The translations under genes were made by a program, and so were the position numbers. A model generated the notes under the pieces. The model did no database searches and was not told where the DNA came from. It saw nothing but the letters and a program-made list of their open reading frames with translations. Positions 1 to 64,000 of a stretch of DNA of 64,000 nt are shown here, one piece after another. Source of the DNA: an uncultured Dehalococcoidia bacterium (GTDB lineage Bacteria > Chloroflexota > Dehalococcoidia > Lucifugimonadales > UBA3495); the NCBI GenBank assembly GCA_958296445.1, contig OY282565.1, positions 3,459,570 to 3,523,569 on the forward strand, in the 5' to 3' direction. Every line of letters begins with the position of its first letter. The first letter of the stretch is position 1.

Positions 1-1
1 C

Positions 2-274
2 CCTTGCCTTCCGGCTGATACCCAGCCGTGGTTCTTCCTGGCCCTCTACCCCGCCGACCAAAAAAGCCTGCCCGCCCACCGCCGGCAACACGGCTTCGAC
101 AACCTAGACTTCACCGCCAGCGCCTTCGACCAAGCAAAAAAAATCCCAACCCTAACCAACAAATGCCTAGCAATAATCCCCCTCCCCGACTACCCCATAA
201 CCAAAATCCAAACCGGCCAATACATCCCAAACCAACCCCCAATCTGGCAACAAGAAATCCCCGTACACCCCTAA
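2..274 (+). CDS. C-terminal part of a GT-C-like glycosyltransferase (partial, runs off left edge)
   Basis: An open frame enters from the left edge and ends at TAA 272-274, giving about 90 residues. It carries the pattern FFLALYP, GFDNLDF, LPDYPI and TGQY. The same pattern closes the frameshifted membrane glycosyltransferase at 34257-35608 (FLHVFP, GFHNLDF, LPEYGI, TGQH), so the two look like paralogous C-terminal soluble domains. The function of this tail is not known to me; the GT-C assignment rests only on the paralog. The sense strand is C-rich and uses CTA and ATA codons, like the next genes. The more proline/arginine-rich frame over the same bases is judged a shadow. Confidence 0.55.
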   Translation, partial: PCLPADTQPWFFLALYPADQKSLPAHRRQHGFDNLDFTASAFDQAKKIPTLTNKCLAIIPLPDYPITKIQTGQYIPNQPPIWQQEIPVHP

Positions 275-1696
275 CACCCCGCCCCGCCCCCCGTAGGGCC
301 GCCCTGCCGCGCCCCCGCCACCCCCCACAACCACGACCAAACCCCAACAAAAAATCCCCTCCCCCGGAGGGGGAGGGCTAGGGTGGGAACGTCCCCCGGC
401 CATCCCCAACCCGCCCGTCATTCCGTACAAGCCCCTGCCACTCCGAGCGATCCCCTGTCATTCTGAGCAAAGCGAAGCATCCCACCCCAAGCCGCCAGCC
501 CCTTCCCATCCCGCCGCCCCCTCCCCCCGTAGGGGCGCACGGCAGTGCGCCCGTCACCCCCGCAACCACGCCCGAACCCCGAACCCAAAAACCCCTGCCA
601 TCCCCAACACCCCCCGCAATTTGATGACACCAACCCCTTGCCAACCCCGATAACCACTCCCTACCATAATAACGTGCCATAACCCAAACACCCGGCCAAC
701 CCGCCAACCCGGCCCGCCCGTCATTCCGAGCGAGTCCCTGTCATTCTGAGCAAAGCGAAGAATCCCACCCCAAGCCGCCAGCCCTTTCCCCATCGCCCGC
801 AACCCCAACCCCCCGTCATTCCGAGCAAGCCCCTGTCATTCTAAGCAAGCCCTTGTCATTCTGAGCAAAGCGAAGAACCCCACCCCAAACCGCCAGCCCT
901 TTCCCCATCGCCCGCAACCCCAACCCCCCCGTCATTCCGTCCAAGCCCCTGTCACTCCGAGCAAGCCCCTGTCATTCTGAGCAAAGCGAAGAATCCCACC
1001 CCAAGCCGCCAGCCCCTTCCCATCCCGCCGCCCCCGCCCCCCGTAGGGGCGCACTGCCGTGCGCCCGTCACCCCCGCAACCACGCCCGACCCCCGAACCC
1101 AAAAACCCCTGCCATCCCCAACACCCCCCAGCGCCCACCCCTCCCGCAATTTGATGACACTAACCCCTTGCCAACCCCGATAACCACTACTTACCATAAT
1201 AACGTGCCATAACCCAAACACCCGGCCAACCCGCCAACCCAACCCGCCCGTCACTCCGAGCAAGCCCCTGTCATTCTGAGCAAAGCGAAGAATCCCACCC
1301 TAAACCGCCAGACCCTTCACCATCGCCCATAATCCCAGCCCGCCCGTCATTCTGAGCAAAGTAAAGAATCCCACCCAACAACCCAAATGTCCGAAAATGC
1401 CCGAAAATGTCCGGCAAAACAAAAAACCCGCGCCCTTATACCCCTAATCAGAACCCCCGGACTGCCAAAACCATCGGAACTATCCTGCCAATCCCTTAAT
1501 CCTGAAAATCCTGATTCAGACAATAAAATGGCGGAAAATGGGAGAAAATGACAGGAAAATCAAAAAAATCCCGAACCCCCGAACTGCCGGAACTATCCCG
1601 CCAATCCTGAAAACCCTGATTCAGACAACGAAACGGCAGGAAATGGCGGGAAATGGCAGGGAAAATAAAAATCCCCAACCCAAAGGAGACCCCCCA
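275..1696. repeat. Gene-free block of nested dispersed repeats
   Basis: About 1.4 kb with no credible gene. It contains: a CCCTCCCCC/GGGGGAGGG palindrome (about 353-397); at least five copies of a unit starting GTCATTCTGAGCAAAGCGAA (about 458, 740, 857, 973, 1268); two long near-identical stretches (about 443-717 and 960-1255); the palindrome GTAGGGGCGCAC..GTGCGCCC (529-553, 1043-1068); and two tandem A-rich units (about 1450-1567 and 1571-1683). Much of it is the reverse complement of the block at 60570-60900, including the ACCATAATAACG and TTGCCAACCCCGATAACCAC motifs. The strand is strongly C-rich and G-poor. Confidence 0.8.
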
Positions 1697-2230
1697 ATGA
1701 GCCTAAAATCCATCCGCAACCAAATCAACGCCCTACGCCGAAAATTCGCCTTCCCCCTAGCCGTCCTACGACTCCGCCGCATCTCCGAGGAGTTCTGCCA
1801 CGACTGGCACGCCGCCCTAACCAACAACAAACCCCTCCCCGAACCCCACCCCTTCATCCTGAAAATCGCCAAAGAAGTCCTACCCCTAAACACCTTTATG
1901 TCCCTGCACCACTACCTAAACCGCCACCGCGAAAACAAAACCACCCCCGAACCCCGAGCCATAGCCGTAACCCTATTCCCCCATCACGCCAACAGCCTCC
2001 TATTCACCCATCTGTTCGCCGGGGAACTAACCCCCCGACCCAAACCCGCGCCCCCCTTCGGCATCATCCCCCGAAACCGCCCCCAACGCACCCGCGCCAT
2101 CGACCCCCGCACCCGCGCCATCACTCGCCAACTACGCGAAACCCTCCGTAATTCCCCCGCAAACCCCGGCCAACCAACCGTCGCTCCCAACGCAACCCCC
2201 GCCGCCCCCGCACAACCCCCCGTACCGTAG
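1697..2230 (+). CDS. Conserved-looking hypothetical protein
   Basis: 177 residues. ATG 1697 is preceded by AAAGGAG at about 1682, a good ribosome site, so the longer upstream reading through repeat DNA is rejected. The N-terminal half (MSLKSIRNQINALRR...) is basic and helical, with His/Arg-rich segments; the last 50 residues are Pro/Ala/Arg-rich and low complexity. The stop codon lies inside a GTAGGGGCGCAC palindrome (2227-2252), so the repeat may have supplied the C-terminus. I do not recognise a family; the basic N-terminus is compatible with nucleic-acid binding but nothing shows it. Confidence 0.55.
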   Translation: MSLKSIRNQINALRRKFAFPLAVLRLRRISEEFCHDWHAALTNNKPLPEPHPFILKIAKEVLPLNTFMSLHHYLNRHRENKTTPEPRAIAVTLFPHHANSLLFTHLFAGELTPRPKPAPPFGIIPRNRPQRTRAIDPRTRAITRQLRETLRNSPANPGQPTVAPNATPAAPAQPPVP

Positions 2231-2380
2231 GGGCGCACAGCCGCACGCCCCCGCCGTAAGGCCACTGGCCCCAACCCTGGGTAGACAAAGCCACCCGCCC
2301 AAATTACTATGCCAAAAGAAGCAGGCACGGATGCTTGTAATTGCATGGATGCCTGCAATCCATTGGCAGAGGTAAAGGCG

Positions 2381-3466
2381 ATGGCCCATCAGGTTAAAGG
2401 AGTAATAGCGGAAACCCGGGGCGCCCCGGTGCAACTCACCGACATAAACATCCCCGACCCCGGCCCCGGCGAGGCCCTGGTTCGAGTGCTGGCCTGCGGC
2501 GTCTGCCACACCGACCTCCACTACCGCGAAGGCGCAATCAACGACGACTTCCCCTTCCTGCTGGGACACGAAGCCGCCGGCACGGTAGAGAGCGTCGGCC
2601 CCGGCGTAGACAACGTCGCCCCCGGCGATTTCGTCATCCTCGCCTGGCGGGCCCCCTGCGGCTCCTGCCGCTCCTGCGTCCGCGGCCGCCCCTGGTACTG
2701 CTTCGACAGCCGCAACGCCGCCCAGCCAATGACCCTGCCCGGCGGACGCCCCCTGTCCCCCGCCCTCGGCATCGGCGCCTTCGCCGAACTCACCCTCGTA
2801 GCCGCCGGCCAGGCCGTCAAGGTTCCCCCCGGCGCCAACCCCGCCGCCGCCGGACTCATCGGCTGCGGCATAATGGCCGGCTTGGGCGCCGCCGTCAACA
2901 CCGGCGGCGTCACCCGCGGCGACTCCGTCGCCGTCTTCGGCTGCGGCGGCGTCGGCGACGCCGCCATCGCCGGCTCCCGCCTCGCCGGCGCCCACACCAT
3001 CATCGCCATTGACATCGACGACCGCAAGCTCGAATGGGCCAAGGACTTCGGCGCCACCCACACCATCAACGCCCGCCACACCGACCCGGTAGACGCCGTC
3101 CGCAACCTCACCAACGGCAACGGCGTCAACGTCGCCATCGAAGCCGTCGGCAACCCCCTAACCTTCGAGCAGGCATTCTACGCCCGCGACCACGCCGGAA
3201 CCGTCGTCCTGGTAGGCGTCCCCAGCCCCGATATGACCATCCAACTCCCCCTCATCGAAGTCTTCGGACGCGGCGGCGCCGTCAAATCCTCCTGGTACGG
3301 CGACTGCCTACCCACCCGCGACTTCCCAATGTTCATCGAACTCCACCAACAAGGCCGCCTCGACCTCGACCGCTTCGTATCCGAAACCATCACCATCAAC
3401 GACATAGAGCAAGCCTTCCACAAAATGGAGCGCGGCGAAGTCCTCCGCTCAGTAGTGGTGTTCTAG
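2381..3466 (+). CDS. Zinc-dependent alcohol dehydrogenase, S-(hydroxymethyl)mycothiol dehydrogenase type
   Basis: 361 residues, normal length for the medium-chain dehydrogenase family. It oxidises an alcohol or thiol-bound formaldehyde with NAD. Visible: catalytic zinc ligands C39 (GVCHTD) and H63 (LGHEAAG); a structural-zinc loop with Cys 93, 96, 99 and 107; and a Rossmann motif VFGCGGVG near residue 190. The segments RGRPWYCFD and [12 protein letters not shown] are typical of mycothiol-dependent formaldehyde dehydrogenase, which is the basis of the call. Start: ATG 2381 after GAGGTAAAGG; 24 upstream in-frame residues lack family similarity. TfoX-N gene follows with a 1-base overlap. No mycothiol synthesis gene is in view, so the thiol partner is unknown. 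Confidence 0.8.
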
Positions 3467-3810
3467 TGGCCTACGATGAAAAGCTGGCCGCCCGGGTTCG
3501 CGGCGTCCTTGAAGGAAAAATGGGCGATGGGAAAATGAGCGTCCGTGAGCAAAAAATGTTCGGCGGGCTGGTTTTTATGCTCCACGGCAATATGGCCTGC
3601 GGCATCCACGGCACCGAACTTATCGTGCGGGTAGGGCGGGATAACTTCGACAACGCCCTGTCCCTGCCCCACGCCCGCCCTTTCGATCTAACCGGCCGCC
3701 CAATGCGGGGCTTCGTATTCGTATCGCCCCAGGGCATCGCCGCCGATAGCGCCCTCTCAACTTGGATAGCCCGCGGCATCACCCACGCCCAATCCCTGCC
3801 GCCCAAATAG
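3466..3810 (+). CDS. TfoX N-terminal domain protein
   Basis: 114 residues. GTG start at 3466-3468 shares its G with the TAG of the dehydrogenase (TAGTG), which suggests translational coupling. Motifs fit the TfoX N-terminal domain: KMFGGLVFMLHGNMACGI near residues 27-44, followed by a short beta-alpha region ending in LTGRPMRGFVFV. This family is widespread as a small single-domain protein; a role in competence is established only for the larger TfoX/Sxy proteins. Function here is therefore unknown. Confidence 0.75.
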   Translation: MAYDEKLAARVRGVLEGKMGDGKMSVREQKMFGGLVFMLHGNMACGIHGTELIVRVGRDNFDNALSLPHARPFDLTGRPMRGFVFVSPQGIAADSALSTWIARGITHAQSLPPK

Positions 3811-3963
3811 CAGAGCAACCCCCGTCCCAGCGCCCCAAAAGACACCACAACATACAAGAGAGTTAGTCTGAGAGGAAAAGTGATGTTCTAAATCCCCCGA
3901 ACCATCCAACCCGCCACCCCCAAATCCCATATCCCCGAATCCTGTATCCAAGGGAGAACCGCC

Positions 3964-4878
3964 GTGATAGACGGCCCAATCGCAACCATCATAGCTGCCG
4001 CCTTCGCCGCAGCAATGACCATATTCGGCTCCATCTGCATAGTCTACTACCGCCTAGGAAAGCTCCAGCAAGGACTAACCGCCAACAGAGAAATGGCCCA
4101 ATCCCAAACCGACCGCCTCTCCGACAAAATGGACGCCCAACGCACCGAAACCCAAGGCGAAATCGCCCGCCTCTCCGACAAAATGGACGCCCAGCGCACC
4201 GAAACCCAAGGCGAAATCGCCCGCCTCTCCGACAAAATGGACGCCCAACGCACCGAAACCCAAGGCGAAACCGCCCGGGTGTCCGACAAAGTAGACGCCC
4301 AGCGCGTAGAAACTGCCAGGGTATCGGCTAAAATGGACGCCCAGCACGCCGAAACGCTGGCCGAAATCCGGCGGTTAGACGTACAGCACGCCGAAACGCT
4401 GGCCGAAATCCGGCGGCTAGACGTACAGCACGCAGAGGCGTTGGCGGAGATCCGGCGGCTAGACGTACAGCACGCGCAGGCGCTGGCGGAAATCCGGCGG
4501 CTGGATGGGCAGCACGCAGAGGCAATGGCCGAAATCCGGCGGTTAGACTCCCAGAACACCCAGACCCTGACCGAAATCCGGCGGCAGGACGTCCAGCACG
4601 CGGAGGCGATGGCCGAAATCCGGCGGCTAGACTCCCAGAACACCCAAACGCTGACCGAAATCCGGCGGTCGGACGGGCAACACACCCAGACGCTGACCGA
4701 AATCCGGCGGTTAGACGGGCAGCACATCGAGGCTATGTCCGAAATCCGGCGCCTAGACTCCCAGAACACCCAGACCCTGACCGAAATCCGGAGGCTGGTC
4801 GATGCCATGGTTTCCCACTCCCACGACGCCGACGCCAGCGTGATATTCCGCATACCCCAAGGAACCGGCGCGGGATAA
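3964..4878 (+). CDS. Membrane-anchored coiled-coil protein made of tandem repeats
   Basis: 304 residues. GTG start after AAGGGAG at about 3950. Residues 6-30 form one transmembrane segment (IIAAAFAAAMTIFGSICIVYY). Then three 18-residue units beginning SDKMDAQRTETQ are followed by about ten 14-residue units of the form AEIRRLDVQHAE. The 14-residue units are encoded by 42-bp DNA repeats (about 4345-4790) that differ from each other, so the array is drifting. Leu/Ile and Ala positions give a coiled coil pointing to one side of the membrane. No enzymatic domain. It could be a spacer or scaffold; family not recognised. Confidence 0.7.
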   Translation: MIDGPIATIIAAAFAAAMTIFGSICIVYYRLGKLQQGLTANREMAQSQTDRLSDKMDAQRTETQGEIARLSDKMDAQRTETQGEIARLSDKMDAQRTETQGETARVSDKVDAQRVETARVSAKMDAQHAETLAEIRRLDVQHAETLAEIRRLDVQHAEALAEIRRLDVQHAQALAEIRRLDGQHAEAMAEIRRLDSQNTQTLTEIRRQDVQHAEAMAEIRRLDSQNTQTLTEIRRSDGQHTQTLTEIRRLDGQHIEAMSEIRRLDSQNTQTLTEIRRLVDAMVSHSHDADASVIFRIPQGTGAG

Positions 4879-4968
4879 AACCCAAGCCCACAGCATCGCA
4901 CCGGATTGGCAGCCAACCCGCGATGCTACACTAACCCGAATCAAGGCCACCTAACCCGGGAGGTTGAA

Positions 4969-5811
4969 ATGGACATAGGCGCAATGATGTTCGTAACCGA
5001 CTACTCCGCCCGCCCCGACGACCTAGGGCGGATGCTCGAGGAGCGGGGCTTCGAGTCCCTCTGGGTGCCCGAGCACACCCACATCCCGGCCAGCCGCCGC
5101 TCCCCCTGGCCCGGCGGCCCCGACCTGCCCGAAATGTACTGGCACACCTACGACCCCTTCGTCGCCCTCACCGCCGCCGCCGGCGCCACCACCACCCTCA
5201 AGCTGGGCACCGGCATTTGCCTGATGATTGAGCGCGACCCCATCACCACCGCCAAAGAAGTAGCCAGCGTTGACCTAATCTCCAACGGCCGGTTCATTTT
5301 CGGCATCGGCGGCGGCTGGAACGCCGAGGAAATGCAAGACCACGGCACCAACTACCAGCGCCGCTGGCGCATCCTGCGCGAAAACATCCTCGCAATGAAA
5401 GAAATCTGGACCCAGGACGAGCCGGAGTTTCATGGCCGCTACGTGAATTTCGACAAAATGTGGGCCTGGCCCAAACCGGCCCAGAAACCCCACCCGCCCA
5501 TCCTTATGGGCGGCGACGGCCCCACCACCTTTGACCGGGTGCTTGAGTACTGCGACGGCTGGATGCCCATAAGCGGCCGCCCCGCCGAAGGCCCCGGCCT
5601 CCCCGAAAAAATCGTAAACCTCAAACGCCGCGCCGAAGACCTAGGCCGCGACCCCGACTCCATCAACATAACCGTATTCGGCGCCCGCCCCGACCCCGAC
5701 AACCTAGCCCAAATGGAAGAATACGGCGTCAACCGCGTCATCTTCTCCCTACCCTCAGCCAACGCCGACACCGTAACCCCCATCCTAGACGACTGCGCCA
5801 AACTCATTTAA
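4969..5811 (+). CDS. Luciferase-like (LLM class) flavin/F420-dependent oxidoreductase
   Basis: 280 residues. ATG 4969 follows CCGGGAGG at 4957. The bacterial-luciferase TIM-barrel fold is indicated by the N-terminal strand MDIGAMMFVTDY, the PEHTHIP segment (residues 37-43), GTGICL, the ERDPITTAKEVASVDLISNGR helix region, FGIGGGWNAEE (near 120) and ILMGGDG (near 175). This arrangement is the one usually annotated as probable F420-dependent oxidoreductase; the substrate cannot be read from the sequence. A GC-rich hairpin at 5834-5855 lies just downstream. Confidence 0.8.
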   Translation: MDIGAMMFVTDYSARPDDLGRMLEERGFESLWVPEHTHIPASRRSPWPGGPDLPEMYWHTYDPFVALTAAAGATTTLKLGTGICLMIERDPITTAKEVASVDLISNGRFIFGIGGGWNAEEMQDHGTNYQRRWRILRENILAMKEIWTQDEPEFHGRYVNFDKMWAWPKPAQKPHPPILMGGDGPTTFDRVLEYCDGWMPISGRPAEGPGLPEKIVNLKRRAEDLGRDPDSINITVFGARPDPDNLAQMEEYGVNRVIFSLPSANADTVTPILDDCAKLI

Positions 5812-5833
5812 CCCCCGAAAACCCACACTGGCC

Positions 5834-5860
5834 GGGGCGGGGCGAAACCCGCCCCATTCT
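5834..5860 (+). terminator. Hairpin after the luciferase-like gene
   Basis: GGGGCGGG (5834-5841), loop GCGAAA, CCCGCCCC (5848-5855), then ATTCT. Perfect 8-bp GC stem about 20 bases after the stop codon. Weak T tract, so termination is inferred. Confidence 0.5.
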
Positions 5861-5881
5861 CGAACACCCAAAAAGGAAACT

Positions 5882-7314
5882 ATGAACCGCATCGAAATTA
5901 TGGTAATTCTGGCTCTCTTCTCCCTGCTGGCTGTGGCCTGCTCCGCCCAGCCCACGCCTAACGTCGTCGAAGTCGTAGTAACCGCAACCCCGCAACCGAG
6001 CGCCACTCCCAACCTAGACGCAACCATAGACGCCCGCGTCGCAGCCGCAATGGCAACTTCCCCCCCCCCCCCGCGCTAACCGCAACTCCAACACCATATC
6101 CCACGCCAACCGCCCAACCAACAGCCACGCCCGCGCCTGAATCTACAGCCACGCCAATGCCCACGGCTGCGCCGCAGCCTACTTCCACCCCTGCGCCGAC
6201 CGCCACCCCCGTACCCATACCGACGGCCACGCCAATGCCCACCCCTGCGCCGACCGCAACTCCGATACCAACGCCGACGCCAACCGCAACTCCGATACCA
6301 ACACCAACACCAACGGCAACTCCGACACCAACGCCGCGGCCCACTTCGACGCCAAGACCAACGCCACGCCCTACGCCCACCCGGGCGCCAACGGCAACAC
6401 CGCGGCCCACACCTACGCCCACCCCTACTGCAACACCCGCGCCGCAGTACCCGGAAAAAGTTCAGGAAGCCATTTCAGCCATCACGGTGAAAATCACCCG
6501 GTCATCCAACCCCGTCGAAGGCTATGACGGATCCGGCTTCTTCGAGATTTGGCAAACCTTTGACGAAACATCAGTTTGGCTGTGGACTAACGCCCACGTC
6601 GTCGGCAACGACGAAACAGTCGAAGTTTACTGGCACCTAGCCGACAAGACCGTTGAAGCCGAAGTCCTGATAAAGGACGATGAACTGGACATCGCCCTCC
6701 TCGAAATCGAATTTGAGGAATTTGGACAAAAGCTCCCTGACGTAACTTTAGGAGTCTGGTATGGGGGAGGCGGCTACGAAAAGGGTGACAAGGTTTACGC
6801 CGCCGGATACCCCGATACGATGGACGCGGCGCAAAAGGCGCCCGTGATAACCGACGGCGCGGTTTACTCCAATACGTTGAACCGCGGGAAATTCATCGAG
6901 CATAGCGCCGAGATACGCCCCGGCAATTCCGGCGGCCCGCTGATGGACAAGCACGGCAACGTCATCGGCATAAACACCAGCTATTACCCCAGCGCAGACC
7001 GGATAGGGCTTGCCCTGCCAATGGAAACGGCCTTAGACTGGATTAACGAGCTGCTAGCGCCGGAGCCTGTGCGGTCAAGACTGGAGCAGTCAGACGGAGC
7101 GTATTGGGCTGTGCCGTACTGGTACGAAGATGGAGAGGTCATTTACTTGGGAGACAGCGAAGGCGGCTACTGCGTGGTAATGTATCGCCCCGGCGGCAGC
7201 GACCCGTTCCCCAAGGATTGGAACTGCGATTTCAGCGGATTCTGGTACGAGGGCTACGTATATTTCGAATACGGTGGCGTCTACTACAATGCCCCGGCCA
7301 TCGGGCCATACTAA
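5882..7314 (+). CDS. Secreted trypsin-like (S1C/DegP-type) serine protease lipoprotein, split by a poly-C frameshift
   Basis: The first frame (5882-6079) starts [20 protein letters not shown], a lipoprotein signal with lipobox AVAC, and enters a linker. At 6060-6072 there are 13 consecutive C; as sequenced this leads to a stop at 6077-6079. Removing one C (or adding two) joins it to the frame that runs to 7314: a Pro/Thr linker of about 110 residues (TPTATP repeats) and a protease domain. Catalytic triad: His in TNAHVV (codon 6595), Asp in DIALL (6688), Ser in GNSGGP (6928). So the intact product would be a surface-anchored protease of about 475 residues. The frame may be phase-variable or a homopolymer sequencing error. 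The C-terminal 80 residues after the protease fold are Trp/Tyr-rich and unassigned. Confidence 0.75.
6060..6072 (+). repeat. Homopolymer tract of 13 C inside the protease gene
   Basis: Thirteen C residues at the junction of signal/linker and the Pro-Thr linker. The frame is out of phase at this length and in phase at 12 or 15. Confidence 0.9.
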
Positions 7315-7383
7315 CCCAGACGCCTGCCCTCATCCGGCAACAGAATCGCCGGATGTTCCAAACCCGCGCCCCGGATGTGCCAA

Positions 7384-7410
7384 GTAGGGGCGCACAGCCG
7401 TGCGCCCCTT
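7384..7410. repeat. Palindromic repeat GTAGGGGCGCAC..GTGCGCCCC
   Basis: One of about nine members of this family in the window (529, 1043, 2227, 7384, 20231, 53443, 54942, 55004, partial 55079). Arms pair over about 10 bp around a 4-base loop. It sits 70 bases after the protease stop, where it could act as a transcription terminator. Confidence 0.8.
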
Positions 7411-7551
7411 TACGAATACCCTCTATTACGGATGCGTTGAATGTCAACAATGCCAGCGCAGATTGAGATTGCCCGCCAATTTCCGCCCTTTGCGCGGATT
7501 CCGGCGAAATCGGGAATAATGGGAATCCGCGGCAATGACCGGGCTTGCCCC

Positions 7552-8115
7552 CTACCCCCCGTCGCCCTGAGCCATCCGCCCTTCGATGCGGGCCAGTATA
7601 TCGCGGATTTCCAGCAGGGTGGCGTTGGCCGGGGCGTCGGCTTCGGCGGATGCCACCGCCGGGACGCGCCCGGTTTCAGCGTCAACCACCCGCTGACGCT
7701 GAGCCAGAACGGCGTTGCGAAAGGCTTCGGCGTTGATGACCCCAATCAGATTGCCCTCGGAACCGGCGTTCTGGCCCGCGCTGCCGGCGGTCTCAACTTT
7801 CAGCCCCCGCAACCCGTAAAAGCGCATTACAGGATCGTCGTGCAGCCGCAGGTCGGTGATGCGATCCAAAGGAATGGTGGCCTCTTTGCGGAAAAATACG
7901 CCTACCCGCACTTCCAGGGCCTGCGCGGTCAGCGTCGCCGACACCCGCCGCAGATACTCCGGCCCGTACCAGAGACTGAACAGCCACCAGAAAGGTATCA
8001 GCGCAATGCCAACCACCGTGATAACGAGGATTCCGCTGCCAACCCATCGCAACCACCACATTATGCTTCTGTCGAACTCTGCTTCGGAAATAACGTTCCC
8101 GGTGACTCCGGTCAT
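7552..8115 (-). CDS. Membrane protein with bacterial PH-like domain (YdbS/bPH2 type)
   Basis: 187 residues. Two closely spaced hydrophobic segments at residues 20-50 (WVGSGILVITVVGIALIPFWWLFSLWYG), then a bPH2-type domain: ATLTAQALEVRVGVFFRKEATIPLDRITDLRL and a GLRGLKVETAG strand near residue 125. The C-terminal helix LLEIRDILARIEGRMAQ is coiled-coil-like. These proteins are usually found in the membrane with unknown role. It is convergent with the protease gene and divergent from nothing nearby; the MFS gene upstream ends about 70 bases before its start, on the same strand. Confidence 0.75.
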   Translation of the reverse strand: MTGVTGNVISEAEFDRSIMWWLRWVGSGILVITVVGIALIPFWWLFSLWYGPEYLRRVSATLTAQALEVRVGVFFRKEATIPLDRITDLRLHDDPVMRFYGLRGLKVETAGSAGQNAGSEGNLIGVINAEAFRNAVLAQRQRVVDAETGRVPAVASAEADAPANATLLEIRDILARIEGRMAQGDGG

Positions 8116-8183
8116 ATTGTCAGACTCCTTAATGCTTTGTGAATCGCCTACGAATCAACCCCCGCAACAGCGCGGCGGCGGCC

Positions 8184-9416
8184 CTATCCCGCAGCCTGCT
8201 GCGGCAGTGGGATAAGGGCAAAGAACACCGCAGCCAAGGCAAACAACGCGGCAATGAAGTAAACCGTTGCGTCGAACCCGCTAGTTTCGTAGATTGCGCC
8301 GGTTATCAGGGATGCGGCGGCGCTCATCAGAAAGGCGGCAAAGGCCACCACGCCCAGCCCGGTGGACGCCACCTCACGGCCCACCACGTCGAAAACCGCA
8401 GCAGTGACAATCGGCTGGTCAGGGTAGAGAAACAGCCCCAGCAGGGCTATAGTAACCGTCAAAAGAACCCCGTCGTCGAAAACCAGCAACGCAAGGGCCG
8501 CCAAGCACGACCAGATGAGACCGGGAACCAAGATTTGCTTGCGGCCCCAACGGTCGGACAAATAGCCCGCCGCCGGTTTGGCCACTAGGCCGACGGCGAT
8601 GAGCAGCCCGATGTGAACCCCTCGCGAAAAGGGCGACAGCTCCAGTTCGTTGCCCAAGTACAGGGGCAGCACGATTACCAGCGACACCAAGGCCATTCCC
8701 CGCAGTCCGCGCACTAGGGTAAGCCCCCACAGCGCCGGGCTGCGCAACAGCCGCTTGGTCATCGCAACCCGCTGAGCCAGCGGTGTAGCGTCCGCGCCTT
8801 CGCTCTCGCGCACGCGCCCGATGTTTCGGAAAGACCAGACGGCCATAAACCCCAAGAAAAAGGGCGCAATAGCGTAGATACTGAGCAAACCCTGCCAGCC
8901 CAAGAAAGCAAGCAGCGCCCCGGTAGCCACCGGCCCGGCCACGTCGCCGACGCTGCCGCCAACGCCGTGGAACGCCAGCGCCATGCCCCGCCGTCCGGCA
9001 AAGTGGTATGACAGAGAGGCCGACGCGGGCAAGTGCCAGATGGAATGGGAAACGGCCACCACGCCGATGCCCACCAGCAACAACGGATAAACCGGCGACA
9101 CCCCCATAACCAGAGAACCCAGGGCCGCCGCCGCCAAGCATCCGGCCAGCAGAAACCCCCAATACTTGCGCAGCAGGTCAACCACCACCCCGCCGGGTAG
9201 CGTAACCAGCCCCGACGCCAGCTCCCGAATGGAAAGAATCCCGCCAACACCAATACTGTTCAATCCAAAAGTCTGCTGTATCTCCGGCAGAACCACCACA
9301 AAGCTCTGGATAATCCAGTGAAACATAGCATGACCGGCAGCCAACCCGGAAAGCATATACCGCCCCCCCGGTATGGGCCACCCACCCTTGCCCGTCGCCG
9401 TCCCGCTACTGTCCAT
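8184..9416 (-). CDS. Major facilitator superfamily transporter
   Basis: About 410 residues with about twelve hydrophobic segments, normal MFS size. The loop between TM2 and TM3 (VVDLLRKYWGF) and the matching loop in the second half (GYLSDRWGRKQ) are the MFS A-like motifs. ATG 9416 is chosen; an in-frame TTG at 9434 would add six residues. Substrate not evident. The PH-domain gene follows on the same strand with a 68-base gap, so co-transcription is possible. Confidence 0.85.
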   Translation of the reverse strand: MDSSGTATGKGGWPIPGGRYMLSGLAAGHAMFHWIIQSFVVVLPEIQQTFGLNSIGVGGILSIRELASGLVTLPGGVVVDLLRKYWGFLLAGCLAAAALGSLVMGVSPVYPLLLVGIGVVAVSHSIWHLPASASLSYHFAGRRGMALAFHGVGGSVGDVAGPVATGALLAFLGWQGLLSIYAIAPFFLGFMAVWSFRNIGRVRESEGADATPLAQRVAMTKRLLRSPALWGLTLVRGLRGMALVSLVIVLPLYLGNELELSPFSRGVHIGLLIAVGLVAKPAAGYLSDRWGRKQILVPGLIWSCLAALALLVFDDGVLLTVTIALLGLFLYPDQPIVTAAVFDVVGREVASTGLGVVAFAAFLMSAAASLITGAIYETSGFDATVYFIAALFALAAVFFALIPLPQQAAG

Positions 9417-9679
9417 CCTAAACCTGCCTGCCAAACCGGAGGCTAATATACACCTTCCAAAAGGATATGCGGAAAACCCGGCCGTTTGTCATTCTGTACT
9501 TCCGCCGTCTGTCCCTAATAAGCGACGTACGTCATTCTAAGCGCCACCTGTCATTCTGAGCAAAGTGAAGAATCCAGGCTTGGGCGGTGAGGCCCTTCGC
9601 TTTGCTCAGGGTGACAAGGGGGAATACTAAGGGTGACAAAGGGCAATTTCGCAATCGTCTTATCCTAAATAAATCGGCG
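9417..9679. repeat. Intergenic repeats including GTCATTCTGAGCAAAGTGAAGAATCC
   Basis: About 260 bases without a gene. A copy of the GTCATTCTGAGC unit begins near 9549, and a complementary segment CTTCGCTTTGCTCAGGGTGAC follows at about 9595-9615, giving a long imperfect hairpin. Three further GTCATTCT starts lie at 9485-9550. One TTATCC (9660) resembles half a DnaA box but stands alone. Confidence 0.6.
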
Positions 9680-10483
9680 TCAGGTTCCGATTTGGAGCGG
9701 GTTGGACAGGTCGCGCACTGAGCGGATTATGGACATAGCGGTGAGCTTGCCGGTTTTGGGGTTTTCGGAGGGGATGTTTTCGATGTGGACTCGCAACAGG
9801 CCGAACTCGCCTTCTACGGTGATGTCGTGGCAGTTACGGCGCAGGGCAGGGTCGGCGATGATGCGCACCATAGTACGGTCGGGGCCGATGCCGGCCAGAC
9901 TCACCGCCGCCGATACGTTCAGGTTGGACGGGAAACCGCGGCAGGCTTCCCGTGCCGGGCCGTAGAATACTTCCCGCTCCTGTTGCAGTCCGGCTAAGGG
10001 GATTTCCTTTTCTATCAGATAAGGGGCTCCCTCCAGGGCCGCGATGGGCTTGCGGGATACCATTTCCACCCGGTCAACCCGCCCCTGGCAGGCGGACTTG
10101 ATGCCGTCCAGCCCAGCGATGGCCCCCGATGGGGCATAGAGACGGCAGCCCTGCGCCCGCGCCTGTTCTAGCACCTCCGGGTGTTCCAGCAAAGCGCCGA
10201 TGCTGATAACCATTAAGTCTTTGCCCGCGCCGAAAGTCGCCGCGGCCAGCGAAGGCACCACGTGGCCCCCGGCGGTTTCAATCAGCAGAGACGCCCTTTC
10301 CACCAGCTCGTCCAGCTCCAGATAGGGAGGCGGCGACTCCAGCGTGTCCAGAAACCGGCGGGCCGGGTCTGTGGAGCGGCTGGTCACCCCTGCAACGGCC
10401 ATGCCCAACCCGCCTACATCGGCGGCCCGCAGCAGGGCGCGGCCAATGGCGCCGCAGCCGACTATGCCAATGGAGCGGCTCAT
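9680..10483 (-). CDS. nadX: L-aspartate dehydrogenase (NadX-like)
   Basis: 267 residues, normal length. N-terminal Rossmann motif GIVGCGAIGRALL (residues 6-18), then the DUF108 catalytic domain: YAPSGAIAGLDGIKSA (near 120), SRKP, and GFPSNLNVSAAVSLAGIG (near 190), which are characteristic. The enzyme oxidises aspartate to iminoaspartate with NAD(P), feeding NAD synthesis, or runs as an amine-metabolising dehydrogenase. No nadA or nadC is adjacent, so the pathway role is inference. Confidence 0.85.
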   Translation of the reverse strand: MSRSIGIVGCGAIGRALLRAADVGGLGMAVAGVTSRSTDPARRFLDTLESPPPYLELDELVERASLLIETAGGHVVPSLAAATFGAGKDLMVISIGALLEHPEVLEQARAQGCRLYAPSGAIAGLDGIKSACQGRVDRVEMVSRKPIAALEGAPYLIEKEIPLAGLQQEREVFYGPAREACRGFPSNLNVSAAVSLAGIGPDRTMVRIIADPALRRNCHDITVEGEFGLLRVHIENIPSENPKTGKLTAMSIIRSVRDLSNPLQIGT

Positions 10484-10578
10484 AACACAATCTCCGGCAA
10501 TGCTTGAAAGGTGTTGACACTTGCCGTCATACCCGCATACCCGTCATCCTCGCCATATTCGTCATTCCTATACCGTAC

Positions 10579-10606
10579 CCGTCATTCCCGCGAAAGCGGG
10601 AATAAT
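10579..10606. repeat. GTCATTCCCGCGAAAGCGGGAAT palindrome
   Basis: Inverted repeat ATTCCCGC..GCGGGAAT. Members of the same family lie near 25159, 25240, 25376, 32405, 54160, 54226 and 56410. Confidence 0.8.
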
Positions 10607-10623
10607 GCTTGAGATAGCGAAAG

Positions 10624-10650
10624 AGCCGCTCCCGGGGGAGCGGCTCTGGT
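10624..10650 (-). terminator. Rho-independent-like terminator of the zinc-ribbon gene
   Basis: Read on the minus strand: AGAGCCGCTCC, short C-rich loop, GGAGCGGCTCT, then TTCG. Stem of 10-11 bp about 20 bases after the stop at 10669. Confidence 0.65.
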
Positions 10651-10668
10651 GGCGGGCCGTGGGTTGGA

Positions 10669-10977
10669 CTAGCGCCGGATGCTGCTGAAGCAGTCGCTGC
10701 AGTAGACCGGGCGGTCGCCGCGGGGAACGAAGGGAACCATGGTGTCCACGCCGCACTGGTCGCAGACTACCGGGTGCATTTCGCGGGCTCCGCCGCCGCC
10801 ACCGCCGAAGCCACCGCCGCTGGCGCGCTGCTGGCTCTTGCGGGCGCCGCGGCACGGCGAGCACCGCTTGGGGTCGTTGGTGTAACCGCGGGAAGAGAAG
10901 AACTCCTGCTCTCCAACGGTGAAGATGAAGGGGCCCCCGCACTCCACACAGGTCAGTTCCTTATCTGCCAAAGCCAT
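10669..10977 (-). CDS. Small double zinc-ribbon protein
   Basis: 102 residues. First zinc site: CVECG (residues 10-14) with CSPCRG (near 39-44); second: CDQCG (near 74) with CSDC (near 93). Between them is a Gly-rich stretch (GGGFGGGGGGA). The first half matches the CxxC zinc-ribbon proteins often annotated as probable zinc-binding domain and seen next to cold-shock proteins. Start ATG 10977 has GGAGG at -11. The gene has its own promoter, a long leader and a terminator, so it is a stand-alone unit. Function unknown; nucleic-acid binding is inference. Confidence 0.7.
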   Translation of the reverse strand: MALADKELTCVECGGPFIFTVGEQEFFSSRGYTNDPKRCSPCRGARKSQQRASGGGFGGGGGGAREMHPVVCDQCGVDTMVPFVPRGDRPVYCSDCFSSIRR

Positions 10978-10978
10978 T

Positions 10979-11038
10979 CGGATAACCTCCAGATTTTTAC
11001 GTAGGTCGGATTCTGTCGGGCTCAGTCCAGGTTATCCG
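10979..11038 (-). promoter_or_regulatory. Leader that can pair with the ribosome-binding region of the zinc-ribbon gene
   Basis: On the minus strand CGGATAACCT (11038-11029) is perfectly complementary to AGGTTATCCG (10988-10979), which holds the end of the GGAGG ribosome site and the bases next to ATG 10977. The upstream half can instead form GGCTC..GAGCC (about 11042-11019). Two exclusive structures of this kind suggest translational control, e.g. by temperature. Pairing is seen; regulation is inferred. Confidence 0.5.
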
Positions 11039-11097
11039 AGCCTTGCGGTAACGGAATCAGTAACCATCAGCAGGACACCTTAACTTGCACCAAGACT

Positions 11098-11125
11098 ATT
11101 ATACCACCATCGGGCAACCTCAACA
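11098..11125 (-). promoter_or_regulatory. Promoter of the zinc-ribbon gene
   Basis: Minus strand: -35 TGTTGA (11125-11120), 16-base spacer, -10 TATAAT (11103-11098). It predicts a leader of roughly 110 bases. Confidence 0.55.
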
Positions 11126-11182
11126 TAAATTCGGCAATGGATTCTGCCCCGGTCTTTATCCCAACCGGCGCGGCGGGGCCGC

Positions 11183-11635
11183 TTATTCCTCCTGGGGCAG
11201 GTAGGCGTTGGGAACCACGGCGCTGCCGCTGCCCACGCCGGTGACGTCGCCCCGCTGGTTTTGCGCTTCGATTTTGACGCTCACCTTGAGGCCGTTGGCT
11301 TCCCGGGAAGTGCCGGTCACCTCTCCAGTAAAGGTGATGGTATCGCCGGGGCGGACGGGGCGGATGAAACGCAGATCAACGGTGCCGGTGTGATTGAAAA
11401 CCTGGCTGCCGAAGTGCCGCCGCAACAACTCTAGGGCAAAGCTGACCGACATCCGCCCCGATGCCACCGTGCCGCTGGTGCCTAGCGTCTCGCGGGCGGC
11501 CGCTTCGTCGGTGAATTGGGAAGGGCCGGACTGCCCGGCGCTGCCCTCGAACAGGTTGATGGCTTCCTGGGTGATTTCCTTGACCAGCGGCCCCACCGGG
11601 TCGCCCTCGGCGTAGCCGCGCTCTAGCCGCCCCAT
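11183..11635 (-). CDS. MaoC-like hot-dog dehydratase (C-terminal half type)
   Basis: 150 residues, single hot-dog fold. Motifs: SGRMSVSFALELLRRHFG (near 60) and DLRFIRPVRPGDTITFTGEV (near 87-106), the typical (R)-hydratase strand-turn region. It overlaps the preceding dehydratase gene by 13 bases. In related bacteria such pairs form a heteromeric hydratase acting on acyl-CoA esters. The usual catalytic Asp/His pair of MaoC (D-x-N-x-x-H) is not obvious here, so activity may reside in the partner or be altered. Confidence 0.7.
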   Translation of the reverse strand: MGRLERGYAEGDPVGPLVKEITQEAINLFEGSAGQSGPSQFTDEAAARETLGTSGTVASGRMSVSFALELLRRHFGSQVFNHTGTVDLRFIRPVRPGDTITFTGEVTGTSREANGLKVSVKIEAQNQRGDVTGVGSGSAVVPNAYLPQEE

Positions 11636-12042
11636 TTCTTGCCCACCTCCGAAGGCTGTTTCAGCTCGTGGGTGATAACCCGGTCAATAAGCCGCCCGTC
11701 CTCGTCCACCGATACCGCTTCGGTGACGATGTAGTTCTTGCCCCGGCGCAGGTACTTGTCGGCAATCCAAGCGGTGACAGTCAATTTCTTGCCAGGTACG
11801 GGGGAGTTGTAGCAGTGAAAGGCGCAACGAGCGTTGACCGAGCCGCTGTCGGTATACCTGGCGTTGTACTGGCGCACGTCCACCTTGTGGGAAATGGTAG
11901 GGAAAGCGGCTTCCGGGTCCATAACGCCGCGCCGGTATTCGTCAATCATCCGCTGGGTAAGGGTGTACTCAAACTTCTCAAAAGTTTCGCCCACTTCTAG
12001 GGCGTCCCAGTCGAGGGGGATTCGATTGTCTGTTTCCGTCAT
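11623..12042 (-). CDS. FAS1-type/MaoC N-terminal hot-dog dehydratase
   Basis: 139 residues. MaoC dehydratase N-terminal-domain pattern: WDALEVGETFEKFEYTLTQRMIDEYRRGV at the start, FHCYNSPVPGKKLTVTAWIADKYLRRGKNYIVTE in the middle with the RRGK turn. ATG 12042. It overlaps the next gene (11183-11635) and is preceded by enoyl-CoA hydratase on the same strand, 76 bases away, with a palindromic repeat between. Likely partner of the second half-dehydratase in acyl-CoA hydration; substrate not known. Confidence 0.7.
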   Translation of the reverse strand: MTETDNRIPLDWDALEVGETFEKFEYTLTQRMIDEYRRGVMDPEAAFPTISHKVDVRQYNARYTDSGSVNARCAFHCYNSPVPGKKLTVTAWIADKYLRRGKNYIVTEAVSVDEDGRLIDRVITHELKQPSEVGKKWGG

Positions 12043-12067
12043 AATTTCAACCTGCCGTATCGTAAAA

Positions 12068-12108
12068 TTCCCTCCCCCTCCGGGGAAGGGTTAGGGTGGG
12101 GGCGTTTT
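12068..12108. repeat. CCCTCCCC..GGGGAAGGGTTAGGGTGGGGGCG repeat
   Basis: Member of a family with further copies at about 353-397, 13697-13736, 14030-14087, 34180-34222 and 35590-35635: a C-rich arm, a G-rich arm and a tail TAGGGTGGG. Sits between enoyl-CoA hydratase and dehydratase genes. Confidence 0.75.
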
Positions 12109-12118
12109 CCCGGATGCG

Positions 12119-12910
12119 TTACCGGCCCTTCCACACCGGGGGGCGCTTTTCGGCGAAAGCCTGCGGGCCTTCGGCGAAGTCCTCGGTGCGGGTGAGGGTG
12201 GAAAACAGCACGTTTTCAAAGCGCAAGGCGTCTTCTAGGGCGCGGCCCAAGCTGCGAATCATAGACTCTTTGGCGGAGCGGACGCCTAGCGGGCCGTTGG
12301 CGGCGATGGCTGCGGCGTAGCGCTCGGCGGCGGGCATCAGCCCGTCCGGGGACGTAACCTCGCTGACCAGCCCGATGCGCAGCGCCTCCTGCACCCCGAT
12401 ATGCTCGCCGGTGAGCTGCATTCGCAGGGCATTGCCCAAGCCGACGATGAGGGGCAGCCGCACCGTGCCGCCGTCGCAGTGGTGAAAGCCGCGCTGCACT
12501 TCGGAGCAGCCGAACACGGCGTTTTCCGACGCGATGCGTATGTCGCAGGCCAAGGCCAGCTCCAGCCCTCCGGCCAAGGCGTAGCCATTGACCGCGGCGA
12601 TAATGGGCTTCCATATATTCAGCCCCCGGGTGATGCCGCCGAAGCCGGGGCGGTCGGCGTCCTGCCGCAGGTCATAGATGTCGCGCCGGCCCAGAACCGG
12701 GGTATAGGTTTTCAGGTCGGCCCCGGCGCAAAAGGCCCGGTCGCCCTGACCGGTAATTATCGCCACCCACGCCTCCGGGTCGTCGCGGAAGGCCGTCCAG
12801 ACCTCGATTATCTCAGCCTGCTGCTCCGGCCCCAGGGCGTTCATCGCCTGCGGGCGGCAGATGGTGATGTAGGCGGTGTGACCGCGCAGTTCGTAGCTTA
12901 TGTCGGGCAT
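12119..12910 (-). CDS. Enoyl-CoA hydratase/isomerase family protein
   Basis: 263 residues, crotonase fold. Oxyanion-hole segment RAFCAGADLK (near 61-70), GYALAGGLELALACDIRIASE (near 100-120), then VFGCSEVQRGF. The Glu in SEVQRG occupies the position commonly used as a catalytic acid. C-terminus FAEGPQAFAEKRPPVWKGR is typical. It hydrates enoyl-CoA or handles a related acyl-CoA. It lies in a leftward run toxin-antitoxin, this gene, then two MaoC-type genes. Confidence 0.85.
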   Translation of the reverse strand: MPDISYELRGHTAYITICRPQAMNALGPEQQAEIIEVWTAFRDDPEAWVAIITGQGDRAFCAGADLKTYTPVLGRRDIYDLRQDADRPGFGGITRGLNIWKPIIAAVNGYALAGGLELALACDIRIASENAVFGCSEVQRGFHHCDGGTVRLPLIVGLGNALRMQLTGEHIGVQEALRIGLVSEVTSPDGLMPAAERYAAAIAANGPLGVRSAKESMIRSLGRALEDALRFENVLFSTLTRTEDFAEGPQAFAEKRPPVWKGR

Positions 12911-13298
12911 TTTTCCTTTTAAGCCGCCATTTAGTCTTGAACCTAGGGACGGCTTCCACCTCCAGTTTGATGCCTTCGCGCCGGTGCATTTTTCTTATTA
13001 CCCCGAACAAGTCTTGAACCTCGGGGTTGCTATTGCGGCTGAACAAAATCTTCAGAGACTCGACAGGCAAGCCGGTTAGCTCGGACAGCCCTGTGTAGCC
13101 AATTTTCGCGTCTACGTAATTTCGCAGCGCGCTCTTGCCAAGCTCCACATCGCCATCCAAGAAATACCGGACGGATGCAACTAACAATCTCTTCCGTTCT
13201 TTCGGTTTACGGCGAACAATTTCCAGAAGCGTCTCCTCCCCATAACGCCGGAGCCCCCTAGATTTAGGGACATTATCCCAGGGCGATGGCATATCCAT
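12813..13298 (-). CDS. HigA-like antitoxin candidate with C-terminal extension into the next gene
   Basis: 161 residues from ATG 13298, five bases after the toxin stop. Residues 25-100 look like a small helical DNA-binding antitoxin: YFLDGDVELGKSALRNYVDAK, then GLSELTGLPVESLKILF (helix-turn-helix-like) and NPEVQDLFGVIRKMHRREGIKLEV. The frame then continues through a basic tail (RFKTKWRLKRKNARHK) and runs 98 bases into the enoyl-CoA hydratase gene. In an adjacent frame a TAA would end it before that gene, so a one-base change near 12945 may have removed the natural stop. Function inferred from position beside the toxin. Confidence 0.6.
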   Translation of the reverse strand: MDMPSPWDNVPKSRGLRRYGEETLLEIVRRKPKERKRLLVASVRYFLDGDVELGKSALRNYVDAKIGYTGLSELTGLPVESLKILFSRNSNPEVQDLFGVIRKMHRREGIKLEVEAVPRFKTKWRLKRKNARHKLRTARSHRLHHHLPPAGDERPGAGAAG

Positions 13299-13303
13299 TC
13301 CTC

Positions 13304-13618
13304 CTATCGTCTCTGCAAGTAATCGTCCCAACGATCTTTCGCCACGCTAATGTCTCCCGATTGACGCTGCTTGGTTCCTCCACCGAGCAATATGATAATA
13401 CTGTTACCTTCCCGTCCGAAATATATCCGATAGCCAGGGCCGAAATTGATGCGGTACTCGGATATACCGCCGCTTAAGCGTTTCACGTTAGAAAATTTTT
13501 CCTCCGTCATTCGCTCCCGGGCCATGTTGACCCGGCGGCGGGCCTCGGGACTAAGGCTGCTAAGCCATTCGGAAAAGGGACTACGCCCATCAGCCGCGGT
13601 GTATTCACATATATCCAT
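13304..13618 (-). CDS. HigB/RelE-superfamily toxin (phage Gp49-like)
   Basis: 104 residues. DGRSPFSEWLSSLSPEARRRVNMARERM, then GISEYRINFGPGYRIYFGREGNSIIILLGGGTKQRQSGDI, is the usual pattern of the phage-derived Gp49/HigB family: a small mRNA interferase fold with an antitoxin gene directly downstream. ATG 13618 is chosen because it matches family starts; ATG 13621 and TTG 13636 are alternatives. Toxin-first order is usual for HigBA. Confidence 0.75.
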   Translation of the reverse strand: MDICEYTAADGRSPFSEWLSSLSPEARRRVNMARERMTEEKFSNVKRLSGGISEYRINFGPGYRIYFGREGNSIIILLGGGTKQRQSGDISVAKDRWDDYLQRR

Positions 13619-13636
13619 CATACCCTGTTCTGACAA

Positions 13637-14159
13637 GGCACAAGTTACCCGCCAATCCGCCCCGGCGCAAGCCCGGCCCGCTTGCCGAGGCGATCGCGAA
13701 ATTCCCTCTCCCTCTGGGGGGGTAGGGTGGGGGCGGCCTATCGGATGCGGAGGGCGTCAACGCGGTTGCGGAAGGCTTGGGGTTCTCGCATAGGCGGTTC
13801 ACATCCAGGGGGCAGGATTTTTTTTGATTTCAGTACCATATAGCACCATTTCCTACCATTTTGGCTTGGCGTCCGGGTTGGGGCCGGGTTGCGGGCTGGC
13901 CGGTTGTTTGGGTTTCACAGGTATTATGTTAAGGAGTCGTATTAAGGGTTGGCAAGGGCGAAGTGTCAGGAAAATGGCGGTAGCGGTGGCGAAATTTTTC
14001 CGGCGAAGTTGCTCTTGGATTAGCTAACCTAGCCGGGGGGCGCCCCCGCTCTAACACTTCCGCGGAGGGGGAGGGAATTTCGCAATTTTCTCGCTTGCCC
14101 GCCCCGCAGCAACGTGCGACACTAGCCGCCGCTACAATACGGCACCGGGAGGGTTGGCG
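13637..14159. repeat. Intergenic repeats including one full copy of a ~210-bp dispersed element
   Basis: No gene. Holds a GGGTAGGGTGGGGGCG repeat (13697-13736), a full dispersed element at about 13769-13978 and another G-rich/C-rich repeat (14030-14087). The element runs: GGAAGGCTTGGGGTTC, GCATAGGCGGTTCAC, GGATTTTTTTTGATTTC, ACCATTTCCTACCATTTTGG, GGTTGTTTGGGTTTCACAGG, TATTATGTTAAGGAG, GGTTGGCAAGGGCGAAGTGT and CAGGAAAATGGCGG. A near-identical copy is at 37684-37898. Confidence 0.75.
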
Positions 14160-15074
14160 ATGAAACTGGCGCTTTTCGACGATTTCCGGCTGGGAGTGAT
14201 TGAGGGAGAGCGGATTGCCGATGCTATGTCCGCGGTGGAGGGGATGAGTTTCCGGCGGCCCCAAGACTTGATGGAGGAAGTCATTATCAACTGGAGCGAG
14301 CTGCGGCCCCGTATCGAAGCGGCTATCGAGGGGCAGGATGGCGCGGCTCTGGGCAGCGTGCGGCTGCGCCCGCCGGTGCCGCGCCCGCCCAAGCTCATCT
14401 GCGCCGCGGTCAACTACCTAGAGTTCGGGCAGCGGGAGCCGGCAGTGCTGGACGCCTTTCTGAAGTCGCCCACGGCGGTCATCGGCAGCGGCGACACCTG
14501 CGAACTGCCCCCGGCCCCGGCGTCGGTCTTTCACCACGAGCCGGAACTGGCCTTCGTCATTGGCCGCGAGGCCAGCAAGGTGGAGCAGGACGACGCCCTT
14601 TCCTACATTTTCGGCTACACCAACTTTCTGGATATGTCGGCCCGCGGGCTGCGCGGCGCGGTGGGGAACAGCTTCTTTCTGGGCAAGTGCTGGGATACCT
14701 TCGCGCCTATGGGCCCGGCGCTGGTCACCGCCGACGAAATTGCCGACCCGCAGGAGCTTCAAGTGCGGCTGTGGAACAACGGAGAGCCGCGCCACGACTT
14801 CCCAACCAGCGATATGGCCCATAAGATTCCCGAACTGATTTCGGAAATCTCGAAAATCACCACACTGGAGCCGGGCGACGTTATCGCTACCGGCGTCAAC
14901 CACCAGCACATCGGCGCCGTACAGAACGGCGACGTGCTGCGAATGGAAATCGAGGGCCTCGGCCCGCCCCTGATTATCAACATATCCGACCCGTCCGCCC
15001 GCGAGTGGCCGCGGGGCATAGACACGGAGTTTGCGGCAATGATAATCGCCGGCGCCCCGGCCCAGCGGGGATAG
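14160..15074 (+). CDS. Fumarylacetoacetate hydrolase family protein
   Basis: 304 residues. ATG 14160 follows GGGAGGG. FAH-family C-terminal domain: KLICAAVNYLEFGQ (near 81), HHEPELAFVIGREASKV with the metal-binding E-x-E pattern (near 124), SYIFGYTNFLDMSARG, KCWDTFAPMGPALV (near 180), and LEPGDVIATGVNHQHIG (near 240). These enzymes cleave C-C bonds or isomerise/decarboxylate 2-oxo acids using a divalent cation. Substrate not determined; the TGxNHQHIG end differs from the commoner TGTPxGVG. Confidence 0.8.
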   Translation: MKLALFDDFRLGVIEGERIADAMSAVEGMSFRRPQDLMEEVIINWSELRPRIEAAIEGQDGAALGSVRLRPPVPRPPKLICAAVNYLEFGQREPAVLDAFLKSPTAVIGSGDTCELPPAPASVFHHEPELAFVIGREASKVEQDDALSYIFGYTNFLDMSARGLRGAVGNSFFLGKCWDTFAPMGPALVTADEIADPQELQVRLWNNGEPRHDFPTSDMAHKIPELISEISKITTLEPGDVIATGVNHQHIGAVQNGDVLRMEIEGLGPPLIINISDPSAREWPRGIDTEFAAMIIAGAPAQRG

Positions 15075-15104
15075 CGGGCGGGCGGCAACTGGCCGGGCGG
15101 AACC

Positions 15105-15160
15105 AGTTTGTCCTGAGCTTGTCGAAAGATGAACGGGTTTCGCCCGTAAGGGCAAGGCCG
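15105..15160. repeat. GTCCTGAGCTTGTCGAAAG palindromic repeat
   Basis: Member of the CCTTCGACAAGCTCAGGAC family. Other members at about 26420, 27993 (inside lysC), 31510 and 22528 (inside the DapA-MfnB fusion). Confidence 0.75.
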
Positions 15161-15277
15161 GGCGGGAGCCAATTGCGGATACGGGGCGGCGGGCGTATCA
15201 TCCTTAATAGGCAATTGCGGACAATTCCGGGGCGAGGCATCCCCGGCCACCGTGGAGGAATCAGCGAGAGAGTAGCA

Positions 15278-16378
15278 ATGACTAGAATTAACGACATCAC
15301 TGACCTGGTTCGGATCTTGAGAGAGCATCCCGATTGGCTTGACGTGATTCGCGGCATACTGTTCAGCAGGGATATGCTGAATCTGCCGATTCAAGTTACC
15401 GAGCTTGTTGAGTTGGTCACCGAGGATACCCGTCAGACCAGCGAACTCATCCGGCTGGTTAGCGAACTTACCATGCTAATGGGCGAACTCGCCCAGCAGA
15501 CTGGCGAGAACATCCGGTTGACCGGCGAACTCGCCCAGCAGACTGGTGAGAACATCCGGTTTACTGGCGAACTCGCCCAGCACGTTACCGGGCTTGCCCA
15601 ACAGGTTGCCGGGCTCGCCCAGCAGGTTACCGGGCTTGCCCAGCACGTTACCGGGCTCACTCAACAAGCTACCGGGTTTGCCGAACAGGTTACCGGGCTT
15701 ACTGAACAGGTTGCCGGGCTTACTCAGCAGGTTACCGGGCTTGCCGAACAGGTTACCGGGCTTGCCCAGCACGTTACCGGGCTTGCCGAACAGGTTGCCG
15801 GGCTTGCCGAACAAGTTGCCGGGCTTGCCGAACAAGTTACCGGGCTTGCCGAACAAGTTACCGGGCTTGCCCAAGCGGTACAAGAAAATCAGCGGGCCAG
15901 TCAGCAAGAATCGGAAAGAGTCCATAGGAGGCTCAACCTGATTGATGGCCGGTTGGGGAATCTGGAGGGCAGCGACTTCGAGCGAAAGGTGCGGTACAGG
16001 GTGTTGTCTCGCGCCCGGAGCCGGTTTGGGTTGGATAATCCCTACTTGGCGTTGACCCAGAACGACCCGGAAGCGCCTCAGCTCAGCAGCGCCATCGCGC
16101 GGGCCGTCAACGGCGGCGCTATCTCCCGGGAAGAGGCCGACGACCTTGCGGATACCGACATCATCGTTTCCGGCCAAGACAACCGCCACGTCGCGGCGGA
16201 AGTTTCCCTCACCGCCGGCAACGATGACATCGCCCGCGCCAAAGCCCGCGCCGAGGCACTGAGCAAGGCTACCGGAGGCGCCGTTACTCCGCTGGTCGTA
16301 ACCACCGTCCTGGATGGGCCGCAACACGAACTGGCTATCGCCGAGGGAGTGGCTACGCTTATCCTCCCGTATCCCTAA
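15278..16378 (+). CDS. Heptad-repeat coiled-coil protein with a PD-(D/E)xK nuclease-like C-terminus
   Basis: 366 residues. ATG 15278 lies in AGTAGCAATG. Residues 1-65 are helical; two 14-residue units GELAQQTGENIR follow, then about 14 exact heptads of the type GLAEQVT (residues about 100-200), encoded by near-identical 21-bp DNA repeats. After a hinge (QENQRASQQESERV) comes a globular domain of about 150 residues with DTDIIVSG, HVAAEVSLT and GVATLI. This matches the restriction-endonuclease-like proteins (DUF3782-like), with D...ExS replacing D...ExK. The Lys-to-Ser change makes catalysis uncertain. Substrate and partners unknown. Confidence 0.7.
   Translation: MTRINDITDLVRILREHPDWLDVIRGILFSRDMLNLPIQVTELVELVTEDTRQTSELIRLVSELTMLMGELAQQTGENIRLTGELAQQTGENIRFTGELAQHVTGLAQQVAGLAQQVTGLAQHVTGLTQQATGFAEQVTGLTEQVAGLTQQVTGLAEQVTGLAQHVTGLAEQVAGLAEQVAGLAEQVTGLAEQVTGLAQAVQENQRASQQESERVHRRLNLIDGRLGNLEGSDFERKVRYRVLSRARSRFGLDNPYLALTQNDPEAPQLSSAIARAVNGGAISREEADDLADTDIIVSGQDNRHVAAEVSLTAGNDDIARAKARAEALSKATGGAVTPLVVTTVLDGPQHELAIAEGVATLILPYP
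15572..15880 (+). repeat. 21-bp tandem repeat, about 14.7 units, coding
   Basis: Units such as CAGGTTACCGGGCTTGCCGA repeat in frame; each codes one coiled-coil heptad. Neighbouring units differ by only one to three bases, so length change by slippage or recombination would keep the frame. Confidence 0.85.
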
Positions 16379-16430
16379 TCCCCGCGTCCCTAATCAAACG
16401 AATGCGATTACCCCGGGCAGGAGGAAGACT

Positions 16431-17492
16431 ATGACGGCACAGGCCACCGGGCTTAACGATACCCTGCACTTCGGGCTGTTCGACTGGATTGAGTGGGACA
16501 AGTCGGCGCCCCACGAAATCTATGAGCAACGGCTCAAGATGCTGGAGTACGCCGACCGCAGCGGCTTCTATTGTTATCACTTGGCCGAGCATCACATCAC
16601 GCCGTTGAGCATATCGCCGTCGCCGACGGTGTTTCTGGCGGCGGCGGCCCAGCGCACCTCGCGGCTGCGCCTGGGGCCGCTGGTCTACCTGCTGCCCTTC
16701 TACAATCCCATCCGGCTGCTCCACGAAATTTGTATGCTGGACAACCTCAGCAACGGGCGGCTGGATCTGGGGGTGGGCCGGGGCATTGTGCCGATGGAAG
16801 CCGAGAAGTTCGACGTTGACCTGGGCATAAGCTGGGAAGTGTTCAACGAGGAAATGGATATTCTGACCAGCGGTTTCACCACCGGAATACTCAATCACCG
16901 GGGCAAGCATTATAACTACGAAGACGTGGAGCTGTGGATACGGCCCTACCAGCAGCCTTATCCGCCGCTGTGGTACGCCAGCAACAATATCGAGACGGTG
17001 CCGTGGATGGCGCAGCACGGCTTTAACACCAGCCACGTCTTTGCCGACAACGCCACCACCAAAGCCCACTTCGACCTCTACAAGCAGGTCTGGGGCGCAG
17101 AGCGCAAGGCAGACGGCCTGAACCGTCACGTGGCGGCGCCCAAGCTGGGGTTGACCCGCCACCTCTACATCGCCCCCAGCGATGAGCAGGCGCTGGCCGA
17201 GTGCCGCGCCGCCTTTGAAGCCTGGTTCCACAACATCAACTACCTGTGGAACAAGGCCGGTTCCGACTTCCTGAACTTCATCCGCGATTTCGACGGGCTG
17301 CAAGAGCAGGGCATCATCATCGCCGGCTCCCCGGCCACGGCGCGGGAGAAAATCCAGCAGACCATCAGCGAAACGGGCATCAATTACTTCTGCCCCATCT
17401 TTGCCTGGGGCGACCTGACCCCGGAGCAGGTGATGCGTTCCCTGGGGCTGTTCGTGGACGAAGTAATGCCCGCGCTGCGGCCGGCCGCCTAG
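16431..17492 (+). CDS. Luciferase-like (LLM class) flavin-dependent oxidoreductase
   Basis: 353 residues. ATG 16431 after GGCAGGAGGAAGA. Typical long luciferase-like monooxygenase: FGLFDWIEW at the start, GFYCYHLAEHHITPLSISPSP (residues 45-65), LRLGPLVYLLPFYNPIRLLHEICMLDNLSNGRLDLGVGRGIVP (near 85-125), and C-terminal GSPATAREKIQQ. FMNH2-dependent oxidation of an unknown organic substrate is expected. It differs strongly from the shorter luciferase-like protein at 4969. It precedes the LUD gene by 39 bases; likely co-transcribed. Confidence 0.85.
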   Translation: MTAQATGLNDTLHFGLFDWIEWDKSAPHEIYEQRLKMLEYADRSGFYCYHLAEHHITPLSISPSPTVFLAAAAQRTSRLRLGPLVYLLPFYNPIRLLHEICMLDNLSNGRLDLGVGRGIVPMEAEKFDVDLGISWEVFNEEMDILTSGFTTGILNHRGKHYNYEDVELWIRPYQQPYPPLWYASNNIETVPWMAQHGFNTSHVFADNATTKAHFDLYKQVWGAERKADGLNRHVAAPKLGLTRHLYIAPSDEQALAECRAAFEAWFHNINYLWNKAGSDFLNFIRDFDGLQEQGIIIAGSPATAREKIQQTISETGINYFCPIFAWGDLTPEQVMRSLGLFVDEVMPALRPAA

Positions 17493-17531
17493 TCAGAATC
17501 AGGATTTTCGGGATTATTAAGGAGCGCAGCA

Positions 17532-18149
17532 ATGTCTACGGGCAACCCTGACGCCCCGGCGGGTGCCGACTCCATCGGGCGGACAATCGAGGCGCTGGCG
17601 TCGCGCAACGTGGAGGCGTTCTTAGTGGAGGGCCGGGAAGCGGCCCTAGCCAAGCTGCTGGAGCTGGTGCCGGAAGGTTCCGAGGTTTTCGTCAACACTT
17701 CGGAAACGCTGGACGCCATCGGCTACTCGGAATATATGCACGGCAATGACCGCTACGTGAACCTGCACGACGCAATGATGGCCCAGCCCGACCCGGCGGC
17801 GCAGCGGGAGTTCCGGCGCAAAACCACCACCGCCGATTACTTCGTGGGCAGCGTGCAGGCCATCGCTGAAACTGGCGAAATCGTCATCGCCAGCAGCTCC
17901 GGCAGCCAGATAGGAGCTTATTCCTACGGAGCGCGGCGGGTGGTGCTGGTGGCCGGAACGCAAAAGATTTGCCCCACCCTGGCCGACGCCGAAGCCCGCA
18001 CCCGCGGCTTTACCCTGGAACGCCACGACCGCTGGCTGGAAAACCGGGGCGTCGCCCCCACTCCCATCGGCAAGCTGCTGGTGATGGAGCATGAGCCGGT
18101 GGCCGGGCGCATATCGCTGGTGCTGGTGCCGGAAAACCTAGGCTGGTAG
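17532..18149 (+). CDS. LUD-domain protein (LutC/YkgG-like)
   Basis: 205 residues. LUD fold: LASRNVEAFLVEGREAALAKLLELVPEGSEVF near the N-terminus, TTADYFVGSVQAIAETGEIVIASSSGSQIGAYSYGARRVVLVAGTQKI (residues 95-145), then LERHD. LutC-type proteins take part in lactate oxidation with LutA and LutB; neither partner is visible here, so the role may differ. Start ATG 17532 with AAGGAG at -13. Followed by the acetate-CoA ligase gene after 117 bases. Confidence 0.75.
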   Translation: MSTGNPDAPAGADSIGRTIEALASRNVEAFLVEGREAALAKLLELVPEGSEVFVNTSETLDAIGYSEYMHGNDRYVNLHDAMMAQPDPAAQREFRRKTTTADYFVGSVQAIAETGEIVIASSSGSQIGAYSYGARRVVLVAGTQKICPTLADAEARTRGFTLERHDRWLENRGVAPTPIGKLLVMEHEPVAGRISLVLVPENLGW

Positions 18150-18266
18150 CAGGGTTCCGGCGCATCCGTACTATAGGCGTGGCTGGGACACGGCCATAAG
18201 GGTGCGGGCTGAATTCCGTAGCGCAAAGCCGGGCGCAGGCCGCCTGCTAAAATCAGGAGTGTGAGC

Positions 18267-20219
18267 ATGGTTGAGAACACCGGCAGCATTGACGCACTGC
18301 TTCAGGAGGAGCGCAGCTTTCCGCCGCCTGCGGATTTCGCGGCGCGGGCCAATATGTCCGACCCTGAGATATACGCGCGGGCGGCCGCCGACCCGGAAGG
18401 GTTCTGGGCCGGGCTGGCCGGGGAACTGGACTGGTTCCAGCAGTGGGATACGGTACTGGAGTGGGACGCCCCCTTTGCCAAGTGGTTCGTAGGCGGCAAG
18501 CTCAATGTGTCCTACAACTGCATTGACCGCCACGTCAAGAACGGACGGCGCAACAAGGCCGCCATCGTTTGGGAGGGCGAACCCGGCGACTGGCAGGTGT
18601 ACACCTACGGCGACCTGCTCCGCGAAGTCTGCCGCTTCGCCAACGGGCTGAAAAGCCTGGGCGTGGGCAAGGGCGACCGGGTGACTATCTACCTGCCTAT
18701 GACCCCGGAACTGCCCATCGCCATGCTGGCCTGCGCCCGCATCGGCGCGCCCCACAGCGTGGTTTTCGGCGGCTTCAGTGCCGAGTCACTGCGCGACCGC
18801 ATTAACGACTCGCAGTCCAAGCTGCTGATTACCGCCGATGGCGGCTACCGGCGCGGCGGCATCGTACCCCTCAAGCAGAACGCCGATGATTCGCTGGAAG
18901 GCTCGCCCAGCATCGAAAAAGCAGTAGTGCTGCGGCGCACCGGCAGCGCCGACGATAAAATGGTGGCCGGGCGCGATATATGGTGGCACGACCTGGTTCA
19001 GGGCCAGCCCCAGACCTGCGAGCCGGAACCGATGGACAGCGAGGATATGCTGTTCCTGCTCTACACCAGCGGCACCACCGGCAAGCCCAAGGGCATCGTC
19101 CACAGCTCCGGCGGCTACCTGCTGGGCGTTCAGGCCACGGCCAAATGGGTTTTCGACCTCAAAGAGGATGACATCTACTGGTGCACCGCCGACATCGGCT
19201 GGGTGACCGGACACAGCTATATCGTCTACGGCCCGCTGGCTAACGGCGCTACCACCGTGATGTACGAAGGTTCGCCCGACTACCCCGACCGCGACCGCTT
19301 CTGGGACGTGGTAGCCAAGTACGGCGTGACCATTCTGTACACCGCGCCCACCGCCATCCGCACCTTTATGCGCTGGGGCGAAGACTACCCGCGGCGGCAC
19401 GACCTTTCCACCCTGCGCCTGATGGGAACGGTGGGCGAGCCCATTAACCCGGAGGCTTGGGTCTGGTACTGGCAACACATCGGCGGGGGCAACTGCCCGG
19501 TGGTGGATACTTGGTGGCAGACCGAAACCGGCAGCATAATGATTTCCCCGCTGCCCGGCCTGACCACCCTCAAACCCGGCTCGGCCACCAAGCCCTTCCC
19601 CGGCATTGAGGCGGAAATTCTGGACGAGGCCGGCCAGCCCGTCGGCCCCGGCGGCGGGGGCTACCTGATAGTCAAGCGCCCCTGGCCCTCAATGCTGCGC
19701 AACATTTACGGCGACCCGGAACGATTCAAGGAAACCTACTGGTCGCGTTACGACGGCATATATTTCACCGCCGACGGCGCCCGGCGCGACGATGACGGCT
19801 ACTTCTGGCTACTGGGCCGGGTGGACGACGTGATTAACGTATCGGGCCACCGCATAGGCACTATGGAGGTGGAGAGCGCGCTGGTGGACAACCTAAAGGT
19901 TGCCGAAGCCGCCTGCATCGGCAAAGACCACGAGGTCAAGGGCCAAGCCATCGTCGCCTTTGTGACCCTGAAAGACCAGGTAGCGATGTCCGCCGACGTG
20001 GTAACCGAACTCAAGGCCCACGTGGCCGGCAAAATCGGCGCCATGGCCCGCCCCGACGACATCTACTTCGCCGCCGAGCTGCCCAAGACCCGCAGCGGCA
20101 AGATAATGCGCCGCCTGCTCCGCGACGTAGCCGAGGGCCGCGCCCTAGGCGACACCACCACCCTAGCCGACCCCGCAGTAGTAGACTCGCTGAAGGCGCA
20201 GTACGGGGATGAGGAGTAA
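18267..20219 (+). CDS. acs: AMP-forming acetate--CoA ligase
   Basis: 650 residues, normal for acetyl-CoA synthetase. Activates acetate (or propionate) to its CoA ester through acyl-AMP. Visible: P-loop [16 protein letters not shown] (near 266-281), [27 protein letters not shown] with the Trp that limits acyl size, and the C-terminal [13 protein letters not shown] with the catalytic, acetylatable Lys. ATG 18267 is preferred because AGGAG ends seven bases upstream; GTG 18261 is too close to it. A second ligase at 61899 shares the same architecture. A palindromic repeat hairpin follows (20231-20260). Confidence 0.85.
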
Positions 20220-20230
20220 GGGAGTATCCG

Positions 20231-20260
20231 CACAGGGGCGCACGGGTATGCGCCCCTGTG
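20231..20260 (+). terminator. Palindromic repeat acting as hairpin after the acetate--CoA ligase gene
   Basis: CACAGGGGCGCA / TGCGCCCCTGTG, a perfect 12-bp stem with loop CGGGTA. It is a member of the GTAGGGGCGCAC family placed 12 bases after the stop. No T tract. Confidence 0.55.
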
Positions 20261-20303
20261 TCCGGCAAGATTCTCGATAACGGAATCTACAGAGGATTAT
20301 CCT

Positions 20304-20711
20304 ATGACATCACCGCTCTCTGACAAAGAAGCCGCCGGTAATCACGTTTTCCATTGTCAGCAGTATATGGATAATGCTCTTGAAGCACTGCAAAAAAACG
20401 AGCCGGGCAAGGCCGGCGAAATGCTGTGGGGCAGCATCGCCCAGGCTGTCCACGCCGTGGACGCTTGGCGCGGCCCGGTGATTCAGAACCACCGCGGGTT
20501 GCTGAACTTCGCTACGCGGATTGGACGGGAAATTGGCGATCCCCATTTTCCCAACAGTTTCCAATCAGCGAAAAGCCTTCACAATAACTTCTATATCCCG
20601 GTGGAAACCGTAGAGGAAGTCGAAGTTCTGATACCGGGCATCCGGCAGGCCATCGCCCAGATTCTGGCCCTGCTGCCCGATGAGGCCCGCAACGGAACGG
20701 CGGCGGGATAG
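20304..20711 (+). CDS. PaREP1/HEPN-like small helical protein
   Basis: 135 residues. ATG 20304 with AGAGGA at -12. Pattern QYMDNALEALQKNEPGKAGEMLWGSIAQAVHAVDAWRG, then LLNFATRI and LHNNFYIPVETVEEVEVLIPGIRQAI. The same scheme occurs in three other genes here (40126, 43865, 44291): an N-terminal helix pair, A-W/G-A-A-x-A-hydrophobic-K/H-A-V-A, and a C-terminal helix. This is the PaREP1/HEPN-type fold, often an RNase or accessory part of toxin-antitoxin or defence modules. No catalytic RxxxxH motif is clear here. Function unknown. Confidence 0.6.
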   Translation: MTSPLSDKEAAGNHVFHCQQYMDNALEALQKNEPGKAGEMLWGSIAQAVHAVDAWRGPVIQNHRGLLNFATRIGREIGDPHFPNSFQSAKSLHNNFYIPVETVEEVEVLIPGIRQAIAQILALLPDEARNGTAAG

Positions 20712-20894
20712 CTCTGCTTTGCCTATGGAACGCCCGAGTGACAATAACGCGCCTGCGTCCTGCTGATGGCGGGCGTAGCGTATGAAGTTCATGCACCCGT
20801 ACAACCCGTTGGTTAAGGGAAGCGGCGTGAAGGCTGCCTTCGATTCGTGTTACCATAGCGCCGTTAAGTCCATTTCAAGCGCGGTAGCGCCCCA

Positions 20895-21200
20895 ATGTCA
20901 AACGAAATCGAGCAACTGCGGCGGGAATTTTACGCCTTGCCCAAGACCAGCCCTCACGGGATGGAGCAGCAAATACGGCATCCCGATATTCGCCCGGAAT
21001 GGATAATGCGCATTATCAAAAATCCTTACGAAAGATGGCTGGATCGAAACCAGACAATACTGGCCGGGCGTGTGCCGGAATTCAACCGCTGGATTAAAGT
21101 TGTGTTCACCGGAAGTCCTGAATCCGGCTTTTTCCATACTGCCTATGCGGACAGACGGCTTGAAAGCGACTACGGAGGCAGACCATGGACAGAAAGATAA
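20895..21200 (+). CDS. Small toxin-like protein (DUF4258-like), paired with the next gene
   Basis: 101 residues. HPDIRPEWIMRIIKNPYERWLDRNQTILAGRVPEFNRWIKVVFTGSPESGFFHTAYADRRL matches small proteins in which a helix with HI/WI..I..P is followed by a beta sheet and a final hydrophobic-x-x-A-x-x-D/R strand. They usually stand directly before a DUF2283 gene, as here (16-base overlap). A toxin-antitoxin role is suspected for such pairs but is not shown by this sequence. Confidence 0.55.
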   Translation: MSNEIEQLRREFYALPKTSPHGMEQQIRHPDIRPEWIMRIIKNPYERWLDRNQTILAGRVPEFNRWIKVVFTGSPESGFFHTAYADRRLESDYGGRPWTER

Positions 21201-21442
21201 TCACCAGCCGGGGCCGGGTAATACAGCCATTGCCCCAGGCCAAAGTAACCTACACCCCCTCAACCCAAACCCTGTGCCTGCAAATGGGGGCGCGTAAGGA
21301 TGGCGAGGACATCGCTGACGGAGTGACTGTGTTCTACGGCGAGGACGATAGCGTTGTCGGTATTGACATCGAACGGGCCGAGGAGTTGCTCAAGCCATTT
21401 ATAGACGCAGTGTTGGAACGCCGGGCCGCCGCCGCATCATAA
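21185..21442 (+). CDS. DUF2283 family small protein
   Basis: 85 residues. VTYTPSTQTLCLQMG, GVTVFYGEDDSVVGIDIERAEELL is the DUF2283 pattern (tyrosine/aspartate strand, DxxGxxxGIEI helix start). The start overlaps the end of the preceding gene in another frame, implying coupling. Likely partner of the 20895 product. The fusion gene follows after 12 bases, which include the ribosome site AAGGAGG. Confidence 0.65.
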   Translation: MDRKIITSRGRVIQPLPQAKVTYTPSTQTLCLQMGARKDGEDIADGVTVFYGEDDSVVGIDIERAEELLKPFIDAVLERRAAAAS

Positions 21443-21454
21443 GGAGGTCACATT

Positions 21455-23593
21455 ATGGCATCCTACCGGAAGCACGAAGCCCAGGAATGGGCTTGGGAAT
21501 CCCTGAAAGGCCAGTGGACTACCCTGATAACCCCTTTCACTCCCGACAACCGCTTTGACCGGGAGGGGATGCGGCGCAACATACGCCACATCCGCAGTCT
21601 GGGAACCGCCGGGGCCGGCTGCGCCTGGGGCATGGGCGAGTTCTGGAGCCTGACCCACGAGGAACGTCTGGACGTGATGGACACCGTCGCCGAGGAAGCC
21701 CAGCGTTCCTATGGCAACGGCGTTTGGCCCATCGGCGCCCACGTTACCCATACCTCGGCCCCGGAGATGCTGTCGCTGGCGGCTCACGCCGAGGGCCGCG
21801 GCTACGACCTGCTCATCGTCGCCCCGCCTTATATGGTGACCAAAACCGAAGACCAAGTGGTGGAATACGTCCGGCTGCTGGCCGAGCATACCAACCTCGC
21901 CATAATGTTCTACAACTCCCCGCAGTTCGGCATCACTATGAGCGTCAACGGGCTGGCTCGGCTGTGCCGTCTGCCCAACGTGGTGGGCGTCAAAGAGGCC
22001 AGCTTCAACCAGCAGATTTCCATTGAGGCCCACCTTACCCTAGGGCGGGAGGCCATCATCAGCACGCCCGACGAATGGATTTTTTTCAAGGGGCAGGAGC
22101 TGGGGATTAACCAGCAGGTGATGTTCGCCAACACCTCCGATTGGCGTTTCGACGTTCCGGGGGCCAACAACTATGTGCGCTGGATTGACCATGCCACTCA
22201 GGGCAACTTGGATGAAACCTTCTACGATGACCACCTGCGCCGCCTAAACGAGCTTTCCGACGCTTGGTGGACTCGCACTGTGGACAAATACAACGGCGCA
22301 TTGCCAGTCTCGCTGGTGAAGTATTGGGGCGAGCTGATGGGAATGGCCGCCGGGCCGCCCCGCCTGCCGCTGCTGGATCTGACCGGCGAAGAAAAGGCCC
22401 GGCTGCGGCAGGAACTGGAGCCGCTGAAGCCTCGCGTTTCCCCGCTCCCCCAAGCGGCGGCTTATGGGCAGCCGCCAACCTATGCCCAGCCAAGCGCCCC
22501 GGTTCGCCCAGAACCAGCCGCCTCTGCCCGTCCTGAGCCGGTCGAAGGGCGGACGGTTTTCGCCCAACCGTCCCCTCGCGCCGCCTGGCTCACGGGCAAC
22601 GACAACTTCGCCGCCGGTATGCTGCTAATGGTCAGCGTCCAGAACGTGGAGGAAGCACTGGAGGCCGAGCAGGGCGGGGCCGACGTGGTGGACGTGAAAA
22701 ACCTGCAAGAGGCGATGGTCGGCTCCGGCCACCCCTCCACCGTGCGCCAGGTGCGGGGCATCATCCCGGTGGAGAAGCACGTCAGCGTCACTCTGGGCGT
22801 GGTTCCCAATCAGGCCGGAACCGTGGCTATGGCGGTCTATGCCGCCGCTATGATGGACGCCACTTCGGTCAAGGTGGGGTTCCGGGTGGCCGACTATGAC
22901 ACCGCGGTGGAAGTCCTGCGGGAATCCCGCCGCGCTCTGGACGGGTTCAACACCAAGCTGGTCGGCTCGCTGTTCGCCGACAACGAGCTTTATGAGGGCG
23001 GGCTGGACCCTCACCTGATGGTGCAGTTGGCGAAAGACAGCGAATGCGACGGCTTTCTCATAGATACCTTGACCAAAGACGGGCGCAACCTGTTCGACTT
23101 TATGCCGGAGCCGGTGCTGCGCGACATTGTGTTGCAGGGCAAGCAGTTGGGGATGAGCACCGCGCTGTCGGGCCACCTGAAAATCAGCGACCTGGATGAA
23201 CTGGCCCGCATCAATCCCGACATAGTAGGGGTGCGCGGCGCGGTCTGCGCTTCCGGCGACCGGGGCCGGGCCGTGGCTTGGGAAGCCGTGGCGGAATTCA
23301 AGCGGCAGCTTGACCTCCGCAAGAGCGGCGAGGTGAGCGTTCACGCCGACGCCCCGCCGGTATCCGGGGCCGGCGGCTGGGTAGTCATTGACGGCCGGGG
23401 CAAAAGCTGCGCCGGGGTCATCGCCGCCCTGAGCCGCCAGATGGAGCAGGACAGGCAATCCTTCGTCGAGGCCATTCTCGCCGACGCCCTGAACATATAC
23501 GACGTGGTGCTGTGGGCCGAACAGGCCGGCCACCGCCTGCTAACCCAGCGCAAAGACCCCGACGGCGCCGTCCGCGTGCTGATTCAGCCCTGA
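21455..23593 (+). CDS. Three-domain fusion: DapA-family aldolase + MfnB (DUF556) + TusA-like domain
   Basis: 712 residues. Domain 1 (about 10-325) is a dihydrodipicolinate-synthase-family TIM barrel: FYNSP with the catalytic Tyr and VVGVKEAS with the Schiff-base Lys. Linker (about 325-385) is Pro/Ala/Gln-rich and contains RPEPVEG, coded by a palindromic repeat. Domain 2 (about 385-620) matches (5-formylfuran-3-yl)methyl phosphate synthase: VVDVKNLQEA (D-x-K pair), SVKVGF, and IDTLTKDGRNLFDFM (D-x3-K pair). Domain 3 (about 640-712) looks like a TusA/SirA sulfur-carrier fold: VVIDGRGKSCAGV, QAGHRLL, RVLIQP, with one Cys. Known MfnB makes the furan core of methanofuran from two glyceraldehyde-3-phosphates. 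The combination suggests a multi-step pathway in one chain; its product is unknown. ATG 21455 after AAGGAGG. speD and speE follow. Confidence 0.75.
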   Translation: MASYRKHEAQEWAWESLKGQWTTLITPFTPDNRFDREGMRRNIRHIRSLGTAGAGCAWGMGEFWSLTHEERLDVMDTVAEEAQRSYGNGVWPIGAHVTHTSAPEMLSLAAHAEGRGYDLLIVAPPYMVTKTEDQVVEYVRLLAEHTNLAIMFYNSPQFGITMSVNGLARLCRLPNVVGVKEASFNQQISIEAHLTLGREAIISTPDEWIFFKGQELGINQQVMFANTSDWRFDVPGANNYVRWIDHATQGNLDETFYDDHLRRLNELSDAWWTRTVDKYNGALPVSLVKYWGELMGMAAGPPRLPLLDLTGEEKARLRQELEPLKPRVSPLPQAAAYGQPPTYAQPSAPVRPEPAASARPEPVEGRTVFAQPSPRAAWLTGNDNFAAGMLLMVSVQNVEEALEAEQGGADVVDVKNLQEAMVGSGHPSTVRQVRGIIPVEKHVSVTLGVVPNQAGTVAMAVYAAAMMDATSVKVGFRVADYDTAVEVLRESRRALDGFNTKLVGSLFADNELYEGGLDPHLMVQLAKDSECDGFLIDTLTKDGRNLFDFMPEPVLRDIVLQGKQLGMSTALSGHLKISDLDELARINPDIVGVRGAVCASGDRGRAVAWEAVAEFKRQLDLRKSGEVSVHADAPPVSGAGGWVVIDGRGKSCAGVIAALSRQMEQDRQSFVEAILADALNIYDVVLWAEQAGHRLLTQRKDPDGAVRVLIQP
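22524..22552 (+). repeat. Palindromic repeat inside the fusion gene, coding RPEPVEG
   Basis: CGTCCTGAGCCGGTCGAAGG resembles the dispersed CCTGAGCTTGTCGAAGG family. It falls exactly in the linker between the DapA-like and MfnB domains and keeps the frame. Confidence 0.7.
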
Positions 23594-23627
23594 ATCCCCG
23601 GCCCGCCCCAAATTCCCGCCCGTCTAA

Positions 23628-23660
23628 TCAATTCCCGCCCTTTTAGAGGGCGGGAATTGA
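23628..23660 (+). terminator. Strong hairpin between the fusion gene and speD
   Basis: TCAATTCCCGCCC (23628-23640), loop TTTTAGA, GGGCGGGAATTGA (23648-23660): perfect 13-bp stem. Thirty-five bases after the fusion stop and about 160 before speD. No downstream T tract, so it could be a terminator, a processing site or a regulatory structure. Confidence 0.6.
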
Positions 23661-23819
23661 TCCAAATCCGCCCCGGACGCCCATACTGGGGCCGATAGAC
23701 ATAAAATTGGGTATTGATTACCGGGGGCTGCCAATATAAAATTGTAGCCATTGTCGCCCACCACCAAAACAAACCTAAGGAGCGACGCAAACTTATGACA
23801 TAAAGGGAGGACTGGTGGA

Positions 23820-24185
23820 TTGACGGTTCTAGGTTGTCATGTCTTGCTGGAACTGAGGGACTGTAACCCCACCCTGCTCAACGACCTCAACTACATACGT
23901 CAGGCGATGCTGACGGCCGCGCGTGACGTAGGCGCCACAGTCGTCGGGGAATCCTTTCACCGCTTCAGCCCCCAAGGCGTCACCGGAATCCTCGCCATCG
24001 CCGAGTCCCACATCTCGATACACACTTGGCCGGAACACGCCTACGCCGCCGCCGACATCTTTTCCTGCGGCTCGTCTTTCTTGCCTCGGGAGGCGGCGCA
24101 GCGGCTGGCGGCGCAGTTGGAGTCGCGGGACGCCGAAATCAAGGAGATTGAACGGGGATTGATACCTCAGCCCGTCACCGGCTGA
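23820..24185 (+). CDS. speD: S-adenosylmethionine decarboxylase proenzyme (SpeH/SpeD type)
   Basis: 121 residues, the short Thermotoga/Bacillus-type class. The self-cleavage site is E62-S63 in AESHISIHTWPEHAYAA; Ser63 becomes the pyruvoyl group. His68 and Cys83 (DIFSCGSS) are the processing and catalytic residues expected. It makes decarboxylated AdoMet, the aminopropyl donor for SpeE, whose gene follows 11 bases later. Start is TTG 23820: no ATG or GTG is in frame upstream and AAAGGGAGG ends nine bases before it. Acts in the cytosol in spermidine synthesis. Confidence 0.9.
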   Translation: MTVLGCHVLLELRDCNPTLLNDLNYIRQAMLTAARDVGATVVGESFHRFSPQGVTGILAIAESHISIHTWPEHAYAAADIFSCGSSFLPREAAQRLAAQLESRDAEIKEIERGLIPQPVTG

Positions 24186-24196
24186 GTCCCCTGCCT

Positions 24197-25108
24197 ATGG
24201 AACTGACGGGTAACTGGTTCGCCGAAAGCGTTTCCCCTGACTTGGCCGTGCTGGCCAGGCTGAGGGCAGTCCTTTTCTCCGGGGCCACCGCCTACCAGAA
24301 GGTGGAGGTTCTGGATTCGTGCGTGTTCGGGCGCAGCTTGGTGCTGGACGGGAAAACGCAGTCCACCGAGACAGACGAATTTGTTTATCACGAATCGCTG
24401 GTGCATCCAGCGATGCTGTGCCACCCCGAACCCAAATCCGTGTTCATCGGCGGCGGGGGCGAGGGCGGTACGCTGCGGGAGGCGCTGGCGCATCACTCCG
24501 TGGAAAGCGTAACGATGATTGACCTGGACGCGGAAGTCGTTGAGCTGTGCCGGACGCACCTGCCCGGCCACCATCAGGGGAGCTTTGACGACCCGCGGGT
24601 CACGTTGCGGCACGAGGACGCCCGCGGCTACCTCGATTCCCCCGGCGGCGGCTTTGACGTCATCATCCTGGACCTGGTTGACCCGCTGGAGGAGGGGACG
24701 GCCTATCTGCTGTATACCGATGAGTTCTACCGCATCGCCAAAGCCCGGCTGAATCCGGGGGGCGTACTGGTGACCCAGTCGGGCCCGGCGGGGCTGCCCA
24801 ACCACCGGGAATGCTTTACCACCATATACCACACCCTCAGCGGGGTGTTCACCCACACGGCGGCGGTGCAGGTTCACGTGCCGGCCTTCCAAACGCTGTG
24901 GGGCTTTACCCTGGCCTCCGACGCGCCGCTCCTGTCAACACCCGAGGACGGGCTGGATGCGGCCATCGCCGGGCGCATCGCCAAAGAGCTGCGCCACTAC
25001 GACGCCGAAACCCACCGGGGAATGTTCGCGCTGCCCAAGTATCTCCGCCAAGGGCTGGCCGAGGAAACGCGAATCAACCGCGATGACTCCCCCGTCTTTA
25101 TGACCTAG
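24197..25108 (+). CDS. speE: Polyamine aminopropyltransferase (spermidine synthase)
   Basis: 303 residues. SVFIGGGGEGGTLREAL (near 90-106) is the AdoMet-type loop, followed by DLDAEVVELCR, HEDARGYL, VIILDLVDP and YTDEFYRIAKARLNPGGVLVTQSG. It transfers an aminopropyl group from decarboxylated AdoMet (from SpeD next door) to putrescine or a similar amine. N-terminal beta domain VEVLDSCVFGRSLVLDGKTQSTETDEFVYHE is normal. The HxxxxHP motif region is ESLVHPAML. No ornithine or arginine decarboxylase is in view, so the amine source is outside. Confidence 0.9.
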   Translation: MELTGNWFAESVSPDLAVLARLRAVLFSGATAYQKVEVLDSCVFGRSLVLDGKTQSTETDEFVYHESLVHPAMLCHPEPKSVFIGGGGEGGTLREALAHHSVESVTMIDLDAEVVELCRTHLPGHHQGSFDDPRVTLRHEDARGYLDSPGGGFDVIILDLVDPLEEGTAYLLYTDEFYRIAKARLNPGGVLVTQSGPAGLPNHRECFTTIYHTLSGVFTHTAAVQVHVPAFQTLWGFTLASDAPLLSTPEDGLDAAIAGRIAKELRHYDAETHRGMFALPKYLRQGLAEETRINRDDSPVFMT

Positions 25109-25456
25109 CGCCCCGGTTTCGCCCCCGCTACCGGGCCTTGTCGGATTTCCGCCCCCCCCCGTCATTCCCGCGCAGGCGGGAATCCACCGCCGTTCCCGTT
25201 TCCCCGTAATTCCCGCATCCCCCACCTTTGCCACTCCCCCGTCATTCCCGCGTAGGCGGGAATCCATACCCGTTCAGCCGAATACCACGACAAAGGAACT
25301 GATTGCCTTGGGCGGCGGATTACCGCCTGCAAGGAAATGACAAAAGGGCGGGAACCGCACAATCCGAATGGATGTGGATTCCCGCCTGCACGGGAGTGAC
25401 GGGTAAGGCGGGAACCGCGCAATCCGAGCGGGAAAAGCCCCCGGAAACCCGCCCGG
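25109..25456. repeat. Intergenic cluster of GTCATTCCCGCGCAGGCGGGAATCC repeats
   Basis: About 350 bases without a gene. At least three copies of the ATTCCCGC..GCGGGAATCC palindrome (about 25159-25190, 25240-25270, 25376-25402, the last inverted). A nine-C run lies at about 25152. The repeats separate convergent genes speE and the TPR gene and may terminate both. Confidence 0.75.
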
Positions 25457-26248
25457 CTACTCGCTCCAAGCGGGTTGCAGATCTTCTTCGTCCAGCAGGT
25501 CTTCCTCTTCCTCGTCGTCGGCTTCCTCGTCGGCGCTCACGCGGGCGGGGTCGTCGTCTTCGGCCCGCGGCTCCGGTTGGGGAGCGGCGCGGGTGGGGAA
25601 GGATGCGACGTGCTGGAGGCTACGATGGCGCGAGGTTTCGTGAATGATGACGCTGATGCCTGCGTCGTTGACCCCGATGATGGCGGCGGCATAGGTGTTG
25701 CCGCCCTCGATGAGGCGGCGCAGGCGGTTGCCCAGGCGCGGGTCTATCTGGCCGAGATACTGGCCGTCGTCGGCGTAAACCACCAGCGCGTGATGCTCCT
25801 GCCGCAGCGTGACCGGGTCACCCGGCGAAACTAAGGCCGGGGAGACGCGGCGGGGCGTGTGGCGCAACACGGTGGTGGCCGACTTGCCGCTTTCGCCGAT
25901 GAACAACTGAGGCGCGCCGGCCGCCTTGCGGGACTGGCGGGCAGTGGCGGCGGCGCTGCCGCGCATCTGCTCCAGGCGGGCGCGGTTCTTGCGGGCAATG
26001 TTGTTGTAGGGAGCGACTTCTCTCAGACGGTCGAGAACCGAGCCCGCTTCTTCATAGCTGCCCAGCTCAAGCAGAGCCTTTGCCAGCCGGTTCATAGCTT
26101 CAACGTCGCCGGCAAACAACTCCAGTATGGCGCGGTTCACTTGGGCCGCGCGTTCCCATTCGCCCTTTAGGGCCAGGTCTACCGCCTCGCGGTCCAGGGT
26201 GCGCCTGAACTTCGCTCCATTAGCGGCGGCGGGAATTTCGGTGCTCAT
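25457..26248 (-). CDS. Tetratricopeptide-repeat-like protein with acidic C-terminus
   Basis: 263 residues. Residues 18-95 form about two TPR-like helix pairs (AVDLALKGEWERAAQVNRAILELF, AMNRLAKALLELGSYEEAGSVLDRLREVAPYNNIARKNRARLEQ). Residues 110-210 form a beta-rich domain of unknown family (DPVTLRQEHHALVVYADDGQYLGQIDP). The last 40 residues are acidic (DEEADDEEEEDLL). No signal peptide. Probably a cytoplasmic protein-interaction module; role unknown. Confidence 0.65.
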   Translation of the reverse strand: MSTEIPAAANGAKFRRTLDREAVDLALKGEWERAAQVNRAILELFAGDVEAMNRLAKALLELGSYEEAGSVLDRLREVAPYNNIARKNRARLEQMRGSAAATARQSRKAAGAPQLFIGESGKSATTVLRHTPRRVSPALVSPGDPVTLRQEHHALVVYADDGQYLGQIDPRLGNRLRRLIEGGNTYAAAIIGVNDAGISVIIHETSRHRSLQHVASFPTRAAPQPEPRAEDDDPARVSADEEADDEEEEDLLDEEDLQPAWSE

Positions 26249-26615
26249 CCTGCTCCATCCATATTTGGCGCCCCCCGGACTCCAGGGCTGGGCCGCCGCG
26301 TCTCCTCCTGACCCGGCGTTGCCCAGCTCCGTCCGCAGGGGACTGAGTATTACTTATCGAGTGTGGGGAAAACCGGCTTGTCACGTCCTCGGCTTGCCGT
26401 TGTCCAACCTGCCCTCCTTTGACAAGCTCAGGACTAACGGCGGGATTTCCGCATCTTGACTATTCGGCAAGCTCAAGGTGAACGGCTGGGTTTTCCACAA
26501 CTCTGCCATTAACAGTTATATCAATTCCACGCGAGCGGTCAATAGTAAAATCGGCCTGTTGGCAGGGAATTTTCGGCGAGATTTTCGTGACGGGGCCGGC
26601 CGCGGGTGTCGAATT
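26249..26615. other. Gene-free interval with a leftward promoter and one dispersed repeat
   Basis: No credible gene. A TTTGACAAGCTCAGGAC repeat lies at about 26417-26436. The reversed strand carries the promoter listed at 26515-26542. Nothing else recognised. Confidence 0.5.
26515..26542 (-). promoter_or_regulatory. Leftward sigma70-like promoter
   Basis: Minus strand: -35 TTGACC (26542-26537), 16-base spacer, -10 TATAAC (26520-26515). The first gene downstream is the TPR gene, whose start (26248) is about 260 bases away. Confidence 0.45.
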
Positions 26616-27377
26616 TTATCGCCCGGAATAGCCGCGATGCCGCCACCGGATGCGCAACAAATCCAGCGCCATCGAAAAGGCGTCGCGCAAGGGCCTTACC
26701 TTGCTGTGTTCCCGGTAATACCAATCAACGCCGATTTCCGATATGGTCATCCCGGAACGGCGGGCGAGATAAAGCACCTCGACATCGCAGGAAAAGCCGT
26801 CCAGCGTGGCGCGGGCAAACAGATGGGCGGCGGCGGCGGCCCGGAAGCACTTGAAACCGCACTGCGTGTCGGCCATACCCGGGACGGCCAGGCGGTTGAC
26901 CGCGGCGTTGAAAACGCGGCCCATCAAGTGGCGGCTGCCGGGTTCGCCGTAACGGGCCGCGCCGGGGGCTTCCCGCGATCCGACGGCCACGTCCACCCCG
27001 TCTTGAGCCGCGCCATCATCCCGGCCCGGCAACAGCCGCTCCACTTGGACGATGGGAACCGACAGGTCGGCGTCGGACAACAGACGGAACTCGCCAACGG
27101 CGGCCAGCATCCCGTTCTTGACCGCCCAGCCCTTGCCGCGATGCTCCAGCGAAAGCACCCGCACCCTAGAGTCGCCCGCCGCCGCTTCCGACACCAGCCG
27201 GGCGGTGGCGTCGCTGCTGCCGTCGTCGGCAACTACTACCTCCCACTGGTATTCCTGCCCTTGCAGGTAGGCCACAACCTCGCGGATGGTGCGGGATATG
27301 CGGGCTTCCTCGTTGTAGGCCGGTATGACCACAGACAAAAAGATTGGGCCGGGGGCGGCAGGCGGAATCCGGCTCAT
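26616..27377 (-). CDS. Family 2 glycosyltransferase (dolichyl-phosphate glucosyltransferase/DPM-like)
   Basis: 253 residues, GT-A fold. SVVIPAYNEEARISRTIREV (residues 14-33), VVVADDGSSDATARLV, the RGKGWAVKNGM segment, SDADLSVP (metal-binding DxD-like), QCGFKCFRA and DVEVLYLARRSGMTISEIGVDWYYREHSKV. This order is close to ALG5/DPM1-type enzymes that pass a sugar from a nucleotide to a polyprenyl phosphate at the membrane. No C-terminal membrane helices. It is the last gene of a leftward set after lysC (34-base gap). Confidence 0.8.
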   Translation of the reverse strand: MSRIPPAAPGPIFLSVVIPAYNEEARISRTIREVVAYLQGQEYQWEVVVADDGSSDATARLVSEAAAGDSRVRVLSLEHRGKGWAVKNGMLAAVGEFRLLSDADLSVPIVQVERLLPGRDDGAAQDGVDVAVGSREAPGAARYGEPGSRHLMGRVFNAAVNRLAVPGMADTQCGFKCFRAAAAAHLFARATLDGFSCDVEVLYLARRSGMTISEIGVDWYYREHSKVRPLRDAFSMALDLLRIRWRHRGYSGR

Positions 27378-27411
27378 TCTTGCGCCCCATTCGCCATTCC
27401 CGGTCTAGCTG

Positions 27412-28773
27412 TCATTCCCGGTCTAGCTGGAAGCCTTCGTGGAGCAGGCGCACGGCCTCGCGTCCCTGGGCTTCGGCGATGATGCAGGAAATGCGAATTT
27501 CCGAGGTGGTAATCATAGCTATGTTGACGCCGCCGTTGGCTAAGGCGCGGAACATCCGGGAGGCGTAGCCCGGCGTGTTCTGCATCCCGGAGCCTACGAT
27601 GCTGACCGCCGCCAGCCCGCTGTCGCTGTCCACTCCGGCGGCGCCAAGCTGGGGCGCGACGGACTCCACCCGGCGCACGGCGGCGGGCAGGTCGGCGCTG
27701 CTGACAGTAAAGCTGATGTCGGTTGCGCCGTCGCCGCCGGTGTTCTGCACGATGGTGTCCACGCTGATGCCGGCCTCGGCCAGCGGCTCGAACAGGGCGG
27801 CGGCCAGACCGGGCCGGTCGGGGATGCCCCGCACGGTTATCTTGGCGACGTTGGCGTTGTAGGCGATGCCGGTTACTTTGATTCTGTCTTCCATTTGACT
27901 CTCAGCGGGCGGGCTGTAGTCTGGCTGATTCTTTCCGGCGTCCGGCGATTCCCTTTCCCGCATCGGTTCGCCTCTTTCCCCCGTCCGCTGGCCCTGAGCT
28001 TGTCGAAGGGGCGGCGGTTCGGCGGCGAAGGTATCGGCCGGGCCATCAACGGCGTGTATCAGCGTGCCGGGAACGTCGCTGAAACTGGATGCCACGTAGA
28101 TAGGAACCCGGTAGACGCCGCCCAGTTCGATGGAGCGGGGATGCATCTTGGCCCCCAGACTGGCAAGCTCCAGCATTTCCTCATAGCCGATTTCGTTCAG
28201 CTTGCGGGCGGCGGGAACGATGCGGGGGTCGGCGGTGTAGATTCCCTCGACGTCGGTATAGATTTCGCAACGGTCAGCCTTCAGGGCGGCGGCGATGGCT
28301 ACGGCGGTGGTGTCGGAACCGCCCCGGCCTAGGGTGGTCACGTCGTCCCCGGCGGTGATGCCCTGGAACCCGGCGACGACCACGATGCGCCCGGCGGCCA
28401 GTTCGCGGCGCACCCGTCCGGCCTCGATGCGGCTGATGCGGGCGCGGCCAAAGCTGGTGTCGGTGTATATGCCGGCCTGCGGCCCGCTGAGGCTGATGGC
28501 CTCGTGGCCCAGTTCCCGAAGGGCCATAGTCACCAGCGTGCAGGATACCAGTTCGCCGGTGGAAAGCAGCAAGTCCAGCTCACGGGCGTGGGGTTCGCGG
28601 GCAACGGTGCGGGCCAGCCCGATAAGCTCGTCGGTAGTATCGCCCATCGCCGACACCACGGCCACCACGTCGGCGCCTGCCTGCCGCACTGCGCCGATGC
28701 GCCGGGCCACGCTGAGAATTTTCTCCGCATCGGCCAAGGATGACCCGCCGTATTTCTGAACTATCAGGGGCAT
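27412..28773 (-). CDS. lysC: Aspartate kinase with a repeat-derived linker insertion
   Basis: 453 residues, about 45 longer than the usual single-chain aspartokinase. Phosphorylates aspartate, the first step to Lys, Thr and Met. Kinase domain: VQKYGGSSLAD (residues 5-15), GRGGSDTTAVAIAAAL, YTDVEGIYTADPR, MHPRSIELG. Two ACT domains: IKVTGIAYNANVAKITVRGIPDRPG and VSIVGSGMQNTPG..MITTSEIRISC, so feedback control is expected. Between VPGTLIH (238-) and MEDRIKV (294-) lie about 50 extra low-complexity residues including PLRQAQGQ, coded by a CCTGAGCTTGTCGAAGG repeat (27993-28010). thrB is upstream with an 8-base gap. Confidence 0.9.
   Translation of the reverse strand: MPLIVQKYGGSSLADAEKILSVARRIGAVRQAGADVVAVVSAMGDTTDELIGLARTVAREPHARELDLLLSTGELVSCTLVTMALRELGHEAISLSGPQAGIYTDTSFGRARISRIEAGRVRRELAAGRIVVVAGFQGITAGDDVTTLGRGGSDTTAVAIAAALKADRCEIYTDVEGIYTADPRIVPAARKLNEIGYEEMLELASLGAKMHPRSIELGGVYRVPIYVASSFSDVPGTLIHAVDGPADTFAAEPPPLRQAQGQRTGERGEPMRERESPDAGKNQPDYSPPAESQMEDRIKVTGIAYNANVAKITVRGIPDRPGLAAALFEPLAEAGISVDTIVQNTGGDGATDISFTVSSADLPAAVRRVESVAPQLGAAGVDSDSGLAAVSIVGSGMQNTPGYASRMFRALANGGVNIAMITTSEIRISCIIAEAQGREAVRLLHEGFQLDRE
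27990..28014. repeat. Dispersed palindromic repeat inside lysC
   Basis: CCTGAGCTTGTCGAAGGGG within the linker between kinase and ACT domains; in frame. Confidence 0.8.
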
Positions 28774-28781
28774 TGCATCTC

Positions 28782-29777
28782 TTACGATAACAAATGCGCC
28801 CCCAATGGGGTAGGGCGGGTTACTTTGACGGCGCCCTCGACGGCGGCCTGGCGGGCGGCTTCGGCCATTTCGTAGGCGACAGTCATCTCGCGGCCCTGGG
28901 TGAGGGCCAGCACCGTCGAGCCGCTGCCGGACAGAAAGGCGCCCAAGGCCCCGGCGTCCATAGCCGCCTTCATCAGCAGCTTCATCGCCGGAAAGAGGGG
29001 CTGGCGGTAGGGCTGATGCAGCTTATCCTGAGTGGCTACGGCCAGATATTCGGGATGATTGGTCGCCATCCCGGCCACCAGCAGGGCGGCGCGGGCCATA
29101 TTATGCACCGCGTCGGCCACCGGCAACTGTTGCGGCAGCACGGCGCGGGCGTCGGCGGTGGCGATGCAAAATTCGGGGATGAACAGCACGGCGTGAATCC
29201 CGGCGGGAACGCTGACCGGCACGGTGTACAGCGTGCTTTCGCCGGTATTATGGGCGCCCCCATCGGGCGCTTCGGTGACCACCAACTGCAACCCGCCCAT
29301 AACGGCGGCGGCCACGTTGTCCGGGTGGCCCTCGATGGTGGCGGCCATTTCCAGCAGGTCGCGGGGCGTGAACGGGCCGCGCGTTGGCCCGGCGGCGGGG
29401 CCGGGTTCGTTGCCCGGCGAATCCGGGGCGGTGACGGCGGCCAGGGCGTTGGCGACGGCCAGCCCCCCGGCGATGGCGGCGGCGCTGCTGCCCAGCCCCC
29501 GGGCCAGCGGTATCCCGTTGTCGCAGTGTAGCCGCAACGGCGGCATAACACGGCCCAGCTCCCGGTAGAGAAACTCCATCGAGCGGTAGACCAGATTGCC
29601 GGGGCCGTCCTCCAGCTCGCCCGCGCCCTCACCCGACACGGAAACCGACGGCGCGTCACCGGCGGACAGCGGTTCCGCCTCGATGGTGTTCCAAAGGTCA
29701 AGGGCCATCCCTAGGCAGTCATAGCCGGGGCCGAGGTTGGCGGTAGTGGCGGGCGCGGCGACGCGGATGGCGTTCAT
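28782..29777 (-). CDS. thrB: Homoserine kinase
   Basis: 331 residues, GHMP kinase. VAAPATTANLGPGYDCLGMALDLWN at the N-terminus, ATP loop PLARGLGSSAAAIAGGL (near 95), GALGAFLSGSGSTVLAL near 290. Phosphorylates homoserine for threonine synthesis. Its ATG overlaps the stop of the phosphatase-like gene by four bases and lysC follows, so threonine-pathway genes form an operon with that hydrolase. A 20-residue Ala/Gly/Pro-rich stretch near 125-140 (PGNEPGPAAGPTRG) is an unusual insertion. Confidence 0.9.
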   Translation of the reverse strand: MNAIRVAAPATTANLGPGYDCLGMALDLWNTIEAEPLSAGDAPSVSVSGEGAGELEDGPGNLVYRSMEFLYRELGRVMPPLRLHCDNGIPLARGLGSSAAAIAGGLAVANALAAVTAPDSPGNEPGPAAGPTRGPFTPRDLLEMAATIEGHPDNVAAAVMGGLQLVVTEAPDGGAHNTGESTLYTVPVSVPAGIHAVLFIPEFCIATADARAVLPQQLPVADAVHNMARAALLVAGMATNHPEYLAVATQDKLHQPYRQPLFPAMKLLMKAAMDAGALGAFLSGSGSTVLALTQGREMTVAYEMAEAARQAAVEGAVKVTRPTPLGAHLLS

Positions 29778-30907
29778 ATTCGTGGCGGTAACACATCCTC
29801 GAAAATATAGCGGCCCACGTCCAGATTTTCGCGGAAACGGGCCGCGTCGGATTGGTTATCTAGGCCGGGGCCGCAACCGATGATTGGCACCGTGGTTTCG
29901 TAGGCCGAGCCGTGGGAGCGCAGGCCGGGCGGCATCGCCACCTCATCCGGGTCGCCGAACACGGTAGCGGCGTCGGCCAGCACCAGAATGTCGCCGATGC
30001 GCTCCGGCATCAGGCGGAAACGGAGCGCCGCCTCCTCGCCGGGCAACGCCTCGTCCACACCCTCCAGACTGCGCAGGGCATCCAGAGCGGCGTTGCCGTC
30101 GGCGGGGTTGTCCAGATGAACGTAAATGCTGCCGCCCAGATTGGAATGGTGAACGGTGTAGCGGTCTTTAATCACCGGAACGGCCCGGGCCTTTATGCCG
30201 TAGCGGGCCAGTTCGCCGGGCAGGTGCAGCATCCGGGACTTGTCCGACATCCCGTGGTCGGCGGTGACCAGCATCCGGGAACCGGGAGCCATCTCCCGAA
30301 TCGCTCCTATACCCTCGTCCAGCAGAGCGACGTGGCGGGCCGACTCGGAATGCTCCGGGCCGTAGGTGTGCATAGCGTAGTCGGTGGTGGTCAGATACAC
30401 CAAGTCGAAGGGTTCCCGCGACATCGCGTAGCGGCCGGCGTTCAGCACCCAGCGGTTGACTTCCAGCGAGTAGATGGGGGGCGGCTCTCCCACGCCGCTA
30501 ACTACCCAGCCGGGCGGGTCTTCCGAGGATATGCTGACCGTGGCGCCGCCGCCCGGCGGACTGAGCAGGCGGCGCAGCTTGTCTTTGGCAGTGACCAGCA
30601 GGGAGCGCAAACCGGCGGCGGCGGCCCGCTGGAACATAGTTTCGGCGCGGAGAAACTCGCCCGACTCCATATAGAACTCTTGGCCGAGTTCCCGGTCAAG
30701 CCAGTAGTTGGAAGTAATGCCGTGCCGCTCAGGGTAGCTGCCGGTCACCAGCGACACATTGTTGACGTTGGTCACGCTGGGCGTCATACCGCGCCCATCC
30801 ACCCGGAAGCCCTCCCGCGCCAGGGCCGCCAAAGCGGGCGCAGGGCAGGCGTCCAGATACTCCGGGTCGAACCCGTCAATCAAGATAACAACAGTGGAAG
30901 CAATCAT
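29774..30907 (-). CDS. Phosphonoacetate hydrolase-like alkaline phosphatase superfamily protein
   Basis: 377 residues. Metal-binding and nucleophile pattern of the nucleotide-pyrophosphatase/phosphonoacetate hydrolase group: LIDGFDPEYL (N-terminal Asp), TPSVTNVNNVSLVTGSYPERHGI with the nucleophilic Thr, TTTDYAMHTYGP, TADHGMSDK and GLRSHGSAYE (metal His). The text SVTNVNN...TAKDKLRRLLS is especially like PhnA, which splits phosphonoacetate to acetate and phosphate. No signal peptide. It begins the leftward operon with thrB and lysC. The substrate is therefore an inference; a phosphodiester or sulfate substrate is possible. Confidence 0.7.
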   Translation of the reverse strand: MIASTVVILIDGFDPEYLDACPAPALAALAREGFRVDGRGMTPSVTNVNNVSLVTGSYPERHGITSNYWLDRELGQEFYMESGEFLRAETMFQRAAAAGLRSLLVTAKDKLRRLLSPPGGGATVSISSEDPPGWVVSGVGEPPPIYSLEVNRWVLNAGRYAMSREPFDLVYLTTTDYAMHTYGPEHSESARHVALLDEGIGAIREMAPGSRMLVTADHGMSDKSRMLHLPGELARYGIKARAVPVIKDRYTVHHSNLGGSIYVHLDNPADGNAALDALRSLEGVDEALPGEEAALRFRLMPERIGDILVLADAATVFGDPDEVAMPPGLRSHGSAYETTVPIIGCGPGLDNQSDAARFRENLDVGRYIFEDVLPPRI

Positions 30908-31013
30908 AGCCCGTATAGACTACCCTATACCGGCGGCAGGGGCAACCGGGCGCGTTGGCCCCGGTTCAGGGCCGTTGCCCGGTTGCGCCGCTTACCCGGT
31001 TGCGCCGCTTACA

Positions 31014-31043
31014 TTGACAACCCAGCCGCCAATGGTGTATCAA
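31014..31043 (+). promoter_or_regulatory. Rightward promoter upstream of the 31137 gene
   Basis: TTGACA (31014-31019), 18-base spacer, TATCAA (31038-31043). Just upstream is a perfect tandem 17-18-base duplication (CCCGGTTGCGCCGCTTA, about 30978-31012). Confidence 0.5.
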
Positions 31044-31136
31044 TCAACTACTATCAAGCGACTGTCGCCGGGCAGGCGGGCGGCTGTCTGCGGGTGGCAG
31101 TCCGGCGAGGTTTGCCGTAGCTTAGGAGGAGGAATA

Positions 31137-31403
31137 ATGCCCGACACTTACTACGCCAGGGTTAGCAACTTCTTGTCCGACCCTCGGGACCGCTTCATAG
31201 CCGTCGGCGAATCGGCGGATGAAGTGCTGGAAAAGATGAACGAATACCTGACCAGCGAGGCCGCCGTAGCCCGCTATGGCGCCATAGACCCGAAAGAGCT
31301 GGAAAACAACATCCGCACCTGTATCTTCAAGAGAGGCACCAAGGCAATCCACAACCGGGCCCCGGACACCCGCTTCTACCATGAGCCGCCGCCCCACGAT
31401 TAG
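31137..31403 (+). CDS. Small hypothetical protein
   Basis: 88 residues. ATG 31137 follows TAGGAGGAGG, a very strong ribosome site. Sequence YYARVSNFLSDPRDRFIAVGESADEVLEKMNEYLTSEAAVARYGAIDPKELENNIRTCIFKRGTKAIHNR: one sheet-helix unit, no signal, no cysteines beyond one. Promoter upstream and terminator downstream make it a single-gene unit. Family not recognised. Confidence 0.65.
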   Translation: MPDTYYARVSNFLSDPRDRFIAVGESADEVLEKMNEYLTSEAAVARYGAIDPKELENNIRTCIFKRGTKAIHNRAPDTRFYHEPPPHD

Positions 31404-31430
31404 CCCGCAACCCCGCAGCCGCAACCCGTT

Positions 31431-31462
31431 GACCCCGCATCCCCCGAGCGGGGTCATTTTTT
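31431..31462 (+). terminator. Rho-independent terminator
   Basis: GACCCCGC (31431-31438), loop ATCCCCCGA, GCGGGGTC (31448-31455), then ATTTTTTG. Ends the 31137 gene. Confidence 0.85.
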
Positions 31463-31499
31463 GTCCAGCCGTTCATCCGGGCCGCTGGCAGCGGGCGAA

Positions 31500-31545
31500 A
31501 CCCGCTCATCCTTCGACAAGCTCAGGACGGGCTGGTTTCGCCCGG
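31500..31545. repeat. CCTTCGACAAGCTCAGGAC repeat with flanking CCGC/CCCG
   Basis: Copy of the dispersed family near the end of rsmG; the context GGGCGAAACCCGCTCATC and GGTTTCGCCCGGCG forms an outer inverted repeat (GGGCGAAACC..GGTTTCGCCC). Confidence 0.7.
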
Positions 31546-31562
31546 CGCTTTCCGCACATTCC

Positions 31563-32312
31563 CTATTGCAGGGGCCGCTTGGCCGGGATGCCGGGACGGC
31601 GGGGGTAGCGCTCCGGCGTGGGCGTGGCCTTGCGGAAAGCGGCTACTACGCGGTTGTCGGTTAGCCCGGCCAGCGTTACCGGAAACAGGCCGGCTTGCTG
31701 CCCGCCCAGCTCCGACAGGGCGAACTCCGCTTCGGCCAGCTCGGACTCCAGCCCGCCGTGTTTCAGGGCCAGGGCCTTTCCCCCAACGCGGCAGAAGGGC
31801 AGCGCGTATTCCAGCAGCAGCGGCAGCCGCGCCACCCCCCGCACCAGCGCCAAGTCGAAAGACTCCCGCAGTTCGGGCTGCCGGGCCAGCGTTTCGGCTC
31901 GCCCGGTATGCACCGTTACGCCGTCCAACCCCAATGCCCCGGCCAGACGCTCCAGAAAGGCGGCCTTTTTCCCCACCGACTCAATCAGATGTAGCTCCAG
32001 CGACGGAAAAACCAGCTTGAGCGGGATTCCCGGAAATCCGGCCCCGCTCCCGATGTCCACCACCCTTGACACCCCCGGCAGGCAGGCCAGCGGCGCATCC
32101 GGCGCATCCCGAAAGGGCAAGCAAACGGTCAGCGAATCTAGGAAGTGCCGGATTTGCGTTTCCTCGTAGCCGGTGATGGCAGTCAGGTTCGTCCTCTGAT
32201 TCGCCTCGGACAGCTCCCGGTAATAGGACTCGAACTGCCGGAGCTGCCCCGCGCTCAAGGACAGTCCCAGCTCCTTGGCGCCATCGTCCAGCAGCGTCAT
32301 AGGTTCGCGCAT
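31563..32312 (-). CDS. rsmG: 16S rRNA (guanine(527)-N7)-methyltransferase
   Basis: 249 residues. RsmG/GidB signature: YYRELSEANQRTNLTAITGYEE near 30-50, HFLDSLT, the AdoMet loop VVDIGSGAGFPGIPLKLVFPSLELHLIES (near 90-118), KKAAFLERLAGALGLDGVTVHTGRAE, and ALVRGVARLPLLLEYALPF. Methylates the 530 loop of 16S rRNA. Not beside mnmG or parAB, unlike many genomes. Confidence 0.9.
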   Translation of the reverse strand: MREPMTLLDDGAKELGLSLSAGQLRQFESYYRELSEANQRTNLTAITGYEETQIRHFLDSLTVCLPFRDAPDAPLACLPGVSRVVDIGSGAGFPGIPLKLVFPSLELHLIESVGKKAAFLERLAGALGLDGVTVHTGRAETLARQPELRESFDLALVRGVARLPLLLEYALPFCRVGGKALALKHGGLESELAEAEFALSELGGQQAGLFPVTLAGLTDNRVVAAFRKATPTPERYPRRPGIPAKRPLQ

Positions 32313-32449
32313 AAGCCTTTGCCATCCGCCATCGGCGGACTCCGGTAAGGATGGGGGTGCCGCGTCCGTACATTATAAGGCCGCCCGGTCAATGCCCGAT
32401 TAACTTGTCATTCCCGCCTTCGCAGTAATGACGGGGTTGGCCGGTTTAA

Positions 32450-32478
32450 TTGACAGGCAAATAGGCACGGCCTAGAAT
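32450..32478 (+). promoter_or_regulatory. Strong sigma70-like promoter of the Lrp-type gene
   Basis: TTGACA (32450-32455), 17-base spacer, TAGAAT (32473-32478). Leader of about 90 bases before ATG 32575. A GTCATTCCCGCC repeat lies just upstream (32407-32434). Confidence 0.7.
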
Positions 32479-32574
32479 GACTTGAGTTCGGGTTTGGGCG
32501 GCGGAATGGGGCGATGCGGGAGCGCGGCCCCGCCGCCGGAAAGCCCTAAAAGCGTAAGAATCGGAAGGCGGAAT

Positions 32575-32811
32575 ATGGCGACAAAAGCGTATCTGCTGGT
32601 AGAGACCGCAGTGGGCAAGACTCGAGAGGTGGCTACCACCCTGACCGATATGCCCGGAATTGCGACGGTGGACGTCGTTACCGGCCCCTATGACATCATC
32701 GCGATGATAAGCGCCGATGACATTTCCGTGGTGGGCGAACTGGTCACCGGACGCATCCATACCGTCAACGGCGTAGTGCGCACCGTTACCTGCGTCGCCG
32801 TCGGCGGCTAA
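32575..32811 (+). CDS. Stand-alone Lrp/AsnC ligand-binding (RAM/ACT-like) domain protein
   Basis: 78 residues, ATG 32575 after GGAAGGCGG. KAYLLVETAVGKTREVATTLTDMPGIATVDVVTGPYDIIAMISADD, VGELVTGRIHTVNGVVRTVTCVAV is the complete AsnC ligand-binding domain without a helix-turn-helix. Such proteins form octameric rings and bind amino acids; DNA binding would need a partner. A dedicated strong promoter suggests high expression. Confidence 0.85.
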   Translation: MATKAYLLVETAVGKTREVATTLTDMPGIATVDVVTGPYDIIAMISADDISVVGELVTGRIHTVNGVVRTVTCVAVGG

Positions 32812-32940
32812 TGCCAAGTCGGCGCCGGGTCGGCATCGCGTAGCGGAGCGGAACCCCGGCCGGCGCTTTGATTATGGCCGTACCCCCTTGCCTTTGCCCA
32901 ACCCTGTTGGCGGATAGACAGGACGCCAGGGAGTGCCGTT

Positions 32941-34116
32941 TTGGACTTTAAGTTTACCCCGGAAGATGAGACGTTTCGCCAAGAACTCAGGACGTTTCTC
33001 GAAACCGAGCTGCCCGGAGAATGGGAGGGCGGCGGCCGCTACCCGGAGGAAGACGACTGGGACTTGACCCGGGTTGTTCGCCGCAAGATGGCGGAACGGG
33101 GCTGGCTGACTATGCACTGGCCCGAGGAATACGGCGGGCAGGGCGCGTCGGCGGTGAAATCAGCCATTTTCAACGAGGAAATCGCCTATCTGCGGGCCCC
33201 CGGACGGGACATTTTCGGCGTGCGTATGCTGGGGCCGACGCTGATGATTCACGGCTCCGAAGAGCAGAAGCGCACGCACCTGCCCCCGGTGGCCCGCGGC
33301 GAAGTGCAGTGGTGCCAAGGCTACAGCGAACCGGAATCCGGCTCCGACCTAGCATCGCTCAGCACCCGCGCCGTGCGCGACGGCGACGATTTGGTGATTA
33401 ACGGCGGCAAAATCTGGACGACGCTGGCCCATCGCGCCGACTGGATTATGTTGCTTACCCGCACCGACCCGGACGCCCCCAAGCATCGCGGCATCAGCTT
33501 CGTACTGGTGGATATGAAGTCGCCCGGCGTTTCCGTGCGGCCCATCATCAATATGGCCGGGGGCCACGAGTTCAACCAAGTGCTTTTCGACAACGTGCGC
33601 GTGCCGCGGGCCAACGTGGTGGGCGAGGAAGACCGGGGCTGGTACGTGGCGGTGACGCTGCTGGACTTCGAGCGTTCCGGCATTGACTACTCGGCCAACG
33701 CCCGCCGCCTGCTGGACGACGTGCGCGAGTACGCCACCGAAACCAGGCGCAACGGCCAGGCCATTATGGAAGTCCCGTGGGTGCGCAGCCTGATGGCCGA
33801 CCGCTATATCGAGTGCGAAGTAGCCCGGCTGATGGCCTACAACGTGGCCTATATGCAGTCGCAAGGGCTGATTCCCACGCGGGAAGCCTCGATGAGCAAG
33901 GTGTTCGGCAGCGAAACGGTGCGCCGGGTGACCGAAGCGGGTATGGACGTGCTGGGCTTGTACGGAACGCTGGGGCGCGAAGAGAAGTGGGCGCCGCTGC
34001 GGGGCCGGGTTCAGGAACACTGGATGCTCAGTTTCTCCGGCACCATCGCCGCCGGCACCTCGGAAGTGCAACGAAACATCATCGCCAGCCGCGGCCTGGG
34101 CCTGCCCCGGGGCTAG
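32941..34116 (+). CDS. Acyl-CoA dehydrogenase
   Basis: 391 residues. TTG start 32941 preceded by CAGGGAG; the MDFKFTPEDETFRQELRTFLETE opening is typical. FAD-binding and substrate motifs: WCQGYSEPESGSDLASLSTRAVRDGDDLVINGGKIWTT (near 125-160), FNQVLFDNVRVPRANVVGEE, and the C-terminal TIAAGTSEVQRNIIASRGLGLPR. Oxidises an acyl-CoA with electron transfer to ETF. Another family member is at 40615. A strong terminator follows. Confidence 0.85.
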   Translation: MDFKFTPEDETFRQELRTFLETELPGEWEGGGRYPEEDDWDLTRVVRRKMAERGWLTMHWPEEYGGQGASAVKSAIFNEEIAYLRAPGRDIFGVRMLGPTLMIHGSEEQKRTHLPPVARGEVQWCQGYSEPESGSDLASLSTRAVRDGDDLVINGGKIWTTLAHRADWIMLLTRTDPDAPKHRGISFVLVDMKSPGVSVRPIINMAGGHEFNQVLFDNVRVPRANVVGEEDRGWYVAVTLLDFERSGIDYSANARRLLDDVREYATETRRNGQAIMEVPWVRSLMADRYIECEVARLMAYNVAYMQSQGLIPTREASMSKVFGSETVRRVTEAGMDVLGLYGTLGREEKWAPLRGRVQEHWMLSFSGTIAAGTSEVQRNIIASRGLGLPRG

Positions 34117-34146
34117 TCCGGCGCAGAGAGAGCAGAGGGCCTTACC

Positions 34147-34173
34147 GGGGCGGGCTTGAGGCCCGCCCCTTTT
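34147..34173 (+). terminator. Rho-independent terminator after acyl-CoA dehydrogenase
   Basis: GGGGCGGGC (34147-34155), loop TTGAG, GCCCGCCCC (34161-34169), then TTTT. Perfect 9-bp stem 30 bases after the stop. A GACGCCCCCACCCTAGCCC repeat follows (34180-34222). Confidence 0.85.
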
Positions 34174-34256
34174 CGTAGGGGACGCCCCCACCCTAGCCCT
34201 CCCCCGGTGGGGGAGGGGATTACAGGGGAGTACGCCCTGCCCTCCCGCCCCCAACT

Positions 34257-35608
34257 ATGAAACGGGTACGGTCTATGCCCAGACTCCGGCTTGACTACAT
34301 CACCCTGCTTCTTGCCGCCTTCGCCCTTCTGGGAACGAGCCTTATTTTGTTGCGCGTTGCCTATGGGGTGGGAGTGATCGGCGACGCCAAGTATTACATC
34401 GCAGTGGCGCGAGCGCTGGCCGACGGGGCGACCGGGGCGCAGTGGCTGATGGGGCAAATCCCGGCTTTACCGGCTTTAATTGACACTGAGCCCTTTACGT
34501 TGGAGATTTCCGGGTTTTGGCCGCCCTTGTACCCGGTGCTGCTGGCCGGTTCCGGCGGTTTCGCTTTCGACGCCCGCGATGTGGCCGGGCCGCTCAACGC
34601 CGTCATATTCGGAATGACCGTCTTTGTTGCCGGGCTGTGGCTGCGGCATCGCATCCGCTCCCGCTTTCTGCTTGTCGTGGGCTGCGCCGCCGTCCTGTTT
34701 TCGGCGCCATTGGTCTGGATTGCGTCCTGGGCTATGAGCGAGGCACTGTTCGTCCTGCTGGTTACGCTGTCGCTGTATTGTTTCGACAGGTTTCTGGAAT
34801 CGGAGGAGCGGGCGCTGCTGATTTGGGCCGCGATATTCACGGCTTTGGCCTGCTTGACGCGGTATAGCGGAGTTACCCTGATTTTTGTTGCCGCGCTGCT
34901 GCTGGCCTTGCAGCACGGGGCGGTTTTCTCCGAAAAGGCGCGGCGTATTGGCCTGTATCTGGTCATAAGCATCGTACCGCTGGCCTTGTGGCTGTTGCGC
35001 AACTACCTAGTCGTGGGGTCGTTGACCGGCTCCGAAAGAGGAGTGAGCTTCTCTCCCGGTAGTATCGTGGATGCTATTGCGCGAGCGCTCAACGCCTTGT
35101 CCTGCTGGTTCTCTGCGTGGGCTATGCCGGATATGTCGGTATCCGCGACACTCACACGGCGCTCTTTAGCCCGGAATACGGCTGGAACGCTTACGGCTAC
35201 AATGCCGGGCGCATCGGTATAGGGGCGGAATCGGCGAGGGGCTATCTGCAAGGGCGGGTGGGCGACAGCGGCCCGGCCGTCCGCGCCCATTTCGACCTGT
35301 ACGTGGCCGCCGGTTCGCTTATTTACTTCAGGCAAGGATGCAACCCGGATGATATGGAGAACAAGATTTTTCTCCACGTCTTTCCGGCATTCAAGCCCGC
35401 GCTGCCCGGCATCAGCAAGCATACGGGATTTCACAACCTCGATTTCCTTCCCTACAGGCAGGGAAGTATGTTGGATGGGGAGTGCCTGGCTGTTGCTCCC
35501 TTGCCGGAGTACGGCATCGAGCGCATCGCCACCGGGCAGCACGACTTTGAGACCGTGTTCTGGGAAGTGGAGTTCGCGCCTTTCGCTCAAGGGACGCCCC
35601 CACCCTAA
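34257..35608 (+). pseudogene. GT-C (PMT/ArnT-like) membrane glycosyltransferase with a frameshift
   Basis: The first frame (34257-35222) has about 285 good residues with roughly seven hydrophobic segments and the GT-C-type acidic motif GVIGDAKYYIAVARALADG after TM1. Near 35100 the sense passes to the frame that ends at 35608: frame one reads LNALSCWFSAW, frame two reads VLLVLCVGYAGYVGIRD, so one base was lost or gained around GCCTTGTCC (35093-35103). The second part has the soluble end FLHVFP..GFHNLDF..LPEYGI..TGQH, as in the left-edge fragment. Together about 450 residues. Either a true pseudogene or a sequencing error. It would transfer sugar from a polyprenyl-phosphate donor. Confidence 0.65.
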
Positions 35609-35636
35609 CCCTCCCCCGGCGGGGGAGGGGATTTAT
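35588..35636. repeat. GACGCCCCCACCCTAACCCTCCCCCGG..GGGGGAGGGG repeat
   Basis: Same family as 34180-34222; it overlaps the last codons of the glycosyltransferase tail (GTPPP), so the repeat supplied its stop region. Confidence 0.75.
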
Positions 35637-35689
35637 GGGCTGGGCGGCTAATAGGGGTTAGCCGCCGGATGGGGATGGGATTACAGGGG

Positions 35690-36055
35690 TTAGGCGGCGA
35701 GCAGCAGCAGTCCGTCGGCGTTGTTGGCGGCCCCCTGCATGGTGGCTTGGCGGCAGCGTTGCATTACGCGAAAGACGGTGCGGTGGGTTATGGAGAAGCG
35801 GACGGCGGTTTCCTCGATGCTCAGGGATTCCTGTTGCATTACGCGCATAATGCGGAAGTCGCGGGCCAGACGGCGGTTGCGCCGATACCAGACCGGGTCG
35901 TCGTGCCGGCACCGGGGCAGCGGGCAGTCGAGGCAGGAGTCCGACGCTTCGCAGCCGGTATCCTCGTAGTGGTAGAATTCCGAAACGTCGTCCGGGGCGG
36001 CGTGTCCGGGAGCGAGGCTGAACGATTGCGGGCGGGTGGCTTGCAGCGTTACCAT
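35690..36055 (-). CDS. Small helix-turn-helix protein with a Cys cluster
   Basis: 121 residues from ATG 36055 (TTG 36067 is an alternative). Residues 35-52 hold four Cys: C-x5-C-x2-C-x4-C (CEASDSCLDCPLPRC), a likely metal site. Then WYRRNRRLARDFRIMRVMQQESLSIEETAVRFSITHRTVFRVMQRCRQ, a helix-turn-helix. Such proteins are seen in phage and metagenomic contigs. An inverted repeat overlaps its -10 region, suggesting autoregulation. DNA-binding regulator by inference. Confidence 0.65.
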   Translation of the reverse strand: MVTLQATRPQSFSLAPGHAAPDDVSEFYHYEDTGCEASDSCLDCPLPRCRHDDPVWYRRNRRLARDFRIMRVMQQESLSIEETAVRFSITHRTVFRVMQRCRQATMQGAANNADGLLLLAA

Positions 36056-36072
36056 AACATCCCCCAAACGAT

Positions 36073-36122
36073 TGTTCTAATAGTGCTTGCTTAATTTAGA
36101 ACATCGGTACGGGCAATGTCAA
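36073..36122 (-). promoter_or_regulatory. Promoter and inverted-repeat operator of the HTH gene
   Basis: Minus strand: -35 TTGACA (36122-36117), 18-base spacer, -10 TAAATT (about 36098-36093). TGTTCTAA (36073-36080) and TTAGAACA (36096-36103) form an 8-bp inverted repeat with 15-base spacing that covers the -10. Confidence 0.6.
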
Positions 36123-36217
36123 CGCTTTAGCTCGAGAATTTCGGGGAAATGTTCTGTTTTTCTGGCCGGAATCCCCGGCCCAATCCCGGATGCCCCGGCC
36201 CGATTCTTGGAGGGGTT

Positions 36218-36997
36218 ATGATTGAATACGAAACGATGACCTATGAGCGCAAGGGCAGGGTTGCCTATATTATGTTCAACCGCCCGCAATCGCTGAACGC
36301 GGTGAACGGGCAGTTTGAGCAGGACCTGCACGAGGCGCTGCTGGAGTTCGACACCGACGAAGATGCTTGGGTCGGCATCATCCACGGGGCGGGGCGGGCC
36401 TTTTGCGCCGGAGCCGACATCAAGCAGCGGTTCGTGGCTATGACGCCGCAGGAAAGCGCCCGCCGCGAGCGCGGCCCCAACCCGGAGGGCTACTTGGGCC
36501 GCGCCATCAACTGGAAGCCGGTTATCGCCGCCGTCCACGGCTACGCGCTGGGGGCCGGCATCGTGATCGCCGCCGAGTGCGATATGATTGTCGCCTCGGA
36601 AGACGCCAAGTTCGGCATCACGGAAACCCGGCGGGGGCTGGCCGGCGGCCGGATCTGGGCCAAGGTCAACGCCTTTATGCCGTCGAAAATCGCCAGCGAG
36701 ATGGTGATTACCGGCGAGCCGGTAGAGGCGGCGGAGCTGTACCGGCTGGGGCTGATAAACCGGCTGGTGCCGCCCGGCTTTCACCTAACCGCCGCCGAGG
36801 CCCTGGCCGAAAAGGTGCTGAAAACCCCGCCGCTGTCGGCCCGGGTGGGCGTGAAGCTGACCCGCCGCCAGTGGGTGCAGGCCGGCGCCGACGCCGATAT
36901 GCAAACCCTGCCCCTGAAACTCCACATGAGCGAGGATTTCAAGGAAGCCAGCCAGTCTTTCGTTGAGAAACGCCCGCCGGAGTACAAGGCGCGGTAG
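36218..36997 (+). CDS. Enoyl-CoA hydratase/isomerase family protein
   Basis: 259 residues. ATG 36218 with TTGGAGGGG at -12. Crotonase pattern: VAYIMFNRPQSLNAVN, GRAFCAGADIKQRF (near 62-75), HGYALGAGIVIAAECDMIVASEDAKFGITETRRGL. The Glu of TETRRG is the likely acid/base. C-terminus EASQSFVEKRPPEYKAR is similar to that of the 12119 gene, so the two are paralogs of different function. It starts about 160 bases from the divergent HTH gene, which may regulate it. Confidence 0.85.
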   Translation: MIEYETMTYERKGRVAYIMFNRPQSLNAVNGQFEQDLHEALLEFDTDEDAWVGIIHGAGRAFCAGADIKQRFVAMTPQESARRERGPNPEGYLGRAINWKPVIAAVHGYALGAGIVIAAECDMIVASEDAKFGITETRRGLAGGRIWAKVNAFMPSKIASEMVITGEPVEAAELYRLGLINRLVPPGFHLTAAEALAEKVLKTPPLSARVGVKLTRRQWVQAGADADMQTLPLKLHMSEDFKEASQSFVEKRPPEYKAR

Positions 36998-37105
36998 CTG
37001 CCGACGCTTTCACGGCGTATTGGCGGAATCCGTTTGTCCTGAGATGGTCTAAGTCTAAGGATGGGCGGATTGCGCCCGGCGTTTGGGGGTGGGGCGCGGC
37101 GGGCG

Positions 37106-37426
37106 TTATGCGCTCAGGGGCGCCCGCCCTATCACCATTCCGTTGTCGAATTCCACTACTGCCCGCAGGTTGCGGAAGAACAGGAAGGTTCGCAGGTCTA
37201 TGCGAAGGCTGGTGACGTGCCTCGACAGTTCGGGCAGGGTCAGCACCTCGACGCCGTTCAGACTGCGGGATTCGTAGGCGGAAATATCCCGCCGGTTCAC
37301 TCTGGTATCGACCGATACCTCAACGGCACAACCGGCTCAAGAGGAATGTTGCAACAGGTCAACCGCCGCCCGCCCCCCTTGATTGAGGATGTGTTCCGCC
37401 GCCCGCTGGCTAAGCACGATTTCCAT
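37106..37426 (-). pseudogene. Possible small gene interrupted by an in-frame TGA
   Basis: On the minus strand an ATG at 37426 reads MEIVLSQRAAEHILNQGG..LLQHSS, stops at TGA 37339-37337, and the same frame continues to 37106 with AVEVSVDTRVNRRDISAYESRSLNGVEVLTLPELSRH...AVVEFDNGMVIGRAPL. The continuation looks protein-like. Family not recognised. It may be decayed, or TGA may be a sequencing error. Confidence 0.3.
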
Positions 37427-37479
37427 AACGTTGGCCTTAATGGACGCGGCGTTTGGCGGGCCGTGTCCGGCTGATTTTC

Positions 37480-37982
37480 GTTGGGATTTTGACTGCCCCC
37501 ATTGTAGACTGCCCGGGCTTTGTTATCCAGAGCGGCGGCGGCAACTTGGCATTGCGGCGGAAGGTCTGGGGTTCCCGCATAGGCGGTTCGCCCCCGAGGG
37601 TTTCAGGATTTTTTTCGATTTCCCTCCCATTTCCTCCCATTTTCCGCCATTTTGGCTTGGCGGGCGGGTTGGGGACGGTTTGCGGTGGAAGGTCTGGGGT
37701 TCCCGTATAGGCGGTTCACCCCCGGGGGGTTCAGGATTTTTTTCGATTTCCCTGCCATTTAGCACCATTTCCCGCCATTTTGGATTGGCGGCCGGGTTGG
37801 GGACGGTTTGCGGGCCGGCCGGTTGTTTGCGCTTTACAGGTATTATGTTATAGAGGCGCACCCAGGGTTGGCAAGGGCCAAGTGTCAGGAAAATGGCGAC
37901 GGGTTATTGGGGCGAATTCCTTTGATAGTTGGCACACTTTATTGTAGACTGTTTGCGCTTGGGTATCTAGGGCAGTAGAGGG
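37480..37982. repeat. Tandem copies of the ~210-bp dispersed intergenic element
   Basis: A partial copy (about 37556-37684) and a full copy (37684-37898) in tandem. Shared blocks: GGAAGGTCTGGGGTTCCCG, ATAGGCGGTTC, TTTCAGGATTTTTTTCGATT, CCCATTT..CCGCCATTTTGG, GGCGGGTTGGGGACGGTTTG, and, in the full copy only, GGTTGTTTGCGCTTTACAGG, TATTATGTTATAGAG, GGTTGGCAAGGGCCAAGTGT and CAGGAAAATGGCGA. Ends 85 bases before the nuclease gene. Confidence 0.8.
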
Positions 37983-39152
37983 ATGGATATGAGCGGCGAA
38001 CCGCAGTTGTACCGGATTAACCCCGAAAACCGGGAGTCCGAAAAGATTCAGGAAGTGGAATTCAGCCAGTTGGGCTTGCAGGAACGCCGGGATATTCAGG
38101 AATGGGTGGCGGCCAACCCCGGCATTTTGGGCGATGATCTGCTGATAATCGGCAAGGAATTCAGCGGGTTTGACCGGACTAACGAAAGGCTGGATTTGCT
38201 GGCCGTTGATAGGGATGGGAAACTGGTAATTATCGAACTGAAGCGCGATGATACCGGGGCCGACGCCCACTGGCAAGCTATCAAATATGCCAGTTATTTC
38301 CGCCGGGCTACTACCGACGAAATCGTTATGATGGCGGCGGATTATCTGGGCGAATCCCAAGAGAAAACGGCAATCCGGCTGATACAACACTTAGACGCCG
38401 ACGACCTGAACGACTTGAACAACCACCAGCGCATCATCCTAGCAAGCCACCGTTTCGCCCCGGAAGTAACCACTGCCGCCGTTTGGCTCAACGAGCAAGT
38501 TCTCAGCGATAACATAATTACCTGCGTCAAACTGACTCCATATCAAGACACGCAGAGCGGAACGTTGTACGTACAGGCGTCTGCCATCATTCCGGTGCCA
38601 GGGATAGATGATTATCTGGTAGGGGTCGGGCAAAGCACACAAGTGGAAAGCGTTAGAACCAGCAGTTTTGGAACCAAGCTTGCGGCGACATTTTCCCGGA
38701 ATCGAAACGATGAAGTTAGCCGTTTTCTCAGGAAAACGGGGCAATTGGTTATGGACGGATTGGCAGTTGAAGTGAAGCCGGACAAGCGGAGCCGGTGGGG
38801 GGGGCTAGGCGGTGATGACCATCGGTATTATCATTTCTGGTATAATCGCCCGCCGTGGAGCAATTGGGGAGTTTCCTATCGCATTGAGCTGTCCCCACAG
38901 AAAGACCCCAGTCATTGGCAAGCTGACATGGTATTTATGGGTTGGAACGGCATAGATGATCTCCTCGTGGGCGTGACCATTCACCCGGAGCAGATTATCC
39001 GCTCAGACAGAGTTGTGGTAAGGATGGGGATTGATACGCTGAACGACGATTTCGGGGCGCGTATTGCCAGGGTGACACGGAGTTTAATTGAGCAAATAAC
39101 GCCAAGGGTAGATGATTTTGGGAACGAAAGCGGGAATGGCGACGATACCTAG
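37983..39152 (+). CDS. DUF91/NucS-like PD-(D/E)xK nuclease
   Basis: 389 residues. N-terminal module: QEWVAANPGILGDDLLIIGKEFSGFD (near 37-62) and RLDLLAVDRDGKLVIIELKRD (near 66-86), the D...ExK nuclease motif of the DUF91/NucS-type fold. HWQAIKYASYFRR follows. The C-terminal 200 residues (DHRYYHFWYNRPPWSNWGVSYRIEL) are a separate, Trp-rich domain that may read DNA or nucleotides. Stand-alone, so repair or defence are both possible. It ends tail to tail with the HD gene, sharing CTAG. Confidence 0.7.
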   Translation: MDMSGEPQLYRINPENRESEKIQEVEFSQLGLQERRDIQEWVAANPGILGDDLLIIGKEFSGFDRTNERLDLLAVDRDGKLVIIELKRDDTGADAHWQAIKYASYFRRATTDEIVMMAADYLGESQEKTAIRLIQHLDADDLNDLNNHQRIILASHRFAPEVTTAAVWLNEQVLSDNIITCVKLTPYQDTQSGTLYVQASAIIPVPGIDDYLVGVGQSTQVESVRTSSFGTKLAATFSRNRNDEVSRFLRKTGQLVMDGLAVEVKPDKRSRWGGLGGDDHRYYHFWYNRPPWSNWGVSYRIELSPQKDPSHWQADMVFMGWNGIDDLLVGVTIHPEQIIRSDRVVVRMGIDTLNDDFGARIARVTRSLIEQITPRVDDFGNESGNGDDT

Positions 39153-39742
39153 CCCCGGGCCAACAGCAGCGCGTTAATCGTTTCTACGCTGGCGGGATGC
39201 ACCGGCTGGCGGCGCTCTAGGCGGCGGGCGGACTCGCGGCATAGGAACTCGAGGACGGCTTGGCCTAAATCCTCGTTGGCTATGGCCTGTAGCTCCGGCT
39301 GGTAGGGGTAGGACTTTATCTTGCGGGGTTCCAGCTTGTCGGCGATGAATACCAGCAGGCCCAGCGGGGTTAGGGCGGGGTGGCCGGTGGAGTGCCAGCG
39401 CACGGCTTCGAGGATTTCCGGGTCGTCTAGGCCGTCCTCGCGGCGCAGCAACTCCGCGCCTACCGGCCCGTGGAGCAGGATGGGCGTCCGCCGCTCGATG
39501 TCCAGCACGGGCAGGCCGAACCCGTCGGCCAGCCGCAGCATTTCCGCCTTTTTCGCGGCGCGGGCTACGTCGTGGGCCAGAACCGCCAGCTCGGCCCGGC
39601 CTTCGTCTATGCCGTGCCGCGATGCCAGCTCCAGCCCCACGTCGCGCACCCGGAAAATGTGGGACTGCAACTTATCGGGCAACGACTCCAGCCGCTCCCG
39701 GAACTTGGAATTGGGGATGTGCAGTACGGTGTTGCTACTCAT
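39149..39742 (-). CDS. HD-domain hydrolase (YqeK-like, predicted diadenosine tetraphosphatase)
   Basis: 197 residues from ATG 39742. HD-superfamily ligands: QSHIFRVRDVGLELA (His near 28), LAVLAHDVARA (HD near 56-57), LLHGPVGAELL, VRWHSTGHPALTPLGLLVFIADKLEPRK (His and Asp near 118-135). This is the YqeK arrangement, shown elsewhere to split Ap4A symmetrically. Usually nadD is adjacent; here a HIT gene is, 17 bases upstream, another dinucleoside-polyphosphate-type enzyme. Confidence 0.8.
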   Translation of the reverse strand: MSSNTVLHIPNSKFRERLESLPDKLQSHIFRVRDVGLELASRHGIDEGRAELAVLAHDVARAAKKAEMLRLADGFGLPVLDIERRTPILLHGPVGAELLRREDGLDDPEILEAVRWHSTGHPALTPLGLLVFIADKLEPRKIKSYPYQPELQAIANEDLGQAVLEFLCRESARRLERRQPVHPASVETINALLLARG

Positions 39743-39759
39743 ATCCGTCGCGCCTAACC

Positions 39760-40110
39760 CTACCCCATTTCCCCTAGCAGGCGTCCACCCAGCAGGTGGA
39801 TGTGGGGGTGGGCGATGGTCTGGCTGGCGTCCGGCCCCTGGTTCAGCGCCAGCCGGTAGCCGCTGAGGGTGACGTTCTCGCGGCGGGCCATTTCCTCGGC
39901 CACTACGAATAGATGCCCCATAATGGGAACTTGGCCGGGGCCGACGTAGGCCAGCGACGCGATGTGCATATTGGGGATGACCAGCAGGTGCACCGGCGCT
40001 TTGGGGCTGATGTCCTTGACAACAAAGCAACGGTCGTCGCGGTAGAGGACGTCGGGGTGGGCCGAATCGCGGGCGATGTTGCAGAAAATGCATGGCGTGG
40101 CAGTGGTCAT
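39760..40110 (-). CDS. HIT-family protein (HINT type)
   Basis: 116 residues. CIFCNIARDSAHPDVLYRDDRCFVVKDISPKAPVHLLVIPNMHIASL, then ALNQGPDASQTIAHPHIHLLGGRLLGEMG with the His triad HPHIHLL. Cys 7 and 10 (CIFC) form half a zinc site. HINT enzymes hydrolyse purine nucleoside phosphoramidates. Lies just upstream of the YqeK-like gene on the same strand, likely co-transcribed. Confidence 0.9.
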   Translation of the reverse strand: MTTATPCIFCNIARDSAHPDVLYRDDRCFVVKDISPKAPVHLLVIPNMHIASLAYVGPGQVPIMGHLFVVAEEMARRENVTLSGYRLALNQGPDASQTIAHPHIHLLGGRLLGEMG

Positions 40111-40125
40111 TGTTGGCCGTCTCCA

Positions 40126-40587
40126 TTATTCCGGTGATTCAGCAACTGCGGTTTCCCGGCGGGCGGTCAGCCGCTCCAGACGCCTTCGCTGGGCGCGGGT
40201 TTCGAGGGTAAAGGGCGGCGCCGGGCTTTGGCGCACGGTTTCCAGTTCGGCTATCAGCAGTTCTATTCTGGGGATGGAGTTCTCTACCACCTCTTCCGGC
40301 ATCCACTGTTCATAGTAGTTCTGGTGCAGGGCGTTTGCCAGCCCGAACCAATCTATCAGTTCGGGGCGGGCCAGTTCGTCGGCGATTTGATCGGATACAT
40401 CGTAGAGCAGCGAGTGTCGCTGGTGATTCCATTCCCGCTGCTCGGCCACTGCCTTTAGGGCGCAGGCCGCGGCGCCCCAGGCTTTTTCCGATGCCTGAAC
40501 GAAATCGCCAATTTCCAGTTCCACCTTGGCTTGCGCCATAAAGCGGCGGCTGGCGTTGGCGTATTTGTTGGAACCTGAAGTCGTCAT
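40126..40587 (-). CDS. PaREP1/HEPN-like helical protein
   Basis: 153 residues. RRFMAQAKVELEIGDFVQASEKAWGAAACALKAVAEQREWNHQRHSLLYDVSDQIADELARPELIDWFGLANALHQNYYEQWMPEEVVENSI is the standard PaREP1/HEPN layout, with the WGAAACALKAVAE helix. A likely RNase-type active site R-x4-6-H is seen only as NHQRH. Fifteen bases before the HIT gene. Paralogs at 20304, 43865 and 44291. Function unknown. Confidence 0.7.
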   Translation of the reverse strand: MTTSGSNKYANASRRFMAQAKVELEIGDFVQASEKAWGAAACALKAVAEQREWNHQRHSLLYDVSDQIADELARPELIDWFGLANALHQNYYEQWMPEEVVENSIPRIELLIAELETVRQSPAPPFTLETRAQRRRLERLTARRETAVAESPE

Positions 40588-40614
40588 TTCTTGATTCGTC
40601 CTCCCGGCGCCGGG

Positions 40615-41751
40615 TTACTCGCTGTCAATGTTGGCTAGGGCCAGTTCCTTGTGATAGTTGGCGTCGCCGTAGCCGATTTCCTGGACTTTGGCCCGGCGGG
40701 TGTATAGTTGCAAGTCGTGTTCTTTGGTGAAACCGATGGCGCCGTGGCACTGGTGGGCGGTGGCGCAGACGCGGCGGTAGGCTTGGCTAATCCACGCTTT
40801 GGCGATGGACACCTCGCGCTGGGCGGGCAGTCCTTGGGCCAGACGCCAAGCGGCCTGGTAGGCCACGCCCCGGCAGCCCTCGACGTCGGTGGCCATCTGG
40901 GCGCAGTGGTGCTGCACTGCCTGGAAGCTGCCCACGGGACGGCCAAACTGGGTGCGCTGTTTCACGTAGTCAACGGTCATATCCAGCACGGCGGAGGCGC
41001 CGCCGAGCATAGTTATGCAGTGGCCGGCCACCGCCCGCTGGATGGCCCGCTCGGCGATGGGCCAGCCGCCGTTGACCGCGCCCAGAACCGCGCTGCCGGG
41101 CAGACGGACGTTGTTCAGCGACACCTCGAACTGCCGCTCGGAGCCGATGGTGCGGATGGGCGAAACCGACAGCCCATCCGTCCCGGCGGGAACCAGGAAC
41201 AGGGTTATGCCCGCGGCCGGGTCGCCGTCCGGGTTGGTTCGGGCGGCGACGATAATCACGTCGGCAGCGTGGGCGTCGGGAACGAACAGCTTAGTTCCGT
41301 TGAGCGCGTATCCGGCGCCGTCGGCGGTGGCGGTGGCTTCCACGCCCCAGGGTTCGTAGCTGGCCGAGGCTTCGGTGGCTGCCAGAGTCATCACGCTGCT
41401 GCCGTCGGTTACTCGGCTTAACAGGTCGGCTTTCTGGGCGTCGCTGCCCGCGTCCAGCACGGTCAGCCCGCCCAATATGACGGTGGAGAAATAGGGGCCG
41501 GGGGCTAGGGAGCGCCCAATTTCCTCCAGCAGCACGGCTAGGTCGAGGAAGTCGCCGCCGGTGCCGCCGTACTGCTCGGGGAAAGGCACGCCGGCCCAGC
41601 CCAGCCCGGCCATTTGCCGCCAAAGCTCATCGGGGTAGCCGCGCTCGTCCTCCTCCATTTCCCGCACCAGAGTGGCGGGACATTCCCGCGAAAGGAATTC
41701 CTGGGCGCTGGTTTTCAGCATTTGCTGGATTTCGGTAAGGCCCAAGTCCAT
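40615..41751 (-). CDS. Acyl-CoA dehydrogenase
   Basis: 378 residues. FPEQYGGTGGDFLDLAVLLEEIGRSLAPGPYFSTVILGGL near 57-97, VTLAATEASASYEP, FEVSLNNVRLPGSAVLGAVNGGW, QFGRPVGSFQAVQHHCAQMATDVEGCR and C-terminal CHGAIGFTKEHDLQLYTRRAKVQEIGYGD. The whole is typical of the FadE-type branch with a shorter C-terminus. Substrate not known. A promoter lies at 41815-41843. Confidence 0.85.
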   Translation of the reverse strand: MDLGLTEIQQMLKTSAQEFLSRECPATLVREMEEDERGYPDELWRQMAGLGWAGVPFPEQYGGTGGDFLDLAVLLEEIGRSLAPGPYFSTVILGGLTVLDAGSDAQKADLLSRVTDGSSVMTLAATEASASYEPWGVEATATADGAGYALNGTKLFVPDAHAADVIIVAARTNPDGDPAAGITLFLVPAGTDGLSVSPIRTIGSERQFEVSLNNVRLPGSAVLGAVNGGWPIAERAIQRAVAGHCITMLGGASAVLDMTVDYVKQRTQFGRPVGSFQAVQHHCAQMATDVEGCRGVAYQAAWRLAQGLPAQREVSIAKAWISQAYRRVCATAHQCHGAIGFTKEHDLQLYTRRAKVQEIGYGDANYHKELALANIDSE

Positions 41752-41814
41752 TTTTTCGCCTCTCCGCGTTTATTGCGTGAACCCCCGGCAAGTCCGGCCC
41801 GGCGGGGCGCCGCT

Positions 41815-41843
41815 AGTATAGTCTATGGGCAATCGCCGCTCAA
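41815..41843 (-). promoter_or_regulatory. Promoter of the acyl-CoA dehydrogenase gene
   Basis: Minus strand: -35 TTGAGC (41843-41838), 17-base spacer, -10 TATACT (41820-41815). About 65 bases upstream of the start. Confidence 0.6.
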
Positions 41844-41868
41844 CAAAGGCGTTGGCGCAAGGGTGGAA

Positions 41869-42255
41869 TCAACGGGGCGCGTTCCGGCTGCCGTTGTCGT
41901 ATCTGCCCATTGGCAGAACGGGGGTCAAACGCCGGTTCACGGAGTCGGCGGCTAAGTGGGCCGCTTCTAGGGTAGTCGCGCCCAATAGCGGGCTGCTCCC
42001 TTGCCCGGCGAAAATCACCGGGGCGATTACTTCCATCCCCTCGATTACGAACACTGCATATCCGAAGGGTATGTCAACCACCCGGTCGTCCGCAAAAGCG
42101 AAGGCGCGGGTTTCGGTTGGGCGGACGTCCACGCTTTCCAGAATATCCTCCGGGATGTAGCTGTGGACGGAACCCGTGTCGGCCAATGCCCGGACTTCAA
42201 CAAAGGAAGATTTGTTCAGGTTGCCGACCAGCATCGAAACGCTGAATGTTCCCAT
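41869..42255 (-). CDS. Retropepsin-like (clan AA) aspartic protease
   Basis: 128 residues from ATG 42255. ALADTGSVHSYIPEDIL (near 26-42) holds the catalytic D-T-G; the flap-like strand FAFADDRVVDIPFGYAVFVIEG and the closing GATTLEAAHLAADSVNRRLTPV (hydrophobic-hydrophobic-G-x-x-x-L-E) complete a single retropepsin lobe that would work as a dimer. The cupin gene upstream ends 4 bases before. No membrane segment. Confidence 0.8.
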   Translation of the reverse strand: MGTFSVSMLVGNLNKSSFVEVRALADTGSVHSYIPEDILESVDVRPTETRAFAFADDRVVDIPFGYAVFVIEGMEVIAPVIFAGQGSSPLLGATTLEAAHLAADSVNRRLTPVLPMGRYDNGSRNAPR

Positions 42256-42259
42256 CGCG

Positions 42260-42631
42260 CTACACCTCGACCACAATCTCCACCGGGGTGTTGCGGGCGA
42301 CGATTATCTCCATCACCTCGTCGCTGTCGTTGACCGGCTGGTGGACGGCTTCGGCAGGGACGTAGATAAAGTCGCCGGGGCCGATGGGCAAGGGCTGGTC
42401 CAGCTTGTCGCCTACGATGAAGCGGCCATGCCCCTTGACTACGTAGATGGCCGACTCGCAGTTGACGTGATAATGGGGGCTGGAGCCGCAGCGCGGCGGG
42501 ATGGTGGCGATGGCTAGGTGGATGCCGGTGGAGCCGGTCAGCCCTTCGGACACGCCGGCCAGCCGGGTCATTGCGCCGGACTGGATTTCAACCTCGAGGG
42601 CGTCGGGGTGTATTACTCTGCATTCCGCCAT
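42260..42631 (-). CDS. Cupin-domain protein
   Basis: 123 residues. Double cupin motif: PPRCGSSPHYHVNCESAIYVVKGHGRFIVG (residues 46-75; His ligands in HYH and Glu) and GPGDFIYVPAEAVHQPVNDSD (near 84-104; His). One-domain beta barrel, probably metal-binding. Substrate unknown. Same strand and close to the aspartic protease gene downstream and the aminotransferase upstream (30 bases). Confidence 0.8.
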   Translation of the reverse strand: MAECRVIHPDALEVEIQSGAMTRLAGVSEGLTGSTGIHLAIATIPPRCGSSPHYHVNCESAIYVVKGHGRFIVGDKLDQPLPIGPGDFIYVPAEAVHQPVNDSDEVMEIIVARNTPVEIVVEV

Positions 42632-42661
42632 TGCGGTCTCCTGATTCGCTGATTTTTCAAG

Positions 42662-43828
42662 TTACAGGCTGCGGACGAATGCGTCCAGCCGCTCGATGGC
42701 TTTGCGGATGTTTTCTTGGGAGTTGGCGTAGGAGAGGCGGACGTAGCCTTCGCCGTATTGCCCGAAGGCGGAACCGGAAAGCAGGGCTATGCCGGCTTCC
42801 TGCATTGCCCGCTCCTCGAATTCGCGGCTGGAAAGCCCGGTGTCGGCGACGCTGGGAAAGGCGTAGAAAGCGCCCTCCGGCTCCGGGCAGCGGATGCCGG
42901 GGATGCTGCGTAGGCCGTCGGTAATCAGACGGCGGCGGGCGGCGAATTCCGCGGTCATTGCCTCTACTTGGTCGCGGGGGCCTTCCAGGGCGGCGATGCC
43001 GGCCTTCTGGGTGAAAGTGGCGGCGCAGGACACGCTGTTGACCGCCAGCTTGACCACGTGCGGCACCAGCTCCGGCGGCATTATGCCGTAGCCCAGCCGC
43101 CAGCCGGTCATAGCGTAGCTCTTGGAGAACCCGTCAAGGATGATGGTGCGTTCCTCCATTCCGGGAATGGATGCGATGCTGAAATGCTCGCCGGTATACA
43201 GGATGTCCTTGTATATCTCATCAGCCATCACGTAGAGATTGGGATGCTCCAGCACTAGGCCGGCGATGGTGCGCAATTCGCTTTCGGACAAGGCCGAACC
43301 GCAGGGATTTTCCGGCGAGTTGAGGATGATGAGCCGGGTATCGCCGGTTATCTGCGATGCCAGCGCGTCTAGGTCGGGGTGGTAGCCCGTGGACTCCAGA
43401 AGCTGCATTGGAACGGGGGTGCAGCCGGTGAAGCGAATCATTGATTCGTATATGGGGAAACCGGGGTTGGGGTAGATGACTTCCACGCCCGGCTCGCCTA
43501 GGGCCAGCAGCAGGTAGAACATTATGGGCTTGGCCCCGGGCGTGACCACTACGTTGTCCGGTTCGGTGTCGGTGCCGCGCACCTCGCGGCTGTTGCGGGC
43601 GATGGCCTGCCGCAGTTCCGGCAGCCCGGCGGTGGGGCCGTAGTGGGTGAACCCTTCGCTGATGGCGGTCATTCCGGCGTCAATGATATGGCGGGGCGTG
43701 TCGAAATCGGGTTCGCCGATTTCTAGGTGGATAATCTCCCTGCCTTGGGCCTCAAGCGCTCGGGCTTTTGCCAGAACCTCGAAGGCGCTCTCGGTGCCTA
43801 GGTCAAACATTCGTGCGGCGACGGTCAT
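42662..43828 (-). CDS. Class I PLP-dependent aminotransferase (aspartate aminotransferase-like)
   Basis: 388 residues. ATG 43828 after TTTGGAGGAACAA. IHLEIGEPDFDTPRHI, HYGPTAGLPELRQAIA, VVTPGAKPIMFYLLLAL, ILNSPENPCGSALSE (Asn for substrate carboxylate), MADEIYKDILY, IILDGFSKSYAMTGWRLGY (Lys of the internal aldimine in SKSYAMTG) and the C-terminal RLSYANSQENI with Arg. Transfers amino groups between amino acids and 2-oxo acids; likely aspartate or an aromatic/branched donor. Located beside the cupin and PaREP1 genes. Confidence 0.85.
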   Translation of the reverse strand: MTVAARMFDLGTESAFEVLAKARALEAQGREIIHLEIGEPDFDTPRHIIDAGMTAISEGFTHYGPTAGLPELRQAIARNSREVRGTDTEPDNVVVTPGAKPIMFYLLLALGEPGVEVIYPNPGFPIYESMIRFTGCTPVPMQLLESTGYHPDLDALASQITGDTRLIILNSPENPCGSALSESELRTIAGLVLEHPNLYVMADEIYKDILYTGEHFSIASIPGMEERTIILDGFSKSYAMTGWRLGYGIMPPELVPHVVKLAVNSVSCAATFTQKAGIAALEGPRDQVEAMTAEFAARRRLITDGLRSIPGIRCPEPEGAFYAFPSVADTGLSSREFEERAMQEAGIALLSGSAFGQYGEGYVRLSYANSQENIRKAIERLDAFVRSL

Positions 43829-43864
43829 TTGTTCCTCCAAAGAATATGGCTGGCGGATAAGTTG

Positions 43865-44281
43865 TTATATTTCGGAGTCCGGCGGCTGGGCCGGGAACTG
43901 GGCTTGAGCCAGGGCCAGTATTTCGTCGGCGTAAGCGAGGGCGGCGCCGGCGTCGGATTGGGAATAGCGTTCTGACGGCATTTGGGGAGTATCCGCCCCA
44001 TCCACATATCTTGCGCCGGTATACATTTGGCCGACGATGTAGGATTGGGCAGTAAAATTTCCAAATCCAGAATCGTAACGGGCGCATTCGGATAACAACT
44101 GCCCTATGGAGTGAATTGGCGGGAAGTTTCCTTGCCGAAGCAGCAACACGGCCTTTAGCGCAATCTCTACAGCCTGGTTGGAACTGAAACAAGCGCGGGC
44201 CCACTCACCGCGAGCAAGGTCTCCCCGGGCTTGCAGCAAGCACTCTTCCGCGCTTTTCAGCCACATTCGCGCCAAGTTCAT
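43865..44281 (-). CDS. PaREP1/HEPN-like helical protein
   Basis: 138 residues. MWLKSAEECLLQARGDLARGEWARACFSSNQAVEIALKAVLLLRQGNFPPIHSIGQLLSECARYDSGF is the HEPN layout: N-terminal helix pair, NQAVEIALKAVLL helix, then H. AQSYIVGQMYTGARYVDG, then LAYADEILALAQ. It is the closest to the classic HEPN nucleotidyltransferase partner in this window, yet no MNT gene is adjacent. Nine bases from the next PaREP1 gene: a tandem pair. Confidence 0.7.
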   Translation of the reverse strand: MNLARMWLKSAEECLLQARGDLARGEWARACFSSNQAVEIALKAVLLLRQGNFPPIHSIGQLLSECARYDSGFGNFTAQSYIVGQMYTGARYVDGADTPQMPSERYSQSDAGAALAYADEILALAQAQFPAQPPDSEI

Positions 44282-44290
44282 TCGACTGTC

Positions 44291-44752
44291 TCACCGATTG
44301 TCTGCCGCAATGCGGCGGCGGGTAAACGCCACAATTTCAGCGGCGTATCGCATAGCCTCTTGGGCATCGTCCTCATTAAACCACTGATGAGGCATAGCGC
44401 CGTAGGGCAGGGCGTCGGGGTATCGGGTGGTGTTGTAGTAGCGGTCAAGGTATTTCCCGCGCCTGACAATCTGAGAAAATTCCGGCTCCAACTCAGCGCA
44501 CATCTGGGCCATCTTGCCGACTGATTCCACTTGGTTCCGCCCCTTGCCTGCGCAAATCAGGTAGCTTTCGAGGGCTTGGCTCGCTACTGTGAGACTCCAA
44601 AAACACGCCCTTGACCAATCCTCGGTTTTCAGGAGATTGTGAATCGTCTCCAGGGATTCCTCCACTCCGCCAATCAAGCGTTCCGCTAATTCGCGTTTGG
44701 ATATTTGGATTAACTCTCCATCCTTGTTTTCCGTCATGAGTTTCTGTTGCAT
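44291..44752 (-). CDS. PaREP1/HEPN-like helical protein
   Basis: 153 residues. LAERLIGGVEESLETIHNLLKTEDWSRACFWSLTVASQALESYLICAGKGRNQVESVGKMAQMCAEL, then RGKYLDRYYNTTRYPDALPYGAMPHQWFNEDDAQEAMRYAAEIVAFTRRR. Same family as the 43865 product and arranged head to tail with it. It is about 58 bases after argG on the same strand. ATG 44752 or 44737 are both possible. Confidence 0.65.
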   Translation of the reverse strand: MQQKLMTENKDGELIQISKRELAERLIGGVEESLETIHNLLKTEDWSRACFWSLTVASQALESYLICAGKGRNQVESVGKMAQMCAELEPEFSQIVRRGKYLDRYYNTTRYPDALPYGAMPHQWFNEDDAQEAMRYAAEIVAFTRRRIAADNR

Positions 44753-44810
44753 ATTGACTCGCCCCGGAAACGATTTTGATTTGACCGCGCGGGCGTGGTT
44801 CAGCTTGCCG

Positions 44811-46004
44811 CTAATCCCGCCCCTGCGCCTGGTTCTGGGTGCGGACGGGCAGGCCGTAGATGCTGATGAACCCGGCGGCGGCGGCGTGGTCGAACTGATC
44901 CTGGCGGTCGTAGGTGGCGAGGCCGTAGCTGTAGAGGGCGCGGGGCGCCTGGCGGCCTACCACGGTGCAGGAACCCTTGTGCAGCCGCAGCCGCACTTCG
45001 CCGGTGACGTGGCGCTGGGTGCTTTGCACGTAGGCGTCGAGGTCGGCGCGGTGGGCGGTGAACCACAGGCCGTTGTAAATCACGTCGGAGTATTCTTGGG
45101 CGATGCGGGCTTTGGTTCGCGCCTGCTCTTTGCTGAGGGTCATAGTTTCTAGTGCCTTGTGGGCCGCGTGGAGGATGGCCGCCGCCGGGCATTCGTAGAT
45201 TTCCCGCGACTTGATGCCTACCAGACGGTTCTCCACGTGGTCAACCCGGCCCACGCCATGCTCGCCGCCGACGGCGTTGAGGTGGCGAATCAGGTCAACG
45301 CCGCCCATCGCTTCGCCGTCTATGGCGATGGGCAGTCCGCGCTCGAAACTAATTTCCAGATAGGCCGGCTCGTCGGGGGCGTCGGCGGCGGGCTTGGTCC
45401 ACAGGTAGGCGTCTTCGGGGGGCTCCAGCCACGGGTCTTCCAGTTCGCCGGCCTCCACGCTGCGGCCCCACAGGTTTTCGTCGGTGGAGAAGCGGCTGGC
45501 CCGGGTGTTGATGGGCAGCCCGCGGGCCAGGCCGTACTCGATTTCGTCGTCGCGGCTCATTCCCCAGTCGCGGATGGGGGCGATGACCTTCAGGCCGGGG
45601 TCGAGGGCCGCGACGCCCACTTCGATACGCACTTGGTCGTTGCCCTTGCCGGTGCAGCCGTGGGCCACGGCATAGGCCCCATGCTCCCGCGCCGCCTCAG
45701 CCAGATAGCGGGCGATGAGCGGACGGCCCAGCGCGGTAGCCAGCGGGTACTCCTCCTCGTACACCGTTCCCGCCTGTAGGCTGGGAAACAGGAACTCGTC
45801 CACCAGCGTTTGGCGTCCGTCCACGATGACGGCCTCGACGGCGCCGATGGACAGCGCCCGCTGCCGGGCGGTGTCCAAGTCAACCATACCTAGGTCAATG
45901 GTCAGGGTGATGATGTCGGCGCCGTACTTTTCCTTGAGCCACGGCACCGCCACCGTAGTATCCAGCCCGCCGCTGTAGGCGAGGACGATTCTGTCGTTAG
46001 GCAT
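44811..46004 (-). CDS. argG: Argininosuccinate synthase
   Basis: 397 residues. ATP pyrophosphatase loop VLAYSGGLDTTVAVPWL (residues 7-23), AHGCTGKGNDQVRIEVG (near 113-129), then VENRLVGIKSREIYECPAA. It joins citrulline and aspartate to argininosuccinate, the penultimate step to arginine. No argH is seen. Usual length. Its neighbours are TA genes rather than other arg genes, with argD, argB and argJ following after 1-5 kb. Confidence 0.92.
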   Translation of the reverse strand: MPNDRIVLAYSGGLDTTVAVPWLKEKYGADIITLTIDLGMVDLDTARQRALSIGAVEAVIVDGRQTLVDEFLFPSLQAGTVYEEEYPLATALGRPLIARYLAEAAREHGAYAVAHGCTGKGNDQVRIEVGVAALDPGLKVIAPIRDWGMSRDDEIEYGLARGLPINTRASRFSTDENLWGRSVEAGELEDPWLEPPEDAYLWTKPAADAPDEPAYLEISFERGLPIAIDGEAMGGVDLIRHLNAVGGEHGVGRVDHVENRLVGIKSREIYECPAAAILHAAHKALETMTLSKEQARTKARIAQEYSDVIYNGLWFTAHRADLDAYVQSTQRHVTGEVRLRLHKGSCTVVGRQAPRALYSYGLATYDRQDQFDHAAAAGFISIYGLPVRTQNQAQGRD

Positions 46005-46034
46005 ATTGGCGTTGACGCTCCCGGTTGAGTGTTG

Positions 46035-46259
46035 CTATAGGGCATCCAAAAACTGTTGCCGTGTAACCCCGGCATCCCTGATGATGGTTCGGACTATGCC
46101 GCGTCCCAAGTCCCTGGAACCGTGGAAAGGGACGCGCACGGTGCGCCCATTGCTATGCTTCAGAGTGATATGGCTTCCCGTTTGCCAAGCGATTTCAAAG
46201 CCCAAGCGTTGCAGTGCCGAAATAACATCCATCGCCCGCAGCGTCGGCATCCGGCCCAT
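46035..46259 (-). CDS. HicA-like toxin
   Basis: 74 residues. MPTLRAMDVISALQRLGFEIAWQTGSHITLKHSNGRTVRVPFHGSRDLGRGIVRTIIRDAGVTRQQFLDAL is a complete double-stranded RNA-binding HicA mRNA interferase with the catalytic GSHITL His. The hicB gene lies 6 bases upstream on the same strand, so the order is B then A. Confidence 0.85.
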   Translation of the reverse strand: MGRMPTLRAMDVISALQRLGFEIAWQTGSHITLKHSNGRTVRVPFHGSRDLGRGIVRTIIRDAGVTRQQFLDAL

Positions 46260-46265
46260 AAACGG

Positions 46266-46481
46266 CTACACCACAATCCGCTGAACGCCAACAAACTCAG
46301 GTATTGCGTCAGCGTCGCGGTCTTCGTTTTCAAGACAGAGACAAATGACCTCTCTCATATTGCCTATAAGTTCCTCGATGGTTTCGCCTTGACTGTAGCA
46401 AGCCGTTAGTTGTGTCACTTCACCTACGAAGTACCCATCTTCGTCTTGTTCTACGACGACGTAAAATTCCCGTTTTCCCAT
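46266..46481 (-). CDS. HicB-like antitoxin
   Basis: 71 residues. FYVVVEQDEDGYFVGEVTQLTACYSQGETIEELIGNMREVICLCLEN is the HicB partial RNase H fold. No C-terminal DNA-binding extension, hence a short HicB. Pairs with the hicA gene at 46035. Confidence 0.8.
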   Translation of the reverse strand: MGKREFYVVVEQDEDGYFVGEVTQLTACYSQGETIEELIGNMREVICLCLENEDRDADAIPEFVGVQRIVV

Positions 46482-46492
46482 TGCGCCTTTCC

Positions 46493-46687
46493 TTAGACTT
46501 CTACTTTGTAGACTTCGATGAATTTGGCGTTGCGGAATTCCCTTGCGCCGTGGTCAGGCACGCTGGCGAACCGGCCATCCGGGTGTCTAAGCCGGATGTG
46601 GCTGCCTCTTTGCCTAGCGACTTGAAAGCCCAGACGCTCGAAAGCGCGGACAATCTCACGGGCGCGGAGGGCCGGAATCCGGCTCAT
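46493..46687 (-). CDS. Chimeric HicA-like protein with a HicB-like C-terminus
   Basis: 64 residues. Residues 1-46 match HicA (RIPALRAREIVRAFERLGFQVARQRGSHIRLRHPDGRFASVPDHG). Then, instead of the usual KGTLRSILRQAG end, it reads AREFRNAKFIEVYKVEV, which is the end of the HicB at 46914 (NARFIGVYKVEV). The last 35 DNA bases match the end of that hicB in order. A deletion between a hicA and a downstream hicB explains it. The toxin fold has lost its C-terminal helices, so activity is doubtful. Overlaps hicB 46684 by ATGA. Confidence 0.75.
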   Translation of the reverse strand: MSRIPALRAREIVRAFERLGFQVARQRGSHIRLRHPDGRFASVPDHGAREFRNAKFIEVYKVEV

Positions 46688-46902
46688 GCCTTTTGGACAG
46701 TTACTTGCTGAATGCCAAAGAAGCAGGGATTTTCCGCTGCTTCCCCATCTTCTAGGCACAGCAGGATAACTTCCTCTATGTTGCACATCAATTCATCAAG
46801 GCTCAGTCCGTAACTTAAACATCCCTTGAGTTCCGGTACGATGCCGATATATCCGCCCTCGCTGTCTTCCTTAACAAGCACATAGAAACCGCGATTTTTC
46901 AT
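46684..46902 (-). CDS. HicB-like antitoxin
   Basis: 72 residues. FYVLVKEDSEGGYIGIVPELKGCLSYGLSLDELMCNIEEVILLCLEDGEAAENPCFFGIQQVTV is the standard short HicB. Its stop overlaps the start of the chimeric hicA (ATGA), so the two were a hicB-hicA pair before the deletion. Confidence 0.8.
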   Translation of the reverse strand: MKNRGFYVLVKEDSEGGYIGIVPELKGCLSYGLSLDELMCNIEEVILLCLEDGEAAENPCFFGIQQVTVQKA

Positions 46903-46913
46903 TGACTTTTTAC

Positions 46914-47123
46914 TTAGACCTCTACTTTGTAGACTCCGATGAATCGGGCGTTGTTTTCAAGGTCGTCATCTTCTAGGCAAGACTCTATGGCCTTGCGCAT
47001 ATTCGCCATCAACTCGTCTAGGGTTTTGCCTTTGCCGTAGCAATCTCTTAGCTGAGGGGCTTCTCCGGCGAAAGACCCGTCTTTGCCTTTCGATATTACT
47101 ACGTAGAATTCGCGGTTAGTCAT
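46914..47123 (-). CDS. Orphan HicB-like antitoxin
   Basis: 69 residues. FYVVISKGKDGSFAGEAPQLRDCYGKGKTLDELMANMRKAIESCLEDDDLENNARFIGVYKVEV, a short HicB with no hicA directly after it. It is first in a leftward array (this gene, hicB, chimera, hicB, hicA). Its 3' end is the donor-like sequence for the chimera. Confidence 0.8.
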   Translation of the reverse strand: MTNREFYVVISKGKDGSFAGEAPQLRDCYGKGKTLDELMANMRKAIESCLEDDDLENNARFIGVYKVEV

Positions 47124-47216
47124 TTTGCCAGTGTCCTCCGGGATAAGAGAGGTATGCGCCGCTGATGTTGGTTGGGGCGCACGGCGGCGGCACGTCGTGC
47201 GTCCCGGCAGTTGCGG

Positions 47217-48407
47217 TTAAATCTTTGCCAGGGCTGTGCTTAGCCGCTCGGCCGCTTCGTCCACTTCCTCGCGCGTCACCGTTAGCGGGGGCATAAAGCG
47301 GACGGTGTTGGGGCGGGGGCCGTTGAGTAGCAGGCCGGCTTCGTTGGCGTTTGCCAGCACTTGAGGCGATATGGTGTCCTCGAAGTCCATAGCCGCCAGC
47401 AGGCCCTTGCCGCGCACTTCGGACACGAAGGAGAAGCGGTCTTTGACTTCGTTGAGGCGGCCCAGCAGGTAGGGTTCCATTTCCTTGACTTGGCCGGGGA
47501 TGTCGTTTTCGATGAGATGCTTGGTGCCGGCGTAGCCCGCGGCGGTGGTGAGGGCGTTGCCGCCGAAGGTGGAGCCGTGGTCGCCCGGCACTAGGGCCTG
47601 GGCGTGGGTCTTGGACAGGAAGGCACCGATAGGCACGCCGTAGCCCAGCCCCTTGGCGAGGGTCATAACGTCCGGCTCCACGCCGTACTCCTGATAGCCG
47701 AACAGACTGCCCAGGCGGCCCATTCCGGTCTGCACTTCGTCCAGAATCAGCAGGATGCCCTGGCTGTCGCACCACTGCCGCAGCCGTTGCAGGTAGTCGT
47801 CGGCGGGTATGATGACGCCGGCCTCGCCCTGCACCGGCTCCACCATCACGGCGGCGGTGCGCTCGCTGGTGGCGTTGATGACGCCCTCGACGTCGTTGTA
47901 GTCCACGTGGACGAAGCCGGGCAGCAGGGGGGCGAAGTTTTCCTGATAGTGGGGCTGCCCGGTGGCGGCGACGGTGGCCTGGGTGCGCCCGTGGAAGGAG
48001 TTAAAGGCGGTGATGATTTCGTATGCGCCGTCGCGGTGCAGCTTGCCGTAGCGCCGGGCCAGCTTCATCGCGCCCTCGACCGCTTCGGCGCCGCTGTTGC
48101 CGAAAAACACTAGGTCGAGGCAGCTATTTTCGATGAGCAGCTCGGCAAGCTGCAACTGCGGCACGGTGTAGAACTGGTTGGAGGTCTGAATCAGCGTGCC
48201 GGCCTGCTCGGCGACGGCCTGGGTGATGACCGGGTGGCTGTGTCCCAACTGGTTCACCGCCCAGCCGGCGACGAAATCTAGGTACTGCTTGCCGTCGGCG
48301 TCCCAAACCTCGGTTCCTTGGCCGCGGACGATGACCACCGGCTGGCGGCGCACCGTCTGGGCGTAATACTTCTTCTCAACGTCAATCCAGTCGCTGCTGA
48401 TGCTCAT
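47217..48407 (-). CDS. argD: Acetylornithine aminotransferase
   Basis: 396 residues; ATG 48407 after AGAGGA. Class III PLP enzyme: FVAGWAVNQLGHSHPVIT near 43-60, NSGAEAVEGAMKLAR, FHGRTQATVAATGQ, LILDEVQTGMGRLG, TLAKGLGYGVPIGAF with the Lys of the internal aldimine, STFGGNALT. Makes N-acetylornithine in arginine synthesis, or acts as succinyl-diaminopimelate transaminase as a side role. Upstream is the 300-base gap before the methyltransferase. Confidence 0.9.
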   Translation of the reverse strand: MSISSDWIDVEKKYYAQTVRRQPVVIVRGQGTEVWDADGKQYLDFVAGWAVNQLGHSHPVITQAVAEQAGTLIQTSNQFYTVPQLQLAELLIENSCLDLVFFGNSGAEAVEGAMKLARRYGKLHRDGAYEIITAFNSFHGRTQATVAATGQPHYQENFAPLLPGFVHVDYNDVEGVINATSERTAAVMVEPVQGEAGVIIPADDYLQRLRQWCDSQGILLILDEVQTGMGRLGSLFGYQEYGVEPDVMTLAKGLGYGVPIGAFLSKTHAQALVPGDHGSTFGGNALTTAAGYAGTKHLIENDIPGQVKEMEPYLLGRLNEVKDRFSFVSEVRGKGLLAAMDFEDTISPQVLANANEAGLLLNGPRPNTVRFMPPLTVTREEVDEAAERLSTALAKI

Positions 48408-48707
48408 AACGAGTCCTCTTCTCCCCAATTGCCTTCAGGCTGCCGCTAGATTATCGCACACCCGGCGACAGATTTCAGCGGTTGGGCCGGGGGCGCTGCC
48501 TTGCCTTAAGGATTCGGGCAACACCGGCGGACAGCCGGGCCGCCAACTCTGTCGGGGGTGGAGTGTATCGGATAGATGGCTGGAATGTCTTGGCGGAATC
48601 CCCCGGAGTGGGAAAGTGACGCCCCGCCCGTTGCATCCTGCGCCCGGTAGTGCTAGGTTAATGCTGGCAACCTCGACTATGGGCAGTTTGTCATAACATA
48701 TTATGTT
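48408..48707. other. Gene-free interval between argD and the methyltransferase
   Basis: 300 bases between divergent genes. No gene recognised. Right end carries the palindrome at 48687-48715. No clear promoter could be assigned for argD by eye. Confidence 0.5.
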
Positions 48708-48715
48708 ATGACAAA
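48687..48715. promoter_or_regulatory. Perfect 29-bp palindrome over the methyltransferase start region
   Basis: Arms of 14 bases, TTTGTCATAACATA and TATGTTATGACAAA, around a single T at 48701. It covers the first in-frame ATG (48708). This is typical of an operator for a dimeric regulator, or a methylation/recognition target. The TTATGTTATG core resembles the TATTATGTTA block of the dispersed element. Confidence 0.6.
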
Positions 48716-49694
48716 TCCGATTCAATTCTTGCGAAAGAACTTGATTAGGGTTTTGCTGATGATTATAGAGATGGAGCAGCAGCAAAGTATGTTTTTGACG
48801 CCAGAGGCAATAACCCGGGAATGGGTGCAGCCCATAGATTGCCGCTTGGGGATGGCTGGCGTTGCGGAAGACAGCATCAGTTTGGTGCTTACCGACCCGC
48901 CGTATTTTTTGGACGGAATGAGTAACCAGTGGGATCACGCCAAGCTGCGAGCAAAAGTGAAACCGGGAGTTGTCGGGGGACTTCCGGTAGGAATGAAATT
49001 CGACCGGCGGCAAGGCCGGGAACTGTATGATTTCCTGCTGCCCATAGCGACGGAATGGCTGCGGATATTAAAGCCGGGAGGATTCGCCCTAGTATTCTCT
49101 CAGGCGCGTCTGGCCCATCATACCGCTATGGCCCTGGATGACGCCGGGTTTGAAATCCGCGATATGATGGCCTGGCGGTACGAGGGGCAGGCCAAAGCGT
49201 TTACTCACGCTCATTTTGTCCGCCGCTGGGATATATCTGAATCCGAAAAAAAGAAAATAATATCTGAGTTGCAAGGCCGCAAAACGCCGCAGCTCAAGCC
49301 TCAAATCGAACCCATCATTATGGCCCAAGCACCTAGAGAAGGCACTTTCATAGACAACTGGCTGAAACACCGCACCGGAATGATTGATACGGACAACCCG
49401 CTGATAATGCCGGGCGAGTTCCCCGGTCAAGTCATTCCCGTTCCAAAGCCGCGGGAAAAGCACGGCCACATGGCGGTCAAGCCGGTGGACTTGCTACGCC
49501 ACCTAATCAGAATTTTCAGCGCCACCGGAGAAGAGACCATTGTGCTGGACCCGTTCACCGGCACCGGCTCAACCGGCGTAGCGGCCATTATGGAAAAACG
49601 GGGATTTATGGGGTTTGAGATAAACGAAGCGATGGCCGACATCGCCAATAAAAGAATTGCAAACTCCATCGGCAACTCTGACGTTTCCAGCTAG
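48708..49694 (+). CDS. DNA (adenine-N6 or cytosine-N4) methyltransferase, orphan
   Basis: 328 residues. Motif IV TDPPYFLDG precedes motif I DPFTGTGSTGVAAIMEKRGFMGFEINE, the order of the beta class; KPVDLLRHLIRIFS links them. DPPY favours adenine-N6. A 250-residue middle part between IV and I carries the target-recognition region (WLRILKPGGFALVFSQARLAHHTAMALDDAGF and below). No restriction gene is nearby. ATG 48708 lies inside the palindrome; ATG 48771 (MEQQQSMFL) is a possible start. It may act in regulation or anti-restriction. Confidence 0.8.
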   Translation: MTNPIQFLRKNLIRVLLMIIEMEQQQSMFLTPEAITREWVQPIDCRLGMAGVAEDSISLVLTDPPYFLDGMSNQWDHAKLRAKVKPGVVGGLPVGMKFDRRQGRELYDFLLPIATEWLRILKPGGFALVFSQARLAHHTAMALDDAGFEIRDMMAWRYEGQAKAFTHAHFVRRWDISESEKKKIISELQGRKTPQLKPQIEPIIMAQAPREGTFIDNWLKHRTGMIDTDNPLIMPGEFPGQVIPVPKPREKHGHMAVKPVDLLRHLIRIFSATGEETIVLDPFTGTGSTGVAAIMEKRGFMGFEINEAMADIANKRIANSIGNSDVSS

Positions 49695-49815
49695 GAGTAA
49701 TTGTGGTTGCGAAAGACGACCCTACCAGAAATTTCTTAACGACAAGCCGGGACTGCCGCCTATATCCGGCATGAACGGCGGCTAGATTCATTGGGCCTGG
49801 GTCACTGCCGCCCCG

Positions 49816-50595
49816 CTAAGGCCGCGGGCGGCCGGCGGTTATGGTGGTGCCGGCGGAGCGGCCTTGTAGACAGTCCAGCAGGGCGTTGGGGTGGCGGCCG
49901 TCTATGATGTCGGCCACCGGCGAGCCTTCCAGCGCCCGCAGGCAGGCTTGGAGCTTGGGAATCATTCCGCCGCCCACTACACCGGAGTTGAGCAGCGTGT
50001 TGGCCCGCCGCTGGTCTAGGCGCGAAATCACCCGGCCCCCGCCGTCCATCACGCCGGTGACGTCGGTCAGGAACACCAGCCGCTCGGCCTGTAGCTCGCG
50101 GGCCAGTTCCCCGGCTACGGTGTCGCCGTTGATGTTCAGCGGTTTACCCGCGTTCTCCGAACCGTCGAAGCGGTGAACGCCCAGCGGCGCAATCATCGGG
50201 ATGTAGCCGCAATTCAGCAGGGCGCGGATGGGGGCGGCGTCCACCGACAGAATTTCGCCCACGTAGCCCAGCTCCGGGTTGGCGATGGCGCAGGTCAGCA
50301 TACAGCCGTCAATGCCGCTGAGCCCGATGCACTTGCCGCCCAACTGCTCCAGCAGCGATACCAGTTCCTTGTTTATCAGGCCGCCCAGCACCGCTACGAC
50401 GATTTCTAGGCTTTCGGCGTCGGTGACCCGCAGGCCGCCCACGAACTGCGGCGGAATCCCTTGCCGCTGCATCCAGCGGGATATGACGTTGCCGCCGCCG
50501 TGAACCACCACCACCTCGGTTCCCTCGCGCTGCAAGGCCACCAGATCCGGCAGCGTGGTATCCTGACTTCCTAGGGTGCTGCCCCCGATTTTCAC
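49816..50595 (-). CDS. argB: Acetylglutamate kinase
   Basis: 259 residues from GTG 50595. MKIGGSTLGSQD, VVVHGGGNVISRWMQRQ, VGGLRVTDAESLEIVVAVLGGLINKELVSLLEQLGGKCIGLSGID, PLNINGDTVAGELA, LVFLTDVTGVMDGGG, GGMIPKLQACLRALEG: all classic argB. Phosphorylates N-acetylglutamate. The ribosome site AGGAG lies 19 bases before GTG but 7 before an in-frame CTG (50607), which would give LPIVVKIGGS, the usual family N-terminus; so translation may begin at CTG. argJ is 130 bases upstream on the same strand. Confidence 0.9.
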   Translation of the reverse strand: MKIGGSTLGSQDTTLPDLVALQREGTEVVVVHGGGNVISRWMQRQGIPPQFVGGLRVTDAESLEIVVAVLGGLINKELVSLLEQLGGKCIGLSGIDGCMLTCAIANPELGYVGEILSVDAAPIRALLNCGYIPMIAPLGVHRFDGSENAGKPLNINGDTVAGELARELQAERLVFLTDVTGVMDGGGRVISRLDQRRANTLLNSGVVGGGMIPKLQACLRALEGSPVADIIDGRHPNALLDCLQGRSAGTTITAGRPRP

Positions 50596-50725
50596 TACAA
50601 TGGGCAGGGTAATTCTCCTGTTGACGGAATTTAACCGCAGAGTTTACAGAATCCACGGGGATTTTTCGCTAATCCCTTTTATTCTCGGTGGTTTCTGTGA
50701 AATCCGCGGTTAATAAACCCGGCGG

Positions 50726-51955
50726 TTAAGTGGTGTAGGCGCTGTTGATTACGACGTATTCCTCGGTCAGGTCGCAGCCCCAGGCCGTGGCTTGCCCGTC
50801 GGCTAGGTTGAGGGCGATGCGGAAAGTGATTTCGTCGCCCCGCATCAGGGCCACTACGGCGTCGCGGTGGAAGGGGACGGGCTTGCCGGCTTCCATAATG
50901 CAGACGCCGTTGATGTACAGGTCTATCTTTTCTTCCACGGCCTCGGCCTGGCTGCGTCCCAGGGCGGCCAGCAGGCGGCCCCAGTTGGGGTCGGCGCCGT
51001 ATACCGCCGACTTGACCAGCAGCGACGATGCGATAGTCCGGGCGGCGATGCGGGCGTCTTCGTCGTTGCGGGCGCCGGTGACCTCGACCACCAGCAGGTG
51101 GGTTGCGCCCTCGCCGTCACGGGCCAGTTGGCGGGTTAGCCGCACGCAGACATCCAGCAGCCCGGCCCGGAGCGCCTCGGCCTCCGGGGTTCCGGCGGTG
51201 ATGACGGCGTTCCCGGCGGCCCCGTTAGCCAGCACTACCAGCGAATCGTTGGTGCTGCTGTCGCCGTCAACGGTCAGCATATTCAGCGAGCGGTCGGCCA
51301 CCTCGGGCAGCATTTGGCGGAGCAGGCTTTGCTCCACGGCGGCGTCGGTGGCGACGAAAGACAGCATAGTCGCCATATTGGGGTGAATCATTCCCGAACC
51401 CTTGGCTACGCCGCCGATGCGCACCTCGACGCCGCCGATGTCCACGCTTACGCCCACTTCCTTGGAGTGGGTGTCGGTGGTCATCATGGCGCGGGCCAGA
51501 GGGTTGCCGCCGCTTTCCGACAGCCCGGCGGCGGTTATCTGCTCCACGCCGGATTTGATGAGGGTCATAGGCAGCTCGACGCCGATGATTCCGGTGCTGA
51601 AAACCAGCATTTCCTCGGGGCGGACGTCTAGGGCGTTGGCGGCGATAACCGCCATTTCCTTGGCGTCAATGTAGCCTTGCTCGCCCACTCCGGCGTTGGC
51701 GATGCCGGAGTTGACCACCAGTCCGCGCACGGGATGCCCCCCGGCCAGCGTTTCGCGGTTGACGGTCACCGACGGGGATACGATGCTGCTCTTGGTGAAC
51801 ACCCCCGCCGCGGCGCAGGGGGCATCCGACAGCAACATCCCCACGTCCATTTTGTCGTCGGAATAGGTCTTGATACCGGCATAGGTGCCGCCGGCCCGGA
51901 ACCCGCGGGCCGTGGTGATAGTGCCGCCGTCAACTGAACTAATCGGGCCGGGCAT
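50726..51955 (-). CDS. argJ: Bifunctional ornithine acetyltransferase/N-acetylglutamate synthase
   Basis: 409 residues from ATG 51955; ATG 51973 and longer frames are possible. GVFTKSSIVSPSVTVNRE, VVNSGIANAGVGEQGYIDAKEM, MLVFSTGIIGVELPM, KGSGMIHPNMATMLSF with the self-cleavage site before the Thr of MATML, VDGDSSTNDSLVVLANG, KSAVYGADPNWGRLLAALGRS. It recycles the acetyl group from acetylornithine to glutamate, so arginine synthesis is the cyclic form. Functions with argB and argD. Confidence 0.92.
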   Translation of the reverse strand: MPGPISSVDGGTITTARGFRAGGTYAGIKTYSDDKMDVGMLLSDAPCAAAGVFTKSSIVSPSVTVNRETLAGGHPVRGLVVNSGIANAGVGEQGYIDAKEMAVIAANALDVRPEEMLVFSTGIIGVELPMTLIKSGVEQITAAGLSESGGNPLARAMMTTDTHSKEVGVSVDIGGVEVRIGGVAKGSGMIHPNMATMLSFVATDAAVEQSLLRQMLPEVADRSLNMLTVDGDSSTNDSLVVLANGAAGNAVITAGTPEAEALRAGLLDVCVRLTRQLARDGEGATHLLVVEVTGARNDEDARIAARTIASSLLVKSAVYGADPNWGRLLAALGRSQAEAVEEKIDLYINGVCIMEAGKPVPFHRDAVVALMRGDEITFRIALNLADGQATAWGCDLTEEYVVINSAYTT

Positions 51956-52115
51956 GGGCAACCGTCCTATCATAAGGGTTGGGGTGGCGATGGGCCGCCA
52001 AGATTTGCCCGCAGTATACCACAAGGCGGGCCGGGGGCTGAAACCGCCCTTTCCCACTGGCCCCGCCGGGCGTATACTGGCCCCAATTCAGCCCCAACGC
52101 AGGCAAGGTGACAAT

Positions 52116-53405
52116 ATGGCGAAAGTGACGCCCTTTCGCGGCTGGCGCTACAACCCGGCGATGGTTGACGATATGGCCGCGGTGCTATGCCCCCCCTATG
52201 ACCTGATAACCCCCCGGATACAGCAGTCTTTGATGGAGCGCCACCCGCTGAACGTCATCCACCTAGAGGCGGGCGAGGGGCTGGACTGGCCGGACAGCGA
52301 CGCGGGCGCGGCGGGCCGCTACGCCGAAACCGCCGGGCGGTTCGAGCAGTGGCTCCGCGACGGGGTGCTGCAACAGGACGCCGAACCCAGCTACTATCTG
52401 CTGCGCCACGGCTTTACCCTGGGCGGACGGGAACGCTCGCGGCTGGGGCTGATTGCCTGCGTCGGCCTAGAGGATTACGAAACCCGCCAAGTGCTGCCCC
52501 ACGAATTCACCGAAGCCCCGGCCATCCGCGACCGGGTGACGCTGATGGAGTCGGTGTCCGCCAACATCAGCCCCATAATGTCCCTCTACCGCGACTCCGG
52601 CGACGAACTGGGGCCGCTGTTCCGCCGGGTGATGTCCGGCGAGCCGGAAGTGGACGCTCGCGACGAATTCGGCTCCCACGCTACGATGTGGCGCATCGCC
52701 GACGCCGACGGCATAGACGCCATCGCCCGTTTCTTTGCCCATCGCCCGGTCTTTCTGGCCGACGGGCATCACCGCTACGAGGCGTCCCGCCACTACCAGA
52801 TTGCCCGCCACGCCGAGGGAAACAACGCGCCGTCGCTGGCCCACAACTACGTGATGATGACGCTTATCGCCTTTGACGACCCCGGCTTGGTGGTGCTGCC
52901 GTACCACCGCAACCTGAGCGGCCTGAGCGGGGAGCAACTGGCCCGCGTGCAGGCCCGCTTGTCCCAAGTGTTCGACGCCGAACCCGTAGGGGAGCGTTCC
53001 GCCGCCGAACTGGTGGAGCTGGTCGAAGAGCGGGGCCGCGGCGGCCGGGTGATGGCGGCGCTGGGGCCGGATGGAGCGCAACTGCTCACGCTGCGCCCAT
53101 CGGCCGCCGCCGACGATTGGGGTTCGATGTCCGTCTCGGAAGCGTGGGTGCTGGAAGAGAAAATCCTGCGCCCGGAACTGGGCGACGCTACCTTGCAACA
53201 TCTGGGGTTCCTGCACGACCACGACGAAGCGGCGGCCGGCGTCGCCAGCGGCGCGCTGCAAATGGCCTTCCTGATGAAGCCCTTTCCCATGGACGCCTTC
53301 GAGGACATCGTAGGCCAAGGTCAACGCCTCCCGCGCAAGTCCACGTTTTTTTACCCGAAACTGCCTACCGGATTGGTTATCAACCGGATAGACGGGGAGA
53401 TTTAA
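52116..53405 (+). CDS. DUF1015 family protein
   Basis: 429 residues. ATG 52116. FRGWRYNPAMVDDMAAVLCPPYDLITP (residues 6-32), NVIHLEAGEG, YYLLRHGFTLGGRERSRLGLIACVGLEDY, VLPHEFTEAPAIRDRVTLMESVSANISPIMSLY and VFLADGHHRYEASRHYQ (near 215-231) are signature segments of DUF1015, found in phosphoserine-related and thiol contexts. Activity unproved; SerC-neighbouring in other genomes, not here. A palindromic hairpin follows. Confidence 0.85.
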   Translation: MAKVTPFRGWRYNPAMVDDMAAVLCPPYDLITPRIQQSLMERHPLNVIHLEAGEGLDWPDSDAGAAGRYAETAGRFEQWLRDGVLQQDAEPSYYLLRHGFTLGGRERSRLGLIACVGLEDYETRQVLPHEFTEAPAIRDRVTLMESVSANISPIMSLYRDSGDELGPLFRRVMSGEPEVDARDEFGSHATMWRIADADGIDAIARFFAHRPVFLADGHHRYEASRHYQIARHAEGNNAPSLAHNYVMMTLIAFDDPGLVVLPYHRNLSGLSGEQLARVQARLSQVFDAEPVGERSAAELVELVEERGRGGRVMAALGPDGAQLLTLRPSAAADDWGSMSVSEAWVLEEKILRPELGDATLQHLGFLHDHDEAAAGVASGALQMAFLMKPFPMDAFEDIVGQGQRLPRKSTFFYPKLPTGLVINRIDGEI

Positions 53406-53437
53406 GGGCGGACTGTCGGCTTCGTTTCCGCCCTTAC

Positions 53438-53478
53438 AAAAGGGCAGGGACGCACGGCTATGCGCCCCTGCCCTTTTG
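53438..53478 (+). terminator. Palindromic repeat forming a terminator-like hairpin
   Basis: AAAAGGGCAGGG, CGCA, loop, TGCG, CCCTGCCCTTTT: a GTAGGGGCGCAC-family member with extra A and T ends. Thirty bases after the DUF1015 stop. Confidence 0.65.
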
Positions 53479-53648
53479 CCGTATCTGTAAAACTGCCTTA
53501 ACCCTGTTCTCTGTGGTGGGTTGGCAATTACCGATACGAATAAATCTTCGTACTGCTTACAAAGATTTTCACACTTTTCTTTTGTCTTAGGTTTTTGCGC
53601 TAGATGTTTTACTCGCTCTGCTGTGAGGATTTGATTCGGGAAGTTGAG

Positions 53649-53912
53649 TCAGACTCTCGCAACGGTGACGTTGCCAAATTCGTCAACGCTGACAATCTCC
53701 CGTTTCTCGCCGCCTGCGAATACGAGTACCAGCCATACAATGACCCATGCCCCCAAAGTGAACAGGGATATGAGCAGATGTAGAACGTGGTTTACCGGCT
53801 TGCCCTGCACCAGCACGGCTTGGTAGTCGCTCTGCGATTCCACTCGTTTTCCCTGTGGAACCATGGACGCTATCTGGCGAGCTAGACGCTCCTTGCGGAT
53901 ATCAGGCGTCAC
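53649..53912 (-). CDS. Small conserved membrane protein
   Basis: 87 residues. GTG 53912 with AAGGGGG at -12. VTPDIRKERLARQIASMVPQGKRVESQSDYQAVLVQGKPVNHVLHLLISLFTLGAWVIVWLVLVFAGGEKREIVSVDEFGNV: basic N-terminal helix, W-free YQAVLV strand, one transmembrane hairpin (residues 45-65), then EKRxIxVDEFGNV. I know this kind of small membrane protein from Actinobacteria and phage-like contexts, with no known function. After its TGA the same frame continues open for about 55 codons. Confidence 0.65.
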   Translation of the reverse strand: MTPDIRKERLARQIASMVPQGKRVESQSDYQAVLVQGKPVNHVLHLLISLFTLGAWVIVWLVLVFAGGEKREIVSVDEFGNVTVARV

Positions 53913-53947
53913 GTGGGAACCCCCTTGATGGCAGTTAGGATAGGCTA

Positions 53948-54055
53948 CCTGCCACAGCAACCACCTTACGAGCCGACAAGGGGGCGCAAAGCGCCGTATC
54001 CTTGTTTGCCATTGCTTGGCTCGTAAGGGTTTCCTGGTAGTTGCTGTGGCAAGTA
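53948..54055. repeat. Long nested inverted repeat
   Basis: Outer arms GCCACAGCAACCACCTTACG (left) and GTTGCTGTGGC with GCTCGTAAGG (right), imperfect because one side has TTTCCTGGTA inserted; inner hairpin around CGCAAAGCGCC. Confidence 0.65.
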
Positions 54056-54159
54056 CAATACTGCCACTGTTTGGGAAGCATTGCAAGGGGCGGGAAGCGA
54101 ATCAAGGCAATCGAGTTTTATCGAACCGCTCTTGCAGGAACCTGTCATTCCGATGCCCC

Positions 54160-54251
54160 GTCATTCCTGCGAAAGCGGGAATCCATCACTTTCGCTGACA
54201 GAACGCTGCCTTACGAAGGGCGCTCTGGATTCCCGCTTTCGCGGGAATGAC
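54160..54251. repeat. Pair of GTCATTCCCGC repeats in inverted order
   Basis: Left arm 54160-54185, right arm 54226-54251, about 24 of 26 bases complementary (GTCATTCCTGCGAAAGCGGG / CCCGCTTTCGCGGGAATGAC). Confidence 0.8.
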
Positions 54252-54437
54252 GAGGGTAGCGGAGTGGCGGTTATTTTTCCTTAACCCCCTTCAGAGGGGG
54301 TAGGAACTTTTCCGGCGGGATAACGGCTCCCGACAACCGCTGGCCGGGGGGTGCCTGTGAAATCAAAGGCGGGCCAGAGCGCACAAGGGCCGCGGGGAAA
54401 CGGGTTATAGGGATAAAAGCCTTTGCGATATCTGCGT

Positions 54438-54881
54438 TTAAGCCCGTTCCTCGTAGCGGGCGGTTATGGCTTGCTCGGCCCGCTTGCTGCCCTCGGCTAT
54501 AAATTCCTCTAGGCGGCGGATTTCGGCGGCGGTTTCCGGGGTATTGGCGTCGGGGCGGCGGCGCAGGTTGGTTAGGGCGGTGCGGGCTTCGTCTACCTGC
54601 TTCAGCACCGTCAGGGCTTCCAGTTCTTGGGCGGCGGTGGCCTTTATCCGGAGCAGCCGGCGGCGCAGGGATTCGGCGTTGGCTAGACGCTCTTCGATTT
54701 CGCCCATAGCGGCCAGCGATGCGTCTAGGCTGGCCTGGCCGTAGATGGCCTGGCGCGGCACGCGGCGAAGCTGCTGGCGGAACTGCGTTATCTGCGCGTC
54801 CAGTTGCGCCTCTTTGTTTTCTATCTCTGCCAGGCTTATGCGGAGATTCGCCATAGCCTTTTCCAGTTGGGAAACCGACAC
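54438..54881 (-). CDS. Coiled-coil protein
   Basis: 147 residues from GTG 54881, preceded by GGGAGCGGAAAAG. The alternative ATG 54953 would take its first codons from a palindromic repeat, so it is rejected. Long helices: LEKAMANLRISLAEIENKEAQLDAQITQFRQQLRR, GEIEERLANAESLRRRLLRIKATAAQELEALTVLKQVDEARTALTNLRRR, TAAEIRRLEEFIAEGSKRAEQAITARYEE. No domain. PspA-like or simple scaffolding roles are both possible. Confidence 0.6.
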   Translation of the reverse strand: MSVSQLEKAMANLRISLAEIENKEAQLDAQITQFRQQLRRVPRQAIYGQASLDASLAAMGEIEERLANAESLRRRLLRIKATAAQELEALTVLKQVDEARTALTNLRRRPDANTPETAAEIRRLEEFIAEGSKRAEQAITARYEERA

Positions 54882-54941
54882 CTTTTCCGCTCCCGCTGCC
54901 GTATTATCAGTTGTTTTCAGTGGACGTTGGCGTTCATATAT

Positions 54942-55096
54942 GTAGGGGCGCAAGCCGTGCGCCCTGGGTCTGTTGATACCGGAATGGCTCCGGCCCCCGG
55001 CGGGTAGGGCGCACGGCTGTGCGCCCCTACGGGTGATAAGCCAAATATGCCGGATTCCGGGCCACCCGGCGGGGTTGTTGTGCGCCCATACGGGTA
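54942..55096. repeat. Three GTAGGGGCGCAC-family palindromes in a row
   Basis: 54942-54965, 55004-55030 (complete: GTAGGGCGCACGGC..GCGCCCCTAC) and a partial one at 55079-55096. They fill the gap between the coiled-coil gene and the aminotransferase gene. Confidence 0.75.
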
Positions 55097-55100
55097 TGGG

Positions 55101-56213
55101 CTAACCGGCGTTGAAGCCTACTTCGGGCAGCAGGTGGCGGAGCGCGGCGATGACCTCTTCGATGTCGTCCTCGGTGACGTGGCCGAGGTGTCCGATGCGG
55201 AATATGCTGGTACTCAGCTTGCCTTGCCCGCCGGCCAGGACTACGTTTTTTTCGGTGCGCAGGCGGCTCATCAGGGCGCGGCCGTCAATGCCTTCCGGCA
55301 TCTTGACTGCGGTTACGGTGTTGGAGGCGTAGCGCTCGTCGGCCACCAGCAGTTCCAGGCCCAGCTCGCGGATGCGGTCGCGGGTTAGCTGGCCGATGGC
55401 GGCGTGGCGGCCAAAGACGCCCTCCAGCCCTTCGTCGAGAATCTTGTCCAGCGCCAGGCTCAGGCCGTACATCGCCGCCACGTTGGGGGTGAAGGGGGTC
55501 TGGCCGCGCTCCAGGGTCTTTTTGGCCTCTTCGAGGTCGAAGTAGAACCGGGGCATAGTGGCCGTTTTCTGGGCTTCCCAAGCGCGGGGACTGACGGTGA
55601 TAAAGGCTAGGCCGGGGGGAATCATAAACCCCTTTTGCGACGCGGTGCCTACTAGGTCGCAGTCCCAGGCGTCCACCGGCAGGGGCAGGCAGCCCAGGCT
55701 GCTCACAGCGTCCACCAGCAGCAGCTTGTCGAACTCCTGCTTGGCGATGCGGGCGATTTCCTCCAGCGGGTGGGTGACGCCGGTGGAGGTTTCGTTGTGG
55801 GTAATCATCACGGCCTTGACTTCCGGGTCATCCCGCAGGGCCTGGCGGACGGCGTCGGGGTCTACCGGGCTGCCCCACTCGAAATCGAGGCGATGTACGT
55901 CGGCGCCGAAGGCGACGGCCATATCTACGAAGCGGTCGCCGAAGGAGCCGGCCGTCGCCGCCACCACCTTGTCGCCGGGGGAAAGGGTGTTCACCAGCGA
56001 AGCCTCCAGGGCGCCGGTGCCGGAGGCGGTCAGGATGAGCAGGTCGTTGCCGGTCATAAAGACCTGCTTCAATTGGGCGGTCACTTTGCTGATCAGTTCG
56101 TCGAACTCGGGGCCGCGGTGGTTAATCATCGGGTTGCCCATCGCTTCCACGATGTCGTCGGGGATGGGCGTCGGGCCGGGGGTTCGCAGGTTCTGGGGTT
56201 CGATTTTCCGCAT
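55101..56213 (-). CDS. Alanine--glyoxylate/serine--pyruvate-type aminotransferase
   Basis: 370 residues. Class V PLP enzyme: TPGPTPIPDDIVEAMGNPMINHRGPEFDELI (residues 11-41), LTASGTGALEASLVN, SFGDRFVDMA, HNETSTGVTHPLEEIA, LLLVDAVSSLGCLPLPVDAWDCDLVGTASQKGFMIPPG with the PLP Lys in SQKGF (near 192). It transfers amino groups to glyoxylate or pyruvate, e.g. in photorespiration-like or serine metabolism. -10 TATAAT on the minus strand at 56338-56343 lies in a 330-base gap. Confidence 0.88.
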   Translation of the reverse strand: MRKIEPQNLRTPGPTPIPDDIVEAMGNPMINHRGPEFDELISKVTAQLKQVFMTGNDLLILTASGTGALEASLVNTLSPGDKVVAATAGSFGDRFVDMAVAFGADVHRLDFEWGSPVDPDAVRQALRDDPEVKAVMITHNETSTGVTHPLEEIARIAKQEFDKLLLVDAVSSLGCLPLPVDAWDCDLVGTASQKGFMIPPGLAFITVSPRAWEAQKTATMPRFYFDLEEAKKTLERGQTPFTPNVAAMYGLSLALDKILDEGLEGVFGRHAAIGQLTRDRIRELGLELLVADERYASNTVTAVKMPEGIDGRALMSRLRTEKNVVLAGGQGKLSTSIFRIGHLGHVTEDDIEEVIAALRHLLPEVGFNAG

Positions 56214-56543
56214 GGCACGTCCTTAAAACGCCTTAATCCGGTTTAAGGCGATGGCTTTTCGCTGCCGGGCCGCCGGACTCAGGGGCCGCACCCCGCAAGG
56301 GGCAGCGGCGTGTTCCGGCGGGGCAACGCTGGCTTACATTATAACATCCCTTAAGGATTGCCTGTTGGCCCCCGCGCCCGGGATGACGCATTCCGTCCGG
56401 CCCGCCGTTCCTGGGTTCCCGCCGGCGCGGGAATGATGGATTGGGCGGGAATGGGGCCGAGTACGTATTATAATGGCCCCGGCAGCCCGCGATAAGGCGG
56501 CGCTTCCCGATGGGGAATGCCCGCGAGAGATTTGGAGGGAGTT
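56214..56543. other. Gene-free interval between divergent genes, with two -10-like boxes
   Basis: Minus-strand TATAAT (56343-56338) probably serves the aminotransferase. Plus-strand TATAAT (56469-56474) probably serves the isochorismatase-fold gene, 70 bases downstream. A GGCGGGAACCCAGGAACGGC repeat-like stem lies at 56399-56435 (ATTCCCGC family, about 56410-56436). No convincing -35 for the plus-strand box. Confidence 0.5.
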
Positions 56544-57152
56544 ATGGCTTTGGAACTCAACCCCGGACACACTGCCCTGCTGCTGATGGACTTCGAGAAC
56601 GATATTGTCCACGAGGAAGGGGCTTTCAAGGATTTCGGATTCGCGCAGATGGTGAAGGACAACGGGGTGCTGGACAAGACGGCCCAACTGCTGGGCGCGG
56701 CCCGCGACGCCGGTATCTTGACGGTCTATGTGTCGGTCAAGTTCCGGCCCGGATACCCGGAGCGGCCGGCCAACGGCGGGCTGTGGCAGGGGCTTCACGG
56801 GGCCAATGCGCTGATTGAAGGCACTTGGGGCGCGGCGATTCACGACGCGGTGGCCCCGCGGGAAGGCGAGCCGGTGGTGACCAAACGCGGCGTTTCGGCC
56901 TTTATGGCGTCCGACCTGGAGGCCATCCTGAAGAACAAGCGGATAGGCACGCTGCTGCTGGCGGGGGTCGCCACCAACTTTGTGGTGGAAGGCACTGCCC
57001 GGGAGGCCAGCGATAGGGGCTACAACGTGGTGGTGGTAGGGGACTGCTGCGCCTCGATGAACCAGGAGGCCCACGATGCGGCCCTGAGCGTGGCCCTGCC
57101 CTTCCTGTCCACCATCTCCAGCAGCGAGGAGGTGGCGGCGGCGCTGGGCTAG
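56544..57152 (+). CDS. Isochorismatase-fold hydrolase (cysteine position not conserved)
   Basis: 202 residues. ATG 56544 after GGAGGGAGT. ALLLMDFENDIVHEEG (catalytic Asp in DFEND), VVTKRGVSAFMASDLEAIL (Lys), LLLAGVATNFVVEGTAREASDRGYNVVVVGDCCAS. In amidase members the motif is GVATNxCVE; here it is NFVVE, so the usual nucleophilic Cys is absent. The CC in GDCCAS is displaced by about 20 residues. Such variants may act as isochorismatases or have another nucleophile. A perfect GCGGCGCGGC hairpin (57170-57200) follows. Confidence 0.8.
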   Translation: MALELNPGHTALLLMDFENDIVHEEGAFKDFGFAQMVKDNGVLDKTAQLLGAARDAGILTVYVSVKFRPGYPERPANGGLWQGLHGANALIEGTWGAAIHDAVAPREGEPVVTKRGVSAFMASDLEAILKNKRIGTLLLAGVATNFVVEGTAREASDRGYNVVVVGDCCASMNQEAHDAALSVALPFLSTISSSEEVAAALG

Positions 57153-57169
57153 GCTCGCCGGGCGAAAGG

Positions 57170-57200
57170 GCGGCGCGGCGGCTCCGGTGTGCCGCGCCGC
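57170..57200 (+). terminator. Perfect GC-rich hairpin after the isochorismatase-fold gene
   Basis: GCGGCGCGGC (57170-57179), 11-base loop, GCCGCGCCGC (57191-57200). No T tract; terminator by position. Confidence 0.5.
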
Positions 57201-57217
57201 TAATGAGGTGAGAGAAG

Positions 57218-57691
57218 ATGGAATCTTTGACTGTACAGTTTATAATGGACAAACATCCGGCGCTTGACGAGCATACCAGAGTAGTGCTAAGGGGAGTCGA
57301 AGTTTTCAAGCCATTGCCTCCCGGACGGGCTGAACAGGCTTGGGGAGGGCCGGTTTCAAGCCAGATTTGTTTTAGCGCGCAAACTCAAGAATCGGCGATA
57401 TTCATCACTGAGGACTGGGAGGCGACAATTCGTAGCCGTCGGCTCATTGATTGCGTAGGCGGAATGTGCGCGGTCATAAATGCGCTAATTCAGGAATTGG
57501 GAGGAACTATAACAGTTGTATTGTTGGATGTTTACGACAGCGGCGGTAATTCCTTGTATCGCCAGCTTGACCGGGAACGGGCTATTCGGCGATATGGAGC
57601 AATTGGATTTTGGTTTTTCACGGCATTGGTCTCGGCAGTAATTGGTGGGTTCGCAGGGGCATTGATTCAGCGGATATTTTGGGGAGGTTAA
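57218..57691 (+). CDS. Small membrane-anchored hypothetical protein
   Basis: 157 residues. N-terminal soluble part (IMDKHPALDEHTRVVLRGVEVFKPL and SQICFSAQTQESAIFITEDWEATIRS); two short membrane segments at the end: INALIQELGGTITVVLLDVY is partly hydrophobic, and YGAIGFWFFTALVSAVIGGFAGALIQRIFW (residues 126-155) is a clear C-terminal anchor. Tail-anchored topology is likely. The next gene begins 6 bases later, so a two-gene unit. AT-richer than its neighbours. Family not recognised. Confidence 0.6.
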   Translation: MESLTVQFIMDKHPALDEHTRVVLRGVEVFKPLPPGRAEQAWGGPVSSQICFSAQTQESAIFITEDWEATIRSRRLIDCVGGMCAVINALIQELGGTITVVLLDVYDSGGNSLYRQLDRERAIRRYGAIGFWFFTALVSAVIGGFAGALIQRIFWGG

Positions 57692-57697
57692 TAAATT

Positions 57698-58081
57698 ATG
57701 GCAAAAGTTTCAGAGAATCCAGTAGCCAGCCAAGTGGCAAAAGTCGCGAGGGACTTCGGATACGAAGCCTCGCTTGAACCTGATACGCCTCCGTTTCGCG
57801 TATTCGGTTGGTTTCGGGAACGCAAATTCAGGCCGGACATTATCGTAAGGCACAATAACCGCTCGGCTATTGTGGTAGCCAGGTCACGCCCGGTGGTGGT
57901 GTACGATGTATTCCTGACCCACCAGTTGCGGGATAAAGGGAGTACCGGGGCGTTAATTTGTGTCACAGACGATTCCTTTCAGCGTATTCGGGGAAGTTCG
58001 AGGGAATATGCCGACGAGTTGGATGTTCGGCTTTGCCCTTTGTCTGAGGTTGGCGATGCTTTGAAGGAGTTGCTGGGTTAG
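57698..58081 (+). CDS. Small hypothetical protein with a nuclease-like fold hint
   Basis: 127 residues. FGYEASLEPDTPPFRVFGWFRERKFRPDIIVRHNNRSAIVVARSRPVVVYDVFLTHQLRDKGSTGALICVTDDSFQRIRGSSREYADELDVRLCPL. RPDIIV...AIVVARS has the spacing of a PD-(D/E)xK core with Glu/Lys replaced (VAR), so it may be an inactive nuclease relative. Six bases after the membrane-anchored gene: possibly a partner pair, e.g. a small defence or TA module. Inference only. Confidence 0.5.
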   Translation: MAKVSENPVASQVAKVARDFGYEASLEPDTPPFRVFGWFRERKFRPDIIVRHNNRSAIVVARSRPVVVYDVFLTHQLRDKGSTGALICVTDDSFQRIRGSSREYADELDVRLCPLSEVGDALKELLG

Positions 58082-58169
58082 CCGGGGTGGGCGCCTGGAC
58101 GGGCGGGATGGAGTGGCCGCCGGGCGGAGTTGCGCCCGGCGGCTTGGTTTGCGCGGCGCTTGAGTGGGG

Positions 58170-59393
58170 TTAGTCGCCGTGGTAGATGGCTAGGAGCATT
58201 CGTTCTATGTGTTTGGGGAAGGCGGATTCGTAGTTGCCCCAATCTTGGTACTGCTCGAGCTGGAGGGTTTGGGGTAGGGTGTCGAAGAGGCCGTAGGCGC
58301 CGAAGGCGGCTCCGCCGGCCTGGGCGATGGCGGCGTCCACTTCGGCTTTGACGGCGTCGTAGAGGTCGTTGTAGTACTGGACGTTTTCGCGCAGGTCTAC
58401 CGGGTCGGTGCCGAGGGAGTGGGCGTTGACGGCGTGCTTTAGCGGCCACTGGCTGATGGTGTTCAGGATGTGGCGGACGCCGGTGAAGTTCTTGTCGTCC
58501 ACGACGTTGGCCTCACTGAGGGCGCGGGGTTCGTACATATCCGAGGTGACGACAATCTCTTGTTCGGGCAGGTAAACCACGGTGGTGGCGTCGCCGTCGC
58601 CGGGGCCGAGGTAGTGCAACTGAACGGGGATGTCGCCTATTATCAGTTCGAGGGATTCGTCGTAGGTTTCGATGCTTTCCGGGACGTCGCCGAGTAGGGG
58701 GATGGCGATGTCGGGGTCGGTGCGGGATGGGTGCAGGTCGAAGATGGCCTGGCAATTGCGGTGGCAGTAGACGGTGGCGCCATCGAAAACGGCGGTGCCG
58801 CCTACGTGGTCATAGTGTTCGTGGGTCAGCACGATGGCGGTGACCGGGGCGCTGGTAAGCCCGGCGATTACTTCTTTCAGTTCCTCGGCGCGGGCGGTGT
58901 TGGCGGGGTCGGTGAGTAGGACGCCATCGTCGGAAACCACTATGAGGTTGCTGTAGAAGGACACGAAGTATTGGTAGACGTTGGGGGCCAGCTCGGTCAA
59001 GACCGGCGGGGGCATTTCCATCATCATACCGGAGCCGTCCTGCCCCGGTTCCCCGGTAGGTTCCGGGGTGGGTTCAGGGGTTGGCGCCGGGGTGGCCGTG
59101 GGCGCCGGGCGCGGCGTAGCGGTGGGCGCCGGTTCCGGGGTGGCCGTCGGGGCCGGCCGCGGGGTGGCCGTGGGTTCGGGCATCGCCGTCGGCGCGGGCA
59201 TAGCTGTGGGCTCGGGCATTGCCGTCGGTTCAGGCATTGCAGTGGGTTCGGGCATCGCCGTCGGCGCCGGGGGCTGGGTGGCCGGGACGGGGGTGGCCGT
59301 CGGGTCGGCGCCGCAGGCGGCGGCCAGCAGCAGGCTCAGGACGAGCAGGGCCGCGGCGGAAAGCGACAAGACGGGTTTCAGCTTTTTGCTCAT
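58170..59393 (-). CDS. Secreted metallo-beta-lactamase-fold lipoprotein
   Basis: 407 residues. MSKKLKPVLSLSAAALLVLSLLLAAACGADPT: signal with lipobox LAAAC. Residues 35-110 are Pro/Thr/Ala/Glu/Met repeats (PEPTAM units coded by 18-bp repeats, about 59095-59290). Hydrolase domain: DDGVLLTDPAN, VTAIVLTHEHYDHVGGTAVF (HxHxDH near 195), LHYLGPGDGDATTVVYLPEQEIVVTSDMY, and NAHSLGT. Zinc hydrolase of unknown substrate, such as a sulfatase-, lactonase- or nuclease-like enzyme at the cell surface. A tandem paralog is at 59437 (59-base-scale gap of 43). Confidence 0.85.
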   Translation of the reverse strand: MSKKLKPVLSLSAAALLVLSLLLAAACGADPTATPVPATQPPAPTAMPEPTAMPEPTAMPEPTAMPAPTAMPEPTATPRPAPTATPEPAPTATPRPAPTATPAPTPEPTPEPTGEPGQDGSGMMMEMPPPVLTELAPNVYQYFVSFYSNLIVVSDDGVLLTDPANTARAEELKEVIAGLTSAPVTAIVLTHEHYDHVGGTAVFDGATVYCHRNCQAIFDLHPSRTDPDIAIPLLGDVPESIETYDESLELIIGDIPVQLHYLGPGDGDATTVVYLPEQEIVVTSDMYEPRALSEANVVDDKNFTGVRHILNTISQWPLKHAVNAHSLGTDPVDLRENVQYYNDLYDAVKAEVDAAIAQAGGAAFGAYGLFDTLPQTLQLEQYQDWGNYESAFPKHIERMLLAIYHGD

Positions 59394-59436
59394 TGGGGTC
59401 GTCTCCTGATGGTTACAGGTTTGTCCGCTGCGGCGG

Positions 59437-60408
59437 TTAGTCGGCGTGGGTTATGGCCTGGAGCATCCGCTCTACGTGGCGGGGGAAGGAAGTATCGTAG
59501 TTTTCCCAGTCTTGGTACTGCTCCAGTTGCAGGGTTTGGGGCAGGGAGACGAATACGCCGAACAGGGCCCTTATTCCGCCTTGGCTGGCGGCGTCGGAAA
59601 GGGCGGTGTAAACAGCGTTGAAGAGGTCGTTGTAGTAGGCGACGTTTTCTTGCAGGTCTTGGGGGGCGGTGCCGGGCGAGTGGGCGTTGATGGCGTGCTT
59701 TATCGGCCACTGGCTGATGGTGTTGAGGATTTGGCGGACGCCGGTGAAGTTTTTGTCGTCCACCCAGTTTTTGCCGGTGAGGGCGCGGGGTTCGTAGAGA
59801 TCCGAGGTGACGACAATCTGCTCGTTGGGCATATAGATCACGGTGGTGGCTTCGCCATCGCCGGGGCCGAGGTAGTGGAGCTCCACCAGCTTATTGCCGA
59901 CTCCGACATCCATTTTGGTGTCGAAAGTCAAATCCACTTCGGGGACGTCGCCCAGGACGTCTAGGTCGAACTGGGGCTGGCAGTTGACGTGGCAGATGAC
60001 GGTGGCGTCGGGAAAGACGCTAGTTCCGCCTACGTGGTCAAAATGCTCGTGGGTAAGGGCGATGATGCTTACCGGGTCGTCGGTGAGCTTGGCGATTTCC
60101 TCTTGGAGCGACTGCGCCCGCGCATTGTTGGACGGGTCGGTGACCAGCACTTGGCCGCCGTCAATGACTACTAGGCTGCTGGAGAAGAGGCCGAAGTAGT
60201 GATATACGCCGTCGGCCAGCTCGGTCATCGTGGGCGGGGGGAGTTGTTGCGGGGAAAGGGGCGTTTCCGTCGGCTCGTCCGGCTCTAGGGTGAATTCCAG
60301 CGGCGCGGCGCCGGGGGCGGCGATGCTGTGGGCGCCGTAAGCGGCCGGAACCGCTGCGGCGAAAAGCAGGGCGACGGCCAGTAGAATCAATGCCGGTTTC
60401 AGTTTCAT
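59437..60408 (-). CDS. Secreted metallo-beta-lactamase-fold hydrolase (tandem paralog)
   Basis: 323 residues from ATG 60408 after GAGGAGACAACCG. Signal MKLKPALILLAVALLFAAAVPAAYGA (SPI-like, cleavage after AYGA); no Cys lipobox. The same hydrolase domain as its neighbour: DGGQVLVTDPSNN, SIIALTHEHFDHVGGTSVF, LHYLGPGDGEATTVIYMPNEQIVVTSDLYEPRAL, KHAINAHSPGT and C-terminal LPQTLQLEQYQDWENYDTSFPRHVERML. Here no long Thr-Pro linker. Soluble exported partner of the lipoprotein version. Confidence 0.85.
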   Translation of the reverse strand: MKLKPALILLAVALLFAAAVPAAYGAHSIAAPGAAPLEFTLEPDEPTETPLSPQQLPPPTMTELADGVYHYFGLFSSSLVVIDGGQVLVTDPSNNARAQSLQEEIAKLTDDPVSIIALTHEHFDHVGGTSVFPDATVICHVNCQPQFDLDVLGDVPEVDLTFDTKMDVGVGNKLVELHYLGPGDGEATTVIYMPNEQIVVTSDLYEPRALTGKNWVDDKNFTGVRQILNTISQWPIKHAINAHSPGTAPQDLQENVAYYNDLFNAVYTALSDAASQGGIRALFGVFVSLPQTLQLEQYQDWENYDTSFPRHVERMLQAITHAD

Positions 60409-61081
60409 CGGTTGTCTCCTCGGCCCGCGGTGGGATAGGCGCAACGGGTTATTCAGGATAGCGCAAAACGGGCGATGGGGATAGTACGCGGGAAGGGGGT
60501 TTTTGGATTTCCGGCGGCGCGATTAGCGGTATCGGGGCGGGGGTTGCCGCCGGGGGCCTGCTTGGGGGCGGATGGATTCATTGGGGGTTCACCTCTGGGG
60601 GTTCGGGATTTTTTTTGATTTTCCTGTCATTTTCTCCCATTTTCCCCCATTTTGGGGTTGATGGCGGGTTGGAGGTTGGCGCGGGATTTTTTGTTTTGCC
60701 GGACATTTTCGGACATTTTCGGACATTGGGGGTTGCTGGCCTGCTGGCCGGGTTGTTTGGGGGATGTTCGTTATGATGCACGTTATTATGTTAGGGAGTG
60801 GTTATCGGGGTTGACAAGGGGCAAGTGTCATCAATTTCGTGGGGGGTGTTGGGGTTCGGGCGTGGTTGCGGGGGGTGTGGGCGCACGGCTACGGGGGGGG
60901 GTTGCTTCGGTTGCCTTGCCGGTGGGTTGGGTTGAAAGCTAGAATGGGGCGGGTTGTGTTTGTTGCGGGGTATATTGCGGAGGAAACGGCTTTGCCGGGC
61001 GTTCTCAGCCGGGGGTGTCCGGTTTCGGGGTGGGGCGCGGGCAGGTGGTTTGCGAGTACGGGAATCTGAAGGGGGGTTGCT
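60409..61081. repeat. Gene-free block holding a long copy of the dispersed element
   Basis: No gene. Element copy about 60570-60900, forward: GGTTCACCTC, TTCGGGATTTTTTTTGATTT, CCTGTCATTTTCTCCCATTT, GGCGGGTTGGAGG, CGGACATTTTCGGACATTTT, TTATTATGTTAGGGAG, GGGGTTGACAAGGGGCAAGT, CATCAATTTCG and GTTCGGGCGTGGTTGCGGGG. The reverse complement of the 599-1430 block. The plus strand is G-rich and the region is unusually low in C. Confidence 0.75.
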
Positions 61082-61363
61082 GTGCGAAATGAGTTTACGG
61101 CGATATTCGAGTTGGATGATAGCGGGGAGGAGGCGCGCTATTTTGCTTACTGCACGGAAATCACCGGCGCGAGGTCGGAGGGCAGGACGATAGAGGAGGC
61201 GCGGGGCAAGCTGGCTGAAGCGATTAAGGCGGCGCTGAAAGAACGGCGGGAGAAAACTTTGCGCGATATTCTTTTCGATTTGCCGCCGGACGCTACACGG
61301 GAAGTCATCGCGGTTCAAGAAACCATCGCAATGCAGTGGGTCTCCGGCTTTGGTACGCAGTAG
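61082..61363 (+). CDS. HicB-like antitoxin
   Basis: 93 residues from GTG 61082. EFTAIFELDDSGEEARYFAYCTEITGARSEGRTIEEARGKLAEAIKAALKERREKTL is a HicB RNase-H-like fold, and the tail REVIAVQ matches that of the next hicB (REVIVVQ). So two hicB genes stand before one hicA. No RNase H catalytic set is visible. Confidence 0.75.
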   Translation: MRNEFTAIFELDDSGEEARYFAYCTEITGARSEGRTIEEARGKLAEAIKAALKERREKTLRDILFDLPPDATREVIAVQETIAMQWVSGFGTQ

Positions 61364-61395
61364 TCCATAGTACGGCGCCTTTGGGAGGTTGGCTA

Positions 61396-61686
61396 ATGAC
61401 ACTGGTTGGTAAAGAACCGATACCGGATGATGCCGAGGCAACATATATTTACCGGAAGCCGGAAGCGGTGGTGCGAAACGAATTTACGGCTGTTATCGAG
61501 CGGGATGAGGACTGGTACGTGGCGCATTGCCTGGAAATTCCCGGTGCTCACGGGCAGGGTAAGACTCGGGAGGATGCGCTGGATAACTTGGCCGAGGCGA
61601 TATTGTTGCATTTAGAAATGCGCCGGGATGATGGGTTGCGCAGCGTGCCGCAGGATGCTAGGCGAGAGGTTATTGTAGTTCAGTGA
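61396..61686 (+). CDS. HicB-like antitoxin
   Basis: 96 residues. NEFTAVIERDEDWYVAHCLEIPGAHGQGKTREDALDNLAEAILLHLEM is the HicB core; tail DARREVIVVQ. Its stop overlaps the GTG of hicA (GTGA). ATG 61396 (TTGGGAGGTTGGCTAATG). Confidence 0.8.
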   Translation: MTLVGKEPIPDDAEATYIYRKPEAVVRNEFTAVIERDEDWYVAHCLEIPGAHGQGKTREDALDNLAEAILLHLEMRRDDGLRSVPQDARREVIVVQ

Positions 61687-61886
61687 AGCGCGGCGACTTG
61701 ATACGGCACCTTCGTAGACACGGATGCGAATTTGTAAGGGAAGGCCGCGCCCATTCCGTATGGGCCAACCCGGCAACCGGCGAAATTGACTACGTGCCGA
61801 GACATACCGAAATCCGCAACGGAACAGCCCGCAGTATTTGCCGCAACTTGTCAATTCCTATAATCGGCGGAGAAAACAGGCAGTAA
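61683..61886 (+). CDS. HicA-like toxin
   Basis: 67 residues from GTG 61683. MKRGDLIRHLRRHGCEFVREGRAHSVWANPATGEIDYVPRHTEIRNGTARSICRNLSI: the HicA fold, GRAHSVW with the catalytic His, and RHTEI. Overlaps hicB by GTGA. The acetate-CoA-ligase-like gene follows after 12 bases, so the toxin module may read through into metabolism. Confidence 0.8.
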   Translation: MKRGDLIRHLRRHGCEFVREGRAHSVWANPATGEIDYVPRHTEIRNGTARSICRNLSIPIIGGENRQ

Positions 61887-61898
61887 AGGAGCTATAAA

Positions 61899-63821
61899 AT
61901 GGTGCAGCAGGGACAGATTGACCATTTGCTACAGGAGACCGGGCGGATTGAGCCGCCGGATTTTGTGGCGGGGCAGGCGTATTTGCAGGATTACGAAGGG
62001 GCTTACCGGGAATCTATGGAGTCGCCGGAGGGGTTCTGGGAGGGGGTGGCTTCGGAACTGGAATGGTCGCGGCGGTGGGACAGCGTGTTTCAGTGGGAGT
62101 ATCCTACTTTCCGGTGGTTTCTGGGGGCGCGATGCAATATCACGCAGAATTGTTTGGACCGGCATTTGACTAACGGCAACAAGAATAAGGCGGCTTTTAT
62201 ATGGTTGGGGGAGGACGGCGCCGAGCGGGTCTTTACTTACGGGCGGCTGGCGCAACTGGTGAACCGCTTCGCCAACGGGCTGCGGTCGCTGGGCGTGGGC
62301 AAGGGCGACCGGGTGGTTATCTATATGCCGCTGACGCCCGAGGGGGCGATTGCAATGCTGGCCTGCGCCCGCATCGGGGCGGTGCATAGCGTGGTCTATG
62401 CCGGGTTCAGCTCGGGGTCTCTGCGCGACCGCATTCTGGACGCTCAGGCTCGGGTGGTAATAACCGCCGATGTTGGCTATCGCCGGGGGAATGAGGTTGA
62501 CTTGCTGGGCATCACCGCCCGGGCCGTCGAGAATCTGGATCTGGTGGAGAAAGTTATTGTCTGGCGGCGCAAGGGCGCGGACGGCAGGCCGTTGTCGAGT
62601 CCTATCGGGGACGGGCGGGAAGTGGATTTCGATCAATTGATGAGCGGCAGTCCGGTTGAATGTCAGGCCGAGGAAATGGACTCCGAGGACCCGCTGTATA
62701 TTCTTTATACCAGCGGCACTACCGGGCGGCCCAAGGGGGTGCAGCACGTACACGGCGGTTATATGGTAGGCACTTACTACCATTTCAAGACCTTCTGGGA
62801 CGTGAAAGACGACGACGTGTACTGGTGCACTTCGGACATCGGCTGGGTGGTGGGCCACAGCTATATTGTCTACGCGCCGCTGGTGGCCGGGGCGACTACA
62901 GTTTTCCGCGAGGGGGCTATTGACTACCCGCATCCGGGGGTTTTCTACGAAACTATTGAGAAATACGGGGTCAACGTTATTTTCACTGCGCCCACCGCGC
63001 TGCGGATGCTGATGCGCTACGGCGAGGATTACCCGCGGCAGTATGACCTGCGGACGCTGCGCTTTCTTACCTGCGCCGGGGAGCCGCTGAACCCGGAGGC
63101 GCTGCGCTGGAGCTACGAGCATATCTGCGGCGGCGGGCGGTGGGGCCACATTGTGGACAACTGGTGGCAGACGGAAACGGGCGGGCCGTGCCTGGGCGCG
63201 ACGGCTACGATGGCGGTCAAGCCGGGGCGGGTGGGGCGCCCGTTGCCCGGCGCGGAAATGGACATCGTGGACCGGGAAGGCCAGCCGATCACCGAGCCGG
63301 ACAAGGGGGGGCTGCTGGTGATTAAGCGTCCTTTTCCGCACTTTTTCCGCACGGTTTTCGGCGACCCGGAGCGTTACGCCCGCGACTGGAACACTATTCC
63401 GGGGGTGTATTTCACGGGCGACGTGGCTCTGCGCGACGCCGACGGCTACTATATGGTGGTGGGGCGGGCCGACGATGTGCTAAATGTGGCGGGCCACCGC
63501 ATCGGCTCGGCGGAGGTGGAGAGCGCGCTGGTGTCGCATCCGGCGGTGGCGGAGGCGGCGGTCATCGGCAAGCCCGACGAGCTGCGCGGCGAGAGCATCA
63601 AGGGCTTCGTAACTCTCCGCGTGGGCAACGCGCCGTCGGAGGAAATGGTCGGCGCCCTGAAGTTGCACGTCCGCAACGAACTGGGGCCGATAGCGGTTCC
63701 GGCGGAGATAGATTTCACTCCTAGCCTGCCCAAAACCCGCAGCGGGAAGATAATGCGCCGCCTGCTGAAGGCGCAGGAGCTGGGGCTGGATCCGGGGGAT
63801 ATTACGACTTTGGAGGAGTAG
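61899..63821 (+). CDS. AMP-forming acyl-CoA synthetase (acetate--CoA ligase-like), second copy
   Basis: 640 residues. Same architecture as 18267: [24 protein letters not shown] (near 265-289), [77 protein letters not shown]. The start MVQQGQIDHLLQETGRIEPPDF mirrors [17 protein letters not shown] of the other. The two differ in flanks and substrate pocket (NW- versus TW-WQTETG). It lies 12 bases after hicA. Sense strand G-rich, opposite to the skew of genes at 2-6 kb. Confidence 0.85.
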   Translation: MVQQGQIDHLLQETGRIEPPDFVAGQAYLQDYEGAYRESMESPEGFWEGVASELEWSRRWDSVFQWEYPTFRWFLGARCNITQNCLDRHLTNGNKNKAAFIWLGEDGAERVFTYGRLAQLVNRFANGLRSLGVGKGDRVVIYMPLTPEGAIAMLACARIGAVHSVVYAGFSSGSLRDRILDAQARVVITADVGYRRGNEVDLLGITARAVENLDLVEKVIVWRRKGADGRPLSSPIGDGREVDFDQLMSGSPVECQAEEMDSEDPLYILYTSGTTGRPKGVQHVHGGYMVGTYYHFKTFWDVKDDDVYWCTSDIGWVVGHSYIVYAPLVAGATTVFREGAIDYPHPGVFYETIEKYGVNVIFTAPTALRMLMRYGEDYPRQYDLRTLRFLTCAGEPLNPEALRWSYEHICGGGRWGHIVDNWWQTETGGPCLGATATMAVKPGRVGRPLPGAEMDIVDREGQPITEPDKGGLLVIKRPFPHFFRTVFGDPERYARDWNTIPGVYFTGDVALRDADGYYMVVGRADDVLNVAGHRIGSAEVESALVSHPAVAEAAVIGKPDELRGESIKGFVTLRVGNAPSEEMVGALKLHVRNELGPIAVPAEIDFTPSLPKTRSGKIMRRLLKAQELGLDPGDITTLEE

Positions 63822-63876
63822 GGAGGCGGGATTGATTCCGGTGGCCGCGCCAGCAGGTGGAGTTATCAGCAAATGA

Positions 63877-64000
63877 ATGGAAGAGAAATTTATCCGGCGG
63901 GCGCGGCGCTATGCCCGGCGCAATGGGCTGGGATTTTATTTTGATGTTGACCGGGGCAAGGGGAGTTATGGAACGGTTTACGTTGGAGACCGGCGTACAA
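63877..64000 (+). CDS. HicA-like toxin, partial (runs off right edge)
   Basis: 41 residues visible, ATG 63877. EEKFIRRARRYARRNGLGFYFDVDRGKGSYGTVYVGDRRT fits a HicA-type toxin in which the usual GSHGxVY is GSYGTVY. In this position the catalytic His is Tyr. The 3' end and any partner lie outside the window. Confidence 0.5.
   Translation, partial: MEEKFIRRARRYARRNGLGFYFDVDRGKGSYGTVYVGDRRT

Follow-up and report, generated by a model that had tools for sequence, protein, structure and literature searches.

MfnB, the (5-formylfuran-3-yl)methyl phosphate synthase represented by MJ1099 (PDB 4rc1 and 4u9p), is the described enzyme closest to the core of the protein analyzed here; in MJ1099, we take Lys27 to form the Schiff base and Lys85 to be the acid/base. 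For sulfur insertion at a barrel, ThiG–ThiS and BexX–CysO are working analogs. K155 of MJ1099 is a substrate-binding residue (PMC11365854), and TusA-family carriers have a conserved CPxP motif at the Cys that carries the sulfur (PMC11073785). The SAR202 clade has been reported to account for 10–30% of deep-sea planktonic prokaryotes (PMC10444878).

In a 64-kb window of a 4.0-Mb SAR202-clade Chloroflexota genome (all coordinates are positions in this window, with the strand as given), the gene at 21455..23593 (+) is a single uninterrupted ORF of 712 codons. A Shine–Dalgarno-like AAGGAGG (21441..21447, +), read directly, lies 7 nt 5′ of the ATG at 21455. The 712-aa product comprises a DapA-like barrel, a linker, an MfnB-like barrel, a second linker and a TusA-like domain, and the identities and order of these domains, as proposed in a first-pass annotation, proved correct by Pfam, profile comparison and structure models. 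The constituent domains are of known kinds. Their combination, for which the annotation had known no described protein, is without description in the literature searched: no paper was found in the open-licence literature for MfnB with TusA or SAR202 with methanofuran, and the SAR202 literature searched mentioned neither TusA nor methanofuran.

The MfnB-type TIM barrel (4-HFC-P synthase; aa 389–619; 22619..23311, +) was the most strongly matched domain. Within aa 385–620, where a DUF556 domain had been expected, the DUF556/4HFCP_synth family (PF04476) matched aa 391–615 with E 5e-55 and 187 bits against a gathering score of 22.4. The PDB match of this domain by phmmer was MJ1099/MfnB (E 4e-42, 39% identity), and it has the same fold, superposing on MJ1099 with VIA Z 34 and an rmsd of 1.8 Å for 234 residues, where the next family reached Z 20.6. 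By alignment, D413/K415/K473/D537/K541/R603 of the fusion correspond to D25/K27/K85/D151/K155/R217 of MJ1099; the first five are invariant in 102 of 102 distinct members and R603 is invariant too. The motifs VVDVKN and DTLTKDGRN, singled out earlier as paired Asp/Lys motifs, indeed hold the catalytic D413, K415, D537 and K541. The SAR202 protein differs from MfnB at pocket positions D61, P29 and S188 (MJ1099 numbering), which are V449, L417 and H574 in all 102 distinct members when compared with six MfnB sequences from Methanocaldococcus, Streptomyces, Azospirillum, Thiodictyon and Cupriavidus. The altered pocket implies a changed substrate or product, and it could be that no furan is made at all. 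The NCBIfam equivalog cut-offs for 5-formylfuran-3-yl methyl phosphate synthase were not reached (191 bits versus 341 and 180 versus 304), which is weak evidence because two proteobacterial homologs in bona fide contexts miss them likewise. MfnB homologs also occur on Streptomyces plasmids (L173:7980-11274 and L177:6001-9277), where proteins 57–59% identical to the M. jannaschii enzyme adjoin aldehyde and alcohol dehydrogenases, which suggests another furan pathway outside C1 metabolism.

The first domain (aa 1–330; 21455..22444, +) is a class I aldolase domain of the DapA/NAL/KDGDH superfamily. DHDPS (PF00701) matched aa 18–322 with E 3e-27 and 95 bits against a gathering score of 22.1, the PDB matches by phmmer were DapA/NAL enzymes, and the TIM barrel superposed on DHDPS/NAL with Foldseek TMt of 0.82–0.84. 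Tyr153 (codon 21911–21913, +) and the Schiff-base Lys180 (codon 21992–21994, +) are invariant in 100 of 100 distinct sequences in the alignment, and the barrel has a conserved Trp-rich pocket. Unlike in the superfamily at large, the C-terminal third diverges (NTSDWRFD, SDxWW), and the GTTGE motif of DapA is replaced by GMGEFW or NMGEFW; the GEFWSL motif presumably resembles that of KDGDH. None of the NCBIfam equivalog cut-offs for DapA-superfamily functions was reached by this domain, the top match being KDGDH (PRK03620, 95.7 bits versus a cut-off of 278), with DapA proper (TIGR00674) at 72.7 bits versus 206. An ordinary DapA is encoded separately in the same genome (L002).

The TusA-fold domain (aa 642–712; 23378..23590, +) forms the C-terminal end. 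In the window protein, TusA (PF01206) matched aa 644–711 with E 2e-4 and 21.7 bits, under the cut-off of 28.6, while the orthologous domains of six relatives scored above it (28.8–30.3 bits). Comparison of the family's C-terminal domain with canonical SAR202 TusA by hhalign gave a probability of 89% (E 2.4e-6), versus <1% for reversed and column-shuffled controls. In an AlphaFold model of MfnB–TusA (mean pLDDT 83.9), residues 640–712, the proposed TusA-like end, show the β-α-β-α-β-β order of TusA; a fold search with this model returned a match list occupied by TIM barrels. D646, G647, G649, C652, D683 and H693 are invariant among distinct members, so the domain shares with TusA both its secondary-structure order and its Cys, Asp, Gly, Asp and His landmarks. 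It departs from the TusA family in being joined to MfnB in every member found and in lacking CPxP: Cys652 (codon 23408–23410, +) is kept in 102 of 102 distinct members and Pro stands next to it in 0 of 102, the dipeptide being CA. The segment GRGKSCAGV, on which the TusA assignment had partly rested, thus does hold the TusA cysteine, but with Ala in place of the CPxP Pro. This is a TusA fold that retains its Cys after the signature motif is gone. Two more divergent TusA-like matches lie elsewhere in the window's genome (G000:C1:1635032-1635933), one of them in a 579-aa frame, and similar pairs are found in G001, G052, G055 and G071.

Between the barrels, the linker (about aa 331–388; 22445..22618, +) is length-variable and predicted to be disordered, with pLDDT <50 at aa 331–385 in the predicted structure. 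The model of the full fusion had a pTM of 0.50, too low for the relative domain placement to be read from it. The linker contains, in frame, a copy of a dispersed repeat, CCTGAGCnnGTCGAAGG (22532..22549, +), coding RPEPVEG. This repeat has six copies in the window versus 0.07 expected, the others being at 9593, 15112, 26415, 27993 and 31509, and it codes RPEPVEG or FDKLRTN depending on frame and strand.

The same architecture recurs in related genomes across the order at 62–89% identity, which shows that the fusion is not a chance event. The best 80 relatives in a GTDB scan all came from SAR202/Dehalococcoidia MAGs of the Chloroflexota; the scan used subfamily-typical peptide patterns, which distant versions elsewhere could escape. 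Differently titled records (two Actinomycetota among the top GTDB records and one Planctomycetota) fell inside the SAR202 tree or were near-identical to members, and are probably mislabeled. At the class level, the MfnB–TusA profile matched 10 of 245 genomes, nine as true pairs and one by the TusA part only; in a sample spread evenly over the phylum, PF04476 was found in the window's own genome only, and the viral contigs searched held no relatives. About three quarters of 99 relatives have the pair, leaving about a quarter of the order members without it.

Linkage of the two parts is fixed. Of the 149 loci whose flanking DNA was long enough to tell (drawn from several collections, in which some records repeat the same genomes), all 149 have a DapA-like partner, fused in 92 and directly upstream in 57; in these split loci, both genes share a strand and are separated by −115 to 229 nt. 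The sole locus with no adjoining DapA-like gene is at a contig edge. MfnB without the TusA tail was never seen in the SAR202 loci examined. The system is better viewed as two units, DapA-like and MfnB–TusA, of which MfnB–TusA is the core. A single change, on a branch with SH-aLRT 97%, accounts for the fused state on the tree, which was built from 97 distinct concatenated sequences. What had been called a triple fusion is, given the prior linkage and the single change, a one-time joining of two already adjacent genes: three domains do share one chain here, but in many SAR202 lineages the two units are separate neighboring genes.

In the split-gene loci, the MfnB core had a median pairwise identity of 72%, the DapA-like protein 61% and the TusA end 57%, compared to 46% for RecG, 49% for PheA, 45% for DegV, 42% for TrkH and 36% for FakA encoded nearby; UbiD, at 60%, was similar to the DapA-like protein. 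Conservation above most neighbors suggests that strong purifying selection acts on a core enzyme and points to a core biosynthetic role. Together with the invariant DapA/MfnB–TusA linkage, this selection supports the earlier proposal of a dedicated pathway. The recurring surroundings look like general genome order: one set of families has recG, fakA, degV, pheA, trk and ubiD, and the window's own family has acs, a mutM-like gene and others. No pathway-specific or sulfur-transfer neighbor was conserved across the loci compared.

The MfnB assignment raises methanofuran (methylofuran) synthesis as a function. The MfnB catalytic residues are kept, in its favor, but its equivalog cut-offs were not reached, and Ftr (TIGR03119) and Mch (TIGR03120) were found in 0 of 79 relatives, the window's genome included, as was DUF447_N above cut-off, while the positive controls matched in each search. 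DUF447_N does accompany MfnB in two proteobacterial plasmids. The absence of all three from 79 relatives argues against methanofuran for C1 transfer as the product, and we rejected this function as extremely unlikely. Lacking the other methanofuran machinery, SAR202 probably uses the enzyme to make an undescribed compound. The protein thus differs from MJ1099 in its added TusA-fold domain and DapA-like partner as well as in having no methanofuran pathway around it; MfnB chemistry appears to have been put to use beyond methanofuran synthesis, and the occurrence of MfnB outside C1 metabolism is of note in its own right.

We tentatively favor, at somewhat less than even odds, an orphan two-aldolase SAR202 enzyme for a furan-type (or related) metabolite. 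Its observed basis is the architecture, the catalytic residues that are invariant in each Schiff-base barrel, the fixed linkage, the conservation and the absence of C1 genes; the substrates, the order of steps, the role of the Cys/thiol domain and the product are what we infer. By analogy to Lys27 and Lys85 of MJ1099, the MfnB-type barrel, with Lys415 as the Schiff base and Lys473 as acid/base, would condense two molecules of a triose phosphate, or one with a different small carbonyl compound, to give a furan-carbaldehyde phosphate or a close analog. The DapA-like barrel (Lys180 and Tyr153) would carry out an adjacent step that extends or supplies the furan aldehyde with a 2-oxo acid such as pyruvate, most simply by an aldol-type condensation. 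On its flexible linker, the TusA-fold tail may present Cys652 to the barrel to carry sulfur or substrate, or may be a regulatory domain, and the gene fusion in one subclade would hold both active sites together. Confirmation of both barrels by profile and fold, and the separate ordinary DapA in the genome, speak for two aldolases; against are the lack of a conserved pathway-specific neighbor, the missed equivalog cut-offs and the quarter or so of the order without the pair.

A protein that is simply a two-aldolase enzyme, with the TusA fold serving as a non-sulfur oligomerization or regulatory domain, is a doubtful though sizable possibility: CPxP is lost in all members and conservation is lower in the tail than in the barrel (57% versus 72%), yet the Cys and the other TusA landmarks have stayed unchanged across deep divergence, and a purely structural role needs none of them. 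That same invariance of Cys652, D646, G647, G649, D683 and H693 would instead suit a ThiG/ThiS-like sulfur insertion, with a thio-heterocycle or thiosugar formed at the Schiff-base barrel from sulfur that a Cys652 persulfide donates in cis. The TusA homology is real, as the six relatives above cut-off and the hhalign comparison attest, and the MfnB domain is never without it in SAR202 loci; this reading is nevertheless unlikely, as CPxP is lost in every member with Pro never next to the Cys, and no sulfur-transfer gene is conserved alongside. The sulfur-modified furan suggested by the first-pass annotation fits the invariant Cys but is speculation, with CPxP lost in 102 of 102 members and the MfnB pocket altered in all. 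Its boldest form, in which one chain would make an undescribed sulfur-containing SAR202 cofactor of furan or thiophene type, its two aldolase barrels building the carbon skeleton and its in-cis TusA-fold Cys giving the sulfur, is quite improbable; if true, it would join ThiG–ThiS and BexX–CysO as a third kind of pairing between a sulfur carrier and a barrel.

Turning to the first barrel, its top NCBIfam match and its GEFWSL motif would fit a catabolic role, in which a KDGDH-like dehydratase works with an aldolase on sugar acids; functions of this class have been proposed as expanded in SAR202. This is very unlikely, since the score is far under the cut-off, no sugar-acid gene is conserved nearby and, unlike an accessory catabolic gene, this one is conserved far above its neighbors. 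A clade-wide protein better conserved than RecG suggests that one of the largest bacterial groups of the ocean has a metabolite or cofactor yet to be described, and because a single gene encodes this soluble enzyme, its function is directly testable in vitro.

Around the gene in the window, the polyamine genes that follow it had been noted in the first-pass annotation. A polyamine linkage was rejected: speE was nearby in only 5 of 41 loci and in the same direction in 2, both within the window's genus. A perfect hairpin of about 14–16 bp with no T tract (23627..23661, +) lies between the fusion and speD, in a region (23594–23820) that folds more stably than shuffles (z −4.2), and the strong hairpin makes a separate transcription unit likely. 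Just upstream of the fusion are a PaREP1-family gene (20304–20711), an unassigned ORF (20895–21200) and a DUF2283 gene (21185–21442) whose stop codon abuts the fusion's Shine–Dalgarno sequence; this PaREP1/DUF2283 region is possibly a toxin–antitoxin-like pair. Farther upstream, the ORF at 15005–16378 encodes many 7-residue repeats (QVTGLAQ/E) in a long coiled-coil-like region.
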